A stretch of 64,000 nt of DNA, from positions 558,001-622,000 of the forward strand of contig NZ_CP035119.1 of NCBI RefSeq assembly GCF_004087835.1, given 5' to 3'. The position numbers and the translations under genes are program-made. This document shows positions 1-64,000 of this stretch, piece by piece (the stretch's first letter is position 1; every line of letters begins with the position of its first letter). The stretch comes from Halorussus pelagicus. Lineage in GTDB: Archaea; Halobacteriota; Halobacteria; Halobacteriales; Haladaptataceae. Under the pieces are notes generated by a model. That model worked only from the letters and a program-made list of their open reading frames with translations, was not told where the DNA came from and searched no databases.

Positions 1-1
1 G

Positions 2-673
2 GTGGAACGCTACGAGACCGAACGCGTCGAAAACGACTCGACGTACTGGCTCGTCTTCGAGTTGCGCTGGCGGGACTTCTTCCAGTTTCAGGTCGCCAAG
101 CACGGCGCGCAACTCTTTCGCCCGGAGGGTATCCGGGAGCGCGACGTGGACTGGCGAGACTGGTCGGACGCGCCGGACGAGTCGGACCAATCGAACGAGA
201 ACGCCGCCGCGTTCGAGCGATGGGCGGCGGGGCAAACCGGAATCCCGTTCGTGGACGCCGCGATGCGCGAGTTGGCCGCGACGGGCTACCAGTCCAACCG
301 GGCGCGCCAGAACGCGGCGTCGTTTCTGGCCAACGACCTGCGAACCGACTGGCGTCGCGGGGCCGCCCACTTCGAGACCCTGCTCGTGGACTACGACCCC
401 GCGAGCAACTACGGCAACTGGGCCTACGTCGCTGGCGTCGGCAACGACTCGCGGGACCGGTCGTTCGACGTGCTGTGGCAGGCCCACCGCTACGACCCCG
501 ACGCCGAGTACGTCCGGACGTGGTGTCCGGAACTGAGTGAGATTCCGGGTGGAAACGCGCACGAACCGTGGACGCTGACCGCCGACGAACAGGCCGAATA
601 CGGCGTCGAACTCGGGGACGACTACCCCGAACCGATGGTGGACCCCGGAATCTACGAGGGACCGGACGACTGA
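2..673 (+). CDS. DASH-type cryptochrome/photolyase, C-terminal part (cut by window start)
   Basis: Only the FAD-binding, all-helical C-terminal part is in the window; the N-terminal antenna domain lies upstream. Visible signatures are ELRWRDFFQF near fragment residue 20, GIPFVDAAMREL near 80, NRARQNAASFLANDLRTDW near 99-117, and SNYGNWAYVAGVGND near 136-149. Together these are the flavin pocket and substrate groove of Cry-DASH and class I photolyases. The family binds FAD and repairs cyclobutane pyrimidine dimers with blue light; Cry-DASH members act mainly on single-stranded DNA. The Asn-Tyr-Gly-Asn-Trp form and the VGND motif favour the DASH subgroup. Its stop codon directly abuts the stop of the convergent Fe-S photolyase, so two light-dependent repair genes sit tail to tail. 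Confidence 0.9.
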   Translation: MERYETERVENDSTYWLVFELRWRDFFQFQVAKHGAQLFRPEGIRERDVDWRDWSDAPDESDQSNENAAAFERWAAGQTGIPFVDAAMRELAATGYQSNRARQNAASFLANDLRTDWRRGAAHFETLLVDYDPASNYGNWAYVAGVGNDSRDRSFDVLWQAHRYDPDAEYVRTWCPELSEIPGGNAHEPWTLTADEQAEYGVELGDDYPEPMVDPGIYEGPDD

Positions 674-2302
674 CTAGAGGCTCCCATTCGCGGCCCGCTC
701 TCGAACCTCGGCGGCGCGCTCGCGGATGGCGTCGAGTTCGTCGTCGCCTTTCCGGTCGAGATTGTGGTAGGTCAGCCCCATCCGGTGGTTGTCCCGAAGC
801 GTCTCGTCGTTCTCCGCGAGGAAGTCCCAGTAGAGCGCGTTGAACGGACAGGCGTCTTCTCCCGTGGTCTCGTCGGGGTCGTACCGACAACCCTCACAGA
901 AATCGCTCATCTTGTCCACGTAGTTCGCGCTCGCGGCGTACGGTTTCGTGGAGAGCGCGTCGGTGGCGAAGGTGCCCATCCCGACGACGTTGGGTGTCGT
1001 GACCCAGTGGTAGGCGTCCACGTAGCCGAAGTGGAACCAGCGATTCAGTTCGTGGGGGTCCGCGCCGTACATCAGCGCGAAGTTCGACAGAATCATCAGG
1101 CGCTCGATGTGGTGGCTGTACCCCCGGTTTCGGACGCGCCCAACGACGGTCTCCAGACAGCGCATCTCGGTCTCGCCGTCGTAGTACAGCGGCGGCAGGT
1201 CGCGGGTCGCATCGAGGTGATTCGCTCGTGCCATCTCGGGCATCCGGCGGCGGTAGGCGTGGCGGACGAACTCGCGCCACCCGAGGACCTGCCGGACGAA
1301 CCCCTCGACGCTCTCGATGGGTGCCTCGTCGGCCTCGTAGGCGTCGATGGCGCGCTCGATTACCTCCTCGGGCCGGAGCAGGCCGAGGTTGAGCGCGGGC
1401 GACAGCAGGGCGTGGTTGCCCGACCACGACCGCGCGAGCATGGCGTCCTGATAGGGACCGAACTCGGGCAATCGCTCGGCGACGAACCTATCGAGGGCGG
1501 TCAGGGCCTGCTCGCGGGTGACCGGCCAGCGGAATCGGCCGTCTCGCGCTCCGTCTTCCTCCTCGTCCGCGAAGTCGGTGAGGTCGGTCCTCGCGGCGTC
1601 GGTCGGGTCCGCGTCCGCGACGCCGAGCGCGTCGTCGCCCCACGTCTCGAACTCGTCGCGCACCCAATCGGCGACGGCTTCGGTCGTCTCGGTCGCGTCG
1701 AACGCGGGTGGGTCGGGAAAATCGTACTCCGCGGGCGGGAACTGGCGGTTCTGTTCGTCGTAGTTCCACTCGCCGCCCGCGGGTCGGGAGTCTTCCTCAA
1801 CGGACTCGTCGTCACAGCCCTCCATCAGATACCCCGTCCGCTCGCGCATCCAGCGATAGAACGTCTCTTGGCGGGGAATCGCGTCAGGAAAGCGCGTGTC
1901 GAACTCGTCGGGCGAACAGAGAAACAGGTCGTTCTCCACGAGGGTCAGCCGTCCCTCCTCGCCCGCGGCGTCGGTCACGAGGTCCCGGAGGCGGTCGGCC
2001 GCGCCGTGGCTCGCGGGTTTCATCGCGCGGAGGTGGTTGGCGGGGTGGTCGGCGAAGTGAGCGTCGAGGGCGTCGGCGAACGTCTCGGCCCGCCGGTACT
2101 CGACCTCGTAGCCAGCGTCGCGCAACTCGTCGCGGAAGTGGCGCATGGCGGCGAAGACGAGCGTGAGCTTCTGAGGGTGATACGGCATCCGGCGGGCGAA
2201 CCCGCGCGACTCCACGAGGAGGACGCGCTCGTCGCCGGGCGAGCAGTTGGCGAGCGGTCCCGCGTCGGGATGCAACTGGTCGCCCAGAACCCAGACGGTC
2301 AT
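674..2302 (-). CDS. Fe-S cluster photolyase/cryptochrome (PhrB-like, prokaryotic 6-4 photolyase family)
   Basis: A 542-residue protein opening MTVWVLGDQL, the typical start of the deoxyribodipyrimidine photolyase-related (FeS-BCP) family. Residues 1-220 form the Rossmann-like antenna domain and the rest binds FAD. The 4Fe-4S ligands are visible: a Cys in MRCLETVV near 379, the CEGC pair near 466-469 and ACPF 13 residues on. The HH pair 15 residues after the first Cys (YSHHIERLM) is the conserved His pair of PhrB. In this family light-driven electron transfer to FAD repairs 6-4 photoproducts. I chose ATG 2302 over GTG 2323 because it fits homologues and lies about 25 bases after an AT-rich box. 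A 15-residue acidic linker near 240 is halophile-like. Confidence 0.9.
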   Translation of the reverse strand: MTVWVLGDQLHPDAGPLANCSPGDERVLLVESRGFARRMPYHPQKLTLVFAAMRHFRDELRDAGYEVEYRRAETFADALDAHFADHPANHLRAMKPASHGAADRLRDLVTDAAGEEGRLTLVENDLFLCSPDEFDTRFPDAIPRQETFYRWMRERTGYLMEGCDDESVEEDSRPAGGEWNYDEQNRQFPPAEYDFPDPPAFDATETTEAVADWVRDEFETWGDDALGVADADPTDAARTDLTDFADEEEDGARDGRFRWPVTREQALTALDRFVAERLPEFGPYQDAMLARSWSGNHALLSPALNLGLLRPEEVIERAIDAYEADEAPIESVEGFVRQVLGWREFVRHAYRRRMPEMARANHLDATRDLPPLYYDGETEMRCLETVVGRVRNRGYSHHIERLMILSNFALMYGADPHELNRWFHFGYVDAYHWVTTPNVVGMGTFATDALSTKPYAASANYVDKMSDFCEGCRYDPDETTGEDACPFNALYWDFLAENDETLRDNHRMGLTYHNLDRKGDDELDAIRERAAEVRERAANGSL

Positions 2303-2353
2303 GGTCGGCGCTTCGGACGCCACCGGCTTAATTCCGGGCGTCCGACGGCGCGG

Positions 2354-2722
2354 TCAGGCAGTCGGGTCGGAGTCGGGCGCGACCTCCTCGCCGCGTTCGC
2401 CGCCGTCTTCGACCTTCTGGCCCCAGAAGCCGGGGTGTTTCACCACTTGCACATCACCCTCGACGCGGGTCTGGCACGACAGTCGAAGCCCCGAGTCGAG
2501 GTCGTGTGGCCGCATCGAGAGCCGCCTGCGCTCGTCGGCGGCCATCTCGCTCACGTCGCCGCGGACCTCGACCGCGCAGGTCCCGCAGGTGGCGTGTCCC
2601 CGGCAATTGAGGTACTGAGACGTGCCGTTGTGCGGCGACAGGCCCGCATCGAGGAGCGCGTCGCGGAGAACCGTGCCTTCTTTGCAGTCTATCGCTTCGC
2701 CTTGAAACCGAATCGTCGGCAT
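2354..2722 (-). CDS. 2Fe-2S ferredoxin
   Basis: A 122-residue electron carrier with one beta-grasp 2Fe-2S domain. The cluster ligands are Cys40, Cys46, Cys49 (CX5CX2C in NCRGHATCGTC) and Cys83 in LSCQTRV. The C-terminal 30 residues are an acidic tail. The CX5CX2C spacing is that of adrenodoxin-like and bacterial-type ferredoxins rather than plant-type CX4CX2C. It is cytoplasmic and its redox partner is not identifiable. Fe-S photolyases take electrons from reductants and the gene lies 50 bases upstream on the same strand, so a functional link is possible but only inferred. An AACAAT-N4-ATTGTT dyad sits just ahead of the start codon. Confidence 0.88.
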   Translation of the reverse strand: MPTIRFQGEAIDCKEGTVLRDALLDAGLSPHNGTSQYLNCRGHATCGTCAVEVRGDVSEMAADERRRLSMRPHDLDSGLRLSCQTRVEGDVQVVKHPGFWGQKVEDGGERGEEVAPDSDPTA

Positions 2723-2740
2723 GGACGGTCGTACGCGTGC

Positions 2741-2756
2741 AACAATGATAATTGTT
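2741..2756. promoter_or_regulatory. AT-rich inverted repeat ahead of ferredoxin gene
   Basis: AACAAT and ATTGTT arms, six bases each, separate by GATA. The dyad starts 18 bases upstream of the ferredoxin ATG at 2722 and covers the only AT-rich stretch there, where the TATA element would have to be. That placement suits an operator for a dimeric repressor. No regulator is assigned. Confidence 0.5.
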
Positions 2757-2890
2757 AGCACGTTTGGCGGTCGGTGCAATCTTCGACCGAATGCGCACGA
2801 CGGACGTATCGAACCCGGTGCATTCGGGCGCGAGGAGTGGTCCGCGGTCACGACTCGCCACCTCGAACAATTTTATCCGCCGCCTCCTAG

Positions 2891-3250
2891 ATGGACTGTG
2901 TGAGCGCGATAACTTTCTTCGCCACGACCGACTTGGAACGCATCGTCGAGTTTTACATCGAGACCGTCGGCGCGGACGTGTGGCTCGAACAGCCCGACTG
3001 CACGATTCTGAAGTACGACAATCAGTTGCTCGGGTTCTGCGAGCGCGAGGATGCCGACACCGAGGGCATCCTCACCTTCGTCGCCGACGACCGCGCGGGC
3101 GTAGACGAGATGCACGAGCGACTGGCCGACCGCGCCCGCGAGGAACCCCACGAGAACGAAACGTACGACATCTACCAGTTCTTCGCCGCGGACCCCGACG
3201 GCCGGACCGTCGAGTTCCAGACGTTCCTCCACCCGACAGACGACGTGTAG
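2891..3250 (+). CDS. VOC-superfamily protein (glyoxalase/bleomycin-resistance fold)
   Basis: A 119-residue single-module VOC protein. It starts with the beta strand AITFFATTDLERIVEFYIETVGA, has the central loop ILKYDNQLLGF, and ends with DPDGRTVEFQTFLHP, which carries the C-terminal Glu metal-ligand position (VEFQ). VOC proteins dimerise and bind a divalent metal for isomerase, dioxygenase or sequestration chemistry. No subfamily is evident. The gene diverges from the ferredoxin gene, and a TTTTATCC box lies about 20 bases before the ATG, so the transcript is probably leaderless. Confidence 0.82.
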   Translation: MDCVSAITFFATTDLERIVEFYIETVGADVWLEQPDCTILKYDNQLLGFCEREDADTEGILTFVADDRAGVDEMHERLADRAREEPHENETYDIYQFFAADPDGRTVEFQTFLHPTDDV

Positions 3251-3584
3251 CGGTCGCTCGATTCGTCCGGCCAGCGGAACGTACCGCTATTGAGTGATAT
3301 ATCGAACAATTAGCGAGGCTTTTCGTACCCCGGTACATCGCTCGAAACGTGGCGTGTCGTCCCGTCCGTCGCGCCTTGAGGGTATCTGTCATCGACTCGC
3401 CGACGCACGCCACCAACCAGTCAGCCAACGTGTTACAGCCACCGACGTTACCGCGACACCTCGGAAGTTCCCCACTTCCACCGTCCCGCTTTTCGAGAGG
3501 TGAAGAGTACCGAGCAGAGAGTACCGAACGGAAGGACAGCGAGTAGCGAATGGGGGGAGAGAAAAAGACCGCGAGACGAATCTC
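3251..3584. other. Convergent intergenic region, no gene seen
   Basis: 334 bases between the 3' ends of the VOC gene and the secreted nuclease. Frames are open in places but lack haloarchaeal codon bias and any recognisable protein. There is a short AT-rich patch (GAGTGATATATCG) near 3294 that may be a promoter remnant. No tRNA, repeat array or strong terminator hairpin was found. Confidence 0.5.
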
Positions 3585-6311
3585 TCAGTAACTGTACTCG
3601 GTGTGGAGGCTTCCGCCGTCGTCGTAGAGGTACACCGTGTCGCCCCCGTTGTTCCAGATGTACGACCCGCCCCAGTAGAGTTCGGTCGCCGAGTCCGTGC
3701 CGTCGCCCGAGTGGAGACGAACCGCGTCGCCAGCGCCGAGCGAGAAGCCGTCGGGGAACTGGTAGCTGTTGCCCGCCTCGTCCTCGACGGTCCACCCGGT
3801 CAGGTCCTCGCCGCTGGACCCGGTGTTCTCGAAGTCCACGTACTCGTCGTTGAGCGTCTTGCCGTCCTCGCTGATGGTCTTGACGGCGATTTTGCTGTCC
3901 GAGTCGTTGGTCGGGTACGTCCGTTCGACGGCGAGGTTTCCGGTGTCGTCGTAGACGGACGCCGTGTCGCTGTCGTTGTTCCAGACCGCGGACCCGCGAC
4001 CCCAGTAGAGGTCGGTCGCCGAGTCCGTGCCGCTCCCGGTGTGGACCCGCACCGTCTCGCCAGCGTCGAGCGAGAAGCCATCGGGGAACTGGTAAGTGTT
4101 GTTCGCTTCATCTTCGAGCGACCAGTCGGTCAGGTCGAGGCTACTCGCCCCGGTGTTTTTCACGTCCACGTACTCGTCGTTGAGGGTCGCGCCGTCCTCG
4201 CTGATAGTCGGAATCGAGACCGAGGGTCCGGACGAACCGCCGTCGTCGGGCGTGTAGGCGTCGAACAGCGGGAACGACCCGTCGAAGACGGTCGTCTCGG
4301 GCACCTCGGCGCTGGTCGCCACGCTGTTGGTGTCGTCAACGACTTGGTCGGCGTTGACCCGGAGGTCCGACCCGAGACCGCTGGCGAGGTCGTTGACGTT
4401 CGCGCGCGCTTCCGGCGTAGTCACGCCGCTGCCCATCAGCACGACCGCGCCGCCGTTCGAGACAAAGGCGTTCAGCGCGTCGATTTCGCTCTGGGCGAAC
4501 GACTCGGGCGGAGTCGTGACGACGACCGCTCGCGCGCCCTCAAGGGTCGCGCTGGTGAACTCGTTGACGCCCTCGAAGCCGATGTCCTGTCCTTCGAGAT
4601 AGCGCATGTAGTAGGCGGCGTCCTCGGCGGAGAGACCGTAACTCGCGTTGAACTGGCCGTGACCGCCGTCGATGAGGATGTCGCCCGAGGCGTCCGCGAG
4701 GTAGTCCACGAGATTCGTCAGGAAGGGGTAGTTGCCGTAGCCCGAGGTATCGGTGCTGTACCCCTCGTTTTGCTCGTAGCCCTCGTCGATGAACGGACCG
4801 CCGACGACGCCGACGCTGGCGTCCTCGTCCACGGCCACCAGTGGGATGTCGCCGCTGTAGTCGTGGCCGCCGTCGAGTCGCTGGGTCGCGCTGGTCTCGG
4901 CGTAGACCGGCACGCGCGAGTCCGCCACCGCGCCCGAGGCGGTCCGGATGCTCGCGGTCTGCGGGAAGAAGAGGTCGTCCACGGGGTTGTCACGAATCTC
5001 GGTCGAGTTCTCGGGGTCGCTCTCGGCCCAGACCTGTCGGCCCTCGGCGCGCGCGGCGTCCTCCGAGGCCCGGAACTCGCGGTGTTTGGCGAACGACGAG
5101 TCGTAGACGCGGGCGTGGCCCTGCTTGACGAGTTGGTGGTTGTAGTTGGCGTCGCGGGTCCCGTCGCCGGACTTGTCGTAGTAGAGATAGCCCAGCACGC
5201 GGCCGAAGGCGTCCCGAACCGGTTCGTTCTCGTCGAACACGAGGTCCACTGTCTTTCCACCGAGTTCGTTCTGCCCGAAGGCGGTGGCATCGTCGGCCTT
5301 GTTTTCGAGGTAGGTGTTTTCCTCGATGCCCTCCCACTCTTGGACGCGCTCGTACTGGCTGTTCGAGGACTTCTCGGCGGTGTCGGTCCCGAGGATGCGG
5401 ACGTTCTCGGTCGTGCCGTCGGCGAACTCGACTTTCACCGTGTCGCCGTCGAGGACCTCCGTCACGGGCACTGTGTAGGTCTTGTCGGGGTCGAGACCCA
5501 GACCGTCGCGGTCACCGAAGTAAGGGAACGACGTGTCGAACTGCGTGGTCGTCGGCTGGTAGGGTTCGCCGCCGTTCCGGAACTGGTCGGTCACTTGGTC
5601 GTCGTTGAACCGGAACGCGAGTTCGAGGTAGCCCGCGATGTCGTTGAGGTTCCCCGTGGCGTCGTAGCCGCCGTAGTCCGACTGGTCGTGGAGGAACAGC
5701 CAGCCGCCATTCGCCACGAAGTCGCCGAGCGCGGAGAGTTCGCTCGACGTGAGCGCCGTACTCGGCGAGGTGACGACCGCCGCGTCTGCTCCGGAGAGGT
5801 CCGACGCGAGCGAGGTGGTCGCTTCGACGGTGTAGCCGTTGTTCTCCGCGTAGCTCTCGAACTGGGAGAACTTCGAGAGACCGTAGAACTGGCCGTGCCC
5901 CTCGTCCCAGAGGACGGTTCCCGACCCGCCGAGCGCGTCGTCCCAGACGTTGAGCAGGAACTCCTCGTTGCCGCGTCGCCAACTACTGTCGGAGTCCGTG
6001 ACCAGCATCGACCCGAACCCGACCACGTTCCAGTCGGTGGCGACGAGCGGAATCGACGCGTCGTCGCCGTAGAGGACGCCGTCGCCGTTCGAGTCGGCGT
6101 CGCTGTTCGTCGCGGTGTTCTCGGCCCACACCGCGACGGCGGTGTCGTCGGTGAGCGGTTCGTAGTTGTAGTCCACCAAACTCGACGTGGAGTAGCATTC
6201 GAGTTCGGGAATCTGACCGGACGCCGCGCGTACGCGGTCGGTCAGTTCGATACCTGCGGCCGAACCGCCCGTTGCGGCCGCGAGTGAGGTCAGGAAGGTG
6301 CGTCTCCGCAT
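3585..6311 (-). CDS. Secreted multidomain protein: SNase-like nuclease with two lamin-tail domains
   Basis: A 908-residue exported protein. The first 30 residues (MRRRTFLTSLAAATGG) form a Tat-type signal. Two related segments, about 70-260 and 450-690, each carry an ILIDGGHGQF- or LWDEGHGQF-like motif and resemble glutamine-amidotransferase-like (DUF4350-type) folds. Between them, 279-434 is a staphylococcal-nuclease domain: VLDGDTVKVEF, RILGTDTAEK and the AFGRVLGYLYYD segment keep the Arg, Asp, Thr and Glu positions of active SNases. Residues about 699-800 and 807-908 are two tandem lamin-tail domains (NDEYVDVKNTG and NDEYVDFENTG). Inference: a cell-surface or extracellular nuclease whose lamin-tail modules mediate binding. 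It is divergent from the halocin-like gene. Confidence 0.87.
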   Translation of the reverse strand: MRRRTFLTSLAAATGGSAAGIELTDRVRAASGQIPELECYSTSSLVDYNYEPLTDDTAVAVWAENTATNSDADSNGDGVLYGDDASIPLVATDWNVVGFGSMLVTDSDSSWRRGNEEFLLNVWDDALGGSGTVLWDEGHGQFYGLSKFSQFESYAENNGYTVEATTSLASDLSGADAAVVTSPSTALTSSELSALGDFVANGGWLFLHDQSDYGGYDATGNLNDIAGYLELAFRFNDDQVTDQFRNGGEPYQPTTTQFDTSFPYFGDRDGLGLDPDKTYTVPVTEVLDGDTVKVEFADGTTENVRILGTDTAEKSSNSQYERVQEWEGIEENTYLENKADDATAFGQNELGGKTVDLVFDENEPVRDAFGRVLGYLYYDKSGDGTRDANYNHQLVKQGHARVYDSSFAKHREFRASEDAARAEGRQVWAESDPENSTEIRDNPVDDLFFPQTASIRTASGAVADSRVPVYAETSATQRLDGGHDYSGDIPLVAVDEDASVGVVGGPFIDEGYEQNEGYSTDTSGYGNYPFLTNLVDYLADASGDILIDGGHGQFNASYGLSAEDAAYYMRYLEGQDIGFEGVNEFTSATLEGARAVVVTTPPESFAQSEIDALNAFVSNGGAVVLMGSGVTTPEARANVNDLASGLGSDLRVNADQVVDDTNSVATSAEVPETTVFDGSFPLFDAYTPDDGGSSGPSVSIPTISEDGATLNDEYVDVKNTGASSLDLTDWSLEDEANNTYQFPDGFSLDAGETVRVHTGSGTDSATDLYWGRGSAVWNNDSDTASVYDDTGNLAVERTYPTNDSDSKIAVKTISEDGKTLNDEYVDFENTGSSGEDLTGWTVEDEAGNSYQFPDGFSLGAGDAVRLHSGDGTDSATELYWGGSYIWNNGGDTVYLYDDGGSLHTEYSY

Positions 6312-6332
6312 GAGCGAAAAACGACCATCACA

Positions 6333-6342
6333 TAATATAAAA
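6333..6342 (-). promoter_or_regulatory. TATA box of secreted nuclease gene
   Basis: TTTTATATTA on the minus strand lies 22-31 bases ahead of the ATG at 6311, the spacing expected for an archaeal TATA box with a leaderless transcript. Confidence 0.6.
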
Positions 6343-6372
6343 CCACACCAAAATAAAATCTAATAAATAAAA

Positions 6373-6383
6373 ATATATTTATA
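6373..6383 (+). promoter_or_regulatory. TATA box of halocin-like gene
   Basis: ATATATTTATA lies 24-34 bases ahead of the ATG at 6407, again leaderless spacing. The whole 95-base divergent spacer is extremely AT-rich. Confidence 0.55.
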
Positions 6384-6406
6384 GTCTAAAATATAAGAAT
6401 GTATTA

Positions 6407-7246
6407 ATGCCGCGGGAAATGGAAAAAGAAAGTTCGAAGAATCGTTCACTCAATCGACGCCGCTTCCTCGGAGCCGCCTGTGCAACAAGCAGTGCAGCAT
6501 TAACTTCCGGTTTTTTGAGGCCGAACCCTGAAGAAAAATTCGAAATAGATGATTTTCTTGATTCAGAAAATTTAAAAGATTTGTTGGAAAAGGTAGGGAA
6601 CCCCGAAGTAAAAGACCAAAATTCTGAGGTATATGAAGGAAGAAACCTGAAACTGGCTTCTGCCAACCTCGACACGGAGGTTGGAACAGTGAAATTCTTA
6701 GAAGTGCTTGAATCGAATATCGGAAAATTCGATCAAGGAGATACGTCGTTGAAATTTAAAGTAGAAAATCTAACCGGCGAAACTCGGAGGTCACTACCTA
6801 CTCGGGTTAATAGTATTCCGGCTGGTGTTGACTTTACACTTCGCAACAAGGGTAATAGAACGAGTCTCACTACTACTGTGACACGTAGCGAACAAGTTCA
6901 ACTGTCTAAACTCGTAGGAAGCGAAAATTTCACTGCTCTATATGTGAATGATCATTACTACGTGAAAACTGGAGAAAGCGAGACGTACTACGTTACGGGA
7001 GAAATAGAGCGTCCAAAAATTAATAATGCCTCAGTTGAAAAAGCAGTGACCACACAGGTTGATGCTGAGGCATGTTTCAACTGTGGTGTCAATGCTCCAG
7101 GATGTGTTGGAAACTGTCTCACTCCGTGTCTCCCTGAGCACGGCAACCCCATTGATTGTGCTACTTGTATTGGGAAACATTGTGTGGGCTTAGATGTAAA
7201 ATCCTGTACAAAATGCATAGCTAGCATACCTGAAGACTTGCTATAA
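6407..7246 (+). CDS. Halocin C8-like precursor: Tat-exported protein with ten-cysteine C-terminal peptide
   Basis: A 279-residue protein with a Tat signal (NRRRFLGAACATSSAAL, residues 16-32) and a hydrophilic middle domain of about 185 residues. Its Cys-rich C terminus has ten cysteines at about 223, 226, 233, 237, 241, 251, 254, 259, 267 and 270. Halocin C8 is made in the same way: a precursor of about 283 residues with a Tat signal, an N-terminal immunity domain (HalI) and a C-terminal 76-residue peptide with ten Cys. Architecture, length and Cys number agree, though the Cys spacing differs, so this is probably a divergent microhalocin. It could instead be a metal-binding secreted protein. 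Codon use is AT-rich, unlike the surrounding chromosome. ATG 6419 is an alternative start. Confidence 0.65.
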   Translation: MPREMEKESSKNRSLNRRRFLGAACATSSAALTSGFLRPNPEEKFEIDDFLDSENLKDLLEKVGNPEVKDQNSEVYEGRNLKLASANLDTEVGTVKFLEVLESNIGKFDQGDTSLKFKVENLTGETRRSLPTRVNSIPAGVDFTLRNKGNRTSLTTTVTRSEQVQLSKLVGSENFTALYVNDHYYVKTGESETYYVTGEIERPKINNASVEKAVTTQVDAEACFNCGVNAPGCVGNCLTPCLPEHGNPIDCATCIGKHCVGLDVKSCTKCIASIPEDLL

Positions 7247-7283
7247 CAAGCAACCACCGGTTTCAGAATCTGAAAGACACTAA

Positions 7284-8033
7284 TTAATCGATACGTTTCG
7301 CGTCTTTTGGCGGGTCAAAGTCAAAAATAGACGCTGACAACTCGGTATTTATATCTACTTGCTTGAACTTTCTTTTTTGCAATAAATCGATCTCTTGGAA
7401 ATCTACCGATTCATGAGTATTGAAAATTTCTCCATCTTTAATTTTATATTCCACCTCACGTTTCATTGGGAACCAATATTCAGAATCTATCCAAATGAAA
7501 ATATAGTCAAGATTTTCTAAGAACGAATTGACCATCTCCGTCGGTTGGAATCGTAAAACATAGGCCTTACGGTCTGCAACATACTCTACACCTTCATAAG
7601 AGATATTAAACGTCGTTAACGGAGAAGAACCAATCAGCGTCGTAGTTATCGTATGACCGATTTGCTCTCTTGGTGATTGTAGCGGATGAATTTTGTACGT
7701 ATTTTGTTTTTCGTCATAAATCACTATTTTGTTTCTATCTTGAAGGACTATATCTCCAGATTTTCCAAACTCACTCACAGGACTATTTATAACGCTAATT
7801 TCGAAATCGAACTCTTGAATAACTTTGGTAGATATTACTTCTGAGCGAAATTGATAGGGAAGCGATTCCCAGATTTCTACTTCGGTTTCTTTCAATCCAT
7901 TTCCATACTCTAACTGTTTTACTTGTTTCGCATGGATTGTGTCTGGTAGATTATCTTCCTTTTGTAGTCTCTCTACAATTTTTTCTACCGACGGTGGCTC
8001 CCCATTCATCACCATCGTACTACTATTCTTCAT
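7284..8033 (-). CDS. LolA-like (outer-membrane-lipoprotein-sorting fold) protein without signal peptide
   Basis: A 249-residue protein. Its strand-rich pattern is that of LolA/RseB-like proteins: PSVEKIVERLQKE, then alternating strands with WESLPYQFRSEVI, VLQDRNKIVIYDEKQNTYKI and a C-terminal FDFDPP. The fold is a half barrel that binds acyl chains or lipoproteins. Haloarchaeal members usually start with a lipoprotein signal, but this one begins directly at the domain (MKNSSTMVMNG). An AT-rich promoter-like stretch lies just ahead of ATG 8033, so a missed signal exon is unlikely. Convergent with the halocin-like gene across 37 bases and equally AT-rich. A role as immunity or accessory partner is only inference. 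Confidence 0.6.
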   Translation of the reverse strand: MKNSSTMVMNGEPPSVEKIVERLQKEDNLPDTIHAKQVKQLEYGNGLKETEVEIWESLPYQFRSEVISTKVIQEFDFEISVINSPVSEFGKSGDIVLQDRNKIVIYDEKQNTYKIHPLQSPREQIGHTITTTLIGSSPLTTFNISYEGVEYVADRKAYVLRFQPTEMVNSFLENLDYIFIWIDSEYWFPMKREVEYKIKDGEIFNTHESVDFQEIDLLQKRKFKQVDINTELSASIFDFDPPKDAKRID

Positions 8034-8147
8034 AATGTAAATCTTCCCATAATACTATATTTGCTGATAGAGATTTTCCGGCCCTTTTCCCATTCTCTCT
8101 TGGCTCCTATTCTAAACCGAGGAGTTGACCTGCGTGGAGTCCCTACC

Positions 8148-8381
8148 ATGTCCTATGAACCGACGGAACGGCGGTGGTCGGTGATGGGCGGCGGCGAGAA
8201 ACTTCGGTTCGGACTGGCGCTTGCGACCGGCGTCATCGTACCGGGCTTTCTCAAGTACGCCTTCACGACCGTCGGCTACGAGGCGCTCGGGACCGCGGTG
8301 TGGGTCAGCGGCTATCTGACCGCGATACTCGCCATCTGGTACGTCTGGATTCGACCGCTCGACTTCCAAGGGACAAGTTAG
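8148..8381 (+). CDS. Small membrane protein
   Basis: A 77-residue protein with two predicted membrane helices: FGLALATGVIVPGFLKYAF and a second around VWVSGYLTAILAIWYVW. The N terminus is charged. ATG 8148 was chosen over an upstream TTG at 8061 because the extra residues are not haloarchaeal in composition and lie in the AT-rich island. High GC resumes here, marking the island border. No function can be assigned. Confidence 0.65.
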   Translation: MSYEPTERRWSVMGGGEKLRFGLALATGVIVPGFLKYAFTTVGYEALGTAVWVSGYLTAILAIWYVWIRPLDFQGTS

Positions 8382-8495
8382 CGCGGCTCGGGACCACGAG
8401 CGACGCGACGAGGTGACCATCCGCCCCCGACCGACCCGGCCGACTGGCGCATAGCGGAACTTTAAAGAGTATTTCGGGGCGAGTTTTCGGTAAGG

Positions 8496-8756
8496 ATGAT
8501 AGAGTTCGTGCCACTGCCCATCATCGACGACTTCCTGCTCCAGTACAACGTGGGGCAGGTGCTGCTGCTGGCGTTCGTCCTGTCGGTGGTGGCGGCTATA
8601 CCGCTCGGTTCGCGGAAGGTGCTGTCGCTGAACGCCATCACGTTCGGACTGCTGTTCCTCGTGCTCCCGGTGAAAATGGCACCGTTGTCGTTCAAGTTCC
8701 TCGGCATCGCACTGCTCGTCGTCGCGCCCGTGCTGTACGTCACGGCACGAACGTGA
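8496..8756 (+). CDS. Small membrane protein
   Basis: An 86-residue, very hydrophobic protein with three likely helices: VGQVLLLAFVLSVVAAIPL, SLNAITFGLLFLVLPV and FLGIALLVVAPVLYV. ATG 8496 follows a purine-rich GGTAAGGATG context. It is in the same direction as the 77-residue membrane protein 115 bases upstream and may be cotranscribed. The family is not recognised beyond being a haloarchaeal-type small membrane protein. Confidence 0.7.
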   Translation: MIEFVPLPIIDDFLLQYNVGQVLLLAFVLSVVAAIPLGSRKVLSLNAITFGLLFLVLPVKMAPLSFKFLGIALLVVAPVLYVTART

Positions 8757-8897
8757 CGACCGAGACGCCAGCGACCCTTCTCCGCCGTCGTCGTTTCGGA
8801 GTCCCAGACTGGTTCCCGCGGGCGAGGATTCTCCACCCGCAAGCGCGAGTTCTCACCACTCCGAACGCGAATTTCTCACTCGAACTCCGTCGCCCGT

Positions 8898-9869
8898 CTA
8901 CTCCTCTCGGGGTAACGCGACGCTCAGTAGCGTCTCGCCGCCCGAGACCGTTGCTTCCCGCGTCAGCGAGTACAGCGTTCCGGCGCGGTCGGTCTCGACC
9001 TCCTGTAACACCTCGTAGGTCGTCGGGTCGTAGAGCGTGCCGACGCGCTCGCCCGGTTCGACGCGCTGGCCGACCGCGCGGTCGGAGTCCACCCGGAACA
9101 GGCCTGCGTCGTCGGCGGTGACCCGACCGAGGTGGTTGCGCGCCAGTCGGCGCGCGCCGTCTGCGTCCGGGTCGCCCTCCAGCAGGTCGAGGTGCCGGAG
9201 GACCGAGAGTGTGCCCGCGACGCCCGCCTCGATGGCGTCCTCCACGAGGTGCTTGTTGTGCGCGAGTTCGGGCGTGATGGTCGGGATTCCCTCGCGGGTC
9301 GCCGCGACGCGGAGTTTCCCGTCGAAGTCGCGGTCGGCCCACTCTGTGTCGGCGTCGTCGCCCGCCTCCTCCGAGAGCAGGAGGTCGGTGCCGAACGCCT
9401 CGGCCAGCGCGCGCGACTCCTCGTGGCCCTCCATGAACACGACGTGAGTGAGCATGTCGGCGCTCCCGGTGTGGAGGTCCACCACTGCGTCGGCGTCCTC
9501 GGCGTACTCCCAGAGCGTCGCCGCCATGCGTTCGTGGACGGTGCCCTCCGGGTCGCCCGGCCAGACCCGATTCATGTTCGGGTTTACGCTGTCCAACTGC
9601 TCGGGCGTCGTGTACGACACCCGGTCGAACGTGAGAGGGTCGGCGACCGGCACCGCGACGAGTCGCCCTGCGAGGTCGGTCTCGCCCGCGAGCAGTTCGT
9701 CGTGGACGCGCCGCAACGTCTCGGTCCCGTTTATCTCGCGGCCGTGCTGGGCGGCCTGCACGTACACCGTCGGCCCGTCGGCCGCGCCGTCGTAGATGTG
9801 CACTGTCGTCTCGATTTCGACGCCGGAGGGGAGTCGCGCGAGCGTGACGCGCTCCGTAGTGTGGTTCAT
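8898..9869 (-). CDS. Succinylglutamate desuccinylase/aspartoacylase-family zinc hydrolase
   Basis: A 323-residue member of the M14-like AstE/AspA superfamily. Zinc ligands are evident: His42 and Glu45 in AAQHGREINGTE and His132 in VVDLHTGS. The N-terminal 230 residues form the carboxypeptidase-like fold. The C-terminal 90 residues form a beta domain with biotinyl-like repeats (FRVDSDRAVGQRVEPGERVG). Members cleave N-acyl amino acids or amides; the substrate is not determinable here. The gene stands alone, convergent with the upstream membrane protein and 140 bases downstream of the malic enzyme terminus on the same strand. Confidence 0.85.
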   Translation of the reverse strand: MNHTTERVTLARLPSGVEIETTVHIYDGAADGPTVYVQAAQHGREINGTETLRRVHDELLAGETDLAGRLVAVPVADPLTFDRVSYTTPEQLDSVNPNMNRVWPGDPEGTVHERMAATLWEYAEDADAVVDLHTGSADMLTHVVFMEGHEESRALAEAFGTDLLLSEEAGDDADTEWADRDFDGKLRVAATREGIPTITPELAHNKHLVEDAIEAGVAGTLSVLRHLDLLEGDPDADGARRLARNHLGRVTADDAGLFRVDSDRAVGQRVEPGERVGTLYDPTTYEVLQEVETDRAGTLYSLTREATVSGGETLLSVALPREE

Positions 9870-10009
9870 GTCTGGTTCTGCGTCTCACGATAGTTGAAGC
9901 TACTGCCTCTCGCGGTGGGGTATCCTCGCTCGTTTCACTCGCTTCGGCACCGTCGCGCAAAAAATCTCCAGCAAAAAAGTCGCTCGCTCACTCCGTTCGC
10001 TCGCGGAGC

Positions 10010-12268
<2,259 letters not shown>

Positions 12269-12350
12269 AATCGGACGAACCGTCGCCGACCGTAAAAATC
12301 TACCCGAAGGCGTCGAACCGGGGTTCGACAGACGACGAAATCTGACGCCT

Positions 12351-13511
12351 TCAGTCGTCCGCACCCTGCACCAACACGTCGGGCCGCTCTATCACGGCGT
12401 CGTAGTCGTAGGCGTCCACGGCCGTCGTGGGCCACTGTCCGGTGTCGGTCAACACCTCGAACCCACCGCCGGACTCCGTCCGGCGAGCCTCCGAGTCCGA
12501 CTCGGAGACGTCGTCCGTGACCAGTACGGTATCCTCGCTTTTGGCCCCCTGAATCGTCGGGTTGTAGGCGTAGGCCATCGGCGTCGTGATTTCGGCTTCG
12601 TCGCCGATCTCGGGCGCGGCGAACCACTCTCGGCCCGCGAACCCGGCCGCGCCGCCTTGGTGGTGCTTTTGCCACTCGTCGGCGTAACCGAGATGTTCGT
12701 AGGCGGCCTGAATCGCCTGAAAGACGCTCTCGGGGTCGGCCGAGAGGTCCGCGATGGCTCGGGTCGCGCCGAGCGCGGTCGTCTCCACGATGCGCGCGGC
12801 GTGGTGTCTGTCGCCGAGGTCGTTCAGGTCGGCGTCGTCCATCTCCGACTCGAAGGCGACGGTCCGGGTCGCGCTGGCGTGGAGACCGTCGCGCTGGGTC
12901 GTCACCGAGACCAGCGCGTACTCGCCGAGTCGGGCGTTCGTCGGGGTGTAGTGGCGGTACTTCGGAGCGCGCTCGCTCCCGCCGACCAGCGCCACCGGTA
13001 CCTCGATGTCACGCGCCGACAGCGCGACTCGGAGCGCGGAGGCGACTTCCGACTCCACGTCGTCGGGTTGGAGTTCCCGGCAGACCGACTCGACCGCTTG
13101 GGCGGTCTCTTGCCCGAGTTCGCGGTAGTTCTCGATGTCCGCCTCGGTGAGCGGTTGGCGGAGCGGCGAGGCGTCTACGGTCGCCATCCCCGGCACGTCG
13201 AAGTCGGCCGTGGCGGGCACCCCGCTGTGGTCGGCGACGGCCTCGGCGAGCGACCCCTCGTACCACCGGAACTCGGTGACGGGAATCTCGTCGGCCAGTT
13301 CCTCCTCGCGGAAGCGGTTCGCTTCGATGTTGCTCGTCACGACTTCGAGTCGGTCGCCGTCGTACCCCACCGCGGCGACCCCGGTGTCGGTCTCGCGGTC
13401 CACGACGTTGCTCGCGCCGGTCAGCCACGCGAAGGAGTTCGGTCGGGCAAACCAGACCGCTTCGAGGTCGTTCTCGGCGAGGTAGGCGTCGAGACGCTCC
13501 TGCTTGGTCAT
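12351..13511 (-). CDS. M24-family (aminopeptidase P/creatinase fold) protein with lost metal ligands
   Basis: A 386-residue protein with the two-domain aminopeptidase P layout: a creatinase N-terminal domain 1-125, then a pita-bread domain opening at [13 protein letters not shown]. The catalytic domain is degenerate. At the two metal-binding Asp positions, in [18 protein letters not shown], it has Ser (about 202 and 213). The first Glu ligand is not evident in [11 protein letters not shown]. His in KHHQGG and the final Glu in SEDTVLVT remain. Known family: M24 enzymes need two metals held by Asp, Asp, His, Glu, Glu. Inference: non-peptidase, perhaps creatinase-like or purely binding. Start at ATG 13511 ([11 protein letters not shown]). 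Confidence 0.82.
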
Positions 13512-13686
13512 ATGTGGTCGCTCGTGGCCGACGGCCTTCAAGCAGGTGGATTCGGTGGGCCTTCGGCCGCCGAATCCGCTCGGGAAGCCAGTCGAACAGA
13601 CCTAAGTACGACCGGCCGAAACGTCCGATAAGGGGAGTTCCAACCGTGAAAGTCCACACACTCCGACACGCGGGAGGCGTCCGATA

Positions 13687-14163
13687 ATGGTCCGGTTCCG
13701 CCACCTTGCGGCGGTCACGACCGGTCTCACGTTCACGCTCATCCTGCTCGGCGTCTACACCGCCGCGATGGGCGCGGGGCTATCGTGTTCGGCCCAGTGG
13801 CCCTTCTGCGACGGCGGCCTGATTCCGCAGACGTGGCCGAGTTTCGTCGAGTGGTTCCACCGACTCGTCGCCATGGTTACCGGGTTCTTCATCCTCGGCA
13901 CCGCCGCCGGGTCGTGGAAATACACCGGCCAGAAGCGCATCCGGGGCGCGGCCACCCTCGCGCTGGCGGTGACGCCGATTCAGGTCATCCTCGGCGGCGC
14001 GACGGTGTTCGTCTACACCCCGCTCGTGCAGGTGGCCCACCACACCGCGGCGCTGATAATCTTCGGTTCGCTGTTGGCGACGACGCTGTGGTCCTACGAA
14101 CGGTCGGGAGCGCCCGACTCGCGGACCGCCGACGCCGCGGCCGGGTATCCGAGCGACGACTAA
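13687..14163 (+). CDS. ctaA: Half-size heme A synthase, COX15/CtaA family
   Basis: A 158-residue, four-helix membrane protein. It has the paired Cys loop SCSAQWPFCDGG (residues about 33-43), FVEWFHRLVAM with the conserved Glu and heme-ligand His, and VAHHTAALIIFGSL with a second His. Bacterial CtaA has eight helices from two such halves; archaeal versions are a single half that dimerises. The enzyme oxidises the C8 methyl of heme O to formyl for heme-copper oxidases. It starts at ATG 13687, just ahead of the ABC transporter genes and divergent from the M24 gene. Confidence 0.9.
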   Translation: MVRFRHLAAVTTGLTFTLILLGVYTAAMGAGLSCSAQWPFCDGGLIPQTWPSFVEWFHRLVAMVTGFFILGTAAGSWKYTGQKRIRGAATLALAVTPIQVILGGATVFVYTPLVQVAHHTAALIIFGSLLATTLWSYERSGAPDSRTADAAAGYPSDD

Positions 14164-14211
14164 TCGAATTTTAGCGGCTCTTTCGTCCGAATATGGACGT
14201 TTCGCGCCACG

Positions 14212-14220
14212 GTTATATAG
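14212..14220 (+). promoter_or_regulatory. TATA box ahead of first substrate-binding protein
   Basis: GTTATATAG is the best archaeal TATA match in the spacer, 33-41 bases before ATG 14253. This predicts a short 5' leader holding GGGGGAAA just upstream of the start. Confidence 0.5.
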
Positions 14221-14252
14221 TATCGCGTAGACGTGAGTTCGGGGGAAAACAG

Positions 14253-15146
14253 ATGCACATCGACAGGCGGACGTTTGTCAAGGGGAGCGCAGGAGTCGTC
14301 GGCGGACTCGCACTGAGCGGCGTATCCGGGGCGCAGGACGGAGGAGTCGTCCAAATCGGGTCGGACATCCCGTACAAGCCGTTCGAGTATCGCACGCAGG
14401 ACGGGTCGCTAGTCGGGTTCGACGTGGACATCGCCGAGGCCCTCTTCGCCGGACAACTGGACCAAGAGTACGAGTTCGTCCAGACCGGATTCGACACCAT
14501 CATCCCGAGTCTGCGGAACGGGAACTTCCGCATCATCATGTCGGCGATGACGATCAACGACGAGCGCGCCCAACAGGTGGACTTCTCGGACCCGTACTTC
14601 ATCGCGTTCCAAACGGTGGCAGTGCTGGAGGGAGGGAGTATCCAGAGTCTTGAGGACCTGCGCGGCCAAACAGTCGCGGTCCAGAAGGGGACGACCGGCG
14701 AGGCCGCCGCCGAGGGACTGCAAGAGCGCTTCGACGGCGACCTCAGCATCGACAGCTACGACCAGATTACCGGCGCGTTCAACGCCCTGCTGAACAATCA
14801 GGCCGTCGCGGTCGTCAACGACAACGCGGTCAACCTCCAGTACACCGAAGATCAGGAGAGCGTCACCTTGCTGGAGGGAGAGGGGCAGGCCGCCGAGGAG
14901 TTCGAGAGCGCGCCGCCCTACCTCACGCTCACCGTCGAGCGCTACGGCATCGCGTTCCGGCAGGACGACGACGAGTTCCGCCAGCAGGTCAACGAGGCGT
15001 TGGCCGCGGTCATCGAGAGCGGGCGATACGCCGAAATCTACCGGGAGTATTTCACCGGCGACCCGCCAGCGGCCATCGTCGAACGCGGCCAGCAATCGGG
15101 CGAGACGACCACGGAAACTGCGACGACGGCCGACTCCGGGAACTGA
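14253..15146 (+). CDS. Polar amino-acid ABC transporter substrate-binding protein (no lipobox)
   Basis: A 297-residue family-3 solute-binding protein. Residues 1-27 are a Tat signal (MHIDRRTFVKGSAGVVGG) ending ALSGVSGAQDGG, with no lipobox Cys, so the mature protein should not be lipid-anchored in the usual way. The binding domain has IGSDIPYKPFEYR, GFDVDIAEALF, DTIIPSL, DERAQQVDFSDPYF and KGTTGEAA, typical of HisJ/GlnH-type proteins. The C terminus is a Thr/Glu-rich tail. ATG 14253 is preferred over 14193 because it gives a clean Tat signal. It is a close paralogue of the next gene, which suggests tandem duplication. Confidence 0.9.
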   Translation: MHIDRRTFVKGSAGVVGGLALSGVSGAQDGGVVQIGSDIPYKPFEYRTQDGSLVGFDVDIAEALFAGQLDQEYEFVQTGFDTIIPSLRNGNFRIIMSAMTINDERAQQVDFSDPYFIAFQTVAVLEGGSIQSLEDLRGQTVAVQKGTTGEAAAEGLQERFDGDLSIDSYDQITGAFNALLNNQAVAVVNDNAVNLQYTEDQESVTLLEGEGQAAEEFESAPPYLTLTVERYGIAFRQDDDEFRQQVNEALAAVIESGRYAEIYREYFTGDPPAAIVERGQQSGETTTETATTADSGN

Positions 15147-15299
15147 ACCGTATCAGAAGTCTTCGCAACTTTTGCGACTCTACTGAAAGTTAGTTACTAT
15201 TGAAGCTTTTTCGAACAATATCTGTCACCGTATTTTGCGGAGCGGGAGAAAATCAAAAAGAGTAAATGGGTATGCTCTAAACCGGACCGTATCATACGC

Positions 15300-16193
15300 A
15301 TGAAACGACGTACGTTCGTAAAGGGAACCGCCGGTGTCACCGGCGGCCTGACGGTTGCGGGATGTCTCGGCGGCTCGGAGGGCGACGGAAGCGAAACCAC
15401 CGAAGAGATGACGGGCAACGAAACCTCTGACAGCGAGACCACCGAAGAGAGTTCGAGCGTCGAGGGACCCATCGTCATCGGGTCGGACATTCCGTACCCG
15501 CCGTTCGAGTACCGCACGGAGAGCGGCGACCTGACCGGGTTCGACGTGGACATCGCAAAAGCCATCTTCGAAGAGGAGATGAGTCTGGGTTACGAGTTCA
15601 AGCAGACCGGGTTCGACACCATCATCCCGAGTCTGAAGAACGATAACTTCCGCGTGGTCATGTCGGCGATGACCATCAACGACGAGCGGTCCGAACAGGT
15701 GGACTTCTCGAACCCGTACTTCACGGCCTACCAGACCGTCGCCATCCTCGAAAACGGTAATATCGGGCAACTCGACGACCTCAAGGGCGAGACGGTCGCG
15801 GTCCAGAAGGGGACGACGGGCGAGAGTGCCGCCGAGGGCCTCAAAGAGGACTTCGACGGCGACCTTACCCTCGACAGCTACGACCAGATTACCGGCGCGT
15901 TCAACGCCCTGCTGAACAATCAGGCGTCCGCGGTCATCAACGACAACACGGTCAACGCCAAGTACGTCAACGAGCGAGACGGCGTCGTCTTCCTCGAAGG
16001 CGAGGGCGAGGCCGCCGAGAACGATGAAGACGCACCGCCCTACCTCACGCTCACCGTCGAGGAGTACGGCATCGCGTTCCGGCAGGACGACGACGAGTTC
16101 CGCCAGCAGGTCAACGAGGCGCTGGCGGCTATCAGAGAGAGCGGCCGATACGACGATATTTACGGCGAGTATTTCGAATCGTCCAGCAACTGA
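15300..16193 (+). CDS. Polar amino-acid ABC transporter substrate-binding lipoprotein
   Basis: A 297-residue protein with a Tat lipoprotein signal (MKRRTFVKGTAG, lipobox TVAGCLGG, Cys about 22). An acidic Ser/Thr/Glu linker follows (residues 25-55), then a family-3 binding domain nearly colinear with the preceding paralogue (IGSDIPYPPFEYR, DTIIPSL, DQITGAFNALLNNQA). It captures an amino acid and delivers it to the permease encoded 50 bases downstream. The downstream permease and ATPase follow in one operon. The lipid anchor makes it the more classical partner of the importer. Confidence 0.92.
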   Translation: MKRRTFVKGTAGVTGGLTVAGCLGGSEGDGSETTEEMTGNETSDSETTEESSSVEGPIVIGSDIPYPPFEYRTESGDLTGFDVDIAKAIFEEEMSLGYEFKQTGFDTIIPSLKNDNFRVVMSAMTINDERSEQVDFSNPYFTAYQTVAILENGNIGQLDDLKGETVAVQKGTTGESAAEGLKEDFDGDLTLDSYDQITGAFNALLNNQASAVINDNTVNAKYVNERDGVVFLEGEGEAAENDEDAPPYLTLTVEEYGIAFRQDDDEFRQQVNEALAAIRESGRYDDIYGEYFESSSN

Positions 16194-16244
16194 CGACCGA
16201 GGCAGGATTTTTGGTCGTTGACGATAGCGTGGTATACATCGATA

Positions 16245-17084
16245 ATGGCGGGAACATACTCAGACGAAACGAACGTCGAAGAACCCCAGACTAACGACGG
16301 GGTGCTGACCGACCGGCGGGTCAAGTGGTTCGGCATTGCAGTCGCCGGACTGTTCACGTTGGCGGTCCTCTACCTGTTGTATCGAATACTGACCGACTTC
16401 GTGGACTACGAACTGATGCAGGCCATCGTCCCGCGGTTCGTGGACGCCTACCTGCTCGTACTCCAGATATTCCTCATTTCGAGCGTGCTGTCGCTCATCG
16501 CGGGCACGCTGGTCGGACTGGGTCGGGTGTCCCGGACGCGGTTCACTCGCTCGATAGCGACGGCCTACGTCGAGTTCTTCCGGGGAACGCCGCTGCTGTT
16601 CCAGTTGTTCATCATCTACCTGGGCATCCCGGCGTTCTGGCGGGCGTCGCCCCAACCGTTCCCCATCGAGAACTGGAGTTTCGCCGCGGCCATCATCGGC
16701 CTGACGATCAACCACGCGGCCTACTCCGGCGAGGCCATCAAGGGCGGTATCACCGCCGTCCCCGACGGCCAGATGGAGGCCGCCCGGTCGCTCGGCATGT
16801 CCTACATCGACGCGATGCGCGAGGTCATCCTCCCGCAAGCCGCGCGCAACGCGCTCGCGGCGCTGGGCAACGACCAAGTCATCCTCGTGAAAGACACCTC
16901 GCTGCTGACGGTCCTCGCGGTGCCCGAAATCATCAGCGTGTTCCGGAACGTCAACAGCAACACGTTCGACGCGTGGACACCCATCGTGTTGGTCGCCGTG
17001 GCGTATCTCGCCATCACGCTCCCGCTGGGCAAACTCGTGCGCTATCTCGAACGCCGCTCGGAATGGGGTGAGAGCCATGACTGA
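16245..17084 (+). CDS. Polar amino-acid ABC transporter permease
   Basis: A 279-residue HisM/GlnP-type permease. The first membrane helix ([19 protein letters not shown]) is followed by the inner-membrane permease core and the EAA loop [25 protein letters not shown], contacting the ATPase. [19 protein letters not shown] is the family signature. ATG 16245 was chosen over TTG 16218. The end overlaps the ATPase start by eight bases, indicating translational coupling. Confidence 0.93.
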
Positions 17085-17814
17085 CGTTCCGGCCGTGGAG
17101 TTCGACGAGGTGGACAAATACTTCGGCGAGACGCACGTCCTGAAGGATGTCGATCTCTCAATCGAAGAACAGGAAGTCGTCGTCATCGTCGGGCCGAGCG
17201 GGAGCGGGAAATCGACGCTCCTGCGCTGTGTCAACCGCCTCGAAGAGATTCAGGACGGCGAAATCCGGATTCAGGGGACGCCTATCACCGACCCCGACGT
17301 GGACGTGAACCGCCTGCGCCAGCGCATCGGGATGGTGTTCCAGAGTTTCAACCTCTTCCCGCACAAGACGGCGCTCCAAAACGTTACGCTCGCGCCGACG
17401 GAGGTCCGGGGACTTCCGAAGTCCGAGGCAACCGAGCGCGGACACGAACTGCTCGAAGAGGTCGGACTCGGCGCGCAGGGCGATTCGTACCCCAACCAGT
17501 TGTCCGGCGGCCAGCAACAGCGCGTCGCCATCGCGCGGGCGCTGGCGATGGACCCGAGCGTGATGCTGTTCGACGAGGTCACGTCGGCGCTCGACCCCGA
17601 ACTGGTCGGCGAGGTGCTGGAAGTGATGCGAACGCTCGCCGACGAGGGCATGACGATGCTGGTCGTCACCCACGAGATGGGCTTCGCCCGCGAAGTCGGC
17701 GACCGAATCGTGCTGATGGCCGACGGCGACGTGATCGAGACCGGTCCGCCCGAGGAGTTCTTCCAGAATCCGGGGACCGACCGCGCCAAGCAGTTCCTCT
17801 CGCGGGTGAAGTGA
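17077..17814 (+). CDS. Polar amino-acid ABC transporter ATP-binding protein
   Basis: A 245-residue GlnQ/HisP-type ATPase. It shows Walker [10 protein letters not shown] (about 38-46), the Q loop at VFQSFNLFP, the signature [15 protein letters not shown], Walker [15 protein letters not shown] and the switch His in VVTHEMGFA. It hydrolyses ATP to drive amino-acid import with the permease and the two binding proteins upstream. ATG 17077 gives MTDVPAVEF; the upstream in-frame residues belong to the overlap with the permease. Confidence 0.95.
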
Positions 17815-17871
17815 GCGGCCGTCGCGGGGGACTGACTCGACGTTTTTTCGGCTCGTCTTCCGGCGACCGCG

Positions 17872-18567
17872 CTACGCCGTCGTCAGATTGAACGGTCGCT
17901 CGACTGGGAGCGCGCGCTCGCCGTTGTTTTCGACCGTCTGGTTGGCGACTTCTCGCGCAATCGGCTCCTCGAACCGGTAGAGTTCGCGCGCTCGCTCGCC
18001 GAGGTCCCGAATGCGCGTCGCGTTGATGGCGTGGGTCTCGCGCACCGATTCCGGCAGTTCCTCGGCCGCCCGCGCGGTCCGGTTGGCCCGGAGTTCGACG
18101 GTTCGCGCGCGGACGACGAACTCGGCGAGTGCGGCCCGGTACCGACCTTCCGAGAGGTCGTCGGCTTCCCACGCCGTCGTAATATTCTCGCGGACGCCTT
18201 CGAGCGCGTCGAGGTACGCCGCCAGCGATTCGTTCTCGTCGGCCACCACTTGCGCGCGCTGGGCGGGCGTCGTCGCGTTCGCCAGTCGCTCGGAGAGCGA
18301 CCGATTCAGGAGTTCGCCCTGCACAGACGCCCCCTGCGCGCCGACCGCACCGGTGAGTCGCTGGCCCGGCGAGAGACCGGGCGTTGTCTTGCTCTCGTCG
18401 TTCGTCTCGTCATTCGCCTCGCCGCCGTCGCTCTCGTTGGTCGTCGTCTCCTCGCCGGGCAACTCCGGGCCGTCGGCGGTCGGTCCCGCCGACTGGTCGG
18501 CGACCGCGACCCCGGTTACGAGCGCCAGTCCCACCGCAGTCAGGAGGACGAGAAACGTCGGCTTCAT
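17872..18567 (-). CDS. Secreted haloarchaeal protein (DUF7096-like)
   Basis: A 231-residue exported protein with a Sec signal (FLVLLTAVGLALVTGVAVA, residues 4-23), a Thr/Glu/Asp-rich linker to about 65, then a helical domain starting LSPGQRLTGAVGAQGASVQGEL. The latter resembles my recollection of DUF7096 proteins. Several N-glycosylation sequons (NRSL, NATT, NITT) are present. Function is unknown. The neighbouring gene, on the same strand, encodes a membrane-anchored HTH protein, an association that suggests envelope sensing, though this is inference. Confidence 0.6.
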   Translation of the reverse strand: MKPTFLVLLTAVGLALVTGVAVADQSAGPTADGPELPGEETTTNESDGGEANDETNDESKTTPGLSPGQRLTGAVGAQGASVQGELLNRSLSERLANATTPAQRAQVVADENESLAAYLDALEGVRENITTAWEADDLSEGRYRAALAEFVVRARTVELRANRTARAAEELPESVRETHAINATRIRDLGERARELYRFEEPIAREVANQTVENNGERALPVERPFNLTTA

Positions 18568-18640
18568 CGATGCACTCGACGCCCTCCACGGATAATAAGT
18601 CGCCGTCGCTGAACCCGGATTCAGCCGAATTAACCGCGGT

Positions 18641-19714
18641 TCAGGACTCCTGTCGCTCGGTCGGCAGCGCGAGTACGTTCTCCCTACCGAGCCTGAAACT
18701 CTCCAACCTCCCCTGCTCGCGCAGGTTCCTGACGACCTGACTCGTCTTCGCCTCGGTCCAGCCGAGTTCGTCCACGACCGCGCGCTGTTTGATGCGACCG
18801 CCGCGGCGTTCGAGCAGTCTGAGGACTCGCTCCTCGTTGCTCAACAGGTCCTCGGGCGGTTTGTCGTCCGGGTCGGGGTCCGCGCCGTCGCGCCGGAGCC
18901 ACCAGCCACCGGCCGCGAACGCGGCGACGACCGCGAGTCCGCCGGTCACGGCCGCGACCAGTCGCCACGGCACCGCAGGACCACTCGAACTGGGTGCGTT
19001 CAGGACGATTCTCGGCTCGTTGGCCGCGAACTCGATGGGTCCGTTCCAGACGACCGCCCGCTCGCGCCGCTCATCCCCTGAATCGGGTCGCGGCCGGACG
19101 GTCGTCGCCTCGTAGCCCTCGGGCCACTCGACCAGCAGGCGCGTCTTCTGGTTGAGGATGAGTCCCGACAGCGAGTCGCCGACTCGGACCTCGTCCCCGG
19201 AGATCGCCGCGAAGTCGCGCCACTCGAAGGAGTAGACGACGAGTCCGTATCGCTGGGGGAACTCCCGAATCTCGGCCCGGACCGAGTAGTTCCCGCCGGA
19301 CATCTCCCGGCCGGTGGCCCGCTCGGCGCTCCGGATGGTGGCGTTCATCCGCTCGACGAACTGCTCGCTGTACCGGGTCGCGTTCGCTTCCACATCCGCT
19401 TTGTAGCTTCTGAACGCCGCGGTCGTCTCGGCGTCGTCGAGTCGCGTGCGGTAGACGACACGCCACCTCGCGGAGCCGTTTTCGTACACGCGAGCGTCGA
19501 GGACGACCGTGTCGGGCGTGACGCGCTGGCTCTGGTTCCGAGTCTCCGCGTCGGTGAGTGCGCGCGGGCCTGTCGCTTCGCCGACGGCGGTCGCGGACTT
19601 GGTGGTCCCGGCGACCGAATCGCCGACGGCGGTCGTCGCACCGACGGCCGGACCGATTGTAGTCGCCAGACAGAGCGCCCCGACGAGCACGGCGATGGAC
19701 TGTCGCGCCCCCAT
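18641..19714 (-). CDS. Membrane-anchored winged-helix protein (DUF7345/DUF7343-type)
   Basis: A 357-residue protein with an N-terminal signal (SIAVLVGALCLATTIGPAVGA), an extracellular beta domain with YENGSARWRVVYRTRL and TRLLVEWPEGYEATTVRP (DUF7345-like), one membrane helix about 248-273 (WRLVAAVTGGLAVVAAFAAG), and a cytoplasmic winged helix about 291-350 (LLSNEERVLRLLERRGGRIKQ). Such proteins are thought to link an external domain to DNA binding. ATG 19714 was preferred to 19792 since it begins the signal peptide. The HTH resembles IclR/MarR wings. Confidence 0.75.
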   Translation of the reverse strand: MGARQSIAVLVGALCLATTIGPAVGATTAVGDSVAGTTKSATAVGEATGPRALTDAETRNQSQRVTPDTVVLDARVYENGSARWRVVYRTRLDDAETTAAFRSYKADVEANATRYSEQFVERMNATIRSAERATGREMSGGNYSVRAEIREFPQRYGLVVYSFEWRDFAAISGDEVRVGDSLSGLILNQKTRLLVEWPEGYEATTVRPRPDSGDERRERAVVWNGPIEFAANEPRIVLNAPSSSGPAVPWRLVAAVTGGLAVVAAFAAGGWWLRRDGADPDPDDKPPEDLLSNEERVLRLLERRGGRIKQRAVVDELGWTEAKTSQVVRNLREQGRLESFRLGRENVLALPTERQES

Positions 19715-19957
19715 TCGTCGCGTCCCTGCGACGCGCAGAGAAAAAGGAGTTGCGTCGTTTTGGCCGTCTCGCCCCGTCCAACTCGATTCCACGGCGCGTT
19801 TCTCCGAACGTAGGGCGCGGTTACTCCGGGTAGGAGCGAATTGACGGGCTTAATTCGCGTTAACTCGGGACCAAGCCGCCCGCAGAGCCACCAATCGGGG
19901 TACAGCGTTTCAGGGGTTGAAGCACCTGTCAGCCTTTGGCACAGTCGGCGAGATACA

Positions 19958-20266
19958 ATGTCGAAGACCGAAACGCACACGGTCGATGCGGTGGAGTATG
20001 AGAGCGAGACACCCCTGCGCGTGCAGGCCGACTGGTCGGGCACCGAGACGCTCGACTCGGCGGTCACGAACGCCATCTCGCGGGCCACCGGTGTCTCCGT
20101 GACCGAACTCGCGCCGCTGTACGAGTATATGGACCCCGACGCCCTCCACGAGTTCGTGGCGTCGATGCGCGAACGGGAGACCGAGACCTCCGTCACCTTC
20201 CAGTACGAGGGCCACGACGTGCGGGTCGGCGTCGATGGCGAGATTCTGGTCTGGCCCGCGCGGTAG
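19958..20266 (+). CDS. HalOD1 output-domain protein
   Basis: A 102-residue acidic protein made of one HalOD1 domain, the haloarchaeal output module: residues about 30-100 with SAVTNAISRATGVSVTELAPLYEYMDPDAL (split here for length) and the C-terminal FQYEGHDVRVGVDGEILVW. HalOD1 proteins are abundant in haloarchaea and are presumed signalling output modules, with no established mechanism. ATG 19958 was chosen over an upstream GTG/ATG at 19841 because the domain starts soon after. It is in a divergent arrangement with the DUF7345 gene and convergent with rfcL. Confidence 0.8.
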   Translation: MSKTETHTVDAVEYESETPLRVQADWSGTETLDSAVTNAISRATGVSVTELAPLYEYMDPDALHEFVASMRERETETSVTFQYEGHDVRVGVDGEILVWPAR

Positions 20267-20272
20267 TCGGCC

Positions 20273-21727
20273 TTAGCCGAAGTCGCCCAACCCGGCCTGC
20301 GCCTCGTCGTCGGACTCGTCGTCGCTGGTCTCGGTCTCGTCGGTCTCCCCCGCCGACGCTTCGGCCTCCGAATCCGACGCCGCCGACTCGTCGGCGGCGG
20401 ACGCTGACCCGTGACTTCCCGCGAACGCGCCCCCAGAATGCTCCACGGCCGCCTCCTCTCGGAGTTGTTCGGCCGACTCGACGATGTTCTGGACCTTGTT
20501 GGTGTCCTTGCCCGACCCGGTGACGAACGAGACGTGCTTGGCGTCGAGGTCGTACTTGGCGGTCATCGCAATCGTCAGCTCCCGGTTCTTGCAGTGGTGG
20601 GTCATCGCCGCGAGAAACGGCACCATTTCGCGGCGCGCGGTGGACATGCTCACGCCGTCGGCCTCGGCGATTTTCCGGGCCACGTAGTCGCGCTTGTTCC
20701 GGTTCCCGCGGGAACTCCCCAACTTCCGCCAGTAGCTCGGCGGGCCGTAGCGCGTCCAGTCGTCTTTCTTGCCCTTCCGGGCCGCCGCGACCCCGCCCGC
20801 GATGTTGTCGCCAGCGTAGCGCCAGTAGGAGTAGTCCTGCGTGGCCCGCACCCGGCCGAGCCACTTGTCGGCGTTCGAGAGAAAGTCGTAAGCGGTGGCC
20901 AGTTCCGCGCCCTCGTAGTCCTTGGGAACGTTGTCCTCGACCCAGTTCAGCATGTCGTCGGGCGTCTCGTCCACGTCGTAGGATTCCTGAATCGCGCTCC
21001 GGGCGTCCTCCTCCTTGAACAGCGCGTCGAGGAAGTCGAAGATGCCGCTCGACCGGTCGCGGTCGCCCGTGACCTCCACGTCCTCGGCGGTGAGTCGCTG
21101 TTCGGTCTCGGCGATGGCTTGCAGGTCGTTGACCGCCGAGCGCAGGTCGCCGTCGTTCTTGTCCGCGATAGCGCGGAGGGCGTCCTTTTCGTAGTCGATG
21201 CCCTCCTGCTTGCAGATGTGCCGGAGCGCGGGCACGATGGACCGGGCCTGCACGTCTCGGAACTCTATCTCCTCGCAGGCGTTCCGGAGCGTGTTGGACA
21301 TGTCGTAGAACTCGTTGGCGATGAGTATCATCGGCTGTCCGGCCTCCTTGACGACGCCGGTGATGGCCTTCGACCCGCCGCGGTCCACGTTCCCGTGGAG
21401 GTTGTCGGCCTCGTCCATGATGACGAGTCGGCGGCCGTCGCCGCCCCCGGTCAGCGTCCCGGACTTGGCGGCCTCGCCCGCGACCTTCTCGACGACCGAG
21501 GAGGTGCGCTGGTCGCTGGCGTTCAACTCGATGGTTGGCCAGTCCATGTCGTTGGCCAGCGCGTGGGCCGCCGAGGTTTTGCCGACGCCGGGGCTTCCGT
21601 GAAGAATGGCGGCGTCGCGGTGTTCGTCCCACGTCTCGGCCCACTTCTTCAGCGCGTCGCGGGCCTTGTTGTTCCCGCGGAGTTCGGAGAGAGAGGAGGG
21701 CCGATACTTCTCGGTCCAGTCGGTCAT
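20273..21727 (-). CDS. rfcL: Replication factor C large subunit
   Basis: A 484-residue clamp-loader subunit. AAA+ motifs include Walker A HGSPGVGKTS (about 44-53), Walker B LVIMDEADNLHG, and sensor 1 around ILIANEFYDMS. RFC box I is seen in TEKYRPSSLSELRGN. The C-terminal helical domain ends in a long acidic Ser/Glu/Asp tail (about 420-484), a halophile trait. The complex (one RfcL, four RfcS) loads the PCNA clamp on primer-template. ATG 21727 was chosen; the 64 upstream residues are GC-rich noise. Confidence 0.96.
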   Translation of the reverse strand: MTDWTEKYRPSSLSELRGNNKARDALKKWAETWDEHRDAAILHGSPGVGKTSAAHALANDMDWPTIELNASDQRTSSVVEKVAGEAAKSGTLTGGGDGRRLVIMDEADNLHGNVDRGGSKAITGVVKEAGQPMILIANEFYDMSNTLRNACEEIEFRDVQARSIVPALRHICKQEGIDYEKDALRAIADKNDGDLRSAVNDLQAIAETEQRLTAEDVEVTGDRDRSSGIFDFLDALFKEEDARSAIQESYDVDETPDDMLNWVEDNVPKDYEGAELATAYDFLSNADKWLGRVRATQDYSYWRYAGDNIAGGVAAARKGKKDDWTRYGPPSYWRKLGSSRGNRNKRDYVARKIAEADGVSMSTARREMVPFLAAMTHHCKNRELTIAMTAKYDLDAKHVSFVTGSGKDTNKVQNIVESAEQLREEAAVEHSGGAFAGSHGSASAADESAASDSEAEASAGETDETETSDDESDDEAQAGLGDFG

Positions 21728-21861
21728 TAGGAGGCGGTAGGTGCGAGCGGCGTTTAGGGGTTGCGGAGTCCCCAACGGTCCTCTCGGACCGCCCTTACCG
21801 ACCGGATACGGCCACCGACGTGCGCCATATCTTTTTCTCCCTCCGAGTGGTACTATCTCGC

Positions 21862-22314
21862 ATGACAGACGCAGGTGCTGTCGAGATGGACGCCGAGGAG
21901 CGCACCGAATTTCTCGCACACGGGGGCACGGGGGTTCTCTCGTTCGCGCGCGGCGACGAGTCGCCCTTCTCGCTCCCGGTATCGTACGGCTACGACGAGA
22001 CCGAGGGCCACTTTTACTTCCGACTCGCGTTCGGGCCGGACGCCGGGAAGCGAGACGCGGTGAGCGAGGATGCGTCGATGACGTTCGTCACCTACGACGA
22101 CACCGACGAGGGGTGGCGCAGCGTGGTCGCGGAGGGCGAACTGGAAGAAATTTCCGAGGAGTCGCTGGACTCGTCGGTCGGCGAGTCGATGCGACAGGTA
22201 GAGATTCTGCTGGTGGACGTGTTCGAGCGCACTCCGCGGGAGACGACGTTCCGATTCTTCCGACTCGACCCCGACGAGATAGCGGGGCGCAAGGAGGCGA
22301 CCGGCGATTACTGA
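21862..22314 (+). CDS. Pyridoxamine 5'-phosphate oxidase-family flavin protein
   Basis: A 150-residue split-barrel protein. The characteristic N-terminal motif MDAEERTEFLAHGGTGVLSF is followed by SPFSLPVSYGYDETEGHFYFRLA, where FMN binding occurs, and VTYDDTDEGWRSVVAEGELEE. Family members bind FMN or F420 or a heme and catalyse redox reactions; the exact substrate is unknown. ATG 21862 lies 10 bases after a TACTATCTC stretch. It is divergent from rfcL by 134 bases. Confidence 0.85.
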   Translation: MTDAGAVEMDAEERTEFLAHGGTGVLSFARGDESPFSLPVSYGYDETEGHFYFRLAFGPDAGKRDAVSEDASMTFVTYDDTDEGWRSVVAEGELEEISEESLDSSVGESMRQVEILLVDVFERTPRETTFRFFRLDPDEIAGRKEATGDY

Positions 22315-22378
22315 GTCGTCTGTCACCACGACACACGCTCGGGGAACGCTTTTGCCACCGGTCTCCGACACGTCCGAC

Positions 22379-22978
22379 ATGTTCCCGGAGCGCATCGAGA
22401 CCGACCGGCTCGTCCTCGAACCGCTGACGCCCCAGAACGTGGACGTATTGGATTTCTACCCTCACGCGTCCCACCGGAATCCCCACATCGAGGAGATAAC
22501 CGAGTACCTGTCGTGGGACCCTCACCAGACCCCGAAGGAGACCAGAGAGTTCCTTGACTCGCAGGCCGAAGTGTGGGACGCGGGCGAGGTCGCCAACTAC
22601 GTCGTTCGACCAAAAGAGGGCGAGGACGGGGCGGGCGAAATCGCGGGCGCGGCCGGACTCCATCCCGACTGGGAGCGCCGGACCGGCATCCTTGGGACGT
22701 GGCTCCGCAAGCCGTTCTGGGGCCGTGGCTACTCGGGCGAGCGCGCCGCCGCCCTGATGGAGGTCGCCTTCGACCGACTCGACCTCGAAGTCGTCGCGGT
22801 CTCGCACCACGCGGACAACGAGAAATCGCGGCGGGCCATCGAGCGATACGTCGAGCGATTCGGCGGCCAGTGCGAAGGACTCCTCCGGAACTTCGAAACC
22901 TCGCCCGATGGGCCGGTGGACGCATACCGCTACACCGTCACGCGCGAGCAGTGGGTCGAAGCGACGAAGGAGGACTGA
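22379..22978 (+). CDS. GNAT-family N-acetyltransferase (RimJ/RimL type)
   Basis: A 199-residue acetyltransferase with the RimJ/L pattern: opening FPERIETDRLVLEPLTPQNV, the acetyl-CoA strand GAAGLHPDWERRTGILGTWL, WGRGYSGERAAALMEVAFDRL (motif A with the pyrophosphate loop), and VAVSHHADNEKSRRAIERY. These enzymes acetylate protein N termini or small amines. Start ATG 22379 was chosen; TTG 22352 upstream is less likely. A small CPAC protein follows after 15 bases and is likely cotranscribed. Confidence 0.88.
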   Translation: MFPERIETDRLVLEPLTPQNVDVLDFYPHASHRNPHIEEITEYLSWDPHQTPKETREFLDSQAEVWDAGEVANYVVRPKEGEDGAGEIAGAAGLHPDWERRTGILGTWLRKPFWGRGYSGERAAALMEVAFDRLDLEVVAVSHHADNEKSRRAIERYVERFGGQCEGLLRNFETSPDGPVDAYRYTVTREQWVEATKED

Positions 22979-22993
22979 GGAGAACACCCGACC

Positions 22994-23221
22994 ATGCCCG
23001 AACGATTCGACGTTCACGACCACCGCCACGCGCTGAAACTTCACAGGGACACCGGCCAGACCCAACTCTGGGAGAACCGGAAAGAACTGGACTGTCCGGC
23101 CTGCGAGGACCCCTTCGCCGACCTCCTGATTTCGGAGAAGCGCCAAAACAGCTTCAACGCGCCAGAGAGTCGGTTCTGCGTCGTCCGCGAGGAAGGCCGG
23201 ATTCTGGTCTTCACGCACTGA
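22994..23221 (+). CDS. Small zinc-ribbon-like protein (DUF7385-like)
   Basis: A 75-residue protein with a CPAC knuckle (LDCPACEDPFADLL) and a later single Cys in RFCVVREEGRILVF. The order of strands suggests a half zinc ribbon. Similar haloarchaeal proteins are annotated DUF7385, from memory. It starts 15 bases after the acetyltransferase stop, so they form an operon. Function unknown. Confidence 0.65.
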   Translation: MPERFDVHDHRHALKLHRDTGQTQLWENRKELDCPACEDPFADLLISEKRQNSFNAPESRFCVVREEGRILVFTH

Positions 23222-23236
23222 GTCCGATTTTGCGGA

Positions 23237-24421
23237 CTACTCCGCGAGTCTGTCGAGCGCGGTCCCGGCGACGACCTCCCCGCCTTTGACGACTGTCTCG
23301 GGTTCGCCGAGCGCCGAGAGGTCCGCGAGCGGGTCGTCGTCCACCACGAGGAAGTCGGCAAAGGAGTCGGCTTCGAGCGTGCCCGCGTCGTCCAGTCCGA
23401 TGACTTCGGCCGCGCGGCCGGTCATCGCCACGAGCGCGTCGTGGGGGTCCATCCCGTACTCGGCCATAAAGGAGATTTCCGTGGCGTTCGCGCCGTGGTA
23501 GTTGAACGGCGTCCCCGCGTCGGTGCCGCCCGCGATGTCCACGCCCGCCTCGACCGCCGCCGAGAACGACTCGATGTGGCGCTCGTACACGTCGTTGGTC
23601 TTCTGGAGCGCCTCGTCGGTCGCGTGGTCGGCGTTGCGAACGATGCGGTAGGGGGCCGAGAGCGTCGGGACGAGAACCACGTCCTCGGCCACGAGCAGGT
23701 CGATAGTCGCCTCGTCGAGGAACGTGCCGTGTTCGATGGTGTCCACGCCCGCGCGGACGGCGGCGCGGACGCCCTCGCCGCCGTGGGCGTGGGCCGCGAC
23801 GTGGACGCCACGGCGGTGGGCCTCGTCCACCAAGGCGTCCATCTCTTCTTGGGTGAACGCCGGGGAGTTCGGGTCCGTGCCGGGCGTCGTCACCCCGCCG
23901 GTCGCCATGAACTTGATGAACTGCGCGCCCCGCTTGACCTGCTCGCGGACCGCCTTCCGGCACTCGGTCGGACCGTCCACTTCCCGGCCGAGGTGGTGGC
24001 CGTGCCCGCCCGTGATGGTGATGGAGCGACAGTTGGCGACCATCCGCGGACCGGGCACGTCGCCGCAGGCGACGTGTTCGGCAAGCACCACGTCGAGGTC
24101 GCGGGCACCCATCGCGCGGACGCTGGTCACCCCCGCTTCGAGCGTTTCGCGGGCGTTGACGGTCTCGGTCAGCATCAACTCAGCGTCGCTCATCGACACC
24201 ACGTCGTCCACGCTGGCCTCGCCTGAGAGCGAGAAGTGGACGTGGGCGTCCACGATGCCCGGAACTATCGTCTTCCCTCCGAGGTCGTAGGTCGGTTCGT
24301 TCTTTGTCGGGTCGGCGTCGCCGACGGTCTCGACGCGCCCCGATTCCGGGTCGAACTGGAGCGCGGCGTCGTCGTGAACGTCGCCGGTCCCGTCGATGAC
24401 TCGGGCGTCACGGAGAATCAT
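23237..24421 (-). CDS. Amidohydrolase-family metal-dependent hydrolase
   Basis: A 394-residue member of the imidazolonepropionase/prolidase-like amidohydrolases. The metal motif DAHVHFSLSG (about 61-70), a Lys that can be carbamylated in AQFIKFMATGG, His in VHVAAHAHGGEGV, His in DTIEHGTFLD, and Asp in IAGGTDAGTPF are all in place. The fold is a TIM barrel flanked by a small beta domain. The substrate is uncertain: members hydrolyse cyclic amides, dipeptides or organophosphates. ATG 24421 (MILRDARVIDG) was chosen over an upstream ORF start. Confidence 0.9.
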   Translation of the reverse strand: MILRDARVIDGTGDVHDDAALQFDPESGRVETVGDADPTKNEPTYDLGGKTIVPGIVDAHVHFSLSGEASVDDVVSMSDAELMLTETVNARETLEAGVTSVRAMGARDLDVVLAEHVACGDVPGPRMVANCRSITITGGHGHHLGREVDGPTECRKAVREQVKRGAQFIKFMATGGVTTPGTDPNSPAFTQEEMDALVDEAHRRGVHVAAHAHGGEGVRAAVRAGVDTIEHGTFLDEATIDLLVAEDVVLVPTLSAPYRIVRNADHATDEALQKTNDVYERHIESFSAAVEAGVDIAGGTDAGTPFNYHGANATEISFMAEYGMDPHDALVAMTGRAAEVIGLDDAGTLEADSFADFLVVDDDPLADLSALGEPETVVKGGEVVAGTALDRLAE

Positions 24422-24555
24422 ATGGTGGATGTTCCCAGTCGGCGCTCTTGAATCCCGCGACTCACCCAGCGGGACCGGCCGCGAGGGCGGCCGACGTGTC
24501 GTTTCACTGTCTCCCGGCCACAAGACACTCCTGCCGTCGGCGGAACGCCCTGACT

Positions 24556-25149
24556 ATGACTACCGCAGAAGACGCGTCTCTCACGACCGACGGCGGGGGT
24601 CGGCGCGCCACGCTGGTCCGCGGCGCGGTCGCTGGTCTCGGCGCGTGGATGCTCGGCTATCTCGTCACGTACGTCTCGAAATCGCAAGCCATCTCGGAGG
24701 CGCTCCGGGGCATCGGGTTCGTCTCGCAACTGCTCGGCGGCGAGACGATTCCGGCGTGGAAAGGGGTCTCGTGGCTCTTCTTGAACGCCCACGTCGTCGC
24801 CACGAAGTTCCCGACCATCACGGGCGGGACTCAGACCGCGAACTTCGTGACCGGCGAGGAGGGGTCGGCGCTCCTGCTCGCGCTCCCGGTCGTCGTCCTG
24901 CTCGCGGCCGGAGTGGTCACCGCGTACGGGCGACCCGGCGGTGCGGTCGAGCGCGCGAAGGTGGGCGCGACGGTGGCGCTGGGCTATCTCCCGCTGTCGG
25001 CCGGGGTTGCGCTGGTCGCTACCCACAGTGTCGGCGACACTGACGCCGCCATCGCGGCCGACCCAGTGACCGCGATTCTGCTCGCTGGCGCGGTCTACCC
25101 GCTGGTTCTCGGTGCCCTCGGCGGCGCGCTGAGTAGCGTAGCGGAGTAG
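24556..25149 (+). CDS. Haloarchaeal integral membrane protein (DUF7978-like)
   Basis: A 197-residue protein with about four to five membrane helices: GAVAGLGAWMLGYLVTYV, LLLALPVVVLLAAGVVTAY, VGATVALGYLPLSAGVALVA and AILLAGAVYPLVLGALGGAL. A polar loop (about 65-105) contains WKGVSWLFLNAHVVATKF. No transport motif is recognised. ATG 24556 is favoured. It diverges from the amidohydrolase across 134 bases. Confidence 0.7.
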   Translation: MTTAEDASLTTDGGGRRATLVRGAVAGLGAWMLGYLVTYVSKSQAISEALRGIGFVSQLLGGETIPAWKGVSWLFLNAHVVATKFPTITGGTQTANFVTGEEGSALLLALPVVVLLAAGVVTAYGRPGGAVERAKVGATVALGYLPLSAGVALVATHSVGDTDAAIAADPVTAILLAGAVYPLVLGALGGALSSVAE

Positions 25150-25191
25150 GTCAGGCGGACGCTCGGTGCGTTTCCAACTCTCGGCGCGCGC

Positions 25192-25214
25192 TGGCGAACC
25201 CTCGTGGTTCGCCA
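25192..25214. terminator. Perfect 9-bp hairpin downstream of membrane gene
   Basis: TGGCGAACC, loop CTCGT, GGTTCGCCA. It lies 43 bases after the stop at 25149. No T-run follows, so an RNA-processing or 3'-end structure is as likely as intrinsic termination. Confidence 0.45.
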
Positions 25215-25342
25215 ACACGCGCGAGGGACGAACGACCGAGTGAAGCGAGGGAGTGCGGAGGTTGGGGAGGTGTGAGGCACGCGCTCGACGCCACGGGCCA
25301 CTGGCAGACGCTCGGCGACGAATCCCGCCGTGTGGGTGGACT

Positions 25343-25460
25343 GAAAGGGGCCGCCCGCTCGCGCTTGCTTGGTCGTCTCTGCGGGCAACTATTTCCGCGC
25401 GGGCAGTGCAGAGAGCGCGGAAATATCCCGCAGAACGACCGCGAGCGGGCGGGGGCTTTC
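25343..25460 (+). repeat. Structured dispersed repeat, copy A
   Basis: A 118-base element that folds on itself. GAAAG at 25343-25347 pairs with CTTTC at 25456-25460. A perfect 13-bp stem joins 25351-25363 to 25440-25452. Inside this an inner arm pairs 25371-25376/25435-25440, 25379-25385/25427-25433 and 25390-25400/25415-25425. Its ends match copy B in the opposite orientation (27352-27475). Similarity extends upstream through GGTGGACT and a GCTCGGCGAC block about 20 bases before it. This is possibly a non-coding RNA or a MITE-like element. Confidence 0.65.
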
Positions 25461-25511
25461 TAAAACATCTTCCAGATATTTCCGCCGTAGGCCACCGTAT
25501 CGAGGCGTTCC

Positions 25512-26129
25512 CTACTCCAACTTTCGGGCGACCATCTCGCCCCAGTGTTCGAAGCCGTGGCGGTCGTAGAACGCCTGTGCGCGGTCGTTCTTGCGGTCCA
25601 CGTCCAGCACGAGGCGGTCGAGCGGGAGGTCTTGGTCCTCGGCCAGTTCGACCGCGGCGTTCATCAGGTCGTCCGCGAGGTCCGTGCCGCGGAACTCCGG
25701 CCGGACGTAAATCTCGTTCAGGACCGCGGCGTCCCAAATCATCGCCAACTGCTGGGGCAGGACGAAGACGTAGCCCGCCAGCGCGGGGTCGTCGGCATCC
25801 TCCGCCGTTTCTTGAGAATCCTCTGTATTGCTTTTAGCTCTCTTTGCATTGCTTTCAGCGTTCTCTGCATTGCTTTCACTTTTCTCCGGGTTTCCGTCAC
25901 CCGTCTCGACCTCGGCGACGGTCACGCACCGCGGGTCGTGTTTCGTACACCAAAACACCCAGTCGAGGTAGCGCTCGCCGTACTCCTCGGTCAGTTTCCC
26001 CTCGTAGACGGCCTGCTTGTCGTCGCCGCCCGTTCCCGAGCCGAGTCCCAACTCGAAGGCGCGCTTGAGGTCCCAGAGGTCTCGGGGGTCGCGGTCGGGG
26101 TCGTACGGACGGAGTCGCGTGTCGGTCAT
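25512..26129 (-). CDS. GNAT-family N-acetyltransferase with heptapeptide-repeat insertion
   Basis: A 205-residue acetyltransferase. RLRPYDPDRDPRDLWDLKRAFE opens it, and the core motif VLNEIYVRPEFRGTDLADDLMNAAVELA carries the CoA-binding segment, followed by LVLDVDRKNDRAQAFYDRHGFEHWG (motif B). Between the first strands lies a low-complexity insertion around residues 80-115, rich in Glu/Ser/Asn/Ala and encoded by a 21-bp tandem repeat. Family enzymes transfer acetyl from acetyl-CoA to an amine. Start ATG 26129. Confidence 0.85.
   Translation of the reverse strand: MTDTRLRPYDPDRDPRDLWDLKRAFELGLGSGTGGDDKQAVYEGKLTEEYGERYLDWVFWCTKHDPRCVTVAEVETGDGNPEKSESNAENAESNAKRAKSNTEDSQETAEDADDPALAGYVFVLPQQLAMIWDAAVLNEIYVRPEFRGTDLADDLMNAAVELAEDQDLPLDRLVLDVDRKNDRAQAFYDRHGFEHWGEMVARKLE
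25816..25878. repeat. Three in-frame 21-bp tandem repeat units inside the acetyltransferase gene
   Basis: Units 25816-25836, 25837-25857 and 25858-25878 share the core TGCATTGCTTTCA or a close variant. They translate to heptads such as ESNAENA and ESNAKRA. The tract is AT-richer than its host gene, consistent with recent slippage expansion in a surface loop. Confidence 0.75.
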
Positions 26130-26223
26130 GGTCCGGGCTTCGTGAGAGAGGGTGTTAGCGGTTGCGAGTCGGAACGGCGCTGCTCGGGAGTTGGTGGAGA
26201 CTGGCACGCCTCAGAGATTGGGA

Positions 26224-26254
26224 CCGTTCGGCACCGCAACCGCACAGCACCCCG
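26224..26254. repeat. Partial copy of a dispersed Ala/Cys-free intergenic motif
   Basis: Bases 26232-26252 (core GCAACCGCACAGCACC) match the segment 62462-62482, with one difference. Both are intergenic. It is a short piece of the motif reported at 56525 and 62431. Confidence 0.45.
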
Positions 26255-26259
26255 AGGCA

Positions 26260-26943
26260 TCACACCCCTCCGGTCTCCTCCGGTCCCGAACAGACTACCG
26301 ACGCGCCACAGCACGACGACCGATACTGCTCGCACTCTCGTACCAGTTTACACTCGCGGTACCGGCGTCCGACCACGGTCCCGCAATCGGCGCAGGTCAG
26401 GACGTACTTCGGGTCCGCGAACGGCGGGCACCGAACCGTCGCGTCCACCGCGGCGGCGCGCTCCCGGAACGCTTCCCCGTGGTCGGTTGTGCCGAACCGC
26501 TGGAACTGCTCGACGTGAACGAGTTCGTGGCGGAGGGTCGCGGTCCACTCGCCCACATCGAACGACTCGAAGGCGCGCCACGTCAGCGACAGCGTGCAGG
26601 TCCGGAGGTCGTCGTGCGGGACGCCCGCGCGCTCGGCCGCGGCCCGCCAGTCCACCGGGTCGCCGACCTCGGCATCCGGAATCTTGGGGCGCTTGACCGC
26701 GGCGGCCCGGCGTTTCGCGCGAGTCGAGACCTCCCAGTCGAGCAGGGAGAACGAAACGTCGAGGTCGTACTCGCGGGTCGCCTCCCGGCAGTACGCCCGA
26801 GACCCGAGAATCAACTCCTCGTGGGTCTCGGCGTGGGCCAGCGCCCGGACCGTCGGCGACTGCTCGGGGTCGTCGTCGGGCGCGAGGCGGCGGGTGTTGC
26901 TCGTCACAGTCTCCTTGGCGGCCCCGACGAACCCCGCCCTCAA
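26260..26943 (-). CDS. SprT-like zinc metalloprotease-fold protein
   Basis: A 227-residue protein with HELVHVEQF (about 140), the HEXXH motif of SprT/Spartan-like metalloproteases, preceded by LSLTWRAFESF. A C-terminal zinc ribbon (about 182-215) has CADCG and a pair around CEQYRSSCCG. SprT-family proteins are linked to transcription elongation or DNA-protein crosslink repair; haloarchaeal ones are uncharacterised. The TTG 26943 start is uncertain; GTG codons at 26928 and 26907 are alternatives. Downstream is a GNAT gene 130 bases away. Confidence 0.8.
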   Translation of the reverse strand: MRAGFVGAAKETVTSNTRRLAPDDDPEQSPTVRALAHAETHEELILGSRAYCREATREYDLDVSFSLLDWEVSTRAKRRAAAVKRPKIPDAEVGDPVDWRAAAERAGVPHDDLRTCTLSLTWRAFESFDVGEWTATLRHELVHVEQFQRFGTTDHGEAFRERAAAVDATVRCPPFADPKYVLTCADCGTVVGRRYRECKLVRECEQYRSSCCGASVVCSGPEETGGV

Positions 26944-26987
26944 GAGTCCCCCGAACGACTAACTCGGCGGCAACCCTACACATCGAC

Positions 26988-27278
26988 ATGGCGACGGACG
27001 CCGACGCGGACGACGAGGTTCGAGTCTGGCTCGTCGAGCGCACCTATTCGGACGACGAGCAGAACCTCGTCATCCTCGTCTACGCGACGCCGGACGGGGA
27101 GCGGTACTTCCGGAAGGAGCGCGCTCTGACCAGTTTCTCGGACGAGCGCGACACCACCGCGGCGATGTCGGTGGCCGCGGACAACCTCGGCACCGTGGAC
27201 GACCCCGGCGAGCGCGAACAGTACGCCGCCGAAGCCTCGCGGATGGCGGACCTGCACGACCCCGAGGACGTGATTTGA
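26988..27278 (+). CDS. Small acidic haloarchaeal protein, unknown
   Basis: A 96-residue acidic protein. The middle NLVILVYATPDGERYFRKERAL looks like a beta hairpin, and the C terminus (EREQYAAEASRMADLHDP) is helical. No domain is recognised. Codon bias is high-GC and haloarchaeal, and the ATG follows an ACACATCGAC context. It is convergent with the deoxyhypusine synthase gene and precedes repeat copy B. Confidence 0.65.
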   Translation: MATDADADDEVRVWLVERTYSDDEQNLVILVYATPDGERYFRKERALTSFSDERDTTAAMSVAADNLGTVDDPGEREQYAAEASRMADLHDPEDVI

Positions 27279-27351
27279 TTTCCGTCCGGTGGGATTACAC
27301 TGCTGGTAGCGTCCGGAAGAACGGCCGCGAAATCGGCGTGAACGAGTCGTA

Positions 27352-27475
27352 GAAAGCCCCCGCCCGCTCGCGGTCGCTCACCGACATCTCCGACGGACGT
27401 AGTTGCGTCGGAGAGTGGTCGGTGAGGCGACCAAACCCTTCGGGCGCGACCGGGCGGCCCCTTTCAGTCCACCCA
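27352..27475 (-). repeat. Structured dispersed repeat, copy B (inverted)
   Basis: The minus-strand counterpart of copy A. Outer stem 27360-27372 with 27445-27457 (12 of 13 pairs) is flanked by GAAAG/CTTTC ends. The inner hairpin pairs 27388-27394/27407-27413 (7 bp), 27377-27385/27418-27426 (9 bp) and 27372-27376/27428-27432. The inner arms differ from copy A in sequence but keep pairing. The conserved box GGGTGGACT (27476-27484) precedes it on the minus strand, as in copy A. Confidence 0.65.
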
Positions 27476-27545
27476 AACGTAATCTGTGTCGCCGAGCGCC
27501 TTTCGGTGGATTGTGTCACCGAGCGCCGGAGTCGGAACGTTCCGC

Positions 27546-28589
27546 TCACTCGCCCATTCGCTCGCGGGCCGCCGCGACCACCAGCGGGAGCGTAATCGTC
27601 GCGTCGGCGTAGACACTCGCGTTCCGGGCGGCCTTCTCCAACTTGCCCCACGAGCGCGCCTCGTCGAGGGTCGCGCCCGAGAGACCGCCGGTCTGGGGCG
27701 GGTCCATCGTCAACTGGACCGCGTAGTCGTAGGCCTCCGGCGAGACCAGCATCGTCTGGAGGACGTAGTTTTTCGGGACGCCGCCGCCGACGACCATCGC
27801 GCCCGCCTTTTCGGCCTCAAAGGCTTGGTCGGTGATGGTCGTCATGTCAGCCAGCGCGTCGAGCGTAAAGTCGGAAGTCTGGGAGTACATCCACGCTTGC
27901 AGGCCCAGCACCGAGTCTTGAATCGCCGGGCAGTAAATCGGCACGTCGCTCTCGAAGGCCGCGGCCGCGAGGCCCGCGCCCTCTTCGACGCCCTCGCGCT
28001 CGTTGACCTCGCTGTTGGCCCGGCCCAGCGCCTCGGTCAAGCGCCGGATGCTGACCGCGCCCTCACCTTCGACCGCGGGGAAGACCTCCGAGCGCAGGTG
28101 GTTCTCGAACAGCGCGAAGTGTTCTTGGGGCAGGTAGACGTTGTAAATCCGGTCAACCTCCTCGTCGCGCAGTTGCTCGTCGTGGTCGCGCAGGCTCCGG
28201 TCCTCGCCGGGTTCTTCAGTTCCGTGGTGGTGCTTCCCGCCGATGGCCTCGATGGCGTCGTGGGTCAGGTTCGCGCCGGTCGTGACCAGCGCGTCGATGT
28301 GCCCGTCCCGGATGAGTTCCGCGACGATTCGCCGCATCCCGGTCGGCACCATCGCGCCAGCCAGCCCGAAGAAGTTCGTCACGTCGTCGTCGCCGAGCAT
28401 CTCGGCGTAGATGTCCACGGCCTCGTGGATATCCGCCGCGCCGATGCCCGCGTCCCCGTACGAGTCGGCCAGTTCGCCGACCGTCATGCCCGCCCGAACC
28501 TCGGCGTGGCCGATGGGGTCGTGGTGGAACTCCTCGCGGTCGGGTTCGTGGTGGCCGTCGTGGGTCTCCTCCTCGTGGTCGTCAGTCAT
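27546..28589 (-). CDS. dys: Deoxyhypusine synthase
   Basis: A 347-residue enzyme of the DHS family. The NAD-binding segment LVTTGANLTHDAIEA (about 90-104) and the active-site Lys motif GGGVPKNYVLQT are conserved, as are the signatures NFFGLAGAMVPTGMRR and SWGKLEKAARN at the C terminus. It transfers the aminobutyl part of a polyamine to a Lys of aIF5A, the first step of hypusine formation. Work in Haloferax volcanii showed agmatine to be the likely donor, with an agmatinase acting afterwards. The N terminus is His-rich (about 10-28), and a second His run lies in GGKHHHGTEEP, perhaps metal-binding. aIF5A and agmatinase genes lie 5 kb away. Confidence 0.94.
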   Translation of the reverse strand: MTDDHEEETHDGHHEPDREEFHHDPIGHAEVRAGMTVGELADSYGDAGIGAADIHEAVDIYAEMLGDDDVTNFFGLAGAMVPTGMRRIVAELIRDGHIDALVTTGANLTHDAIEAIGGKHHHGTEEPGEDRSLRDHDEQLRDEEVDRIYNVYLPQEHFALFENHLRSEVFPAVEGEGAVSIRRLTEALGRANSEVNEREGVEEGAGLAAAAFESDVPIYCPAIQDSVLGLQAWMYSQTSDFTLDALADMTTITDQAFEAEKAGAMVVGGGVPKNYVLQTMLVSPEAYDYAVQLTMDPPQTGGLSGATLDEARSWGKLEKAARNASVYADATITLPLVVAAARERMGE

Positions 28590-28667
28590 ATCGGTTGCTG
28601 GTCCGCCCAGACGCTTGAACGCCGCGATTACGGAGCCGCGAGAGAAGGAGAGGGAACCGCCAGCGCG

Positions 28668-29399
28668 TCAGTCCGCCGCAGGTGCGCGCTCGTCGCCCGC
28701 GTCAGCGGGGTCGGTCAGCGCCGCCCCGGTCCGCAGTTGGTCGAGCGCGTCCGCCCCGTTGACCGCCATGAAGACGAATCCGACCTTACTGATGAGGTCG
28801 AGATAGGTGACGACCATCACCTCGGTCCCGGTCTGTACCAGGCCGAACCCGAGCGGTCCGAGAATCCAGACCACCGGGTAGATTGTCCAGAGGACGACGG
28901 TTAGGTTCCGAAGCTTCTGGAACACCGCGCTCACGCGGTCGCCGTGGAGATTCGCCTGTCGTGGCAGGACGGTCAACAGCAGGTACAGCAGGCCGACGTA
29001 GGTCACACAGCCGACCAGATACGCGACGTAGCTGTACGGTTCCGGGAGCAGGCCCGCGGCGACGCCCGACCCGATGACCAGCACGTCCACGCCGATTAGC
29101 GCGGAGTACACCTTCCGCTCGGGGCGACAGAGCATCCCCAGATACAGCACCAGCAGGGGTGTCGTCACCAGCCAGTCGAGATAGCGCGGCAGGTATAGCG
29201 AGCTGCCACCAATGGTCACTTTCCCGAGGTCGAACGCCATGGCGAGATACGCCACCGCGGCAAACCCGGTCACAGCCGCCAGCACCGCGTAGTGGCGCGA
29301 GTACCGGCGTTCGGTGAGGAGTCGCCACAGCGGGTAGACAGTTCCCACGGCCATACCGACCGTGCCGAGCCAGAACCAGATCGCGCCGAGGTCCATCAT
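28668..29399 (-). CDS. sopII: Sensory rhodopsin II
   Basis: A 243-residue, seven-helix retinal protein, numbered like Natronomonas SRII: Arg72 and Asp75 (PRYLDWLVTTP), Tyr174 (WTIYPVVW), Asp201 and the retinal Lys205 (YLDLISKVGF). Position 86, the proton donor Asp in bacteriorhodopsin, is Tyr, so it is a sensor rather than a pump. Position 204 is Ser instead of the usual Thr that forms a key hydrogen bond with Tyr174. The start codon overlaps the htrII stop by ATGA, the classic htrII-sopII operon. The protein senses blue-green light and signals repellent phototaxis. Confidence 0.94.
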   Translation of the reverse strand: MMDLGAIWFWLGTVGMAVGTVYPLWRLLTERRYSRHYAVLAAVTGFAAVAYLAMAFDLGKVTIGGSSLYLPRYLDWLVTTPLLVLYLGMLCRPERKVYSALIGVDVLVIGSGVAAGLLPEPYSYVAYLVGCVTYVGLLYLLLTVLPRQANLHGDRVSAVFQKLRNLTVVLWTIYPVVWILGPLGFGLVQTGTEVMVVTYLDLISKVGFVFMAVNGADALDQLRTGAALTDPADAGDERAPAAD

Positions 29400-31717
29400 T
29401 GGTCGCTCACCTCCGCGCTCTGGAAGTCGGTGTCGTCCATCGGCCCGGCCCCGCGAGTCACGCGGAAATCGTCCAGTAGGCGCGACAGTTCGGCCGCGCG
29501 CTCTGCGAGGTCGTCGGCGTCGTCCCGGACCGCCGCCAGGGTCTCGGTCTGGGCGTCGGCGGCTTCCGTGACCGATTCGGCCTGACTCGTCGTCTCCTCG
29601 CTGATGGAGGCCACGTCGTCAACCATCTGGACGACCGCGGTCGAGGATTCGGCTTGGTCCTCGGTCGCTTCCTGTATCTCCTGAATCCGGGCGTCGGTCT
29701 CCTCGACGTACTCCGCGATTTCCTCCAGTGCGTCGATTGCGCCCTCAACCGTCTCGACTCCGGCGCTGATGCGCTCGCTGGTCTCGGACATGCCCTCGAC
29801 GGATTGGGCAGTCTTCTCTTGGACGCGCTCGATGCGCCCCTCGATTTCGGCCGCCGACTCCTTGGTCTCCTCCGCGAGATTCTTCACCTCGTCGGCGACC
29901 ACCGCGAAGCCGTCGCCCTCGGCGTCGGTTCGGGCGGCCTCGATGGAGGCGTTGAGCGCGAGCATGTTGGTCTGCTCGGCGATTTCGGTGATGACCTCCA
30001 CGATGTCGCCGATGGCCTCCATCTCGGCGTCGAGTTCCTCGATTTCCGCGGCGGTCCGCTCGGTCTGGGCCTCGACGGCGTCCATCTCCGAGAGGGCCTC
30101 CTCGGCGGCGTCCTTGCCGAGTTCGCCCGCGGCCGCGGCCTGCTGGGAGGTCGCGGCCACGTCGTCCACGGTCGCGGCGACCTGTTGGGCGCTGGCCGAG
30201 AGGGTGTTCATCTCGCTGGCGACCTCGCCGAGTTGGTCGGTCTGGCGGGCCGCGCCCTGCGAGATTTCACCGACCGAGTCGCTGACCTCCTCGCCGGTGG
30301 CCATCATCTGCTCGGCGCTCCCCTCGACCTCCACGACGGCGTTCGAGACGTGGGAGGCGAACCGCTTGACGTTCGCCACCGTGCGCTCGATGTCGTCCAG
30401 CATGTCGTTGAGCGAGTCGCCGATGGCGACCATCGCCTCGCTCCGACTCTCCGTATCGACCCGAACACCGAGGTCGCCGTCTGCCGCCGCGTTCATCACG
30501 TCCTCGTAGTGGCTCGCCTTCGTTTCGAGGTGCGTGGAGAGGGCTTCGGCCTCCTCGCGCTGGCTCTCGGCCTCTTTGCGCGCGACCTCGGCGCTCTGAC
30601 GGGCGTCTTCGGCGCTCTCGCGGGCTTGCTCGGCTTCCCGAATCTGCTCGCGCAGGGAGTCGCGCATCCGGGCGAACGAGTCGTACAGCGACCCGAACTC
30701 GTCGCGGCGGTTGGTCTCCAACTCGACTTGGAGGTCGCCGCCCGCCATCGCGTCGGCCTTCCGCGAGAGTTGCCGGAGCGAGATGACGGTGTTGCTGCCG
30801 ACGGTCACGCCGACGAGCGCGAGACTCACGACCGACAGCAGGATGAGACCGAGGATGTTCGAGGTCACGGCGTCGCTCAGCGCGTACGCCTCGCTGGCGG
30901 GCGCATGGACGACGACGACCCAGTCGGCCGACTCCATCGGTGCGTACCCCATCAGCATGCCGCCGTCCATCCGGTCGAACCCGGATTTCCCTGCGAGACC
31001 GGCCTCGACAGCGGGGCTATCCCCGCTACCGTGGCCATCCAGCAGTTTGCTCTCGTCGGGGTGCGCAAGGTAGTTGCCCGACGAGTTGAGGACGACGGTG
31101 TAGCCGCCCTCGACGCCGCCGGTCAGCGACCGCGTGTGCTTCTCGATGTTCACCATGTAGATGACGCGTTCGTCCGGCCGGTCGGGAACCGGCGCGATGA
31201 CCGCCACGACCGGGAAATCCACGACCGACACCTCGAACGGTTCCGAGACGTACACGTCCGACTCGTCCTCGAACGTCGGCGGGTCGGCGGCGAACGGCGC
31301 GTTCTGCTCGGCCGGACTCACGCCGACCATCTCGTCGCTCGAACTCGTCACGATAGTCTTCTCGGCGGCGTCGTAGTAGTGGACCGCGACGACGCCATCG
31401 GGAACGTTACCGTCGTCTACCAACCCCTTCAAGTGGCCCTGAATCCGGTCGGTGTCCCCGCTTTGGAACACCGAATGTTTGGCTGTCAGCCCGGTTTGCG
31501 TCTTCACGCTCGAGAGCCACGCGTCGAGGCTCTCGGCCCGTGAGTCGGACAGGGTTGTCAACTCCTCTTGCACGTCGTCGCGCACCTGCTCGGCGGTCTG
31601 TGCCTGCACCAACGCGCCGACCGCGACCGTTATGGCGACGACGGATACCAATGCGATAGCGAGTTTTAGCGCATAGCTCCGTTGTACTCGTCTCACAAAT
31701 GCCCATCTGTGTCCCAT
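29396..31717 (-). CDS. htrII: Sensory rhodopsin II transducer with extracellular sensor domain
   Basis: A 773-residue methyl-accepting transducer. Helix TM1 spans about 18-39, a large extracellular Cache-like domain runs to about 280, TM2 lies near 285-308 (ILGLILLSVVSLALVGVTVG), a HAMP domain follows to about 360, and the coiled coil and signalling tip end at about 760. The conserved hairpin tip motif ALNASIEAARTDAEGDGFAVVADEV near 590 binds CheA/CheW (written here in two overlapping parts). Size and architecture resemble Halobacterium HtrII, which also responds to serine; Natronomonas HtrII lacks the large outside domain. Its stop overlaps sopII. A TATA box lies 21-30 bases before the start. 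Confidence 0.92.
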   Translation of the reverse strand: MGHRWAFVRRVQRSYALKLAIALVSVVAITVAVGALVQAQTAEQVRDDVQEELTTLSDSRAESLDAWLSSVKTQTGLTAKHSVFQSGDTDRIQGHLKGLVDDGNVPDGVVAVHYYDAAEKTIVTSSSDEMVGVSPAEQNAPFAADPPTFEDESDVYVSEPFEVSVVDFPVVAVIAPVPDRPDERVIYMVNIEKHTRSLTGGVEGGYTVVLNSSGNYLAHPDESKLLDGHGSGDSPAVEAGLAGKSGFDRMDGGMLMGYAPMESADWVVVVHAPASEAYALSDAVTSNILGLILLSVVSLALVGVTVGSNTVISLRQLSRKADAMAGGDLQVELETNRRDEFGSLYDSFARMRDSLREQIREAEQARESAEDARQSAEVARKEAESQREEAEALSTHLETKASHYEDVMNAAADGDLGVRVDTESRSEAMVAIGDSLNDMLDDIERTVANVKRFASHVSNAVVEVEGSAEQMMATGEEVSDSVGEISQGAARQTDQLGEVASEMNTLSASAQQVAATVDDVAATSQQAAAAGELGKDAAEEALSEMDAVEAQTERTAAEIEELDAEMEAIGDIVEVITEIAEQTNMLALNASIEAARTDAEGDGFAVVADEVKNLAEETKESAAEIEGRIERVQEKTAQSVEGMSETSERISAGVETVEGAIDALEEIAEYVEETDARIQEIQEATEDQAESSTAVVQMVDDVASISEETTSQAESVTEAADAQTETLAAVRDDADDLAERAAELSRLLDDFRVTRGAGPMDDTDFQSAEVSDQ

Positions 31718-31737
31718 TTTGGTTCTGCTCGAAAACG

Positions 31738-31747
31738 AATAAGTATT
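31738..31747 (-). promoter_or_regulatory. TATA box of htrII-sopII operon
   Basis: AATACTTATT on the minus strand, 21-30 bases ahead of ATG 31717. This spacing suits a leaderless transcript. Confidence 0.5.
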
Positions 31748-32124
31748 GGAGAAAAATAAGCGTAGGTGGTCGTATCATTGTTGATAATCGGCGTTTAGAA
31801 CGCATCTCCGAGTCTTCGTCAGAAAACTGTAGTGCCAACTACCGCGAGGGCCCGCGTGGCGAGGGTCGGACGCCAGCGGCGGTTCAATTAGCCGTACCCG
31901 AAGGGTCGGCTGTCAGGGCCGATTGGCCGCGGCCCGTCTCCGCCGAGAACCGGTGCGTGACCATTGCTCCGGCAACCGTCGAGGGTTGTTGAAACCCGGC
32001 GGACATGTGGTTCAAGTTGAGTCGAGGGGGTTTTAATAGTATCTGTTTCGAATGTGTATTATAATCAACATTCTCTGCGTCGTCGCGGGGACTGCTCCTG
32101 TTTCGGCGAGCGGTCTGCGCTGTT
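31748..32124. other. Intergenic region between htrII and the Nif3-like gene
   Basis: About 380 bases with no protein-coding signal. It contains a second AT-rich patch at 32030-32075 (GGTTTTAATAGTATC and TGTATTATAATC). There is no tRNA fold with GTTCRANNC in the right place, although GGTTCAAGTTGAG occurs at 32008. There is no repeat array. Confidence 0.5.
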
Positions 32125-32892
32125 TCAGAGACCGGTCGGCGCGTCGATATAGGTCGTTTCGAGACCCCAATCGTCGGCGAGCGCCTGCAAGGACTGCACG
32201 CCGAAGGTCTCGGTCGCGTAGTGGCCGCCGAGGAAGACGGTCAGTCCGGCCTCACGCGCCTCGTGGTAGGCCTTCTGCTTGCCCTCGCCCGTGATGAGCG
32301 CGTCCACGTCCTTCTCGATGGCCTCGTCGAGCCAATCGACGCCGCTCCCGGTCACGACGGCCACGTCCTCGACGTTCTCGGGACCGAAGTCGAGGACGCG
32401 CACGCCCTGCCCGAAGTGATCGAGTTCGGTTTCGAGAGTCTCGCGCAGGCGGTCAACCGGAATCGGGTCGCTCGCGCGCCCCCGCTGGCCGATGTGTTCC
32501 GGTCCCAACTCGCCGAACGGTTCGCGGTCCGCCAGTCCGAGCAGGTCGGCGATTCCGGCGGCGTTACCCAGTTCGGGGTGGGCGTCGAGCGGGAGATGCG
32601 AGACGTACAGCGCCACGTCGTTCTCGATGAGCGGCGCGATGCGGCCGTACTGGCGGCCGGTCACGCGCTCGATGCCGCCCCACGAGAGACCGTGGTGAGT
32701 GACCAGCAGGTCGGCACCGCCGTCGGCCGCGGCCTCGATGGTCTGCTCGGCGGCGTCCACCGCGAACGCGACGCTCTCGACCTCGTGCTCGTCGGGACCG
32801 ACCTGCAAGCCGTTGGCGCTGGCGTCCACGTCGGCGAAGTCGCTCGTTCGGAGTTCGTCGTCGTACCGGGAGACGATTTCGGAGAGGTCCAT
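32125..32892 (-). CDS. Nif3-like dinuclear metal-centre protein
   Basis: A 255-residue member of the Nif3/YbgI family. Metal-binding motifs are LLVTHHGLSWGG (about 63-74), SHLPLDAHPELGNA, and the C-terminal ALITGEGKQKAYHEAREAG and FLGGHYATETFGV. The family forms hexameric toroids with a dinuclear metal site and has been linked to GTP cyclohydrolase I type 2 (FolE2-like) activities in some bacteria. Its cellular role here is unknown. ATG 32892. Confidence 0.9.
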   Translation of the reverse strand: MDLSEIVSRYDDELRTSDFADVDASANGLQVGPDEHEVESVAFAVDAAEQTIEAAADGGADLLVTHHGLSWGGIERVTGRQYGRIAPLIENDVALYVSHLPLDAHPELGNAAGIADLLGLADREPFGELGPEHIGQRGRASDPIPVDRLRETLETELDHFGQGVRVLDFGPENVEDVAVVTGSGVDWLDEAIEKDVDALITGEGKQKAYHEAREAGLTVFLGGHYATETFGVQSLQALADDWGLETTYIDAPTGL

Positions 32893-32999
32893 GTTCGGCG
32901 TTTGTGTTCGGGAGGGTTTGTATCTGTATCACTGCTCCCGGCAGGAGTAGATACTCCCCGAAGAACGGACAACTCGGGCAGAGAAATCGCCACGCTCCG

Positions 33000-33830
33000 C
33001 TACTCCGAACTCGTCGCGTCCGCGAAGACGAATTCCCGGAGCAACTTCCCGGCGAGCGCGGCGGCCTGTCCGTCGTCGCGGTCGTTGACCTCCACCACGT
33101 CGAACCCCTCGACGAGTCCCGTGTCGGCCACCGCGCGAACCACGTCGCGCATCTCGCGGGGCGTCAGGCCGAACGGTTCCATCGTGCCCGTGCCGGGCGC
33201 GAAACCGGGGTCCGCGCCGTCGATGTCCACGCTAAGGTAGACCGACGGCGCGCGAGCGCCGTCGTCGGTCTCGAAGTCGGGCGACCAGTCGCCCACGTCC
33301 TCGGGTGCCACGACCGTCACGTCCGACTCGCTGGCGCGCTCGTACTCCGCTTCGCTCCCGGTTCGCGCCCCCAGAATCACGGCTTCGTCGGCCGCCTCGA
33401 GCGCGTGTCGGGTCACGGTCGCGTGGCTCAACTCGTTGCCGTCGTACTCCTCGCGGAGGTCCAGATGCGCATCGAGACAGACGAACACGTCGGGGTCCAC
33501 GGCGCGGACGCCAGCGACCGTGACAGTGTGTTCGCCTCCGAGCAGAAGCGGTACGGCGTCGTCGCGCACTGCATCCGTGGCGACGCCGCCGAGGTAGTCG
33601 AGGTATTCGGCGGCGTCGTCCCACGCTCGCACGTCGCCGTGGTCGTGGACCGCGAGGTCAGAAAAGCGTCTGTCGGCGCGCGCGTCGTAGTCGTCATAGC
33701 TCCGGGCGAAGCGACGGATGCGCTCCGGTCCGAATCGCGCGCCGGGTTGAAACGTCGTGGAAACGTCGAGGGGCGCGCCGACGACCACGTATTCGGCCGC
33801 CTCGCGGTCGGTGGACGCGCCGGGGAACAT
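33000..33830 (-). CDS. speB: Agmatinase/arginase-family ureohydrolase
   Basis: A 276-residue ureohydrolase. The manganese ligands are GGEHTV (His), LDAHLDLREE (Asp-X-His-X-Asp) and SVDIDGADPGFAPGTGT (Asp-X-Asp). Agmatinases convert agmatine to putrescine and urea. The start codon directly abuts the aIF5A stop, with no spacer, so the two are co-translated. In Haloferax volcanii an agmatinase-like protein encoded beside aIF5A takes part in hypusination with agmatine as the deoxyhypusine synthase donor. This locus fits that pathway. The FQPGARFGPERIRRFA motif matches haloarchaeal SpeB. Confidence 0.93.
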   Translation of the reverse strand: MFPGASTDREAAEYVVVGAPLDVSTTFQPGARFGPERIRRFARSYDDYDARADRRFSDLAVHDHGDVRAWDDAAEYLDYLGGVATDAVRDDAVPLLLGGEHTVTVAGVRAVDPDVFVCLDAHLDLREEYDGNELSHATVTRHALEAADEAVILGARTGSEAEYERASESDVTVVAPEDVGDWSPDFETDDGARAPSVYLSVDIDGADPGFAPGTGTMEPFGLTPREMRDVVRAVADTGLVEGFDVVEVNDRDDGQAAALAGKLLREFVFADATSSE

Positions 33831-34211
33831 CTATTCGAGAATCTTGCGCTGGTCGTCCATTTCGAGGTACTCGATTTCGTCGTCTGGCGAGAGCGAGGTG
33901 TCACCGGGCGTCTTGATGGTGATAGTCTCGTAGGTTTCGAGGTCCATGACCTGTGCCACGTCGTCGCTCTCGACGGAGACAATCTGGCCCTGTTTGCGGT
34001 TGATGATGGGCACCCAAATCTTCGCGTCAACGGGCTGAGAGAGACTACGCTTCTTGCCGTCGAAGACGCCCTCGGCGTCGATTCGGGCCTTCGCGCTGCC
34101 GTGCTTGCCGGGCTTGGCCGTGCTGTAGGAGTTTATTTCGCACGCTGCCTCTTCGATCATCACGTAGTTACCTTCCTGCAGGTCTCGTACTTCCTTCTGC
34201 TCTTTTGCCAT
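33831..34211 (-). CDS. eif5A: Translation initiation/elongation factor 5A
   Basis: A 126-residue aIF5A with an N-terminal SH3-like domain and a C-terminal OB domain. The hypusine loop [11 protein letters not shown] (about 32-42) carries the modified Lys (KPGKHGS). Hypusinated aIF5A rescues ribosomes at polyproline-like stalls. The agmatinase start follows immediately. A TATA box lies 23-32 bases ahead of the ATG. Confidence 0.97.
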
Positions 34212-34233
34212 ATGGCCGGATAGCAGATGAGAC

Positions 34234-34243
34234 GGTATAAACA
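34234..34243 (-). promoter_or_regulatory. TATA box of aIF5A-agmatinase operon
   Basis: TGTTTATACC on the minus strand, 23-32 bases before ATG 34211, spacing for a leaderless mRNA. Confidence 0.55.
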
Positions 34244-34341
34244 GTTTGGAATGCGTTTTCCCCGCGTTCCGTCATTTCGACCCCGCAATCATTTCGGGTA
34301 GACAGGTACCCTCTGTGCAGACGAGTCACCCGTGAAGACAA

Positions 34342-34611
34342 CTACTCCGACTGGTAGCCGTGGCCCGCGACGAGCGCCACGGCGTGGGCCGCGACGAGGA
34401 CGCCGAGCGACACCCGTTCGATGCCGGGAATCCCGCCAGCCAGCACCGGGACGTAGAGGAGCGGGAGCAGGACCGCCGACCAGAATCCGGCGAACTGGAA
34501 CGGCGACGCCAGCGCGTCGAGCGCCGAGCGAACGTCGAAGTCGTCGGCGATTCGGTCGTCGGTCAGTTCGTCCGTGAGGGGCGTGTCGAGAGTGGAGGGG
34601 GCGTTCGACAT
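34342..34611 (-). CDS. Small two-helix membrane protein
   Basis: An 89-residue protein: an acidic N-terminal 45 residues (LTDELTDDRIADDFDV), then helices FAGFWSAVLLPLLYVPVLAG and SLGVLVAAHAVALVAG. ATG 34611 (MSNAPS) was chosen over GTG 34623. A CCCTTTATAT box lies 40-49 bases upstream. It is not recognised. Confidence 0.7.
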   Translation of the reverse strand: MSNAPSTLDTPLTDELTDDRIADDFDVRSALDALASPFQFAGFWSAVLLPLLYVPVLAGGIPGIERVSLGVLVAAHAVALVAGHGYQSE

Positions 34612-34650
34612 TGGGGTGGTCACCTATCTCTCGCTTTGACCCCTAACCCC

Positions 34651-34660
34651 ATATAAAGGG
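34651..34660 (-). promoter_or_regulatory. TATA box of the 89-residue membrane-protein gene
   Basis: CCCTTTATAT on the minus strand, 40-49 bases upstream of ATG 34611, allowing a 5' leader of about 15 bases. Confidence 0.5.
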
Positions 34661-34674
34661 CAGAGCGTTAGCAG

Positions 34675-34830
34675 CAATTCACGTCTTTCATCACCGACCC
34701 GCAGTTTTTCGTCGGTTTTACGCGATCATCTTGACGTTTTACGACGCGTTTAAAATGCTCTATAAATTTTAAAACGTACTCTCAGCTAGTCTCTCACAAA
34801 ACCCAACGTCTTGGCATGACTTCTCGTCAC
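34675..34830. other. AT-rich intergenic stretch with promoter-like boxes
   Basis: About 155 bases with GCGTTTAAAATG and CTATAAATTTTAAAACG at 34748-34780, plus an ACCGAC/GTCGGT hairpin around 34696-34718. No ORF is convincing. It may hold a small RNA or a promoter remnant. Confidence 0.4.
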
Positions 34831-34836
34831 AGGGCC

Positions 34837-34874
34837 GCGAACGTCCCGGTTCGAGGTCGAACCGGGACGTTCGC
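34837..34874. terminator. 38-base near-perfect palindrome, 18-bp arms
   Basis: The two 18-base arms (34837-34854 and 34857-34874) are exact inverted repeats around GG. It sits 20 bases past the aminotransferase stop (34895 on the minus strand). There is no T-run. Roles as a 3'-end RNA structure or as a protein-binding palindrome are both open. Confidence 0.6.
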
Positions 34875-34894
34875 GCGCTCGTGAGACCGACTGC

Positions 34895-35983
34895 TCAGGC
34901 GCGGCGCTCGATGCAGTCGCCGACGCGCGCGAGTCCTTCCTCCAGTTCGTCGGTCGGCAGGCCGAACCCGATGCGGAAGTAGTCGTCGTAGCCGAACAGG
35001 TCGCCCGGCGCGAGGACGACGCTGGCCTCTTCGACGACCGTCGCGCAGAAGTCCACGCTCCCGTCGAAGCCTTCGGGCACCGAGATGAATCCGTTGACGC
35101 CCACGGGGTCGTACCACGAGAGGTCGTGGCGAGTCACGAACTCCCGGACGCGCTCGCGGTTGTGCGCGGCGAGTTCGCGGTTCTCGGCCAGAATCGCGTC
35201 CTCGCGCTCGCCGAGCGCCTGTCGGGCGAGGTGTTGGCCGAACAACGAGGGCGAGATGGTCGTGTAGTCTTTCCACTGCCACGCCCGTTCGATGACCTCC
35301 GAAGGTCCCGCAATCCACCCGAACCGCAGGCCAGCGAGACCGTACGCCTTCGTCAAACTGGTCGTGCTGATGCCGTACTCGCCCATGCTCGCCACGGGCG
35401 GGAGCGGGTCCGACGACAGCAGGCGGTACACCTCGTCACACAGCAGGTAGGCGTCCGCGTCGGCGGCGAGGTCGTAGAGCGCCCGCACTTTCTCTTCGGG
35501 GTGGTAGCGCCCGGTCGGGTTGTTCGGGTTGTTCAGCACCACGACCGACGTTTCCGGGCGAATCGCGTCCGCGACGGCGTCCACGTCGAGTTCCCAGTTC
35601 GGCGGTTCGAGCGGGACCCGAGTCACGTCCCCGATTGCCTCCGGCACAGCGTGGAGCGCCTGATACGTCGGCGTGACGACGACGGCGTGGCTCTCGCCGC
35701 TCGCGCTATTTCCGCCGTCCAGCAGCGACAGGAACGCGAGGAAGTTGGCCTCCTGCGCGCCGCAGGTGAACAGCACTTCGTCGGTCCCGCGGTCGTAGCG
35801 GTCGGCGACTTGCTCACGGAGTTCCGGGTCCCCGTTGGTCGGGATGACGTAGCCGAGTTTGCCGGGGTTCAGGTCGAACCGGTCGGCCTCCAGACTCCGG
35901 ATGCCGCTCTCGGCGAGCATGATGTCGGCCTCGTGTTCGTACTTGGCGAACCAGCGTTCGAGTTCGAAGGGCGCGATGTCCAT
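34895..35983 (-). CDS. PLP-dependent aminotransferase, class I/II
   Basis: A 362-residue fold type I aminotransferase. Signatures are the substrate-binding start YVIPTNGDPELREQVA, VVVLNNPNNPTGRYH (the Asn/Pro motif), the PLP Lys in STTSLTKAYGLAGLRFGW (Lys about 226), and YFRIGFGLPTDELEEGL at the C terminus. The amino donor and acceptor cannot be inferred. ATG 35983 (MDIAPFELERW) was chosen; the upstream extension is unlikely. The gene diverges from the DUF6498 gene over 110 bases. Confidence 0.9.
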   Translation of the reverse strand: MDIAPFELERWFAKYEHEADIMLAESGIRSLEADRFDLNPGKLGYVIPTNGDPELREQVADRYDRGTDEVLFTCGAQEANFLAFLSLLDGGNSASGESHAVVVTPTYQALHAVPEAIGDVTRVPLEPPNWELDVDAVADAIRPETSVVVLNNPNNPTGRYHPEEKVRALYDLAADADAYLLCDEVYRLLSSDPLPPVASMGEYGISTTSLTKAYGLAGLRFGWIAGPSEVIERAWQWKDYTTISPSLFGQHLARQALGEREDAILAENRELAAHNRERVREFVTRHDLSWYDPVGVNGFISVPEGFDGSVDFCATVVEEASVVLAPGDLFGYDDYFRIGFGLPTDELEEGLARVGDCIERRA

Positions 35984-36093
35984 ACCGAAGCCTCGTCGCC
36001 AGCGAGGGTAAAGACACGGGAAGGCTGAACTCCGGAACCCGGACCTGACAACGCTCCGCCACACCTAAGTCGTCTACCTCTTTTCGGGCCAGT

Positions 36094-37500
36094 ATGAAGA
36101 GTCGGGCGAGCGCGGTCCTCGGACACGGTGCCCGAGCGGCGCTGCTCGTCGGCGGGAACGCGCTCCCGCTGGTCGGCGTGCTGGTCTGGGAGTGGAACCT
36201 CGCGGCGTTGCTCGTCCTCTACGGTATCGAGGGCGTCGTCACCGCGGTGTTCGCCGCGCTGAAGACGCTATTCGCCGAACAAGTTCCGAGCGCGAAGTTC
36301 GGTAGCACCGACCTCCCGTTCTCGGAACTGCTGGACAAGCGCGGCGGCGTCGCGTTTCGAGAGGGATGGCCGCCTGTCTACCCGCGAAACTTGCCGTTCG
36401 CGCTCGGGATGGCCGGGAGTTTCCTGTTCGTCTGGGTCGGAATCGCCGTCCTCGTGCTGGCGGACTTCCTGCTCTCGGCGTCGGCCGCGCTCCCGGCGAC
36501 GGTCCTACTCTCGGCGGTCGGACTGGTCGCAGCGCGCGCAAATGAGTTCCGCACCGAGTACATCGGACGGGCGGAGTACACCGACGTTTCCGCGCGCGCG
36601 GCCGGTTCGTCCGCCGCTCGGCAGATGATTCTGGTCGTCTTGCTCCTGCCGTTGCTCGCCGTGGTGGACGAATCGCGCGCCGCGGGGACCGTCCTGTTGA
36701 TGGTCATCGTCGCGGTCAAGACACTCGCCGACGCGTACGGCTTCTGGGTTGACCACCTTGAGAAAGAACCGCTCCGCATCGGCGAGTGGGTTTTCGGCAA
36801 TGTCGAGACCGGCGACCCGCCGCCGAGCATCGACGCGCCCGAGAGCGCGCCCGACGAGCGCGTCCGGACCGACACCTCGGCCGTGCTGTTCACCAGTCTG
36901 ATTCCGGTCGCGCTCGTGCTCTTGACTCGGGGCGGAATCATCCTGATACTGCTCTCGGCGCTGTTGTTCCTCGTGGTCGGTCTCTGGGCGCTTCTCGCGG
37001 CCGCGGTCGTACTCGCCGTCGTCGTAACCCCCAGCGTGTTGGTTCATTACGCCCGCTTTGGGACCCTCGAATACCAACGTCGGGGCGATGCGCTTGTCTG
37101 CTACGACACGTTGCTCGACGCGCCCCAGTGGGTCTGTCCGGTCGAGGAAATCCGGGACCCTTCGGCCCGGCGTCGCATCACGAGCAGACTGTTCGGAACG
37201 ACCGTCGTCGAGTTCGCCGACGACTCCGGTGAGTCGTATCGCCTCGGTCCCGTCTCCGACGCCGACGCCGCCATCGAACGTCTCGGTTTCCCCGAGTTCG
37301 ACACGAGTCAGGACGACCCGAACCGACAGATAGCGGCGGCCGCGCTCGGTCTGGCCTGCTTCTTTCTCGCCATCCCCGCGGTGCTGTATCTCGCTCCTGT
37401 CGCCTCGGAGGCCGAAGCGGTCGCGGTCGCGTTCATCATGATTCCGACGATGGCGATGGTCGTCGCGCCGTTGCTCTGGGTCTCGCTGTACAACGCTTGA
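36094..37500 (+). CDS. DUF6498-type integral membrane protein
   Basis: A 468-residue multi-helix membrane protein with about eight helices. The N-terminal LLVGGNALPLVGVLVWEWNLA and the loop LFAEQVPSAKFGS are typical of DUF6498 proteins. A cytoplasmic segment, residues about 320-400 (YQRRGDALVCYDTLLDAP), resembles a PH-like bPH domain. The C terminus has two further helices. No function is known. It is convergent with the ZIP transporter gene. Confidence 0.75.
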   Translation: MKSRASAVLGHGARAALLVGGNALPLVGVLVWEWNLAALLVLYGIEGVVTAVFAALKTLFAEQVPSAKFGSTDLPFSELLDKRGGVAFREGWPPVYPRNLPFALGMAGSFLFVWVGIAVLVLADFLLSASAALPATVLLSAVGLVAARANEFRTEYIGRAEYTDVSARAAGSSAARQMILVVLLLPLLAVVDESRAAGTVLLMVIVAVKTLADAYGFWVDHLEKEPLRIGEWVFGNVETGDPPPSIDAPESAPDERVRTDTSAVLFTSLIPVALVLLTRGGIILILLSALLFLVVGLWALLAAAVVLAVVVTPSVLVHYARFGTLEYQRRGDALVCYDTLLDAPQWVCPVEEIRDPSARRRITSRLFGTTVVEFADDSGESYRLGPVSDADAAIERLGFPEFDTSQDDPNRQIAAAALGLACFFLAIPAVLYLAPVASEAEAVAVAFIMIPTMAMVVAPLLWVSLYNA

Positions 37501-37541
37501 CAAGCGCTTCCGAACTCACCGAGAGGAAACGAACCAACGCC

Positions 37542-38465
37542 TCAGACGTACATCAACGGAATCATGGCGACGACCCCGGCCGCCAGTCCGGCGAGCAGTT
37601 CCCGGCGGCCCCCGCCGGGGAGTTCCGCGCCGGTCTCCAGCGCCTCGGGAATGAACTCGGTGAGGACGAGGTATATCATCGCGCCCGCGGCGAACCCGAA
37701 CCCGAAGGGGAGGAACGACTCGGCCCACCGGACGAACGCGAAGGCCACGACCGCGCCGATGGGTTGGGGGAGACTGGAGAACACCGCCGCGCCGACCATC
37801 CGCCACTTGCTCACGTCCATCGCGCGCATCGGGATGGCGATGGCGGTCCCCTCCGGCACGTTGTGGATGGAGATGGCGACGGTCATGAACACCGCGAGGA
37901 GGGGGACGGTGAAGCCCAAAATCGAGAGACCGCCCTCCAGACCCAACTCCGCGAACGAGACGCCGACTGCGACGCCCTCGGGGAAACTGTGGACCGTCAG
38001 GATGCCGAGGATGAGGACGAGTTTCTTGAGGTCGCCCTCCGCGAACGCTTCGGCCTCCATCGCGTGTTCGTCGTGGTCGTGACCCCCGCCGTCGGCGTGG
38101 ACGGCCTCCGCGTCGCCAGCGCCGTGGTCGTGAGCGGCGTGGTCGTCTTCCTCCTCTTCCTCGCTACCGAGGTCGATGGCGTCGAGCGCTCGGTCTGCGA
38201 CTTCCACGAGGACGACGCCCGCGAGCAGGCCGCCGACCATCAGCGTCGGAAAGCCGCCCGCCGTGTAGGCCAGCCCTTCGTTTATCAGGCCGAACAGCGA
38301 CGCCGACACCATGATTCCCGACGCGATTCCCCACAGCGCCACGTTCCAGCGGTCGCTGAAGTCATCGACCACGAAGAACGGGAGCGCGCCGAGTCCCGTC
38401 GCCAGCGCCGTCACGAGGCCCGCGACGAACACCAGCACGAGATTTTCGACTCCTACCATGTGCAT
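37542..38465 (-). CDS. ZIP-family divalent metal transporter
   Basis: A 307-residue, eight-helix ZIP permease. The two metal motifs HSFPEGVAVG (helix IV) and HNVPEGTAIA (helix V) are present. A long cytoplasmic loop (about 100-140) is His/Asp/Glu-rich (DDHAAHDHGAGD, GGGHDHDEH), likely binding zinc. It imports Zn or similar ions. ATG 38465 or 38459 both fit. The gene is convergent with DUF6498. Confidence 0.92.
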   Translation of the reverse strand: MHMVGVENLVLVFVAGLVTALATGLGALPFFVVDDFSDRWNVALWGIASGIMVSASLFGLINEGLAYTAGGFPTLMVGGLLAGVVLVEVADRALDAIDLGSEEEEEDDHAAHDHGAGDAEAVHADGGGHDHDEHAMEAEAFAEGDLKKLVLILGILTVHSFPEGVAVGVSFAELGLEGGLSILGFTVPLLAVFMTVAISIHNVPEGTAIAIPMRAMDVSKWRMVGAAVFSSLPQPIGAVVAFAFVRWAESFLPFGFGFAAGAMIYLVLTEFIPEALETGAELPGGGRRELLAGLAAGVVAMIPLMYV

Positions 38466-38645
38466 CTCTTCTCACCACCGTCCAAAAAGACTTTCCAAAA
38501 TCAAAAATTAGTTTTTGGCTATCCTAAAACCAGTGCGCGTCGTCGCTCTCGGCAGAGCACACCATCGAGTATCAGCGGGTAGTTACCGAAAACGCGCCGC
38601 GCGTTCTCTGGGAACGCCGACGTGGTCGTCCACACCGCGGCGGCG

Positions 38646-40319
38646 TCACTCCCCGCCGCGGCGCTGTCGCATCTCGTGGCGGGTGAACTGGGGCGTCACT
38701 CGGGTCCCCTTCTGCCCGCGGAAGTTCTTGTAGAGCAGGGCGGCGACGCCGAACGAGAAGACACCCGCGACCCCCGCGGCCTCGACGTTGGTCAGCGCGT
38801 AGAGGAACGCGGTCGAGAACACGCCCGAGGCGAGCATCATGCCGTAGACGAGTCGCTTGGCTAGCTTCTCGAACACGTCGTTGCCGTCTTCCACGTCGGC
38901 GCGGACGTAGAAGTCGTCGCGCTCGATGCGGTCGAGGGTGTTCTCCAACTTGGGCGGGACCCGGACCGACGACTGGATGGAGCGCTGAATCTGGTCGCCG
39001 GTCTCGCTGGCGAACTGCTTTATCGACTCCTCGCGGTAGCCCTGCTCGGTCAGGTAGTCGGTCGCCACCGAGATGAAGTCGAAGCCGGGGTCGAGCGTCA
39101 CGCAGACCCCTTCGACAACGGTGGCGACCCGCAGGACCAGCGCGAGGTTCGAGGGGAGTCGCAGGGGGAACTCGTAGATGGTATCCTCGACCTGCTCGAC
39201 TATCTGTTGGACCCGGTAGTTCTCGATGTCCTCGCCGCGGGCGTCCTCGATGGCCAACTCCATCACATTCCCCATCGTCTTGCGGTCGGCCTCCGGGCTG
39301 AGAGTACCCATCTCCACGAGCGCGTCCAAGATGGCGTCGATGTCTTGGTTCGCCACGCCGATGTAGAACTCGATTATCTTGTTCTGGATGAACTCGTCTA
39401 CCCGGCCCGACATCCCGAAGTCGTAGAAGACGATGGTGCCGTCGGATTGGACGGCAAGGTTGCCGGGATGGGGGTCGGCGTGGAACACGCCGTCTTCCAG
39501 CATCATCTGGAGGTACGCCTCTTGGAGGTTGACCGCGAGCTGGTGGCGGTCCACGCCCACCGCGTCCAGTTCCTCCACGTCGTTTATTTTCGTGCCCGTG
39601 ATGTAGTCCATCGTCAGCACGCGCGACCCGGAGTGGGAATCTATCACTGCGGGAATCGCCACGTTGTCGTTGCCCTCGAAGTTCGACCGAATCTCGGTGA
39701 GCATCGCGGCTTCGCGCTCGTAGTCCATCTCCTGTCGAATCGTGCGGTCGAACTCGTCGGCGAGGTTGTCCAGCGAGAACGCCCGTGCCTGCCCGATGAA
39801 TCGCATCAGGATGGGGAGCGACCACTGGATGACCCGGAGGTCGGCGTTGACCAGTTCCTCGATACCCGGTCGCCGGATCTTCACGGCGACCTCTTCGCCG
39901 TCGATTTCGGCGGTGTAGACCTGTCCGAGACTCGCACCGGAGATAGCGTCGGTGTCGAACTCGTCGAAATGCTCCTCGATGGGTCCCACTTCGTCTTCGA
40001 GGACCGCGCGCGCCTCCGCCCAGTCGGCGGGGGGCACCTCGTCTTGGAGCTTCGACAACTCGTCAACGTACTCGGGCGGCAGGATGTCCGGGCGCGTCGA
40101 GAGCAGTTGGCCGAGTTTGATGAACGTCGGCCCGAGCGTGAGCAGCGACTCCAGCAGGGTGTTGGCGCGCTCGACGCGCGTCTGGCTATCGACCCGGCGC
40201 GACCGTCCGAACAGCAGGAACCGGCGACGGTCGCGGGCGTAACTCAGCAACAGCGGCAGGAAGTGGTACGCGACGACGAAGAATCGCCGGTACGCACGAA
40301 GATTACCCAGTGTGACCAC
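38646..40319 (-). CDS. ABC1/UbiB-family atypical kinase
   Basis: A 557-residue ABC1/AarF/COQ8-like protein. Signature KxGQ-type motif GPTFIKLGQLLSTRPDIL lies near 55, VAVKIRRPGIEELVNADL carries the ATP-binding Lys, FHADPHPGNLAVQ is the catalytic loop and VFYDFGMSG the metal-binding DFG. Two C-terminal helices (about 495-535) may anchor it to the membrane. Such proteins support isoprenoid quinone synthesis or lipid homeostasis. The small Hsp20 gene precedes it by 10 bases and so they share an operon. Confidence 0.93.
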   Translation of the reverse strand: MVTLGNLRAYRRFFVVAYHFLPLLLSYARDRRRFLLFGRSRRVDSQTRVERANTLLESLLTLGPTFIKLGQLLSTRPDILPPEYVDELSKLQDEVPPADWAEARAVLEDEVGPIEEHFDEFDTDAISGASLGQVYTAEIDGEEVAVKIRRPGIEELVNADLRVIQWSLPILMRFIGQARAFSLDNLADEFDRTIRQEMDYEREAAMLTEIRSNFEGNDNVAIPAVIDSHSGSRVLTMDYITGTKINDVEELDAVGVDRHQLAVNLQEAYLQMMLEDGVFHADPHPGNLAVQSDGTIVFYDFGMSGRVDEFIQNKIIEFYIGVANQDIDAILDALVEMGTLSPEADRKTMGNVMELAIEDARGEDIENYRVQQIVEQVEDTIYEFPLRLPSNLALVLRVATVVEGVCVTLDPGFDFISVATDYLTEQGYREESIKQFASETGDQIQRSIQSSVRVPPKLENTLDRIERDDFYVRADVEDGNDVFEKLAKRLVYGMMLASGVFSTAFLYALTNVEAAGVAGVFSFGVAALLYKNFRGQKGTRVTPQFTRHEMRQRRGGE

Positions 40320-40328
40320 CTCGCGGCG

Positions 40329-40685
40329 TCACCGACTCTCGATGGGGATTTCTCGTTCGGGTGCCGCCTCGCGCTTCGGGAGGCGAATCTCCAACACGCC
40401 GCGGTCGATGGTCGCCTCCGCGTCCGCCCCTGTGGCGTCCGGCGGGAGCGGCAGGTCGGCGTCGAGGAACAGCGACCGCTCCTCTTGGAGGTAGGAGTAC
40501 GACATCGGTACGTCCTTCTCGCGGCGCGCCTCGATTTCGAGTCGCCCGTCGGTGACGCCCACGTCCACCGTCTCGTCGTTGACTCCCGGCACGTCGATGA
40601 CCAACAGGTAGGCGTCGTCGCTCTCCAGCAAGTCGGCGAACACCGCGTCCGGCAACTCTCGCATGGCTTCACGAAGCGCTGACAT
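40329..40685 (-). CDS. Hsp20/alpha-crystallin-family small heat-shock protein
   Basis: A 118-residue protein whose alpha-crystallin domain spans about 24-110: AYLLVIDVPGVNDETVDVGVTDG, then LEIEARREKD, and the C-terminal RGVLEIRLPK with the conserved GVLxIxxP signature. The C-terminal tail ends IPIESR, fitting the I-X-I tail motif of oligomeric sHsps. A holdase chaperone. ATG 40685; downstream is the UbiB kinase gene. Confidence 0.9.
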   Translation of the reverse strand: MSALREAMRELPDAVFADLLESDDAYLLVIDVPGVNDETVDVGVTDGRLEIEARREKDVPMSYSYLQEERSLFLDADLPLPPDATGADAEATIDRGVLEIRLPKREAAPEREIPIESR

Positions 40686-40807
40686 ACCTGCGTCTTAGGA
40701 CGGAAGGGCGAAAAAGGGTGTGGTCGCGGTCTGGGCGGCGAGGCTCTGGACGGCGCGTCAATCGAAACACGACAGTGATATGTTCCGAGAGCGAGCTATC
40801 GCTGTCA

Positions 40808-41173
40808 ATGAGCCGGGAGGAAGGTGACGACTCCGAGAGAAACAGTTTGGCGCGACTCCGGTTTGGATTGCAGGTGTTGTTCGCAGTCGCCTTCGCGGTC
40901 CTGTTCGTCGTGGTCGGGGCGACACCCGGCGAGTGGGGTCTCCCGCTCGGCGTCACGCTGGCGGCCTTCTTCGTGTACTGGATATTTCGTGAGCAGATCG
41001 AACGGCACCTGACCGGTCCGCAGGAGTGGGGATTGTTCGCACTTTCGGGCGTTCTCGTGGTCGCCGCCGCCATCGTAGAGGGTGCCGAACTCACTGATGG
41101 CATGCTTCTCAGTCTAATCAGCTTCCTCGGCGTCTCCGTGATATTCAGCTATCGAGCCATCAAGCGTCGGTGA
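40808..41173 (+). CDS. Four-helix membrane protein
   Basis: A 121-residue protein with helices at about 17-36 (FGLQVLFAVAFAVLFVVVG), 42-60 (GLPLGVTLAAFFVYWIF), 75-92 (WGLFALSGVLVVAAAIV) and 97-115. The N terminus is charged. ATG 40808 was chosen over GTG 40718. The gene ends four bases from the next GTG/TTG frame of moeA, whose true start is 60 bases downstream. Unassigned. Confidence 0.65.
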   Translation: MSREEGDDSERNSLARLRFGLQVLFAVAFAVLFVVVGATPGEWGLPLGVTLAAFFVYWIFREQIERHLTGPQEWGLFALSGVLVVAAAIVEGAELTDGMLLSLISFLGVSVIFSYRAIKRR

Positions 41174-41232
41174 TTTCTCGGTCGAGAGGACACTCCCACA
41201 CGTTTTTGCCCGCTGACGGCCGATTTTCACTC

Positions 41233-42480
41233 ATGACCGAAGAGCAACCGGACCGAAAGCGGTCCGGGTTCAAGGACAAGACGCGCGTTGGCGAGGCCCG
41301 CGAGCGCCTGCTCGACGCCGTCACGTCTCACGACCGGACCGAGGAGGTGCGACTTGCCGCCGCGGACGACCGGGTGCTGGTCGAGGAAGTCGTCGCCGCG
41401 CGAAACGTTCCTCACTACCCGCGGGCCGCGATGGACGGCTACGCGGTCCGCGCCGAGGACACCTTCGGCGCGAGCGACCGCTCGCCGGAGGTGCTTCGGA
41501 GCACGGGCGCGGCCGACGACGCCGACGAAGTGCCCACCAAGGGTGCAGTCCGCGTCCACACCGGGAGCGAACTGCCCGAGGGCGCGGACGCTGTGGTGAT
41601 GATAGAGCAGGTAGACGAATTCGGCTCCGAAGTCGAAATCTTCGACGCCGTCGCAGAGGGCGAGAACGTCGCGCCGGTCGGCGAGGACGTGGAGTCGGGC
41701 CAGCACCTCTACGCCCCCGGCCACCGCCTCCGGCCCTCCGATTTGGGACTGCTGAAGTCCGTCGGCGTGGAGTCGGTCGCAGTCCGCGAGCGGCCGACGG
41801 TCGGCGTGATTCCCACCGGCGAGGAACTGGTTCAGTCCGACCCCGGTCCCGGCGAAGTCGTCGAGACCAACGGGCTGACCGTCTCACAGTACGTCGAGCG
41901 GTGGGGCGGGCAAGCGATCTACCGCGACGTGGTGACCGACGACCCCGACGCGCTCCGGGCGGCCATCCAGCGCGACCTGACCAAGGACGTTGTGGTCACG
42001 ACCGGCGGGTCGTCGGTCGGCGAGCGCGACCTGCTCCCCGAAGTCCTCTCGGACCTCGGGGAAATTCTGTTCCACGGCGTCGCCCTGAAGCCGGGCCACC
42101 CTGTCGCGGTGGGCGTCGTCGAGGAGACACCCATCATCGCGCTCCCCGGCTATCCGGTTGCGTGCATCGTCAACGCGGTCCAGTTCCTCCGGCCCGCGCT
42201 GAAGGCGGTCGGCGGGCTTCCCTGCCGGTCGTTCCCGACGACGGCGGCGCGACTCGACCGGAAGATTCGGAGCGAACCGGGAATCCGGACGTTCGCGCGG
42301 GTGCAACTTGACGAGGGCGGAGAGACCGGAGAAACGACCGCTACGCCGACCAGAGCCTCCGGGTCGGGCGTCCTGTCGAGCGTCGCGCTCGCGGACGGCT
42401 GGGTCGAAGTGCCGGAGGGCCGCGAGGGGATTCCCGCGGGCGAGACCGTCGCTGTACAGGACTGGGAGTGGTCAGCGTGA
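41233..42480 (+). CDS. moeA: Molybdopterin molybdenumtransferase MoeA
   Basis: A 415-residue MoeA. It has NVPHYPRAAMDGYAVRAEDT (about 58-77), EGADAVVMIEQVD, a gephyrin-like GGSSVGERDL motif and the GYPVACIVNAV signature. MoeA inserts molybdate or tungstate into adenylylated molybdopterin. Start ATG 41233 gives MTEEQPDRKRSG. It is followed by a MoeA-like fusion on the same strand with a spacing of 82 bases, so the two could be cotranscribed. Confidence 0.93.
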   Translation: MTEEQPDRKRSGFKDKTRVGEARERLLDAVTSHDRTEEVRLAAADDRVLVEEVVAARNVPHYPRAAMDGYAVRAEDTFGASDRSPEVLRSTGAADDADEVPTKGAVRVHTGSELPEGADAVVMIEQVDEFGSEVEIFDAVAEGENVAPVGEDVESGQHLYAPGHRLRPSDLGLLKSVGVESVAVRERPTVGVIPTGEELVQSDPGPGEVVETNGLTVSQYVERWGGQAIYRDVVTDDPDALRAAIQRDLTKDVVVTTGGSSVGERDLLPEVLSDLGEILFHGVALKPGHPVAVGVVEETPIIALPGYPVACIVNAVQFLRPALKAVGGLPCRSFPTTAARLDRKIRSEPGIRTFARVQLDEGGETGETTATPTRASGSGVLSSVALADGWVEVPEGREGIPAGETVAVQDWEWSA

Positions 42481-42562
42481 CCGAACCAGATGCCAATCCG
42501 GCAGTAATCGACACCGAACAGCGAACACAGCAACCGAACCTCGAAACAGGAGAACACGACCG

Positions 42563-44494
42563 ATGACCGACAGAAAGGAGTTCAGAGACCTCGCCGACCC
42601 GGAAACCGCCAGAGACGCAATCGCCAGCCTCGACCTCACTCCCGACCCGGAGCGGGTCGCGCTCGCCGACGCGCGCGGCCGCGTCCTCGCCGAGCGCGTG
42701 GACGCCGATATCGACGTGCCGGGGTTCGACCGCGCGAGCATGGACGGCTACGCGGTGCGCGCCCGCGACACCTTCGGCGCGGACGAGACCGACCCCGAAA
42801 GCCTCGAACTCGCGGGGACCGTCCATGCGGGCGAGGAACCCGACGTGGAAGTCACGGAGGGCCGCGCCGTCGAAATCTCGACCGGCGCGGTGATGCCCCC
42901 CGGCGCGGACAGCGTGGTGATGGTCGAGCGAACCGACGAGTCCGAGGATGGAAACAGCGTCGCGGTCCGCACCGCCGTCGCGCCGGGCGACAACGTAATG
43001 CTCGCGGGCGCGGACGTGGCGGCTGGCGAGCGCGCGCTTGGACCCGGAACGCGGCTCACGGCCCGCGAAATCGGCCTGCTGTCGGCGCTCGGCGTCGATT
43101 CCGTCCCGGTTCGCGGAAAGCCGACCGTCGGCATCGTCTCGACCGGCGACGAGTTGGTCCGGCCGGGTGAGGAGGTAGACAGCGCGGCGGGCCAGATTTA
43201 CGACGTGAACAGCTACACCGTCGCGGCCGCCGTCGAGGAGGCGGGCGGCGAACCGACGCTCTACCCCCACGCGGGCGACGACTACGACGAGATGGAGCGC
43301 ATCCTCCGCGAGGCCGCCGACGAGTGCGATCTCGTACTGTCGTCGGGGTCCACGAGCGCGAGCGCGGTGGACGTGATTTATCAGGTCATCGAGGAGCGCG
43401 GAGAGTTGCTCCTCCACGGCGTCGCCGTCAAGCCCGGCAAGCCGATGCTCGTCGGGCGATTAGCGAACTCCGAGTCTGCCGGTGAATCCGCCTACGTCGG
43501 CCTACCGGGGTATCCCGTCTCCGCGCTCACCATCTTCCGGACGTTCGTCGCGCCAGCGATTCGGCGCGCGGCCGAGGTCCCCGAACCAGCCACGGCGACC
43601 GTCGAGGCCCGAATGGCCACCGAGGAACGCTACGGCGAGGGTCGAATGCGACTGATGCCGGTCGGTCTCACCGAGACCGGTCCCGGCGAGTCGGGCGATG
43701 GGGACCTGCTGGCCTACGTCGTGGACAAGGGGAGCGGCGCGACCACCAGCCTCGTGGAGGCCGACGGCGTCGTCTCGGTCCCGGCCGACACCGCCTACCT
43801 CGCCGAGGGCGAGTCGGTCGAAGTGCAGTTGTTCTCGCCGGACGTACGCCCGCCGAGCGTGTTGGGTGTCGGTGAGGACGACCCCGCCTTGGCGCGCCTG
43901 CTCGACGCGCTGGAGCGACCGCGCTATCTCTCGGTCGGGTCCCGCGTGGGGCTTCGGAAGCTTCGAGACGGCGTGCCCGACTTCGTGGTCACGTCCGGCG
44001 ACTCGGCGAGCGACCGACAACTCGACGCGAGCGAACTCGCCAGTTACGAACGCGAGTGGGGTCTAGTCGTTCCGTCCGGGAACCCCGAGGAAATCGCGGG
44101 TCTCGCGGACCTCGTTGACCGTGACCTGCGATTCGTCAACCGGGGGTCGGACTCGGGTCTACGGACCACGCTGGGCGAGACTGTGGCCGACCTCGCCGAC
44201 GAACGCGGCGCGACGCGCCACGACCTCGTGGAGTCCATCGACGGCTTCGAACTCGCGGCGAAAGCCCACGAGAGTCCCGCCAGAAACGTCGCCGCCGGAC
44301 GGGCCGACGCCGGTCTCGGCCTGCGCACGACCGCCGAGAAGTTGGGTCTCGGCTTCGTGTCTGTCGGCACCGAAACGGTCCGCGTGCTGGCGAACCCCGA
44401 CCGCACGGCGAAGGCTGGCGTCCGGGAACTCGACGCCGCGCTGGACGACGAACTCGACGGTATTCTCGCCGACTTGTCGGGATTCGAGCGGTAG
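42563..44494 (+). CDS. moeA: MoeA fused to a PBP-like (LysR-substrate-type) domain
   Basis: A 643-residue protein. Residues 1-405 form a second MoeA (FDRASMDGYAVRARDTFGAD near 55, SSGSTSASAVDVIYQ, GYPVSALTIF). Residues about 415-643 are a PBP_like_2 domain (SVGSRVGLRKLRDGVPDF, GLRTTAEKLGLGFVSVG) related to molybdate-binding ModA- or LysR-type effector domains. Fusion of these is common in archaea and suggests substrate handover for molybdenum insertion. ATG 42563 gives MTDRKEFRDLA. Confidence 0.92.
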   Translation: MTDRKEFRDLADPETARDAIASLDLTPDPERVALADARGRVLAERVDADIDVPGFDRASMDGYAVRARDTFGADETDPESLELAGTVHAGEEPDVEVTEGRAVEISTGAVMPPGADSVVMVERTDESEDGNSVAVRTAVAPGDNVMLAGADVAAGERALGPGTRLTAREIGLLSALGVDSVPVRGKPTVGIVSTGDELVRPGEEVDSAAGQIYDVNSYTVAAAVEEAGGEPTLYPHAGDDYDEMERILREAADECDLVLSSGSTSASAVDVIYQVIEERGELLLHGVAVKPGKPMLVGRLANSESAGESAYVGLPGYPVSALTIFRTFVAPAIRRAAEVPEPATATVEARMATEERYGEGRMRLMPVGLTETGPGESGDGDLLAYVVDKGSGATTSLVEADGVVSVPADTAYLAEGESVEVQLFSPDVRPPSVLGVGEDDPALARLLDALERPRYLSVGSRVGLRKLRDGVPDFVVTSGDSASDRQLDASELASYEREWGLVVPSGNPEEIAGLADLVDRDLRFVNRGSDSGLRTTLGETVADLADERGATRHDLVESIDGFELAAKAHESPARNVAAGRADAGLGLRTTAEKLGLGFVSVGTETVRVLANPDRTAKAGVRELDAALDDELDGILADLSGFER

Positions 44495-44509
44495 CGTCCG
44501 GCGACAAAG

Positions 44510-45196
44510 TCACTCCGAGTTCGGCATCGCCAGCAACTCGTCGAAGCTCTCCACGCGATAATCGCCCAGCACGCACTGTTCGCGGCGGTGGTGGCCGTGG
44601 CGCTCGACGTGGATGGCGTCGAGTCCGGCGTTCCAGGCCGCGCCGACATCGCTCGCGCCGTCACCCGCGTAGACGCCGTTCGACGACTCGCCGCTCGCTC
44701 TGCTCGCGGAGACGCCCTCTCCACTCTCGCGGACGCCGAGTTGTTCCATCGCGTGGTGCATCGGCGCGGGGTCGGGTTTCCAGCCTAACTCCTCGTCACA
44801 GCAGATGACCGTATCGAACCAGTCGCGGATGCCGAGTTCGTCCAACACGGGATTGGCGAGGAACGGTTGGCAGTGGGTGACGAGGCCGACCGGGCAGTCC
44901 AACTCGCCGACGAACGCGGCGTCGTCGTAGAGATACGTCTCCTCGGCCCGGCGCTGGGGGTCCTCGATATCGTGGAACGCGGGCCAGAACTCGTCGGGGT
45001 CTATCTCCCACTCGCGCAACTGGTCGTTGCGGTTCCCGCCTAGACCGTGCCAGAGGATTTCGGCTTCGCGGTCCGAGAACTCCCGACCTAGACGGACCCC
45101 GACCCTGTCGAACACCGAGCGCGGATACGACCAGTCCACGTCGATGAGGGTGCCGTCCAAGTCGAGCAGCCAGTAATCGTACTCTCGGGCGACCAT
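44510..45196 (-). CDS. HAD-superfamily hydrolase
   Basis: A 228-residue phosphatase of the HAD fold. Motif I is DLDGTL (Asp12 and Asp14), motif II is VTHC, motif III is the Lys in GWKPDPAPM and motif IV is GDGASDVGAAWNAG. The cap region is helical (about 20-85). The substrate is unknown; phosphoglycolate-type is possible. ATG 45196. It is convergent with MoeA-PBP and shares its strand with the LWR-salt gene 73 bases upstream. Confidence 0.88.
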   Translation of the reverse strand: MVAREYDYWLLDLDGTLIDVDWSYPRSVFDRVGVRLGREFSDREAEILWHGLGGNRNDQLREWEIDPDEFWPAFHDIEDPQRRAEETYLYDDAAFVGELDCPVGLVTHCQPFLANPVLDELGIRDWFDTVICCDEELGWKPDPAPMHHAMEQLGVRESGEGVSASRASGESSNGVYAGDGASDVGAAWNAGLDAIHVERHGHHRREQCVLGDYRVESFDELLAMPNSE

Positions 45197-45269
45197 AGGG
45201 ACAACGGAGTAAGCGCTCGGGTAATTTAAACGTTTTCCGGAGTTGCATCGACTCTCTCATACATCTGCC

Positions 45270-45641
45270 TTACCGCTGTACCTCGACGGAACTCCCGAGA
45301 TACTTGTTCAGCACGTCCGAGACCGAGTCCGCGTTGAACGTCCCGAGGTCGCCCCGAATCTCGTCTTTCAGCGCATCGAGATACTCCTCGTCGGTCTCGA
45401 ACGCGCGGTACTCGACCGACAGTACGGTCACGTCCAGCGCCTCCTCGGTCAGTCGCCGGAAGTGGCGGTCGTCGTTTATCTCCCCGCGCCAGAGGTTGTC
45501 TCGGAAGAACAACCACCCCTCATCGCCCGGCGGGTCGGCGTCGCGGGCGAGTCGCGTCTCGAACTTGTTCGGTTCGACCGAGACGCCGCCGGTCGCGGGG
45601 TCGAGGCGAAACCGAACCGCGAAGACGTAGCGAGCGTCCAT
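45270..45641 (-). CDS. LWR-salt protein
   Basis: A 123-residue haloarchaeal protein with the name-giving motif FRDNLWRGEIND (about 47-58) and AFETDEEYLDALKDEI. The family is confined to haloarchaea and its biological role is not established. It ends eight bases upstream of the pterin dehydratase gene's stop side. The genes around it run on the same strand (HAD, LWR-salt, PCD, HemA), suggesting a shared transcription unit. Confidence 0.88.
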   Translation of the reverse strand: MDARYVFAVRFRLDPATGGVSVEPNKFETRLARDADPPGDEGWLFFRDNLWRGEINDDRHFRRLTEEALDVTVLSVEYRAFETDEEYLDALKDEIRGDLGTFNADSVSDVLNKYLGSSVEVQR

Positions 45642-45649
45642 CGTGGGGC

Positions 45650-45925
45650 TTACCGCAGGTCGTCGGTCAGTTCCGCCATGTGGATGTCGTCGTCGGTGAT
45701 ACCGCCCGCCTCGTGGCTCGTGAACCGGATTTCGACCTCCTCGTACCGAATCTCGATGGTCGGGTGGTGGAACTCCTCCTCGGCGATTTCGCCGACTTCG
45801 GCGGCGAACGCGACGCCTTGGAGATAGTCGTCGAACTCGAAGACGCGCACGATTTCGTCGTCCACGCGCTCCCAGTCGTCCGGGATTTTCGTCGCTATCT
45901 CGTCGTCGGAAAGGGTGTCGGCCAT
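45650..45925 (-). CDS. 4a-hydroxytetrahydrobiopterin dehydratase (PCD/DCoH)
   Basis: A 91-residue pterin-4a-carbinolamine dehydratase. The active-site signature FHHPTIEIRYEEVEIRF, then SHEAGGITDDDIHMAE, carries the two catalytic His of the [E/D]-H-H-P motif and the third His in TSHEAGG. ATG 45925 (MADTLSDDEIA) was chosen. Family members recycle pterin cofactors; archaeal forms often have uncertain substrates, sometimes linked to Moco. Here it is eight bases upstream of the LWR-salt gene, on the same strand. Confidence 0.9.
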   Translation of the reverse strand: MADTLSDDEIATKIPDDWERVDDEIVRVFEFDDYLQGVAFAAEVGEIAEEEFHHPTIEIRYEEVEIRFTSHEAGGITDDDIHMAELTDDLR

Positions 45926-46059
45926 GTGTAGTGGTTGGGCGTTCTCGCTCAAAAAGGTCGGTGTCGAAATCGAAGGCGAACCGCCGAGCGGGAGTCGTCT
46001 CGTGGTGGCGCTCCGGCGACGGCCGCCGCTCTCCGCGAAAGTAGTGGCGACGGGAAAAC

Positions 46060-47433
46060 TCAGTCGTCGTCGCCCGCCATCGTCGCCCGCACGTCGTCGG
46101 GCATCCGTTCGGCCATCTCGTCGGGAATCTCGCCAGCCATCTCGCGGACGAACTCCGGCGGTTCGCCCTCGCGTTCGTCGCCGAAGTCAGGGTCGAATAG
46201 CCGGAGCGCCGTGTTGATAGTCGTCCAGTCGTCGTCGGCCGCGGCGTCGCGCAGGCTCTTGGTCGGCGGCGCGAGCAGTTGGGAGATGAGCGCGTCGGCC
46301 ATCGCGCCGATGACTTCCTGTTGCTCTTCCGAGATGTCGCCGTGAGCGTCGAGTTTCGAGAGGGCTTCGGAGACTTCGCGCTCCTTGATGCGCTCGGCGC
46401 TCTCGTACATCGCCGAGATGACCTCGTCGGCGCGCTTGCGCTTGTAGCTCTCCAGCAGATGCTCGAACTCTCGGTCGATCATCGCCTCGACCGACTCGGC
46501 GGCCGTCCGGCGTCGGCGCTCGGTCGCGTCGGTCACCGACTCCAGCGACGCCATGCCGTGGAGAGTCACGCCGTTGATAGCGTCCACGGCGGGCGAAACG
46601 TCTCGCGGTTGGGCGATGTCAACGACGACCGTCTCGCCGGAATCGCGCAGGTCCTCGGCGTCGAGGACGTGGCCCTCGCTCCCCGTCGCCGAGACCACCA
46701 CGTCGGCCGCGTCGAGACCCGAGGGAAGTCCGTCGAGCGCGAGCGCACGGGCGTCCTCGTGAGCCACCGCGTCGGTGAGTTCGGTCGCGCTGTCGAGCGA
46801 CCGATTTGCGACGTACAGCGTTCCGACCGGGGCGTCGGCGAGCGCGTGGGCCGCGATGGTGCCCATCTCGCCCGCGCCGACGACCAGCGCCGTCGCGTCG
46901 TCGAGGTCGGTCCGTTCGTCCAGTAGCTTCACGGCGGCGCTCCCGACCGAAACCGCACCGTCGTTGATGGCGGTCTCGGTCCGGGCGCGCTCGCCGACGT
47001 GGATGGCCTTCGTCACCGCGTCGTCGAGCATCGGGCCGAGCGTGCCGACCTCGCGGGCAGATTCGTAGGCGTCTCGGACCTGCCCGAGAATCTGGTCCTC
47101 ACCGAGGACGAGCGATTCGAGTCCGGCCGCGACCCGCAGGAGGTGGCGAAGGCTCTCTTCGTGGCTCATCTCCACCATCGAGTGGTCGCCTACGTCGGGC
47201 GCGAACTCCGCCAGCACGGCCCGTCCGGTCGCCTCGCTGTCCGTCACGACGTAGGTCTCGAACCGGTTGCACGTCTGGAGGACGAACGCCTCGTGAACGC
47301 CCGGCACGTCGGCGATTCGTTCGAGAATCGCGGTCTCGTCGGCGTGGTAGGCTGACTCCACGTCGTCGAGACTCGCGCGGTCGTGGCTGATTCGAATCCC
47401 GGAGACGACGCCGCTCGTCGCACTCACGGGCAT
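46060..47433 (-). CDS. hemA: Glutamyl-tRNA reductase
   Basis: A 457-residue GluTR. The catalytic Cys lies in VLQTCNRFETYV (about 53-64). The NADPH-binding motif is VVGAGEMGTIAA (about 190) and a dimerisation helix near the C terminus follows ALSKLDAHGDISEEQQ. It reduces Glu-tRNA to glutamate-1-semialdehyde, the first step of C5 heme and cobalamin synthesis. The C-terminal extension is acidic and Pro/Glu-rich (about 420-457). ATG 47433; a siroheme dehydrogenase usually adjacent in haloarchaea is not present here. Confidence 0.95.
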   Translation of the reverse strand: MPVSATSGVVSGIRISHDRASLDDVESAYHADETAILERIADVPGVHEAFVLQTCNRFETYVVTDSEATGRAVLAEFAPDVGDHSMVEMSHEESLRHLLRVAAGLESLVLGEDQILGQVRDAYESAREVGTLGPMLDDAVTKAIHVGERARTETAINDGAVSVGSAAVKLLDERTDLDDATALVVGAGEMGTIAAHALADAPVGTLYVANRSLDSATELTDAVAHEDARALALDGLPSGLDAADVVVSATGSEGHVLDAEDLRDSGETVVVDIAQPRDVSPAVDAINGVTLHGMASLESVTDATERRRRTAAESVEAMIDREFEHLLESYKRKRADEVISAMYESAERIKEREVSEALSKLDAHGDISEEQQEVIGAMADALISQLLAPPTKSLRDAAADDDWTTINTALRLFDPDFGDEREGEPPEFVREMAGEIPDEMAERMPDDVRATMAGDDD

Positions 47434-47587
47434 CGCCTCCCCAATCGCGTGTCAGAGAGATAGATTCCGAGAGTCATGTTGTCACCCTTTGAGTCACCCG
47501 TCGCACCGCTGTTATCCGTGGCTTGGTACGGCCAGTACGTAAACCCTTCCAAACGAGACACGTCCGCGGGTATCCCGGTTGGTCGAA

Positions 47588-47989
47588 CTACCCTTCGACG
47601 CCGGTCACTTCGAAGCCGAGGTCCCGAATGCCGTCGAGGATGCCCTCGTGGTCGGCGCTGGCCTCGTAGTAGAACACCATGTCGAACGAGCCTTCCCGGA
47701 GGAGTTGTTGACACTCCCAGACGAACGACTCGTCGTCCAGCGTCAGGCCTTGATGCTGGTTCGACGCGAAGTCGGTGTCGTCGGTGCCCGAGTAGACGAA
47801 GGTGTCCGTGGGTTCGTGGCCTGCGTGCTTAGCGATAACGTCGCCCACGTCTACGGTCGCTTGGTGCATCTCGGTCTCCTCGTCGCCGCCGTAGTCGGTG
47901 TGGACGACGGCCCCGTTGAGTTCGATGTCGCCGGGTTCAAGCAACTGCTTCGTCCGCCGATGAAGCTCCTCGTCGAGTGCGTCTTCCAT
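47588..47989 (-). CDS. DUF5778 family protein
   Basis: A 133-residue haloarchaeal protein. The start MEDALDEELHRRTKQLLEPGD matches DUF5778 proteins, from memory, with a core HTDYGGDEETEMHQATVDVG (cut here) and the C terminus FYYEASADHEGILDGI. It is acidic with no known function. The N-terminal ATG lies at 47989, and it is divergent from nothing nearby; hemA is on the same strand 150 bases downstream. Confidence 0.8.
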   Translation of the reverse strand: MEDALDEELHRRTKQLLEPGDIELNGAVVHTDYGGDEETEMHQATVDVGDVIAKHAGHEPTDTFVYSGTDDTDFASNQHQGLTLDDESFVWECQQLLREGSFDMVFYYEASADHEGILDGIRDLGFEVTGVEG

Positions 47990-48110
47990 ACTCGAAGCAA
48001 GCCGACCGGTCGTTAAACGCCCTGCGGTTCATCGGAGAACGGCCGGTTCGAGTGCGAGTGCCGCCGCTGTTCGGTCGGCATCAATAAAAACTCAGTTCTA
48101 CGCGATGCGT

Positions 48111-48305
48111 TTACAGGCGTTCGAGATTCTTCGCGCGCGGACCCTTGTCCGCCTGCTCTATCTCGAACTCGACTTCCTGCCCCTCTTCGAGGTCCGGACC
48201 GCCGATGTCTTCCATGTGGAAGAACACGTCTTCGTCAGCGTCCTCAGTGTCGATGAAACCGTAACCGCCAGTGTCGTTGAAGAAATCAACCGTACCTTTC
48301 GCCAT
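48111..48305 (-). CDS. cspA: Cold-shock domain protein
   Basis: A 64-residue CspA. RNP-1-like [16 protein letters not shown] and RNP-2-like [14 protein letters not shown] bind single-stranded RNA or DNA. The protein likely acts as RNA chaperone. ATG 48305 (MAKGTVDFF) gives standard CspA length; an upstream extension to 48329 is less plausible. It stands alone, convergent with nothing, 120 bases from the DUF5778 start. Confidence 0.95.
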
Positions 48306-48419
48306 TGCATCTGTCCCAAGACGTTCCACAGTTAAAAAGGTATCCCCCTCGCCGAAGGTAGTGGCCGTCTCGCGCTCCGACTCGATTCGTGTTCGCCTTC
48401 GTTCGGAACTCGTTTGTCT

Positions 48420-49718
48420 CTACTCGTCCTCACCGCGGTGGTCGAAGACGCGCTTGACCTTCCCGACCTCGGTTCGGTCCACGACGCCCGGCCCGACGAC
48501 CTCGATTTCGTCGGGTTTCACTTCGAGGGTTTCTTCGAGTTCCCTGCGAATATCTCGCTCCAGTTCGTCGTGCGTTCCCTCGTAGTTCTCGTCGTACTCC
48601 ACGGTGAGTTCCATCGTGTCGAGATTCCCTTTCCGGTAGAGGTCGATGCGGTAGTGGGGCGCGACGTGTTCGATGTCCACCATCACTTCCTCGATTTGGC
48701 TCGGGTAGACGTTGACTCCGCGGACGATGAGCAGGTCGTCGGTCCGCCCGGTCACGTTGTCCATCCGGGCGACGGTCCGGCCGCAGTCACACTTTTCGTA
48801 GGTCAGCGAGGTCATGTCGCCGGTACGATAGCGCAGGACCGGCAGGGCCTCTTTGGTCAGACTCGTCAGGACGAGTTCACCCTCCTCGCCCTCCGGCAGT
48901 GGCTCGCCGGTTCGGGGGTCAACGACCTCCGGGAAGAAGTGGTCCTCCCAGACGTGAAGCCCGTTCTGAACCGCCTCACACTCGATGGAGACCCCCGGCC
49001 CGATAATCTCCGAGAGACCGTACACGTCTACCGCCGTCACGTCGAGGGCTTGTTCTATCTCCTCGCGCATCGGGTCGGTGAACGGTTCCGCGCCGATGAT
49101 GACCGTCGAGAGCGGGAGGTCGCGGGGGTCGATGCCGCGCTCCTCGGCCGCCTCGGCGAGGTAGAGGCAGTAGGAGGGCGTCGCCGACAACACGTCGCTC
49201 TCCATGTCCTGAAGCATGTCCAACTGCCGAGCGGTGTTGCCCCCGCCGGTCGGGATGACGCAGGCTCCCAACTCCTCGACGCCGTCGTGGAAGCCCAGAC
49301 CGCCCGTGAACAGCCCGTAGCCGTAGGCGTTCTGGACGACGTGGTCGGGACGGACGCCAGCGGCGTACAGCGACCGGGCCATCACCTCGCGCCAGACGCC
49401 CAAGTCCTCCTCGGTGTAGCTCACAATTTTCGGCTTTCCGGTCGTGCCCGAAGAGGCGTGAATCCGACTCACATCGTCGTGTCCGACCGCGAACAGGCCG
49501 TCAGGGTACTCGTCGCGGAAGTCCTCCTTCGTCGTGAACGGAAGCTTCGAGATATCTTCGACGCTCTCGATGTCGTCGGGTGAGACGCCCGCCTCCTCCA
49601 GCGCCTCGCGGTAGAAATCGACGTTCTCGTAGGCGTATTCGACGGTCTCGGCGAGTCGTTCGCTCTGTAAGTCGCGCAACTCCTCGCGGGGAGCGGTCTC
49701 CACGTCGTTGTAGACCAT
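48420..49718 (-). CDS. paaK: Phenylacetate-CoA ligase
   Basis: A 432-residue adenylate-forming enzyme of the PaaK subfamily. The AMP-binding motif SSGTTGKPKIVSYTEED lies near 88, then DVYGLSEIIGPGVSIEC and DDLLIVRGVNVYPSQIEE near 325. The acyl substrate is activated to acyl-AMP then CoA thioester. Haloarchaea have several PaaK-like ligases, so the true substrate may differ from phenylacetate. Start ATG 49718 (MVYNDVETAP); ATG 49724 is an alternative two codons earlier. Candidate feeder of the CoA operon at 51.8-56.4 kb. Confidence 0.9.
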   Translation of the reverse strand: MVYNDVETAPREELRDLQSERLAETVEYAYENVDFYREALEEAGVSPDDIESVEDISKLPFTTKEDFRDEYPDGLFAVGHDDVSRIHASSGTTGKPKIVSYTEEDLGVWREVMARSLYAAGVRPDHVVQNAYGYGLFTGGLGFHDGVEELGACVIPTGGGNTARQLDMLQDMESDVLSATPSYCLYLAEAAEERGIDPRDLPLSTVIIGAEPFTDPMREEIEQALDVTAVDVYGLSEIIGPGVSIECEAVQNGLHVWEDHFFPEVVDPRTGEPLPEGEEGELVLTSLTKEALPVLRYRTGDMTSLTYEKCDCGRTVARMDNVTGRTDDLLIVRGVNVYPSQIEEVMVDIEHVAPHYRIDLYRKGNLDTMELTVEYDENYEGTHDELERDIRRELEETLEVKPDEIEVVGPGVVDRTEVGKVKRVFDHRGEDE

Positions 49719-49805
49719 GTGCAATAATCATTCGCAAGGCGGGGTCTAAACTGTTTGGTCGGCAAGAGGTCGTCCGACCCCAGCGTCGTGACTGCCCGGA
49801 TTCGA

Positions 49806-50462
49806 TTACGCCGTCGCGTTCGCCCACGTCCGGTTCGGGCCGCCATCCTGCGGTCGGATGTGGGAGCAACTACCGTCAAGGGGACCCGTGTGACTCCCCG
49901 AACAGCCCGCGTACTCGCCGTCGTGGAGCCAGAGGACTCGTTCGCCGTGGGCGTCGGGTAGGATGCCTTCCGGACTCCCGCCGCTGGCCGTCACCTTGAT
50001 GCGGTACTGGACGCCCATCTCGCAGGACGACTTATTCGTGGCGAGCGAGTCGTTCGCCATCCCGCTCGCGTTCGCCGCGCCTGCTTCGTCCCTCGCACTC
50101 GCCGCACCCGCATCGCTCCCGTGGGACTCGACGTGGACCCGGAAGGTACTCAGGTCGGCACCCGGCGGCGAGGTCCGTTCGACCCACGCCGAGAGGTCGG
50201 CGTCGGGGTCGCCGGTCTCGATGAAGGTCGTCTGTGAGTAGGGACCGTCACCGCTGGAGGAACCACTGCTATACGTTCCGACTACGTTGTGACACCCCGA
50301 ATCGAGGCGTTCGAATTCTGCGACTTCCATCTCGGTCGGACCTGTGTGGTCCGAGAATCCGGGGAGTGCGTTGACTGCACCGGGTTCGCCGCCGGTCAGA
50401 AGCAGTCCGACGACGAGCGCGAGGAGGAGCGCGTCTTTCAGTTTCCGTGCGTCGAGGACCAT
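49806..50462 (-). CDS. Secreted haloarchaeal protein, unknown
   Basis: A 218-residue exported protein. Residues about 10-32 form a Sec signal (ALLLALVVGLLLTGGEPGA). The mature part is Ser/Gly/Asp-rich with five Cys (LDSGCHNVVG, SSCEMGVQYRIKV, YAGCSGSH, DGSCSHIRP), which could form disulfides. No domain is recognised. ATG 50462 is chosen inside a long in-frame ORF; the upstream part of that frame is antisense noise of the neighbouring transporter. Similar proteins occur in haloarchaea. Confidence 0.7.
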   Translation of the reverse strand: MVLDARKLKDALLLALVVGLLLTGGEPGAVNALPGFSDHTGPTEMEVAEFERLDSGCHNVVGTYSSGSSSGDGPYSQTTFIETGDPDADLSAWVERTSPPGADLSTFRVHVESHGSDAGAASARDEAGAANASGMANDSLATNKSSCEMGVQYRIKVTASGGSPEGILPDAHGERVLWLHDGEYAGCSGSHTGPLDGSCSHIRPQDGGPNRTWANATA

Positions 50463-50503
50463 ACCTCGCAGTTCCCTGCTGAGAAGGTAAATCCCTTGTC
50501 GTT

Positions 50504-51568
50504 TCAGAAGACGAACTGGACGACGACCAGCGTGACCGCGCTCACGACCACGAGCGTGAGTGCGAGGACCGCCAGCGGTCGAACCCCGGTCTCGCGCAGG
50601 TCGTCGAGCGCGACGCTCGTGCCGAGTCCGGCGAACGCCACGAGGAACGCCGCCTGATAGGCCTGCTCGATGCGGACGAGTTGGGCGTCGTTGAAGACGC
50701 CCGCGCTGGCCAGCAAGACCATCCCGAGGAAGCCGAAGACGAACTTCGGGAAGCCCGCCCAGAGGTTCCGGAGGAAGGTGGCGGCGGACACGGAGTCGCC
50801 GTCGGACGGCGACCCCGCGTCCGTGTTCGCGTCCGAACTCGACTCGCCGTCGGCGTAGGCCACCGAGTACGCCACGACGAGACCGCCCAGAAGGACGTTT
50901 CGGGCCAGTTTCGCCACCGTGGCCCACTGGCCAGCGACCTCCGAGTAGGCGAACCCGGCGGCCGTGACGGGACCCGTGCTGAACATCGTCAGCCCCGCCC
51001 AGATGCCGAACACGCGGTCCGGAAGCGCGAGGAACTGTCCGAGCGCGGGATAGGTAAAGAGCGTGAGCGCGTCGAAGACCAGAATCGTGCTGGTCGCGTA
51101 GGCGACGTGTTCTTCGTCGGCCCGGATGGTCCCCGCGACGGCGACGACCGCCGAGACGCCACAGACGCTCGCGCCCGCCGCGACCAGCGACCCGAGTCGT
51201 CGCTGGAGGTCGAACCCTCGCGCGAGCGCCTCCGCGATGGCGAGCGTGAAGACGACGACGCCGACGACCGCGACGAGAAGTTTCGGCCCGGCGTCGAGGA
51301 GCGCGTCGAGCGAGACCCGGACGCCCATGAGGACGATGCCGACCTCCAGCCAGCGCGCGTAGGTTTCGACGCCGGGCGCGAAGCGACGCGGGACGCCGAC
51401 GGTGTTGGCGAGAAGACCACCGACCAACACCGCGGCGAGAAGCGCGGGAATCGGGGCGACTGAACCCAGACCGCGAGCGAGGAGTGCGAGGGCGGCGAGG
51501 AGCGCGAGACCGGGAAGCAACTCTCGGAGCGAGGACGACATCTTCGAGAGCGCGAAGCGCGACGCCAT
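50504..51568 (-). CDS. YeiH/UPF0324-family membrane transporter
   Basis: A 354-residue protein with about ten helices. Family motifs include FAPGVETYARWLEVGIVLMGVR and GASVCGVSAVVAVAGTIRADEEHVAYA, the central conserved segment, plus GFPKFVFGFLGMVLLAS near the C terminus. Bacterial YeiH has been called a putative sulfate exporter, but function is not proven. A short Ser/Asp loop (DGESSSDANTDAGSPSDGD, about 250) is halophile-like. ATG 51568 or 51541 are plausible starts. Confidence 0.87.
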   Translation of the reverse strand: MASRFALSKMSSSLRELLPGLALLAALALLARGLGSVAPIPALLAAVLVGGLLANTVGVPRRFAPGVETYARWLEVGIVLMGVRVSLDALLDAGPKLLVAVVGVVVFTLAIAEALARGFDLQRRLGSLVAAGASVCGVSAVVAVAGTIRADEEHVAYATSTILVFDALTLFTYPALGQFLALPDRVFGIWAGLTMFSTGPVTAAGFAYSEVAGQWATVAKLARNVLLGGLVVAYSVAYADGESSSDANTDAGSPSDGDSVSAATFLRNLWAGFPKFVFGFLGMVLLASAGVFNDAQLVRIEQAYQAAFLVAFAGLGTSVALDDLRETGVRPLAVLALTLVVVSAVTLVVVQFVF

Positions 51569-51852
51569 CGTCAGCGAGCGACCCGCGCCGCCGGGACCGC
51601 GAGGCGGCCGACCGTCGTCGCTCGCGGGCGGCCGGGGTCGGACCGCCGCTGACTCGTCGGGTTGCCCAACTCCCGCGATACCCGCGCTCGTGCCATGCTC
51701 GTTCCGAACTGGCGGCCCGACCTGCGTTAGGCTTTCGGGTTCGGCACGAGTCGGTCGAAGGCCCGGAGATACCGGTGTCGCGCGCGAGGACGCCGAGGCG
51801 CGAACCGGCCGACAACGGCAAGTATTTCCTTCGAGAGGTGACAGTGACACGC

Positions 51853-53031
51853 ATGCGTGACGCCTATCTCGTCGGCGCGGCCCAGACAGACTTCGGGTCG
51901 TTCCCCGACGAAAGCTATCGGTCGCTGTTCGCCAGTGCGTTCGAGGCGGCCCGCGAGTCGGTGCCCGCGGGTCTCGATTCGGACGACGTGGACGAGGCGT
52001 TCGTCGGAACCCTCGGCGTCGGCGGTCGCCAGTTGGGGCTGTCCGGTCCGGCGGCGACCGAACACGTCGGTCTCCACGGCATTCCGACGACGCGAGTCGA
52101 GAACGCCTGCGCCGCCTCGGGGTACGCGGTCAGACAGGCCGTGCAGGCCGTGCGCTCGGGCATGGCCGACGTGGTTCTCGCTGGCGGCGTCGAAATCATG
52201 ACCGACGCCTCGGGCGATGCCACGAAATACTGGCTCGGCGTCTCGGGCGAGACCGAGTGGGAACGACTCTCCGGAACGACGTTCGCGGGCGTCTACGCCC
52301 AGATGGCCGACGCCCACATGGCCGAGTACGGGACTACGAGCGAGCAACTCTCGCACGTCGCGGTGAAGAACCACCGAAACGGCGCGAAGAACCCCCACGC
52401 CCAGTTGGGCTTCGAGTGTTCGCTTGATGACGCCGAGAGCGCCCAGACCGTCGCCGACCCGCTGACGCTGTATCACTGCTGTCCGACCACGGACGGGGCG
52501 GCCGTCGCCCTGATTGCCAGCGAGGACGCCGTGGACGAGTACACCGACGACCCAATCCGGGTCGCCGGGGTCGGGGCCGCGAGCGACGCCGTGGGCCTGT
52601 TCCAGCGCGACAGTTACACCGGCATCGAGGCCTCCCGGCGCGCCGCGGAGACCGCCTACGACCGGGCCGGAATCTCCCCGGACGCCATCGACTTCGCGGA
52701 GGTCCACGATTGCTTCTCCATCGCCGAGATTCTGGCCTACGAGGACTTGGGTTTCTGCGAACCCGGCGAGGGCGGCCGACTCGCGGAATCGGGCGAAACC
52801 GCGCTCGGCGGCGAGTTGCCGGTCAACACCTCGGGCGGTCTCAAGTCGAAGGGCCACCCCATCGGCGCGACCGGTGCGGGTCAGGTCGCCGAGGCGTTCA
52901 AGCAACTCTCGGGCGACGCCGGAAATCGGCAGGTCGAGGGCGCGAGACGCGGCCTGACCCACAACGTCGGCGGGAGTGGCGGGGCCGCGGTCGTTCATGT
53001 TTTCGAGCGCGAGGCGGAGGTGACAAAATGA
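51853..53031 (+). CDS. Thiolase-family acetyl-CoA acyltransferase (SCP2-like)
   Basis: A 392-residue thiolase fold enzyme. The nucleophilic Cys is about 86 (RVENACAASGYAV). The second motif EVHDCFSIAE gives the His, and the C-terminal segment LKSKGHPIGATGAGQVAE is the typical His loop. The usual C-terminal CxG motif is replaced by LTHNVGGSG, as in the archaeal/SCP2 class. The stop overlaps the next gene's ATG by ATGA. Archaeal thiolases of this type form complexes with DUF35 partners that channel acetoacetyl-CoA; here the partner is a fusion with a degenerate synthase domain. Confidence 0.9.
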   Translation: MRDAYLVGAAQTDFGSFPDESYRSLFASAFEAARESVPAGLDSDDVDEAFVGTLGVGGRQLGLSGPAATEHVGLHGIPTTRVENACAASGYAVRQAVQAVRSGMADVVLAGGVEIMTDASGDATKYWLGVSGETEWERLSGTTFAGVYAQMADAHMAEYGTTSEQLSHVAVKNHRNGAKNPHAQLGFECSLDDAESAQTVADPLTLYHCCPTTDGAAVALIASEDAVDEYTDDPIRVAGVGAASDAVGLFQRDSYTGIEASRRAAETAYDRAGISPDAIDFAEVHDCFSIAEILAYEDLGFCEPGEGGRLAESGETALGGELPVNTSGGLKSKGHPIGATGAGQVAEAFKQLSGDAGNRQVEGARRGLTHNVGGSGGAAVVHVFEREAEVTK

Positions 53032-54518
53032 ACCGTCCGAGTATCGAGGCGGTCGGAGCCTACGCGCCGCGATTCCGCGTCTCGGCCGAGGCGTTTGAGG
53101 AGGCGTGGGGCCAGTTCCACGCCGCCGGAGTGAACGAAAAGGCCGTGCCCGACGCCGACGAGGACGCGGTGACGATGGCCTACGAGGCCGCCGAGCACGC
53201 GCTCGACGCGGCCGACCGCGCGGGCGCGGACGTGGCCTTCCTCGCGCTCGCGTCCACGACGCCGCCGCTGGCCGAAGAAGACCTAAGCGCCCGCCTCGGC
53301 GGAATGCTCGGCGTTCCGTCGGACGCCACGCGCCACGTCTTCACGGGAAGCACGCGTGCCGGGACGCGGGCGCTTGACGCCGCGCTCTCGGCCGGACCGT
53401 GGGATAGCGAGGCGTCCCTCGAAGCGTCTTCGCCGGACGCCTCGAACGCCTCCGACGCTTCGGACGAATCGGTCGGACTCGTCGTCGCCGCGGACTGCCC
53501 GCGCGGCGACCCCGACAGTGACGAGGACCACGCTGCCGGAGCGGGCGCGGCGGCGTTCGTCCTCTCGGGCGCGGGCGCGGCCGAAATCCGCCAGCGCGCC
53601 GAGTACGCCGAGGAGTACCCTGGCACGCGCTTCCGGCCTACGGGGTCGGAGACCGTCGAAGGTCTCGGCGCGACGGGGTACGAGCGCCAAGCGTTCACCG
53701 AGACGCTGGCCGGAGCGGTGTCGCAGTTGGACCTCGGCGACGTAGACGCCGCCGCGGTACAGGCCCCGAACGGCAAACTCCCCTACCGCGCGGCGGGCGC
53801 GCTCGGCGTCGAGACCGACGCGATTCAGCAGTGCGCGACGGTCCACGAGTTGGGCGACACCGCCGCCGCGAGCGTTCCGCTCGGACTCGCAAAGGCACTT
53901 GCAGAGGATGAAAAACAGGTTTTAGCCGCGTCGTTCGGAAGCGGCGCGGGCGCGGACGCCCTGCTGGTCGAGAATCGGGGAATCCCCTCGTCGCTCGCGC
54001 TCGGCGACGACGAGCAAGTGAGCTACGCCGAGTACCTGCGCAAGCGCGGGGAACTCACCTCGGGACCGCCCGACGGCGGCGGGGCGTACGTCAGCGTGCC
54101 GTCGTGGAAACGCACGCTCGACCAGCGCCACCGACTCCTCGCGGGCCGGTGTCCCGACTGCGGCGCGCTCAACTTCCCGCCGGAAGGCGCGTGCAACGAC
54201 TGCAAGACCCTCGTCGAGGAGTACGACGAGGTGGAACTGACCGGCGAGGGGCGCGTCGAGGCCGCGACGGTCATTTCGCAGGGCGGCGCGCCCCCGGAGT
54301 TCGCCGAGCAGCAGGCCCAGTCGGGCGACTTCGGCGTGGCCGTCGTGGCTCTGCGAGGACCGGACGGCGGCGAGGCGAGCGTTCCGGCGCAGGTGGTCGC
54401 GGCGGACCCCGAGGACGTGAACATCGGTGATTCCGTGGAGACGACGATGCGGCGTATCTACACCCAGGAGGGCGTGACGAGATACGGGTTTAAAATTCGC
54501 CCGCAGGGAACGCAGTGA
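53028..54518 (+). CDS. HMG-CoA-synthase-like domain (degenerate) fused to DUF35 OB-fold/zinc domain
   Basis: A 496-residue fusion. Residues 1-330 follow archaeal HMG-CoA synthase (IEAVGAYAPRFRVS, NEKAVPDADEDAVTMA, DTAAASVPLGLAKAL). The Cys nucleophile position is Thr109 in STRAGTRALD, the His position is Gln245 in VQAPNGKLPY, and the Glu position near 76-77 is Ser/Thr. Residues about 355-496 are DUF35: zinc ribbon Cys375, Cys378, Cys389, Cys392 and an OB fold. Known family: these three residues are needed for HMG-CoA synthesis. Inference: a non-catalytic scaffold or acyl-CoA carrier for the adjacent thiolase, as in archaeal and steroid-degradation complexes. ATGA overlap with the thiolase. 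Confidence 0.85.
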   Translation: MNRPSIEAVGAYAPRFRVSAEAFEEAWGQFHAAGVNEKAVPDADEDAVTMAYEAAEHALDAADRAGADVAFLALASTTPPLAEEDLSARLGGMLGVPSDATRHVFTGSTRAGTRALDAALSAGPWDSEASLEASSPDASNASDASDESVGLVVAADCPRGDPDSDEDHAAGAGAAAFVLSGAGAAEIRQRAEYAEEYPGTRFRPTGSETVEGLGATGYERQAFTETLAGAVSQLDLGDVDAAAVQAPNGKLPYRAAGALGVETDAIQQCATVHELGDTAAASVPLGLAKALAEDEKQVLAASFGSGAGADALLVENRGIPSSLALGDDEQVSYAEYLRKRGELTSGPPDGGGAYVSVPSWKRTLDQRHRLLAGRCPDCGALNFPPEGACNDCKTLVEEYDEVELTGEGRVEAATVISQGGAPPEFAEQQAQSGDFGVAVVALRGPDGGEASVPAQVVAADPEDVNIGDSVETTMRRIYTQEGVTRYGFKIRPQGTQ

Positions 54519-54637
54519 CCGAGGACGAATTTAACTCCTCCACACGACCCCGCCAGAAACCGATTACACGAACGCGAGTTATCTTTCACAGCATCGATAG
54601 ATAAACGCTTAACCGCGCTCCGGTCGCCCAATCCGAC

Positions 54638-55534
54638 ATGAACGACCTGCAAGTCGCCGTGTTAGGAGCGGGAACGATGGGCCACGGCATCGCCCAAGTG
54701 TCGGCGATGGCCGGGCACAGCGTGACGATTCGGGACATCGAGCGGGACTTCGTGGACGACGGCATCGACGCCATCGAGGAGAACCTACAGGGCGGCGTCG
54801 AGCGCGACAAGGTGTCCGGCGACGAGAAGGCCGCGACGCTCTCGCGCATCTCCGGCACGACCGACCTCGCCGAGGCCGTTTCGGACGCTGACCTCGTGGT
54901 CGAAGCGGTCCCGGAGGACGTGGACCTGAAGAAACAGACTTTCGAGGATGTGGAGGCGGCCGCGCCCGACGACGCCATCATCGCGTCGAACACGTCCTCG
55001 CTCCCCGTGACCGAAATCGTCTCCGCGCTGGACGACCCCGGTCGGGGAATCGGCCTGCACTTTTTCAATCCGGTTCACATCATGCAGTTGGTCGAAATCG
55101 TCGTCGGCGAGCAGACCGACGACGAGACGGTCGAATTCGTCACCGAGTTCGTGGAGAACGTGGGCAAGACCGCCATCGAGGTGCAGGACACCGCGGGGTT
55201 CGCCTCCTCGCGCCTCGGGGTCGCCTTGGGAGTCGAAGCGATGCGGATGGTCGAGGAGGGCGTCGCCAGCCCCCGCGACATCGACCAGTCGATGGAGTTG
55301 GGTTACAACCACCCGATGGGACCGGTCGAACTCGGCGATGTGGTCGGACTCGACGTGCGCCTCGACATCCTCGAACACCTCCGCGAGGAGTTGGGTGAGC
55401 GGTTCCGACCGCCACAAATCCTGCGCCGGAAGGTCCGCGCCGGGAAACTCGGCAAGAAGACCGGGGAGGGATTCTACGTGTGGGAGGACGGCGAAATCGT
55501 CGGCACCAGCGGCGACTGGGGTGACGACGAATGA
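54638..55534 (+). CDS. 3-hydroxyacyl-CoA dehydrogenase
   Basis: A 298-residue two-domain enzyme. The NAD motif GAGTMGHGIAQVSAMAG is at 9-25. The C-terminal half includes IGLHFFNPVHIMQLVEIV and the catalytic His/Asn segment. The signature YNHPMGPVELGDVVGLD and the ending KKTGEGFYVW are typical of short-chain HBD-type dehydrogenases. It oxidises 3-hydroxyacyl-CoA with NAD+. The stop overlaps the enoyl-CoA hydratase ATG by four bases. Confidence 0.94.
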   Translation: MNDLQVAVLGAGTMGHGIAQVSAMAGHSVTIRDIERDFVDDGIDAIEENLQGGVERDKVSGDEKAATLSRISGTTDLAEAVSDADLVVEAVPEDVDLKKQTFEDVEAAAPDDAIIASNTSSLPVTEIVSALDDPGRGIGLHFFNPVHIMQLVEIVVGEQTDDETVEFVTEFVENVGKTAIEVQDTAGFASSRLGVALGVEAMRMVEEGVASPRDIDQSMELGYNHPMGPVELGDVVGLDVRLDILEHLREELGERFRPPQILRRKVRAGKLGKKTGEGFYVWEDGEIVGTSGDWGDDE

Positions 55535-56427
55535 CTGGCGAGAACGCCGGAGACGCCGACGAGCCTTCGCCCGGCAGTCCCGAAGCGGTCGCCGCGGAGT
55601 GCGAGACCGTCGCGGTGTCGGTCGGCGAGCGCGTCGAAGGCGTCGCCACCGTCACGCTCTCGCGGCCGGACGCCCGGAACGCACTGAACGCGCAACTCCG
55701 CGCGGAGTTGAAGGACGTGCTGGACGCCATTGAGCAAAGCTCAATGAGCAATCGGACGTCGTCCGATGACGCCATCGAGGCCAGCGACGTGCGCGTGGTC
55801 GTCCTGACCGGCGACGACGAGTCGGGCGCGTTCGTCGCGGGCGCGGACGTGACCGAACTCCGCGAGCGCGGTCCGCTCGAACAGCGCGAGGCCAGCAAGC
55901 GCCCGCGGGTCTACGAGTACGTGGACGACCTCGAACAACCGGTCATCGGCGCGCTCAACGGTCACACCCTCGGTGGCGGGTGCGAACTCGCGCTGGCCTG
56001 CGACACCCGCATCGCCCACGAGGGGGCCAAGCTGGGGCAACCGGAGATAAATCTGGGCATCATGCCCGGCGGCGGGGGAACCCAGCGACTCCCCCGACTC
56101 GTCGGCGAGGGCCAAGCGATGAAGCTGATTCTCTCGGGCGAACTCATCGACGCCGAGGAAGCCAGCGACATCGGTCTCGTGGACGAGGTCCACGGCGATG
56201 CGGAGTTCGAAGACCGGGTGTACGACCTCGCGGAATCGATGGCCGAGAAGAGTCCGCTCGCGCTGGAGTTCGCCAAGAAGGCGGTGAAGGCGTCGAGTCG
56301 GATGGAGTTGGAGCAGGGCATCGAGTACGAGGCCGAACTGTTCGCGCACCTGTTCGCCTCCGAGGACAAGAACGAGGGCATCGACGCCTTCTTCGAGGAC
56401 CGCGACCCGGAGTGGGAAGGGAAGTAG
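55531..56427 (+). CDS. Enoyl-CoA hydratase/crotonase-family protein
   Basis: A 298-residue crotonase-fold protein. The oxyanion-hole segments are FVAGADVTEL and NGHTLGGGCELALACD; the catalytic Glu pair positions appear at QPEINLGIMPGGGGTQRLPRLVG. A 20-residue loop (about 70-90, SSMSNRTSSDDAIEAS) after the first strand is longer than usual. It hydrates trans-2-enoyl-CoA to 3-hydroxyacyl-CoA, the step preceding the dehydrogenase encoded just upstream. Confidence 0.92.
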   Translation: MTGENAGDADEPSPGSPEAVAAECETVAVSVGERVEGVATVTLSRPDARNALNAQLRAELKDVLDAIEQSSMSNRTSSDDAIEASDVRVVVLTGDDESGAFVAGADVTELRERGPLEQREASKRPRVYEYVDDLEQPVIGALNGHTLGGGCELALACDTRIAHEGAKLGQPEINLGIMPGGGGTQRLPRLVGEGQAMKLILSGELIDAEEASDIGLVDEVHGDAEFEDRVYDLAESMAEKSPLALEFAKKAVKASSRMELEQGIEYEAELFAHLFASEDKNEGIDAFFEDRDPEWEGK

Positions 56428-56524
56428 TCGAATAGCGATAGAGAGACTGTTACTCGTTTATTTTTGAGGTAGTTCGATTCGTCTCTCGAAACGCGAGCGT
56501 CGGAAGAGTCGGACGGTCAAGAGA

Positions 56525-56578
56525 GCTAGCTTCAGGCTTGAGCCAATCATACCGCAAACCGCCCCGCACCGCGGCCGC
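56525..56578. repeat. Dispersed intergenic motif, copy 1
   Basis: AGCTAGCT-like start, a spacer, GCCAATCATAC at 56542-56552, then AACCGC and GCACCGCG. It shares this order with 62431-62487. Both copies lie directly after a plus-strand gene in a convergent gap. Confidence 0.5.
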
Positions 56579-56633
56579 GGACCTCACGCCTCCCCAACCG
56601 ATTGCGTTGTCTGCGAACCGCGTCCGCAGATCA

Positions 56634-56654
56634 GCGAGACGCGAAGCGTCTCGC
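56634..56654. terminator. 9-bp hairpin with GAA loop
   Basis: GCGAGACGC and GCGTCTCGC arms separated by GAA, within the convergent gap between the hydratase and SDR genes. It could be an RNA 3'-end structure of either gene; no T-run follows on either strand. Confidence 0.4.
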
Positions 56655-56838
56655 AAGCCTCACTTCGTTGCGCTACTCATCCCTCGCGCGCTGAAGGCGC
56701 GGCACGAGGCCGCGCCGTCAGACAAACCGCGTCCGACGAGCCTGCGCTCACGTCCGTTCGCGCAGACGCCAGCGCGCGCCGAGATGATTCGCAAACTGAG
56801 CGCGAACCGCGTGACTCGAAATCCGCCTTGCGACCTCA

Positions 56839-57615
56839 CTACCGCATCAGTTCGCCGCCGTTGACGTTCAGCGTCTCGCCCGTGACAAACCCGGCGTCCC
56901 GGAGATACGCCGCGGCGTCGGCGATGTCCCGCGGTTGGCCGAATCGCTCGACCGGAATCTGGGCCATCTCGGTCTCCTTCTCTTCCTCGGTCCGGTCGGC
57001 GGTCATGTCGGTCTCGACGTGGCCCGGCGCGATGGCGTTGACCCGCACCTCGGGCGCGAAGTCTTCGGCGTGGCTCTTCGTGAGACCCAGAATCCCGGCC
57101 TTCGAGGCGGCGTAGTGACACTCGACCGGCGCGCCGGTGTGGGCCAAAATTGACGAGACGTTGGTAACGGAGGGCGTCGGCGCGGGGTCGGCGTCGGTCG
57201 TCTCGTTGTCTGCCGCATCGCGCTCGGCCGCCTCCCGGAGGTGCGGCAGAGCGGCCTTGGTGACGTTGAACGCGCCGTTGACGTTGGTATCCATCACGCT
57301 GTCGAAGTCCTCGGGCGAGAGGTCCTCGGTGTAGACGTGCTGGTCCACGCCCGCGTTGTTGACGACGTGCGAGAGACCACCGAAGGCCTCGACCGTCGCG
57401 TCCACGAGGTCCGCGGCGTCGTCGGGGTCGCCCACGTCCGCCCGAACTGCGACGGCCTCACTGTCGGTCTTTTGCTCGATGGACTCGGCGACTGCTCTGG
57501 CTTTCTGGGCGCTAGAGACGTAGTTGACCGCCACGTCGTAGCCGTCGCGCGCGAACCGCTCGGCGATAGCCCGGCCGATACCCCGCGAGGATCCGGTGAC
57601 GAGTGCTGCTGGCAT
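56839..57615 (-). CDS. SDR-family 3-oxoacyl reductase (FabG/PhaB-like)
   Basis: A 258-residue short-chain dehydrogenase. The cofactor motif TGSSRGIGRAI (about 7-17), NNAG (about 88), the Ser in VTNVSSILAH and the catalytic Tyr-X3-Lys in CHYAASKAG are present. The insertion after GAFNVTKAAL is acidic (about 130-145). FabG-type enzymes reduce 3-ketoacyl thioesters; convergence with the CoA operon suggests acetoacetyl-CoA reductase activity, but fatty acid ketoreduction is equally possible. ATG 57615. Confidence 0.88.
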   Translation of the reverse strand: MPAALVTGSSRGIGRAIAERFARDGYDVAVNYVSSAQKARAVAESIEQKTDSEAVAVRADVGDPDDAADLVDATVEAFGGLSHVVNNAGVDQHVYTEDLSPEDFDSVMDTNVNGAFNVTKAALPHLREAAERDAADNETTDADPAPTPSVTNVSSILAHTGAPVECHYAASKAGILGLTKSHAEDFAPEVRVNAIAPGHVETDMTADRTEEEKETEMAQIPVERFGQPRDIADAAAYLRDAGFVTGETLNVNGGELMR

Positions 57616-57675
57616 ATCGCAACCACGACTCGCGGGGACCTTGGCGTTTATGACTGGCGCCCGTAATTGCCACGC

Positions 57676-58263
57676 ATGAGCGACCGGAGAGCAGACTCCG
57701 AGCGGCGGTTCGACTCGCTGGAGGACCCTGAACTCGACGACCTGCTGGACGAACTGGAGCAACTAGAGGAGACCGTCGATGACCCCGAGGAGCGCGAGCA
57801 GGTCCGCGAGACGATTCGCATCGCGCGCCGGGTCTCGACGCCGAGCGCGTTCGGTCAGGTCATTCAGGGGTTCGACCGCCACGACGCCGCCGAGGCGCTG
57901 GTCGGGAGCGTGGTGTTCGGGATTCCGATGCTGGTCGAGGGCGGCACCATCGAAATCGGGACGTTCATCGCCGCGCATCCGGCCTCGCTACTGGTCACGC
58001 TCGCGGGTACCGTCGCGCTGGTAATCGGCCTGCTCTACGTCGCCGAGATTCAGCAGGTCGAGATTCACCGCCCGCTGTTCGGGTTCGTCCCCCGACGACT
58101 CGTGGGCGTCGTCGTCGTCTCGTTTGTCACCGCGGCCGTGATGATGACCGTCTGGGGGCGCGTCAACTGGGCGACCCCGTGGCTGGCGCTCTGCCAGACG
58201 AGCGTGACCTTCTCCGCGATGGCGCTCGGGGCCGCGCTCGGCGACATCCTGCCGGGGTCCTAA
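57676..58263 (+). CDS. DUF2391 family membrane protein
   Basis: A 195-residue protein. The N-terminal 55 residues are acidic and helical (DELEQLEETVDDPEEREQVR). Then about four helices follow: ALVGSVVFGIPMLVEGG, SLLVTLAGTVALVIGLLYVA, LVGVVVVSFVTAAVMMTVW and LCQTSVTFSAMALGAALG. The layout matches DUF2391 integral membrane proteins of haloarchaea. Function unknown. ATG 57676 preferred to TTG 57667; it is divergent from the SDR gene. Confidence 0.8.
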   Translation: MSDRRADSERRFDSLEDPELDDLLDELEQLEETVDDPEEREQVRETIRIARRVSTPSAFGQVIQGFDRHDAAEALVGSVVFGIPMLVEGGTIEIGTFIAAHPASLLVTLAGTVALVIGLLYVAEIQQVEIHRPLFGFVPRRLVGVVVVSFVTAAVMMTVWGRVNWATPWLALCQTSVTFSAMALGAALGDILPGS

Positions 58264-58361
58264 CGAATTTTGGAACTGTCGGGAAATCCACCACACCGAC
58301 ACAAAGTATATGTGTATCGTGAGGGTATTGGTACCTGTTCACAGGATTTTCGGTGAGACGT

Positions 58362-58517
58362 ATGATAGAATGTCCACACTGCGGTTCGGACCTGAATCGG
58401 GACGCGAAGACCCAGACGCAGCGGAACGGCGAACCGCTCGGCAGTAAATCAACCGGTTCGGAACTCGTCTCCTGTCCGGACTGCGACGAGATGATCGACG
58501 GGTTCACGGCACACTGA
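58362..58517 (+). CDS. Small two-knuckle zinc-finger protein
   Basis: A 51-residue reading frame with MIECPHCGSDL at its start and SCPDCDEMIDG near its end. Two CPxC knuckles spaced 33 residues apart form a plausible zinc site. Haloarchaea carry many such zinc-finger micro-proteins, some linked to biofilm and stress, but this one is not identified. Codon choice (GAC, GAC, CTC, CGG) is haloarchaeal and the frame closes with TGA right after FTAH. An AT-rich AAGTATATG box lies about 55 bases upstream. Confidence 0.65.
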   Translation: MIECPHCGSDLNRDAKTQTQRNGEPLGSKSTGSELVSCPDCDEMIDGFTAH

Positions 58518-58555
58518 CGCCGCCGGAACCCTTCCTTCCGGAACTCCCGACGACC

Positions 58556-58981
58556 TCAGAGCGACGCCAGCGCCTCGCGGGCGTTCTCGACGGCGGCCTC
58601 CTTCTTCGCGGGGTAGGCTTCCACCTTCGCTCGGAAGGTGATGCCCTCGCCGAGTTCGGCCTCGCCGCGGTAAGCCGACTGCTTGTCGAGGCGGAGGAAC
58701 AACGAGCAGTTGTCGTCCACGCGCTCGTCGAGTTCGTCCAGCAGGCGCTCGGCGTCGGGGAGTTCGGCTACCTTCGAGAGGATGTGGCGCATCTCGTCGG
58801 CGTTCTCGACGCGCGCCGAGAGGACGAGGATGCGGTCGCCGTGGTGGCCCTCGCTCTTCGCGCGCTGGATTTCGAGTTCGTCGGGGAGATAGCTCCGCAG
58901 GGCCTGCTCGACGCGCTTGTCGTCCTCGGTCGCGTAGCAGAACGCCCGCAGGTCGATGTAGTGGAACGGAACTTCGGCCAT
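58556..58981 (-). CDS. COG1325-type predicted RNA-binding (exosome-associated) protein
   Basis: A 141-residue protein of the DUF54/COG1325 group. The start VPFHYIDLRAFCYATEDDKRVEQALR, the segment EGHHGDRILVLSARVENADEM and the C-terminal AYRGEAELGEGITFRAKVEAYP are family signatures. It was predicted as an archaeal exosome subunit from gene neighbourhood in other archaea. ATG 58981. Neighbours here are unrelated. Confidence 0.85.
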   Translation of the reverse strand: MAEVPFHYIDLRAFCYATEDDKRVEQALRSYLPDELEIQRAKSEGHHGDRILVLSARVENADEMRHILSKVAELPDAERLLDELDERVDDNCSLFLRLDKQSAYRGEAELGEGITFRAKVEAYPAKKEAAVENAREALASL

Positions 58982-59026
58982 TAGCAGGGGGTAGAACCCC
59001 CGAACGGAAAAAGGCGTTTCGTTGCG

Positions 59027-59650
59027 TTAGACCGTGACGGCGTTTTTCGTAGACACCGACTCGGGCACCGTCACTCGGTAGAGCGTTACCGCACCGTACT
59101 GCGTGGTGAGTTTCACCTTCGCTTCCTCGCCCTCTTCGAGACCCTGTCCGTCGTCGTCGAGGAGGTAGGCCGGAATCGTGACCCGGAAGCGGTCCTCGTG
59201 TTCGGACAGCACCGGCACGGTGTTGCTTGAGTCCTGAATCGGGCTAATCTCGAACTCGTCGCTCTTCGGGTCGATGACGTAGTTGCCGCCTTCCATCGTG
59301 GAGTTGTTCCCGACCAGCGTCGTGGCGGTGTCGGGACCGATCCATTCGAGGGTCGCCGACGAGAGATTGATATCGTCGGACCCCGCCCCGCGCATCACGG
59401 TCAGGTTCACGAAGTCAACCCGGTCGTCGTTCGCAACGTTTCCGTACGCGGAGACGACCTGCACGCGGTTCGAGACCTGCGCGCTGGACTCCTGTCCGGT
59501 CTGTTCGGATTTGGTCTGGAGGAAGCCTGCAGTGTTGATGAGAACCCCGGCCGCGATGGCGGCGACGAGTACCATAGCGATGAAGACAATGAGCGTCCCG
59601 ATGCCCACCTGCCCTCTATCCGATAGCTTCTGCCGTAGTAATTTCTTCAC
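59027..59650 (-). CDS. Archaellin (archaeal flagellin)
   Basis: A 207-residue archaellin. The class III signal [13 protein letters not shown] precedes cleavage, then the hydrophobic helix [21 protein letters not shown] (split for length) that forms the filament core, followed by [10 protein letters not shown]. The rest is an acidic beta domain with three NXS/T sequons (NLTV, NLSS, NNST). The usual arlCDEFGHIJ motor genes are not in the window. It could be a minor or solitary archaellin. ATG 59650 has a TATTAAC box about 35 bases upstream. Confidence 0.87.
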
Positions 59651-59740
59651 GTCCCTCTCTAAATCACGACCGGTAGTTAATACCCCATGTCAGTAGCTCG
59701 AAAGAGCTGTCAGTAACAAACAAAATCGGCGGGAGCGTCG

Positions 59741-59953
59741 TTACGCTTCGTCTTCTTCGTCGTCCGCGTCTTCGTCGGCGGCGGCTTCCAGCGCGTCCTC
59801 GGGGATGCCGGTCTCCTGTCCGTCCTCGAAGCTGACGGTGTAGGTGCTGTCGCCAAACATCGTGTCCATGACCTGCGTGACCTGACCCTCTTCGCCGTCG
59901 TAGTCGCTGTGCTCGTCGTGCAGAATAACGCGGTCGTCTTCGTCGAAGCTCAT
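59741..59953 (-). CDS. DUF1918-like small acidic protein
   Basis: A 70-residue protein: MSFDEDDRVILHDEHSDYDGE then EGQVTQVMDTMFGDSTYTVSF (cut) and an acidic tail. The pattern is an SH3-like barrel of the DUF1918 type, from memory. Function unknown. ATG 59953 was chosen over an upstream extension. The gene lies between the archaellin gene and the lipoprotein hydrolase gene on the same strand. Confidence 0.7.
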   Translation of the reverse strand: MSFDEDDRVILHDEHSDYDGEEGQVTQVMDTMFGDSTYTVSFEDGQETGIPEDALEAAADEDADDEEDEA

Positions 59954-60039
59954 GGGTCCTGATAGCCCCGCTGGTGGTAAAAACGACCCGGTTCGGCGTG
60001 ACGTGGAAGGGAACTCGCGCGGCCGGGTCGCGGCGACGC

Positions 60040-61488
60040 TCACTTACTGGTGGTCGTTTCGACGCCGACTTCGGCGCCCGTCGCGTCGGCGGCGAACGCC
60101 GCGAGGTCGGCCACGACTCGCTCGGCGACGTGGTTGCGCTCGAAGTATTCGTCCATGCCGGGCTTGCCGTCGCCGGGCATGAAAAAGTGGTTGAGTCGGT
60201 CGTAGCGCCGGAACGAGACCGCCGGGTCGTCGCCGAGCGCGTCCGTCCAGAGCGGGAGGTCGTCCTCGACGGTTACCTGAAAGTCGCGCTCGCCGAACAG
60301 GAGCAGTCGCGGGATTTCGAGGTCGCTCGCGGCGTTCAGTTGGTCGTACTCCCGGAGCGTGCGCCAATACTCGTCGCCGCCGAGATAGACGACTTCGTCG
60401 TCGGGAAAGTCGAGCGCGCGTATCTGCTCGACGATGGTGCGCGAGCGGTTCAGTTGCTCGCGCTCGGCGTCGGTGACGGTACCGTCTCGCTCGGCCAGAT
60501 ACTGGTTCTGGTCGAGGATGGCATCGTCCACTGACCGGCCCAGCGGTGCGAGCATGGCGATTCCGCCGAGGTTCCCGTCGCGGGCCGCGATGCGCGGTGC
60601 GAACGTCCCGCCGATGCTGTGGCCCGCGACGATTACGTCCTCGTCCGCGACGACCTCGGTTTCCCGGAGCGCGTCCGCGGCCGCGAGCGCGTCGTCGGTC
60701 ACGGCCCCGTCCATAGTTATCTCCGCGAGATTCACGTCACAGGCCTCTGTCCGCTTTTCGTACCGGAGGACGGCCACACCGCGGGAGGCCAGCCCCCACG
60801 CGAGGTCCTTGTAGGGCTTGTTGGGACCGACGGTGCCGTCGCGGTCCTGCGGTCCCTGTCCGTGGACGATGACGACACCGGGCGCTCGCTCGACGCCCTC
60901 CGGGACCGTCAGCGTCCCTTCCAGCGCGCAGGCGTCGGTCGCTTGGAGCGACACCGCGCGCTCGGTGAACGACGACTGGTCGGCGTACGCGGGCGGGGAC
61001 CACTCCCCGGTCACGCGCCGAATCCAGAATCCGGTGACGGCGTCCGTCCCGAACGCGAGGACGACCTCTCGACGGCCGCGCTCGAAGTTGGCGATGGCCG
61101 TCGCCGCGTCGTACCCCTCCCGCGTGCCGACTTCCAACGCCGAAAGCGTGCGGAACTCGCCGAGTTGCGATTCTACTCCGGTCCACACCCGTTCGAGTTG
61201 GTCCGAGGAAATCTGCTCGGCCGCGGCCGGGGCGAATCGCTCGTGAGCGTCCTCGAACGCCCCGTCCGCCAGAAGCGCGACGAACCGTCTGGCGCGTCGT
61301 TTCAGCTCATCGGCGTCCGGAGCGTCGCGCGTGGTCGTCTCGGTTCCGCTCCCGGCCGTGGTCGTCGTGGAGGGTTCGGTCGATGCGGTCGTGTCGGGCG
61401 CGTCGTCGGTCCCCTGACAGCCCGCGAGCAGCGCGATTGCGCCGCTGCCGACTGTACTCAGGACCGTTCGTCGGTCGAAGTTTGTCAT
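60040..61488 (-). CDS. Tat-lipoprotein alpha/beta hydrolase with DUF3887-like N-terminal domain
   Basis: A 482-residue exported enzyme. A Tat lipoprotein signal (FDRRTVLSTVGSG, lipobox LLAGCQGT, Cys about 23) and a Thr/Ser/Glu linker precede a DUF3887-like domain (about 60-160: ARRFVALLADGAFEDAHERF). The hydrolase domain follows: VIVHGQGPQDRDG, nucleophile AGHSIGGTFAP, and a catalytic His in DRLNHFF near 440. Members hydrolyse esters or peptides outside the cell. It is divergent from a NUDIX gene and preceded by tandem dyads, so it is probably regulated. Confidence 0.9.
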   Translation of the reverse strand: MTNFDRRTVLSTVGSGAIALLAGCQGTDDAPDTTASTEPSTTTTAGSGTETTTRDAPDADELKRRARRFVALLADGAFEDAHERFAPAAAEQISSDQLERVWTGVESQLGEFRTLSALEVGTREGYDAATAIANFERGRREVVLAFGTDAVTGFWIRRVTGEWSPPAYADQSSFTERAVSLQATDACALEGTLTVPEGVERAPGVVIVHGQGPQDRDGTVGPNKPYKDLAWGLASRGVAVLRYEKRTEACDVNLAEITMDGAVTDDALAAADALRETEVVADEDVIVAGHSIGGTFAPRIAARDGNLGGIAMLAPLGRSVDDAILDQNQYLAERDGTVTDAEREQLNRSRTIVEQIRALDFPDDEVVYLGGDEYWRTLREYDQLNAASDLEIPRLLLFGERDFQVTVEDDLPLWTDALGDDPAVSFRRYDRLNHFFMPGDGKPGMDEYFERNHVAERVVADLAAFAADATGAEVGVETTTSK

Positions 61489-61549
61489 CGTTTGTGGTTG
61501 CTGTTGCGGAGTCGGTCGTCGGTCGTGCGGTGCGTCAGTGTCGGGCGTT

Positions 61550-61582
61550 GTAAAGTACGCTTTACAGTAAAGCCCTCTTTAC
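61550..61582. promoter_or_regulatory. Two tandem GTAAAG-N4-CTTTAC dyads
   Basis: 61550-61565 and 61567-61582 each have 6-bp arms, GTAAAG and CTTTAC, separated by four bases, with centres 17 bases apart. They lie 62 bases upstream of the hydrolase ATG (61488), over its likely TATA region, and 190 bases upstream of the NUDIX gene. Two dyads side by side suggest cooperative repressor binding. The binding protein is not identified. Confidence 0.6.
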
Positions 61583-61770
61583 ACTCGGGCTTAAAACCAG
61601 CGATGAAGTGTTCGGGAGAGAATACGTCTGCTCCATCGTCGCCGACGTTCCCTCGCCGACCGAAGGCTTATTCGGACGGCCGGACAACCCTCGGGATATG
61701 ACTCTGCGCTCGCCCTCCCCTGCGGTTCGACCCGCCCGCTGTCAGTCGATTTCGGCCGCACGACGCCCCG

Positions 61771-62334
61771 ATGACCACCGTTGACGACCTGTGGTATCTC
61801 GCCACGCAGGCCGACCAGCGCGCCGAGCAGGCCCACCACTGCCTGACCGACGCCCACGAGGAGTTCCTCAAACGGAGCCACAGCCGTCGGGTCTCGCGCT
61901 CGCGCTTTCGCACCCTCGCCGAGCGAATCGCGGAGTTCGGCGCACCCTACGGCGCGCACTCGGTCGTCTACCGGCCCTCCGGCGAACTCCTACTCGTCTG
62001 GCACGCGGGCGTGGACATGTGGGTCGTCCCCGGCGGCGAACCCGACCCCGACGAGTCGTTTCGCCGCGCCGCGGAGCGCGAGCTCGCCGAAGAGGCGGGC
62101 GTTAACGCTCACTACGACGGACTGGCGATGAACATCCGGGTCGAGATTCGGTGCGACGACTACGAGACGTGGGGCGTCCTTCCGCTCTTCGAGGCCCGCG
62201 CCGATGGCGACCAGACGCCCGACCCTGCCGACCCCGACGGCGAAATCACCGACGCCGAGTGGTTCGGCGACCTGCCCGAAAATACCCGCGACCGGGAGGA
62301 CCTACGAGCGTGGCGGGAGTTCGCGTTAGGGTGA
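61771..62334 (+). CDS. NUDIX hydrolase
   Basis: A 187-residue NUDIX protein. The Nudix box GGEPDPDESFRRAAERELAEEAGV (spread over about 88-111) has the G-X5-E-X7-RE-X2-EE-X-G form. A basic N-terminal helical segment (FLKRSHSRRVSRSRFRTLAERI) precedes it. It cleaves nucleoside diphosphates linked to another moiety, substrate unknown. ATG 61771 was chosen; ATG 61698 is out of frame. It is divergent from the lipoprotein hydrolase. Confidence 0.88.
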   Translation: MTTVDDLWYLATQADQRAEQAHHCLTDAHEEFLKRSHSRRVSRSRFRTLAERIAEFGAPYGAHSVVYRPSGELLLVWHAGVDMWVVPGGEPDPDESFRRAAERELAEEAGVNAHYDGLAMNIRVEIRCDDYETWGVLPLFEARADGDQTPDPADPDGEITDAEWFGDLPENTRDREDLRAWREFALG

Positions 62335-62430
62335 GTTTGGGGAGTTGCCGTCTCACGCGTCGTTCTCGCACAGAGTGCTGACGCTGGGAACTAATTAACA
62401 AGTGAGACGCTGGGAGAGAATAGTCGAGAG

Positions 62431-62487
62431 AAGCTAGCTATTGCCGACGCCAATCATACAGCACTGCAACCGCACAGCACCGCGACC
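62431..62487. repeat. Dispersed intergenic motif, copy 2
   Basis: GAAGCTAGCT, a spacer, GCCAATCATAC at 62450-62460, then GCAACCGCACAGCACCGCG. Same order of blocks as copy 1 at 56525. It follows the NUDIX stop by 100 bases, in the convergent gap. Confidence 0.5.
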
Positions 62488-62556
62488 ACACGCGACGAAG
62501 TCGAAAAGTCAAATCCTCGTGAACCAGAAACTGAACCTCTCCGCGAACGCTCGACG

Positions 62557-63378
62557 CTACCCGTGGGAGACGCCGTCGCGCGACTCGGCGCGCGCCCGGC
62601 GAATCGCGGCCCGCGCGTTGCCAGCGTCGTAGCCGAAAAAGACGTTCTCGGCGTACTCGTCGGCGACTTCGGCGGCGTGGACGAGGTTGTCGATGTCTAC
62701 GTCCACGGCGTAGAGTTCGACGCTGAACGGAACGTCGAGCGCGTCCCGAAAGCCGCTGGCGATGGTTTCGAGCCAGTAGGTCGTCTCGTAGGCCATGTCG
62801 TAGAGTGGGACGATGAACTCATCGACGTACTCCGAGAGCGCGTCGAGGTCCAGACCCGCGCGCTCGTAGAGGTGGCCCGGATACGGGTCGGGATAGAGCG
62901 TGAAGTAGGTCTTGCCGGGAATCCGGTCGGCGGCCTCGGCGACGAACTCGGTGATGACGTTCGCGCGCCACTCGAAGCGATCCTCGAAGTCGCTGGCTTC
63001 GAACTGCTCGTTACAGCGGTCGCAGTGACAATACTCCGCACGGGGGAACCCAACGTCGTCGAGTCGCACGTCGGGGCTGGTCTCCGCGCAGTCCGAGACG
63101 ATTTCCAGCACGCCCTCGCGGTAGTCCTCGCGCGTCGGGCAGACGTAGGCCCAGTCGAAGTACGTGCGCTCACGGGTGGCGAGTTCGCCCTCGTCGCTGA
63201 CGGCCGCGAGGTCCGGGTCGGCCTCGACGGCGGCGTTGTCCCCGAAACACGACACCATGTTCACCGCCTCGGCGAGCGCCTCGGCCGACCGACCGGTCAC
63301 GTCCTTGACCTCCAAGAATCCGCGGTCGAACTCCGACCAGTCGAGTTCTTCCTCGTTGCGCGTGACGACGCCGTACAT
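62557..63378 (-). CDS. Conserved haloarchaeal protein, TIM-barrel-like
   Basis: A 273-residue protein of unknown function. Alternating strands and helices suit a glycosidase-like TIM barrel: FDWAYVCPTREDYREGVLEIV, YFTLYPDPYPGHL, FIVPLYDMAYETTYWLETI, VPFSVELYAVDVDIDNL, and FFGYDAGNARAAIRRAR. A CHCDRCNEQF motif near 115 could bind zinc. No catalytic pair can be named. ATG 63378, with high-GC haloarchaeal codon use. Confidence 0.65.
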   Translation of the reverse strand: MYGVVTRNEEELDWSEFDRGFLEVKDVTGRSAEALAEAVNMVSCFGDNAAVEADPDLAAVSDEGELATRERTYFDWAYVCPTREDYREGVLEIVSDCAETSPDVRLDDVGFPRAEYCHCDRCNEQFEASDFEDRFEWRANVITEFVAEAADRIPGKTYFTLYPDPYPGHLYERAGLDLDALSEYVDEFIVPLYDMAYETTYWLETIASGFRDALDVPFSVELYAVDVDIDNLVHAAEVADEYAENVFFGYDAGNARAAIRRARAESRDGVSHG

Positions 63379-63466
63379 ACCCGGCGTTAGTCGCCGGACC
63401 GGGTAAGTCGTTCGCTCTCGGGTGGGCGAGCGTCGGTCGCCGCGGGACGAACGCTATTTCGGGACG

Positions 63467-64000
63467 TTACCCGCGATTGCATCCCTGCGGCAGGGTCAAG
63501 TCAGTCACGTTGGGTCGGTCCACCGACTCGACCGACCAGTTCGAGGCGTCGCCCCGCATGACGAGCGCTTCGCCGACAGTTCCGTTCTCGACCGTGATGT
63601 CCGGTCGCTCGTCGCCCGTTACCGGTGCGAAAGAGCCGTTTCCCGGCGCGCGATGGCCGAGCGTCGCGTTCCCACAGAGGATGGCCGCATCTACGACGAT
63701 GCGGTCGATGACGACGCCCGAGACGGTGTCGTTTTTTGTCCACTGGCGGTCGATAGTTCGATTCTCCACGCTCGGGTCGAAAAAGCTCCCGCCGGGCACG
63801 TCGAGAATGGATTTGTTCCGAATGACGAGTCGCCGTGCGGTGACGTTCTTCATTCGGGCCCGGTCGAGCGCGAACTGGCCCACCGAGACGTTCGACAGCG
63901 TGACGTTCTTTTGACTCCCGTTCTCGGTCGTCGCGTTCCGGACGACGACGTTCTCGACGGTCGCGTTCAACACCGTCGAGTTCCGAATCAGCCACGTCCG
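63467..64000 (-). CDS. Repeat-rich extracellular-like protein, 3' end (cut by window end)
   Basis: The frame is open to the window edge, so the gene continues beyond 64000. About 177 residues are visible. They are repetitive: LNATVENVVVRNATTENGSQ, NVTLSNVSVGQF, MKNVTARRLVIRNKS, and DASNWSVESVDRPNVTDLTLP, with more than ten N-X-S/T sequons. The strand-turn periodicity (NVTV..., RNST) suggests a right-handed beta-helix, pentapeptide- or polygalacturonase-like. One Cys pair (LCGNAT, QGCNRG). Probably a secreted, heavily N-glycosylated surface protein. Confidence 0.6.
   Translation of the reverse strand, partial: RTWLIRNSTVLNATVENVVVRNATTENGSQKNVTLSNVSVGQFALDRARMKNVTARRLVIRNKSILDVPGGSFFDPSVENRTIDRQWTKNDTVSGVVIDRIVVDAAILCGNATLGHRAPGNGSFAPVTGDERPDITVENGTVGEALVMRGDASNWSVESVDRPNVTDLTLPQGCNRG

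Follow-up and report, generated by a model that had tools for sequence, protein, structure and literature searches.

To our knowledge, very few archaeal antimicrobial peptides have been characterised. ProC8, which comprises HalI and halocin C8 (HalC8), consists of a Tat signal, a middle part and a C-terminal peptide with ten cysteines, and HalI acts as the immunity protein (reviewed in PMC11509114). Secreted haloarchaeal precursors are also known to be activated by extracellular serine proteases (PMC12893001). Here we describe a cysteine-rich precursor and its neighbour, gene N, encoded in the window (i.e., the whole 64,000-nucleotide stretch of haloarchaeal DNA that was analysed), together with the family of related precursors, A3, and a disulfide pattern predicted from its evolution.

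The coordinates, strand and length (279 residues) given for the precursor gene in the first-pass annotation were correct on re-reading (Table 1). The Tat motif reported there is present as well, with the twin arginines at residues 17-18 and a match to NCBIfam TIGR01409 of 18.2 bits (cut-off 16.7), and the count of ten cysteines within 48 residues is exact. The protein contains 11 cysteines in total, C25 in the signal and ten in the C-terminal segment, at residues 223, 226, 233, 237, 241, 251, 254, 259, 267 and 270. Several CxxC motifs are found in the peptide. A chance origin of the cluster was considered and rejected; at a background frequency of 0.6%, as found in acidic open reading frames within the window, the probability of at least ten cysteines in 48 residues is about 3e-13 per segment. 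The strand opposite the precursor has stops throughout in the translated frame and holds short open reading frames only. Because full-length homologues occur in the genus and a wider family occurs in haloarchaea, we regard the reading frame as a real gene.

Table 1. Coordinates of the features at the precursor locus (window positions) and of the copies of a recurrent membrane protein (positions within the named loci)
Feature	Coordinates	Strand	Basis or remarks
AT-rich two-gene insertion	6323..8114		36-45% GC, surroundings 62-73%
Precursor gene, 279 aa	6407..7246	+	Tat signal, middle domain (about 41-220), ten-Cys C-terminal peptide (about 221-279)
Tat signal region, residues 1-40	6407..6526	+	TIGR01409 match
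Middle domain, residues 41-220	6527..7066	+	Conserved in family A3; AlphaFold2 model
Ten-Cys peptide, residues 223-270	7073..7216	+	Cys co-loss in 41 peptides; three predicted helices
Gene N, 249 aa, LolA-like, candidate immunity gene	7284..8033	-	Conserved beside close precursors; weak PF17131 match of homologues
Membrane protein of about 280 residues, copies	L049:5967-6809, L048:351-1217, L046:9175-10176, L054:7184-8089, L072:697-1488, L081:142-999		

Two further species of the genus carry full-length homologues of the precursor that are 43% and 38% identical to it, and a homologue in another genus is 24% identical (alignment A1). A four-sequence profile of the window protein and its close homologues matched members in unrelated haloarchaeal genera, and a search of 391 haloarchaeal genomes with a 32-member profile found family A3 in about 40, counting matches that extend past the Tat signal (most weaker matches cover the Tat signal only). 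Members share a Tat signal, a middle domain of about 170 residues and a C-terminal peptide with mostly 10-12 cysteines; in the middle domain G93 and E162 are invariant and the R156 and T159 columns are conserved to at least 90%. The window protein is itself a row of A3 and matches its profile at 1.6e-51. It carries the core C-x2/3-C-x3-C-x(5-13)-C-x2-C-x4-C and the RxxTxxE-like motif, of which T and E are kept and R is replaced by T. Two further full members, L045 and L182, are encoded in the same genome. Searches of A3 members against Pfam and NCBIfam gave no clear family besides Tat-signal models, those of PADLOC and PHROGs gave nothing relevant, and plasmid records yielded no match. As judged from sequence, A3 is a separate and widespread haloarchaeal family without a Pfam or NCBIfam model. 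A survey of archaeal toxins and archaeocins, reportedly published by Makarova and others in mBio in 2019, may already list A3 proteins.

Forty-one A3 peptides were aligned over twelve cysteine positions (a few members with odd or eight-cysteine tails, which could not be placed in the twelve-position pattern, were left out beforehand). Positions 3, 5, 8 and 10 are invariant, and the remaining eight are lost in pairs. C2 and C11 are lost together in 13 peptides (p 5.7e-11), C4 and C9 in five, and C6 and C7 in four, each with no discordant case; C1 and C12 are lost together in three, with one discordant case, and this pair depends on a single clade. The sole discordance, L198, is a gene fragment at a frame-broken locus. 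On a middle-domain tree of 35 tips, from which the window protein and some others are absent owing to the middle-domain cut, the minimum number of changes under parsimony is 5 for pair 2-11, 2 for 4-9, 3 for 6-7 and 1 for 1-12, equal for both partners in every case. All four pairs satisfy i + j = 13 and are nested, an arrangement which four disjoint pairs would reach at random with a probability of about 3e-4.

The loss of cysteines in nested pairs implies that the arms of a helical hairpin are joined by nested disulfides, like the rungs of a ladder, and the nesting of these four pairs in turn suggests pairs 3-10 and 5-8 for the invariant positions. The window peptide has positions 2 to 11 and therefore five predicted disulfides, which would join residues 223-270, 226-267, 233-259, 237-254 and 241-251. 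An AlphaFold2 model, built without the co-loss data as input, places helices at residues 220-241, 248-258 and 264-273 of the precursor (pLDDT about 53-73), with five cysteines in the first helix and five in or beside the other two. At the modest confidence of the model in this region, the predicted helix layout has the geometry that the ladder would require.

Paired changes were also found among 45 HalC8-type peptides, in which cysteines 4 and 7 are absent from seven (one discordance) and cysteines 3 and 8 from one, and in which five carry an inserted pair, 5'-6' (two discordances); these changes probably amount to few independent events. The pattern suggests that the disulfides of HalC8 may be nested too. 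In L066, L206, L212, L214 and L216, all of the HalC8 type, cysteines 4 and 7 were lost and a new inner pair was gained.

The relation of the window protein to HalC8 is one of design. The arrangement of signal, middle part (about 180 residues) and ten-cysteine peptide to which the first-pass annotation had drawn attention agrees with that of the HalC8 precursor (PMC11509114). The HalC8 family resembles the window protein in its Tat signal, its middle part of about 170 residues, the similar size of its ten-cysteine peptide and its haloarchaeal hosts, and it occurs in about 10% of genomes, as does A3. The further claim of a divergent HalC8 precursor did not hold. TIGR04449 gave no match at E 10 to the window protein or to the peptide alone, and none at E 1 to the members of the A3 alignment; it scored above its cut-off for three HalC8-type proteins of the same genome (G000:C1:417137 (L007), 1557201 (L009) and 2303422 (L008)). 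The cysteine spacing of the window peptide is C-2-C-6-C-3-C-3-C-9-C-2-C-4-C-7-C-2-C, whereas that of HalC8, nearly fixed in its family, is C-2-C-7-C-3-C-7-C-12/13-C-7-C-8-C-8-C-5/7-C (13 and 5 in the form compared directly). We take L064, a member of that family, to be halocin C8 itself. The window peptide is also less hydrophobic (GRAVY 0.37 versus 0.89 for HalC8). With the Tat signal removed, hhalign comparison of A3 with HalC8 gave probabilities of 0.2-1.5% for the middle domains and 0.5-0.9% for the peptides. (Note that an hhalign match between the two families at 88-97% was due to the Tat signal and was discarded, as it disappeared once the signal was cut off.) Since TIGR04449 does not match, the spacing differs and the profiles share only the Tat signal, we place the window protein outside the halocin C8 family by every test applied.

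A true HalC8 precursor that has diverged strongly from a common ancestor, with a middle domain providing HalI-like self-immunity, nevertheless has an identical architecture to commend it. In predicted models both middle domains start from a pair of short helices that lead into an antiparallel sheet (the HalC8 model, of L064, covers the HalI part without the cysteine peptide), some members of both families carry a pre-Tat extension containing DGGGCxE[AT]W or a close variant, and HalC8-type relatives likewise lose or gain cysteines as nested pairs, so that the topology may match. We nonetheless consider this reading unlikely, because TIGR04449 finds no A3 protein, hhalign without the signal stays below 2%, and the spacing is of another type. 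The structural neighbours, weak in both cases, differ (OspA-like sheet for the window protein, cystatin-like for HalI), a difference that decides little, and the two families may still share a very remote origin.

The pre-Tat extension was seen at the N-termini of L023, L033, L066, L074, L077 and L086, and it is possibly a shared control or processing element. Genes for a membrane protein of about 280 residues that carries the motifs EYTGxNRCxxCTxxN and RGYLVPGTPxLTK were seen repeatedly in the vicinity of cysteine-rich precursors of either family (Table 1); the two copies tested had no Pfam match above cut-off.

The genes flanking the precursor and gene N are 2.6 kb apart in the window and 0.7-0.8 kb apart in G013, G016, G023, G024 and G026. 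In the alignment, the extra DNA lies between positions 6322 and 8115, where the relatives have about 100 bases, and this insertion of about 1.7 kb coincides with a drop in GC content, from about 65% to 36-45%. A search for terminal repeats of the insertion produced nothing convincing. G026 has a precursor/N pair elsewhere and is empty at the window site. A remnant locus on the same chromosome as the window (position 1450280) shares its flanking genes, as judged by eye, with L042 and L043. It is therefore likely to be the original site, in which case the copy in the window arrived separately. Read from these comparisons, the pair is a recently acquired module that is absent from related genomes. 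The insertion site adjoins a gene on the reverse strand (3585-6311) for a protein of 908 residues with staphylococcal nuclease, two lamin-tail and DUF4350/GIFT-like domains, which is conserved in much of the genus.

Gene N is convergent with the precursor and ends 37 bases past the precursor stop, and N has this convergent orientation at all three full close homologues; a homologue of N is so placed beside L042 and beside L043. At the remnant locus the precursor is reduced to its last 40 or so codons and N is open over 242 codons; this copy is 91% identical to N of L042 with a dN/dS of 0.41, which is mild evidence that N is maintained. Homologues of N match the Pfam family LolA_like (PF17131, MucB/RseB) weakly, with E values of 6.7e-6 and 3.9e-5, and the best score of a homologue, 26.3 bits, lies below the gathering score of 30. 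No signal peptide, lipobox or membrane segment was seen in the sequence of N, unlike L120, an ordinary LolA-like lipoprotein encoded elsewhere in the genome. An orphan homologue (L199:3449-4147, G257) has no precursor within the stretch read. A search around the precursors of the wider A3 family turned up no N. Small proteins with at least two predicted transmembrane segments are encoded directly downstream (within 500 bases) of 10 of 22 A3 genes, as against 4 of 67 control reading frames (p 7e-5), a few of the 10 sharing one small gene or lying on the opposite strand. L042 also encodes a protein of 209 residues (7781-8410) with the N-terminal sequence DRRQML and 16 cysteines, whose gene has ABC transporter genes on one side and the precursor homologue on the other; its N-terminal part shows a weak match to CdiI_2.

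The proposal that the N-terminal part of the precursor confers self-immunity is doubtful, as the separate gene N, conserved and intact beside a remnant precursor, is the better candidate. Gene N is probably an immunity protein, to go by its conservation, although it could have another role, given its opposite strand, its lack of a signal or membrane segment and the existence of an orphan copy. One such role would make N a helper of folding or export and the peptide a secreted signal or surface component, such as a pheromone or an adhesin; N looks cytoplasmic and LolA-like, as would suit a chaperone of a Tat substrate, but its survival beside a precursor remnant of about 40 codons and its orphan occurrence fit immunity better than a helper, and patchy occurrence and modular insertion are typical of conflict genes. 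We rate this explanation as quite improbable.

The middle domain is modelled by AlphaFold2 with pLDDT mostly of 84-93. The best structural hits to it were an E value of 0.16 in Foldseek and a Z score of 5.6 in VIA-align, which we take as no match; OspA-like sheets were among the top rows, as weak matches. A new fold does not follow from this missing match. A search of PDB sequences with the A3 profile returned Tat-signal and chance matches only. The first-pass annotation had named two findings which together would speak against it, a lack of similarity to HalI or HalC8 profiles and a structure resembling a known metal-binding or enzyme fold; the former was borne out, and the latter was not. 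A role of the ten-cysteine segment in metal binding or redox chemistry, as a domain of some extracellular enzyme or carrier protein, is very improbable. The CxxC motifs and the suitability of Tat export for cofactor proteins would be in keeping with it, but the cysteines vanish by twos, in nested pairs and in separate lineages, as expected of disulfides and unlike four-ligand metal sites, and the searches matched neither a family nor a fold of metal-binding proteins or enzymes.

The best reading of the locus remains a microhalocin-like one. We consider it somewhat probable that the window encodes a disulfide-laddered archaeocin precursor with a separate immunity protein, working like HalC8 and yet no member of its family. 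The precursor would be exported via the Tat pathway, and its C-terminal 55 or so residues would fold as a helical hairpin whose arms are joined by five nested disulfides. The middle domain is probably a pro-domain that holds the peptide folded and inactive until an extracellular protease presumably frees it, the target being the envelope of related haloarchaea. Protection of the producer would most likely come from gene N, the LolA-like convergent partner with which the precursor travels as a module of two genes; elsewhere in A3, a small membrane protein encoded beside the precursor may often fill this role. The export signal, the family, the joint loss of cysteines, the conservation of the module and the insertion are computational results; we infer antimicrobial activity, proteolytic release, disulfide pairing and immunity alike from sequence patterns and from analogy with the described systems.

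A broader proposal, to which we give slightly less than an even chance, is that A3 represents a second class of microhalocins found throughout haloarchaea and about as common as HalC8, with a nested ladder of five to six rungs and exchangeable immunity genes (LolA-like or small membrane proteins), and that HalC8, unrelated in sequence, converged on or shares this topology. If so, HalC8 would not be the only widespread precursor family of haloarchaea, and the second one would come with a disulfide topology that is both specific and testable and was obtained solely by evolutionary comparison, with a candidate partner for immunity, and with a pair of natural experiments, namely an insertion into a clean site and a decayed precursor with a surviving partner. 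The reasoning from co-loss would extend to a proposed disulfide pairing for halocin C8, predicted as 1-10, 2-9, 3-8, 4-7 and 5-6.

Among the described systems, HalH4 and HFX_0892/HmHapP resemble the window precursor, by analogy, as inactive secreted precursors activated by extracellular proteolysis (PMC12893001). The active part of HmHapP is its N-terminal 45 residues, whereas that of the window precursor would be its cysteine-rich C-terminal peptide. In HalC8, immunity resides within the precursor, whereas the window module probably has a separate immunity gene. The alpha-hairpinins, antimicrobial peptides of plants (PMC7191063, PMC11591084), have a helix-loop-helix form in which nested disulfides join the two arms. 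They are eukaryotic and have four cysteines, in contrast to ten to twelve in A3. No sequence relation is claimed, and the likeness lies in a hairpin with nested disulfides across its arms, which on the side of A3 is predicted from the joint loss of cysteines.
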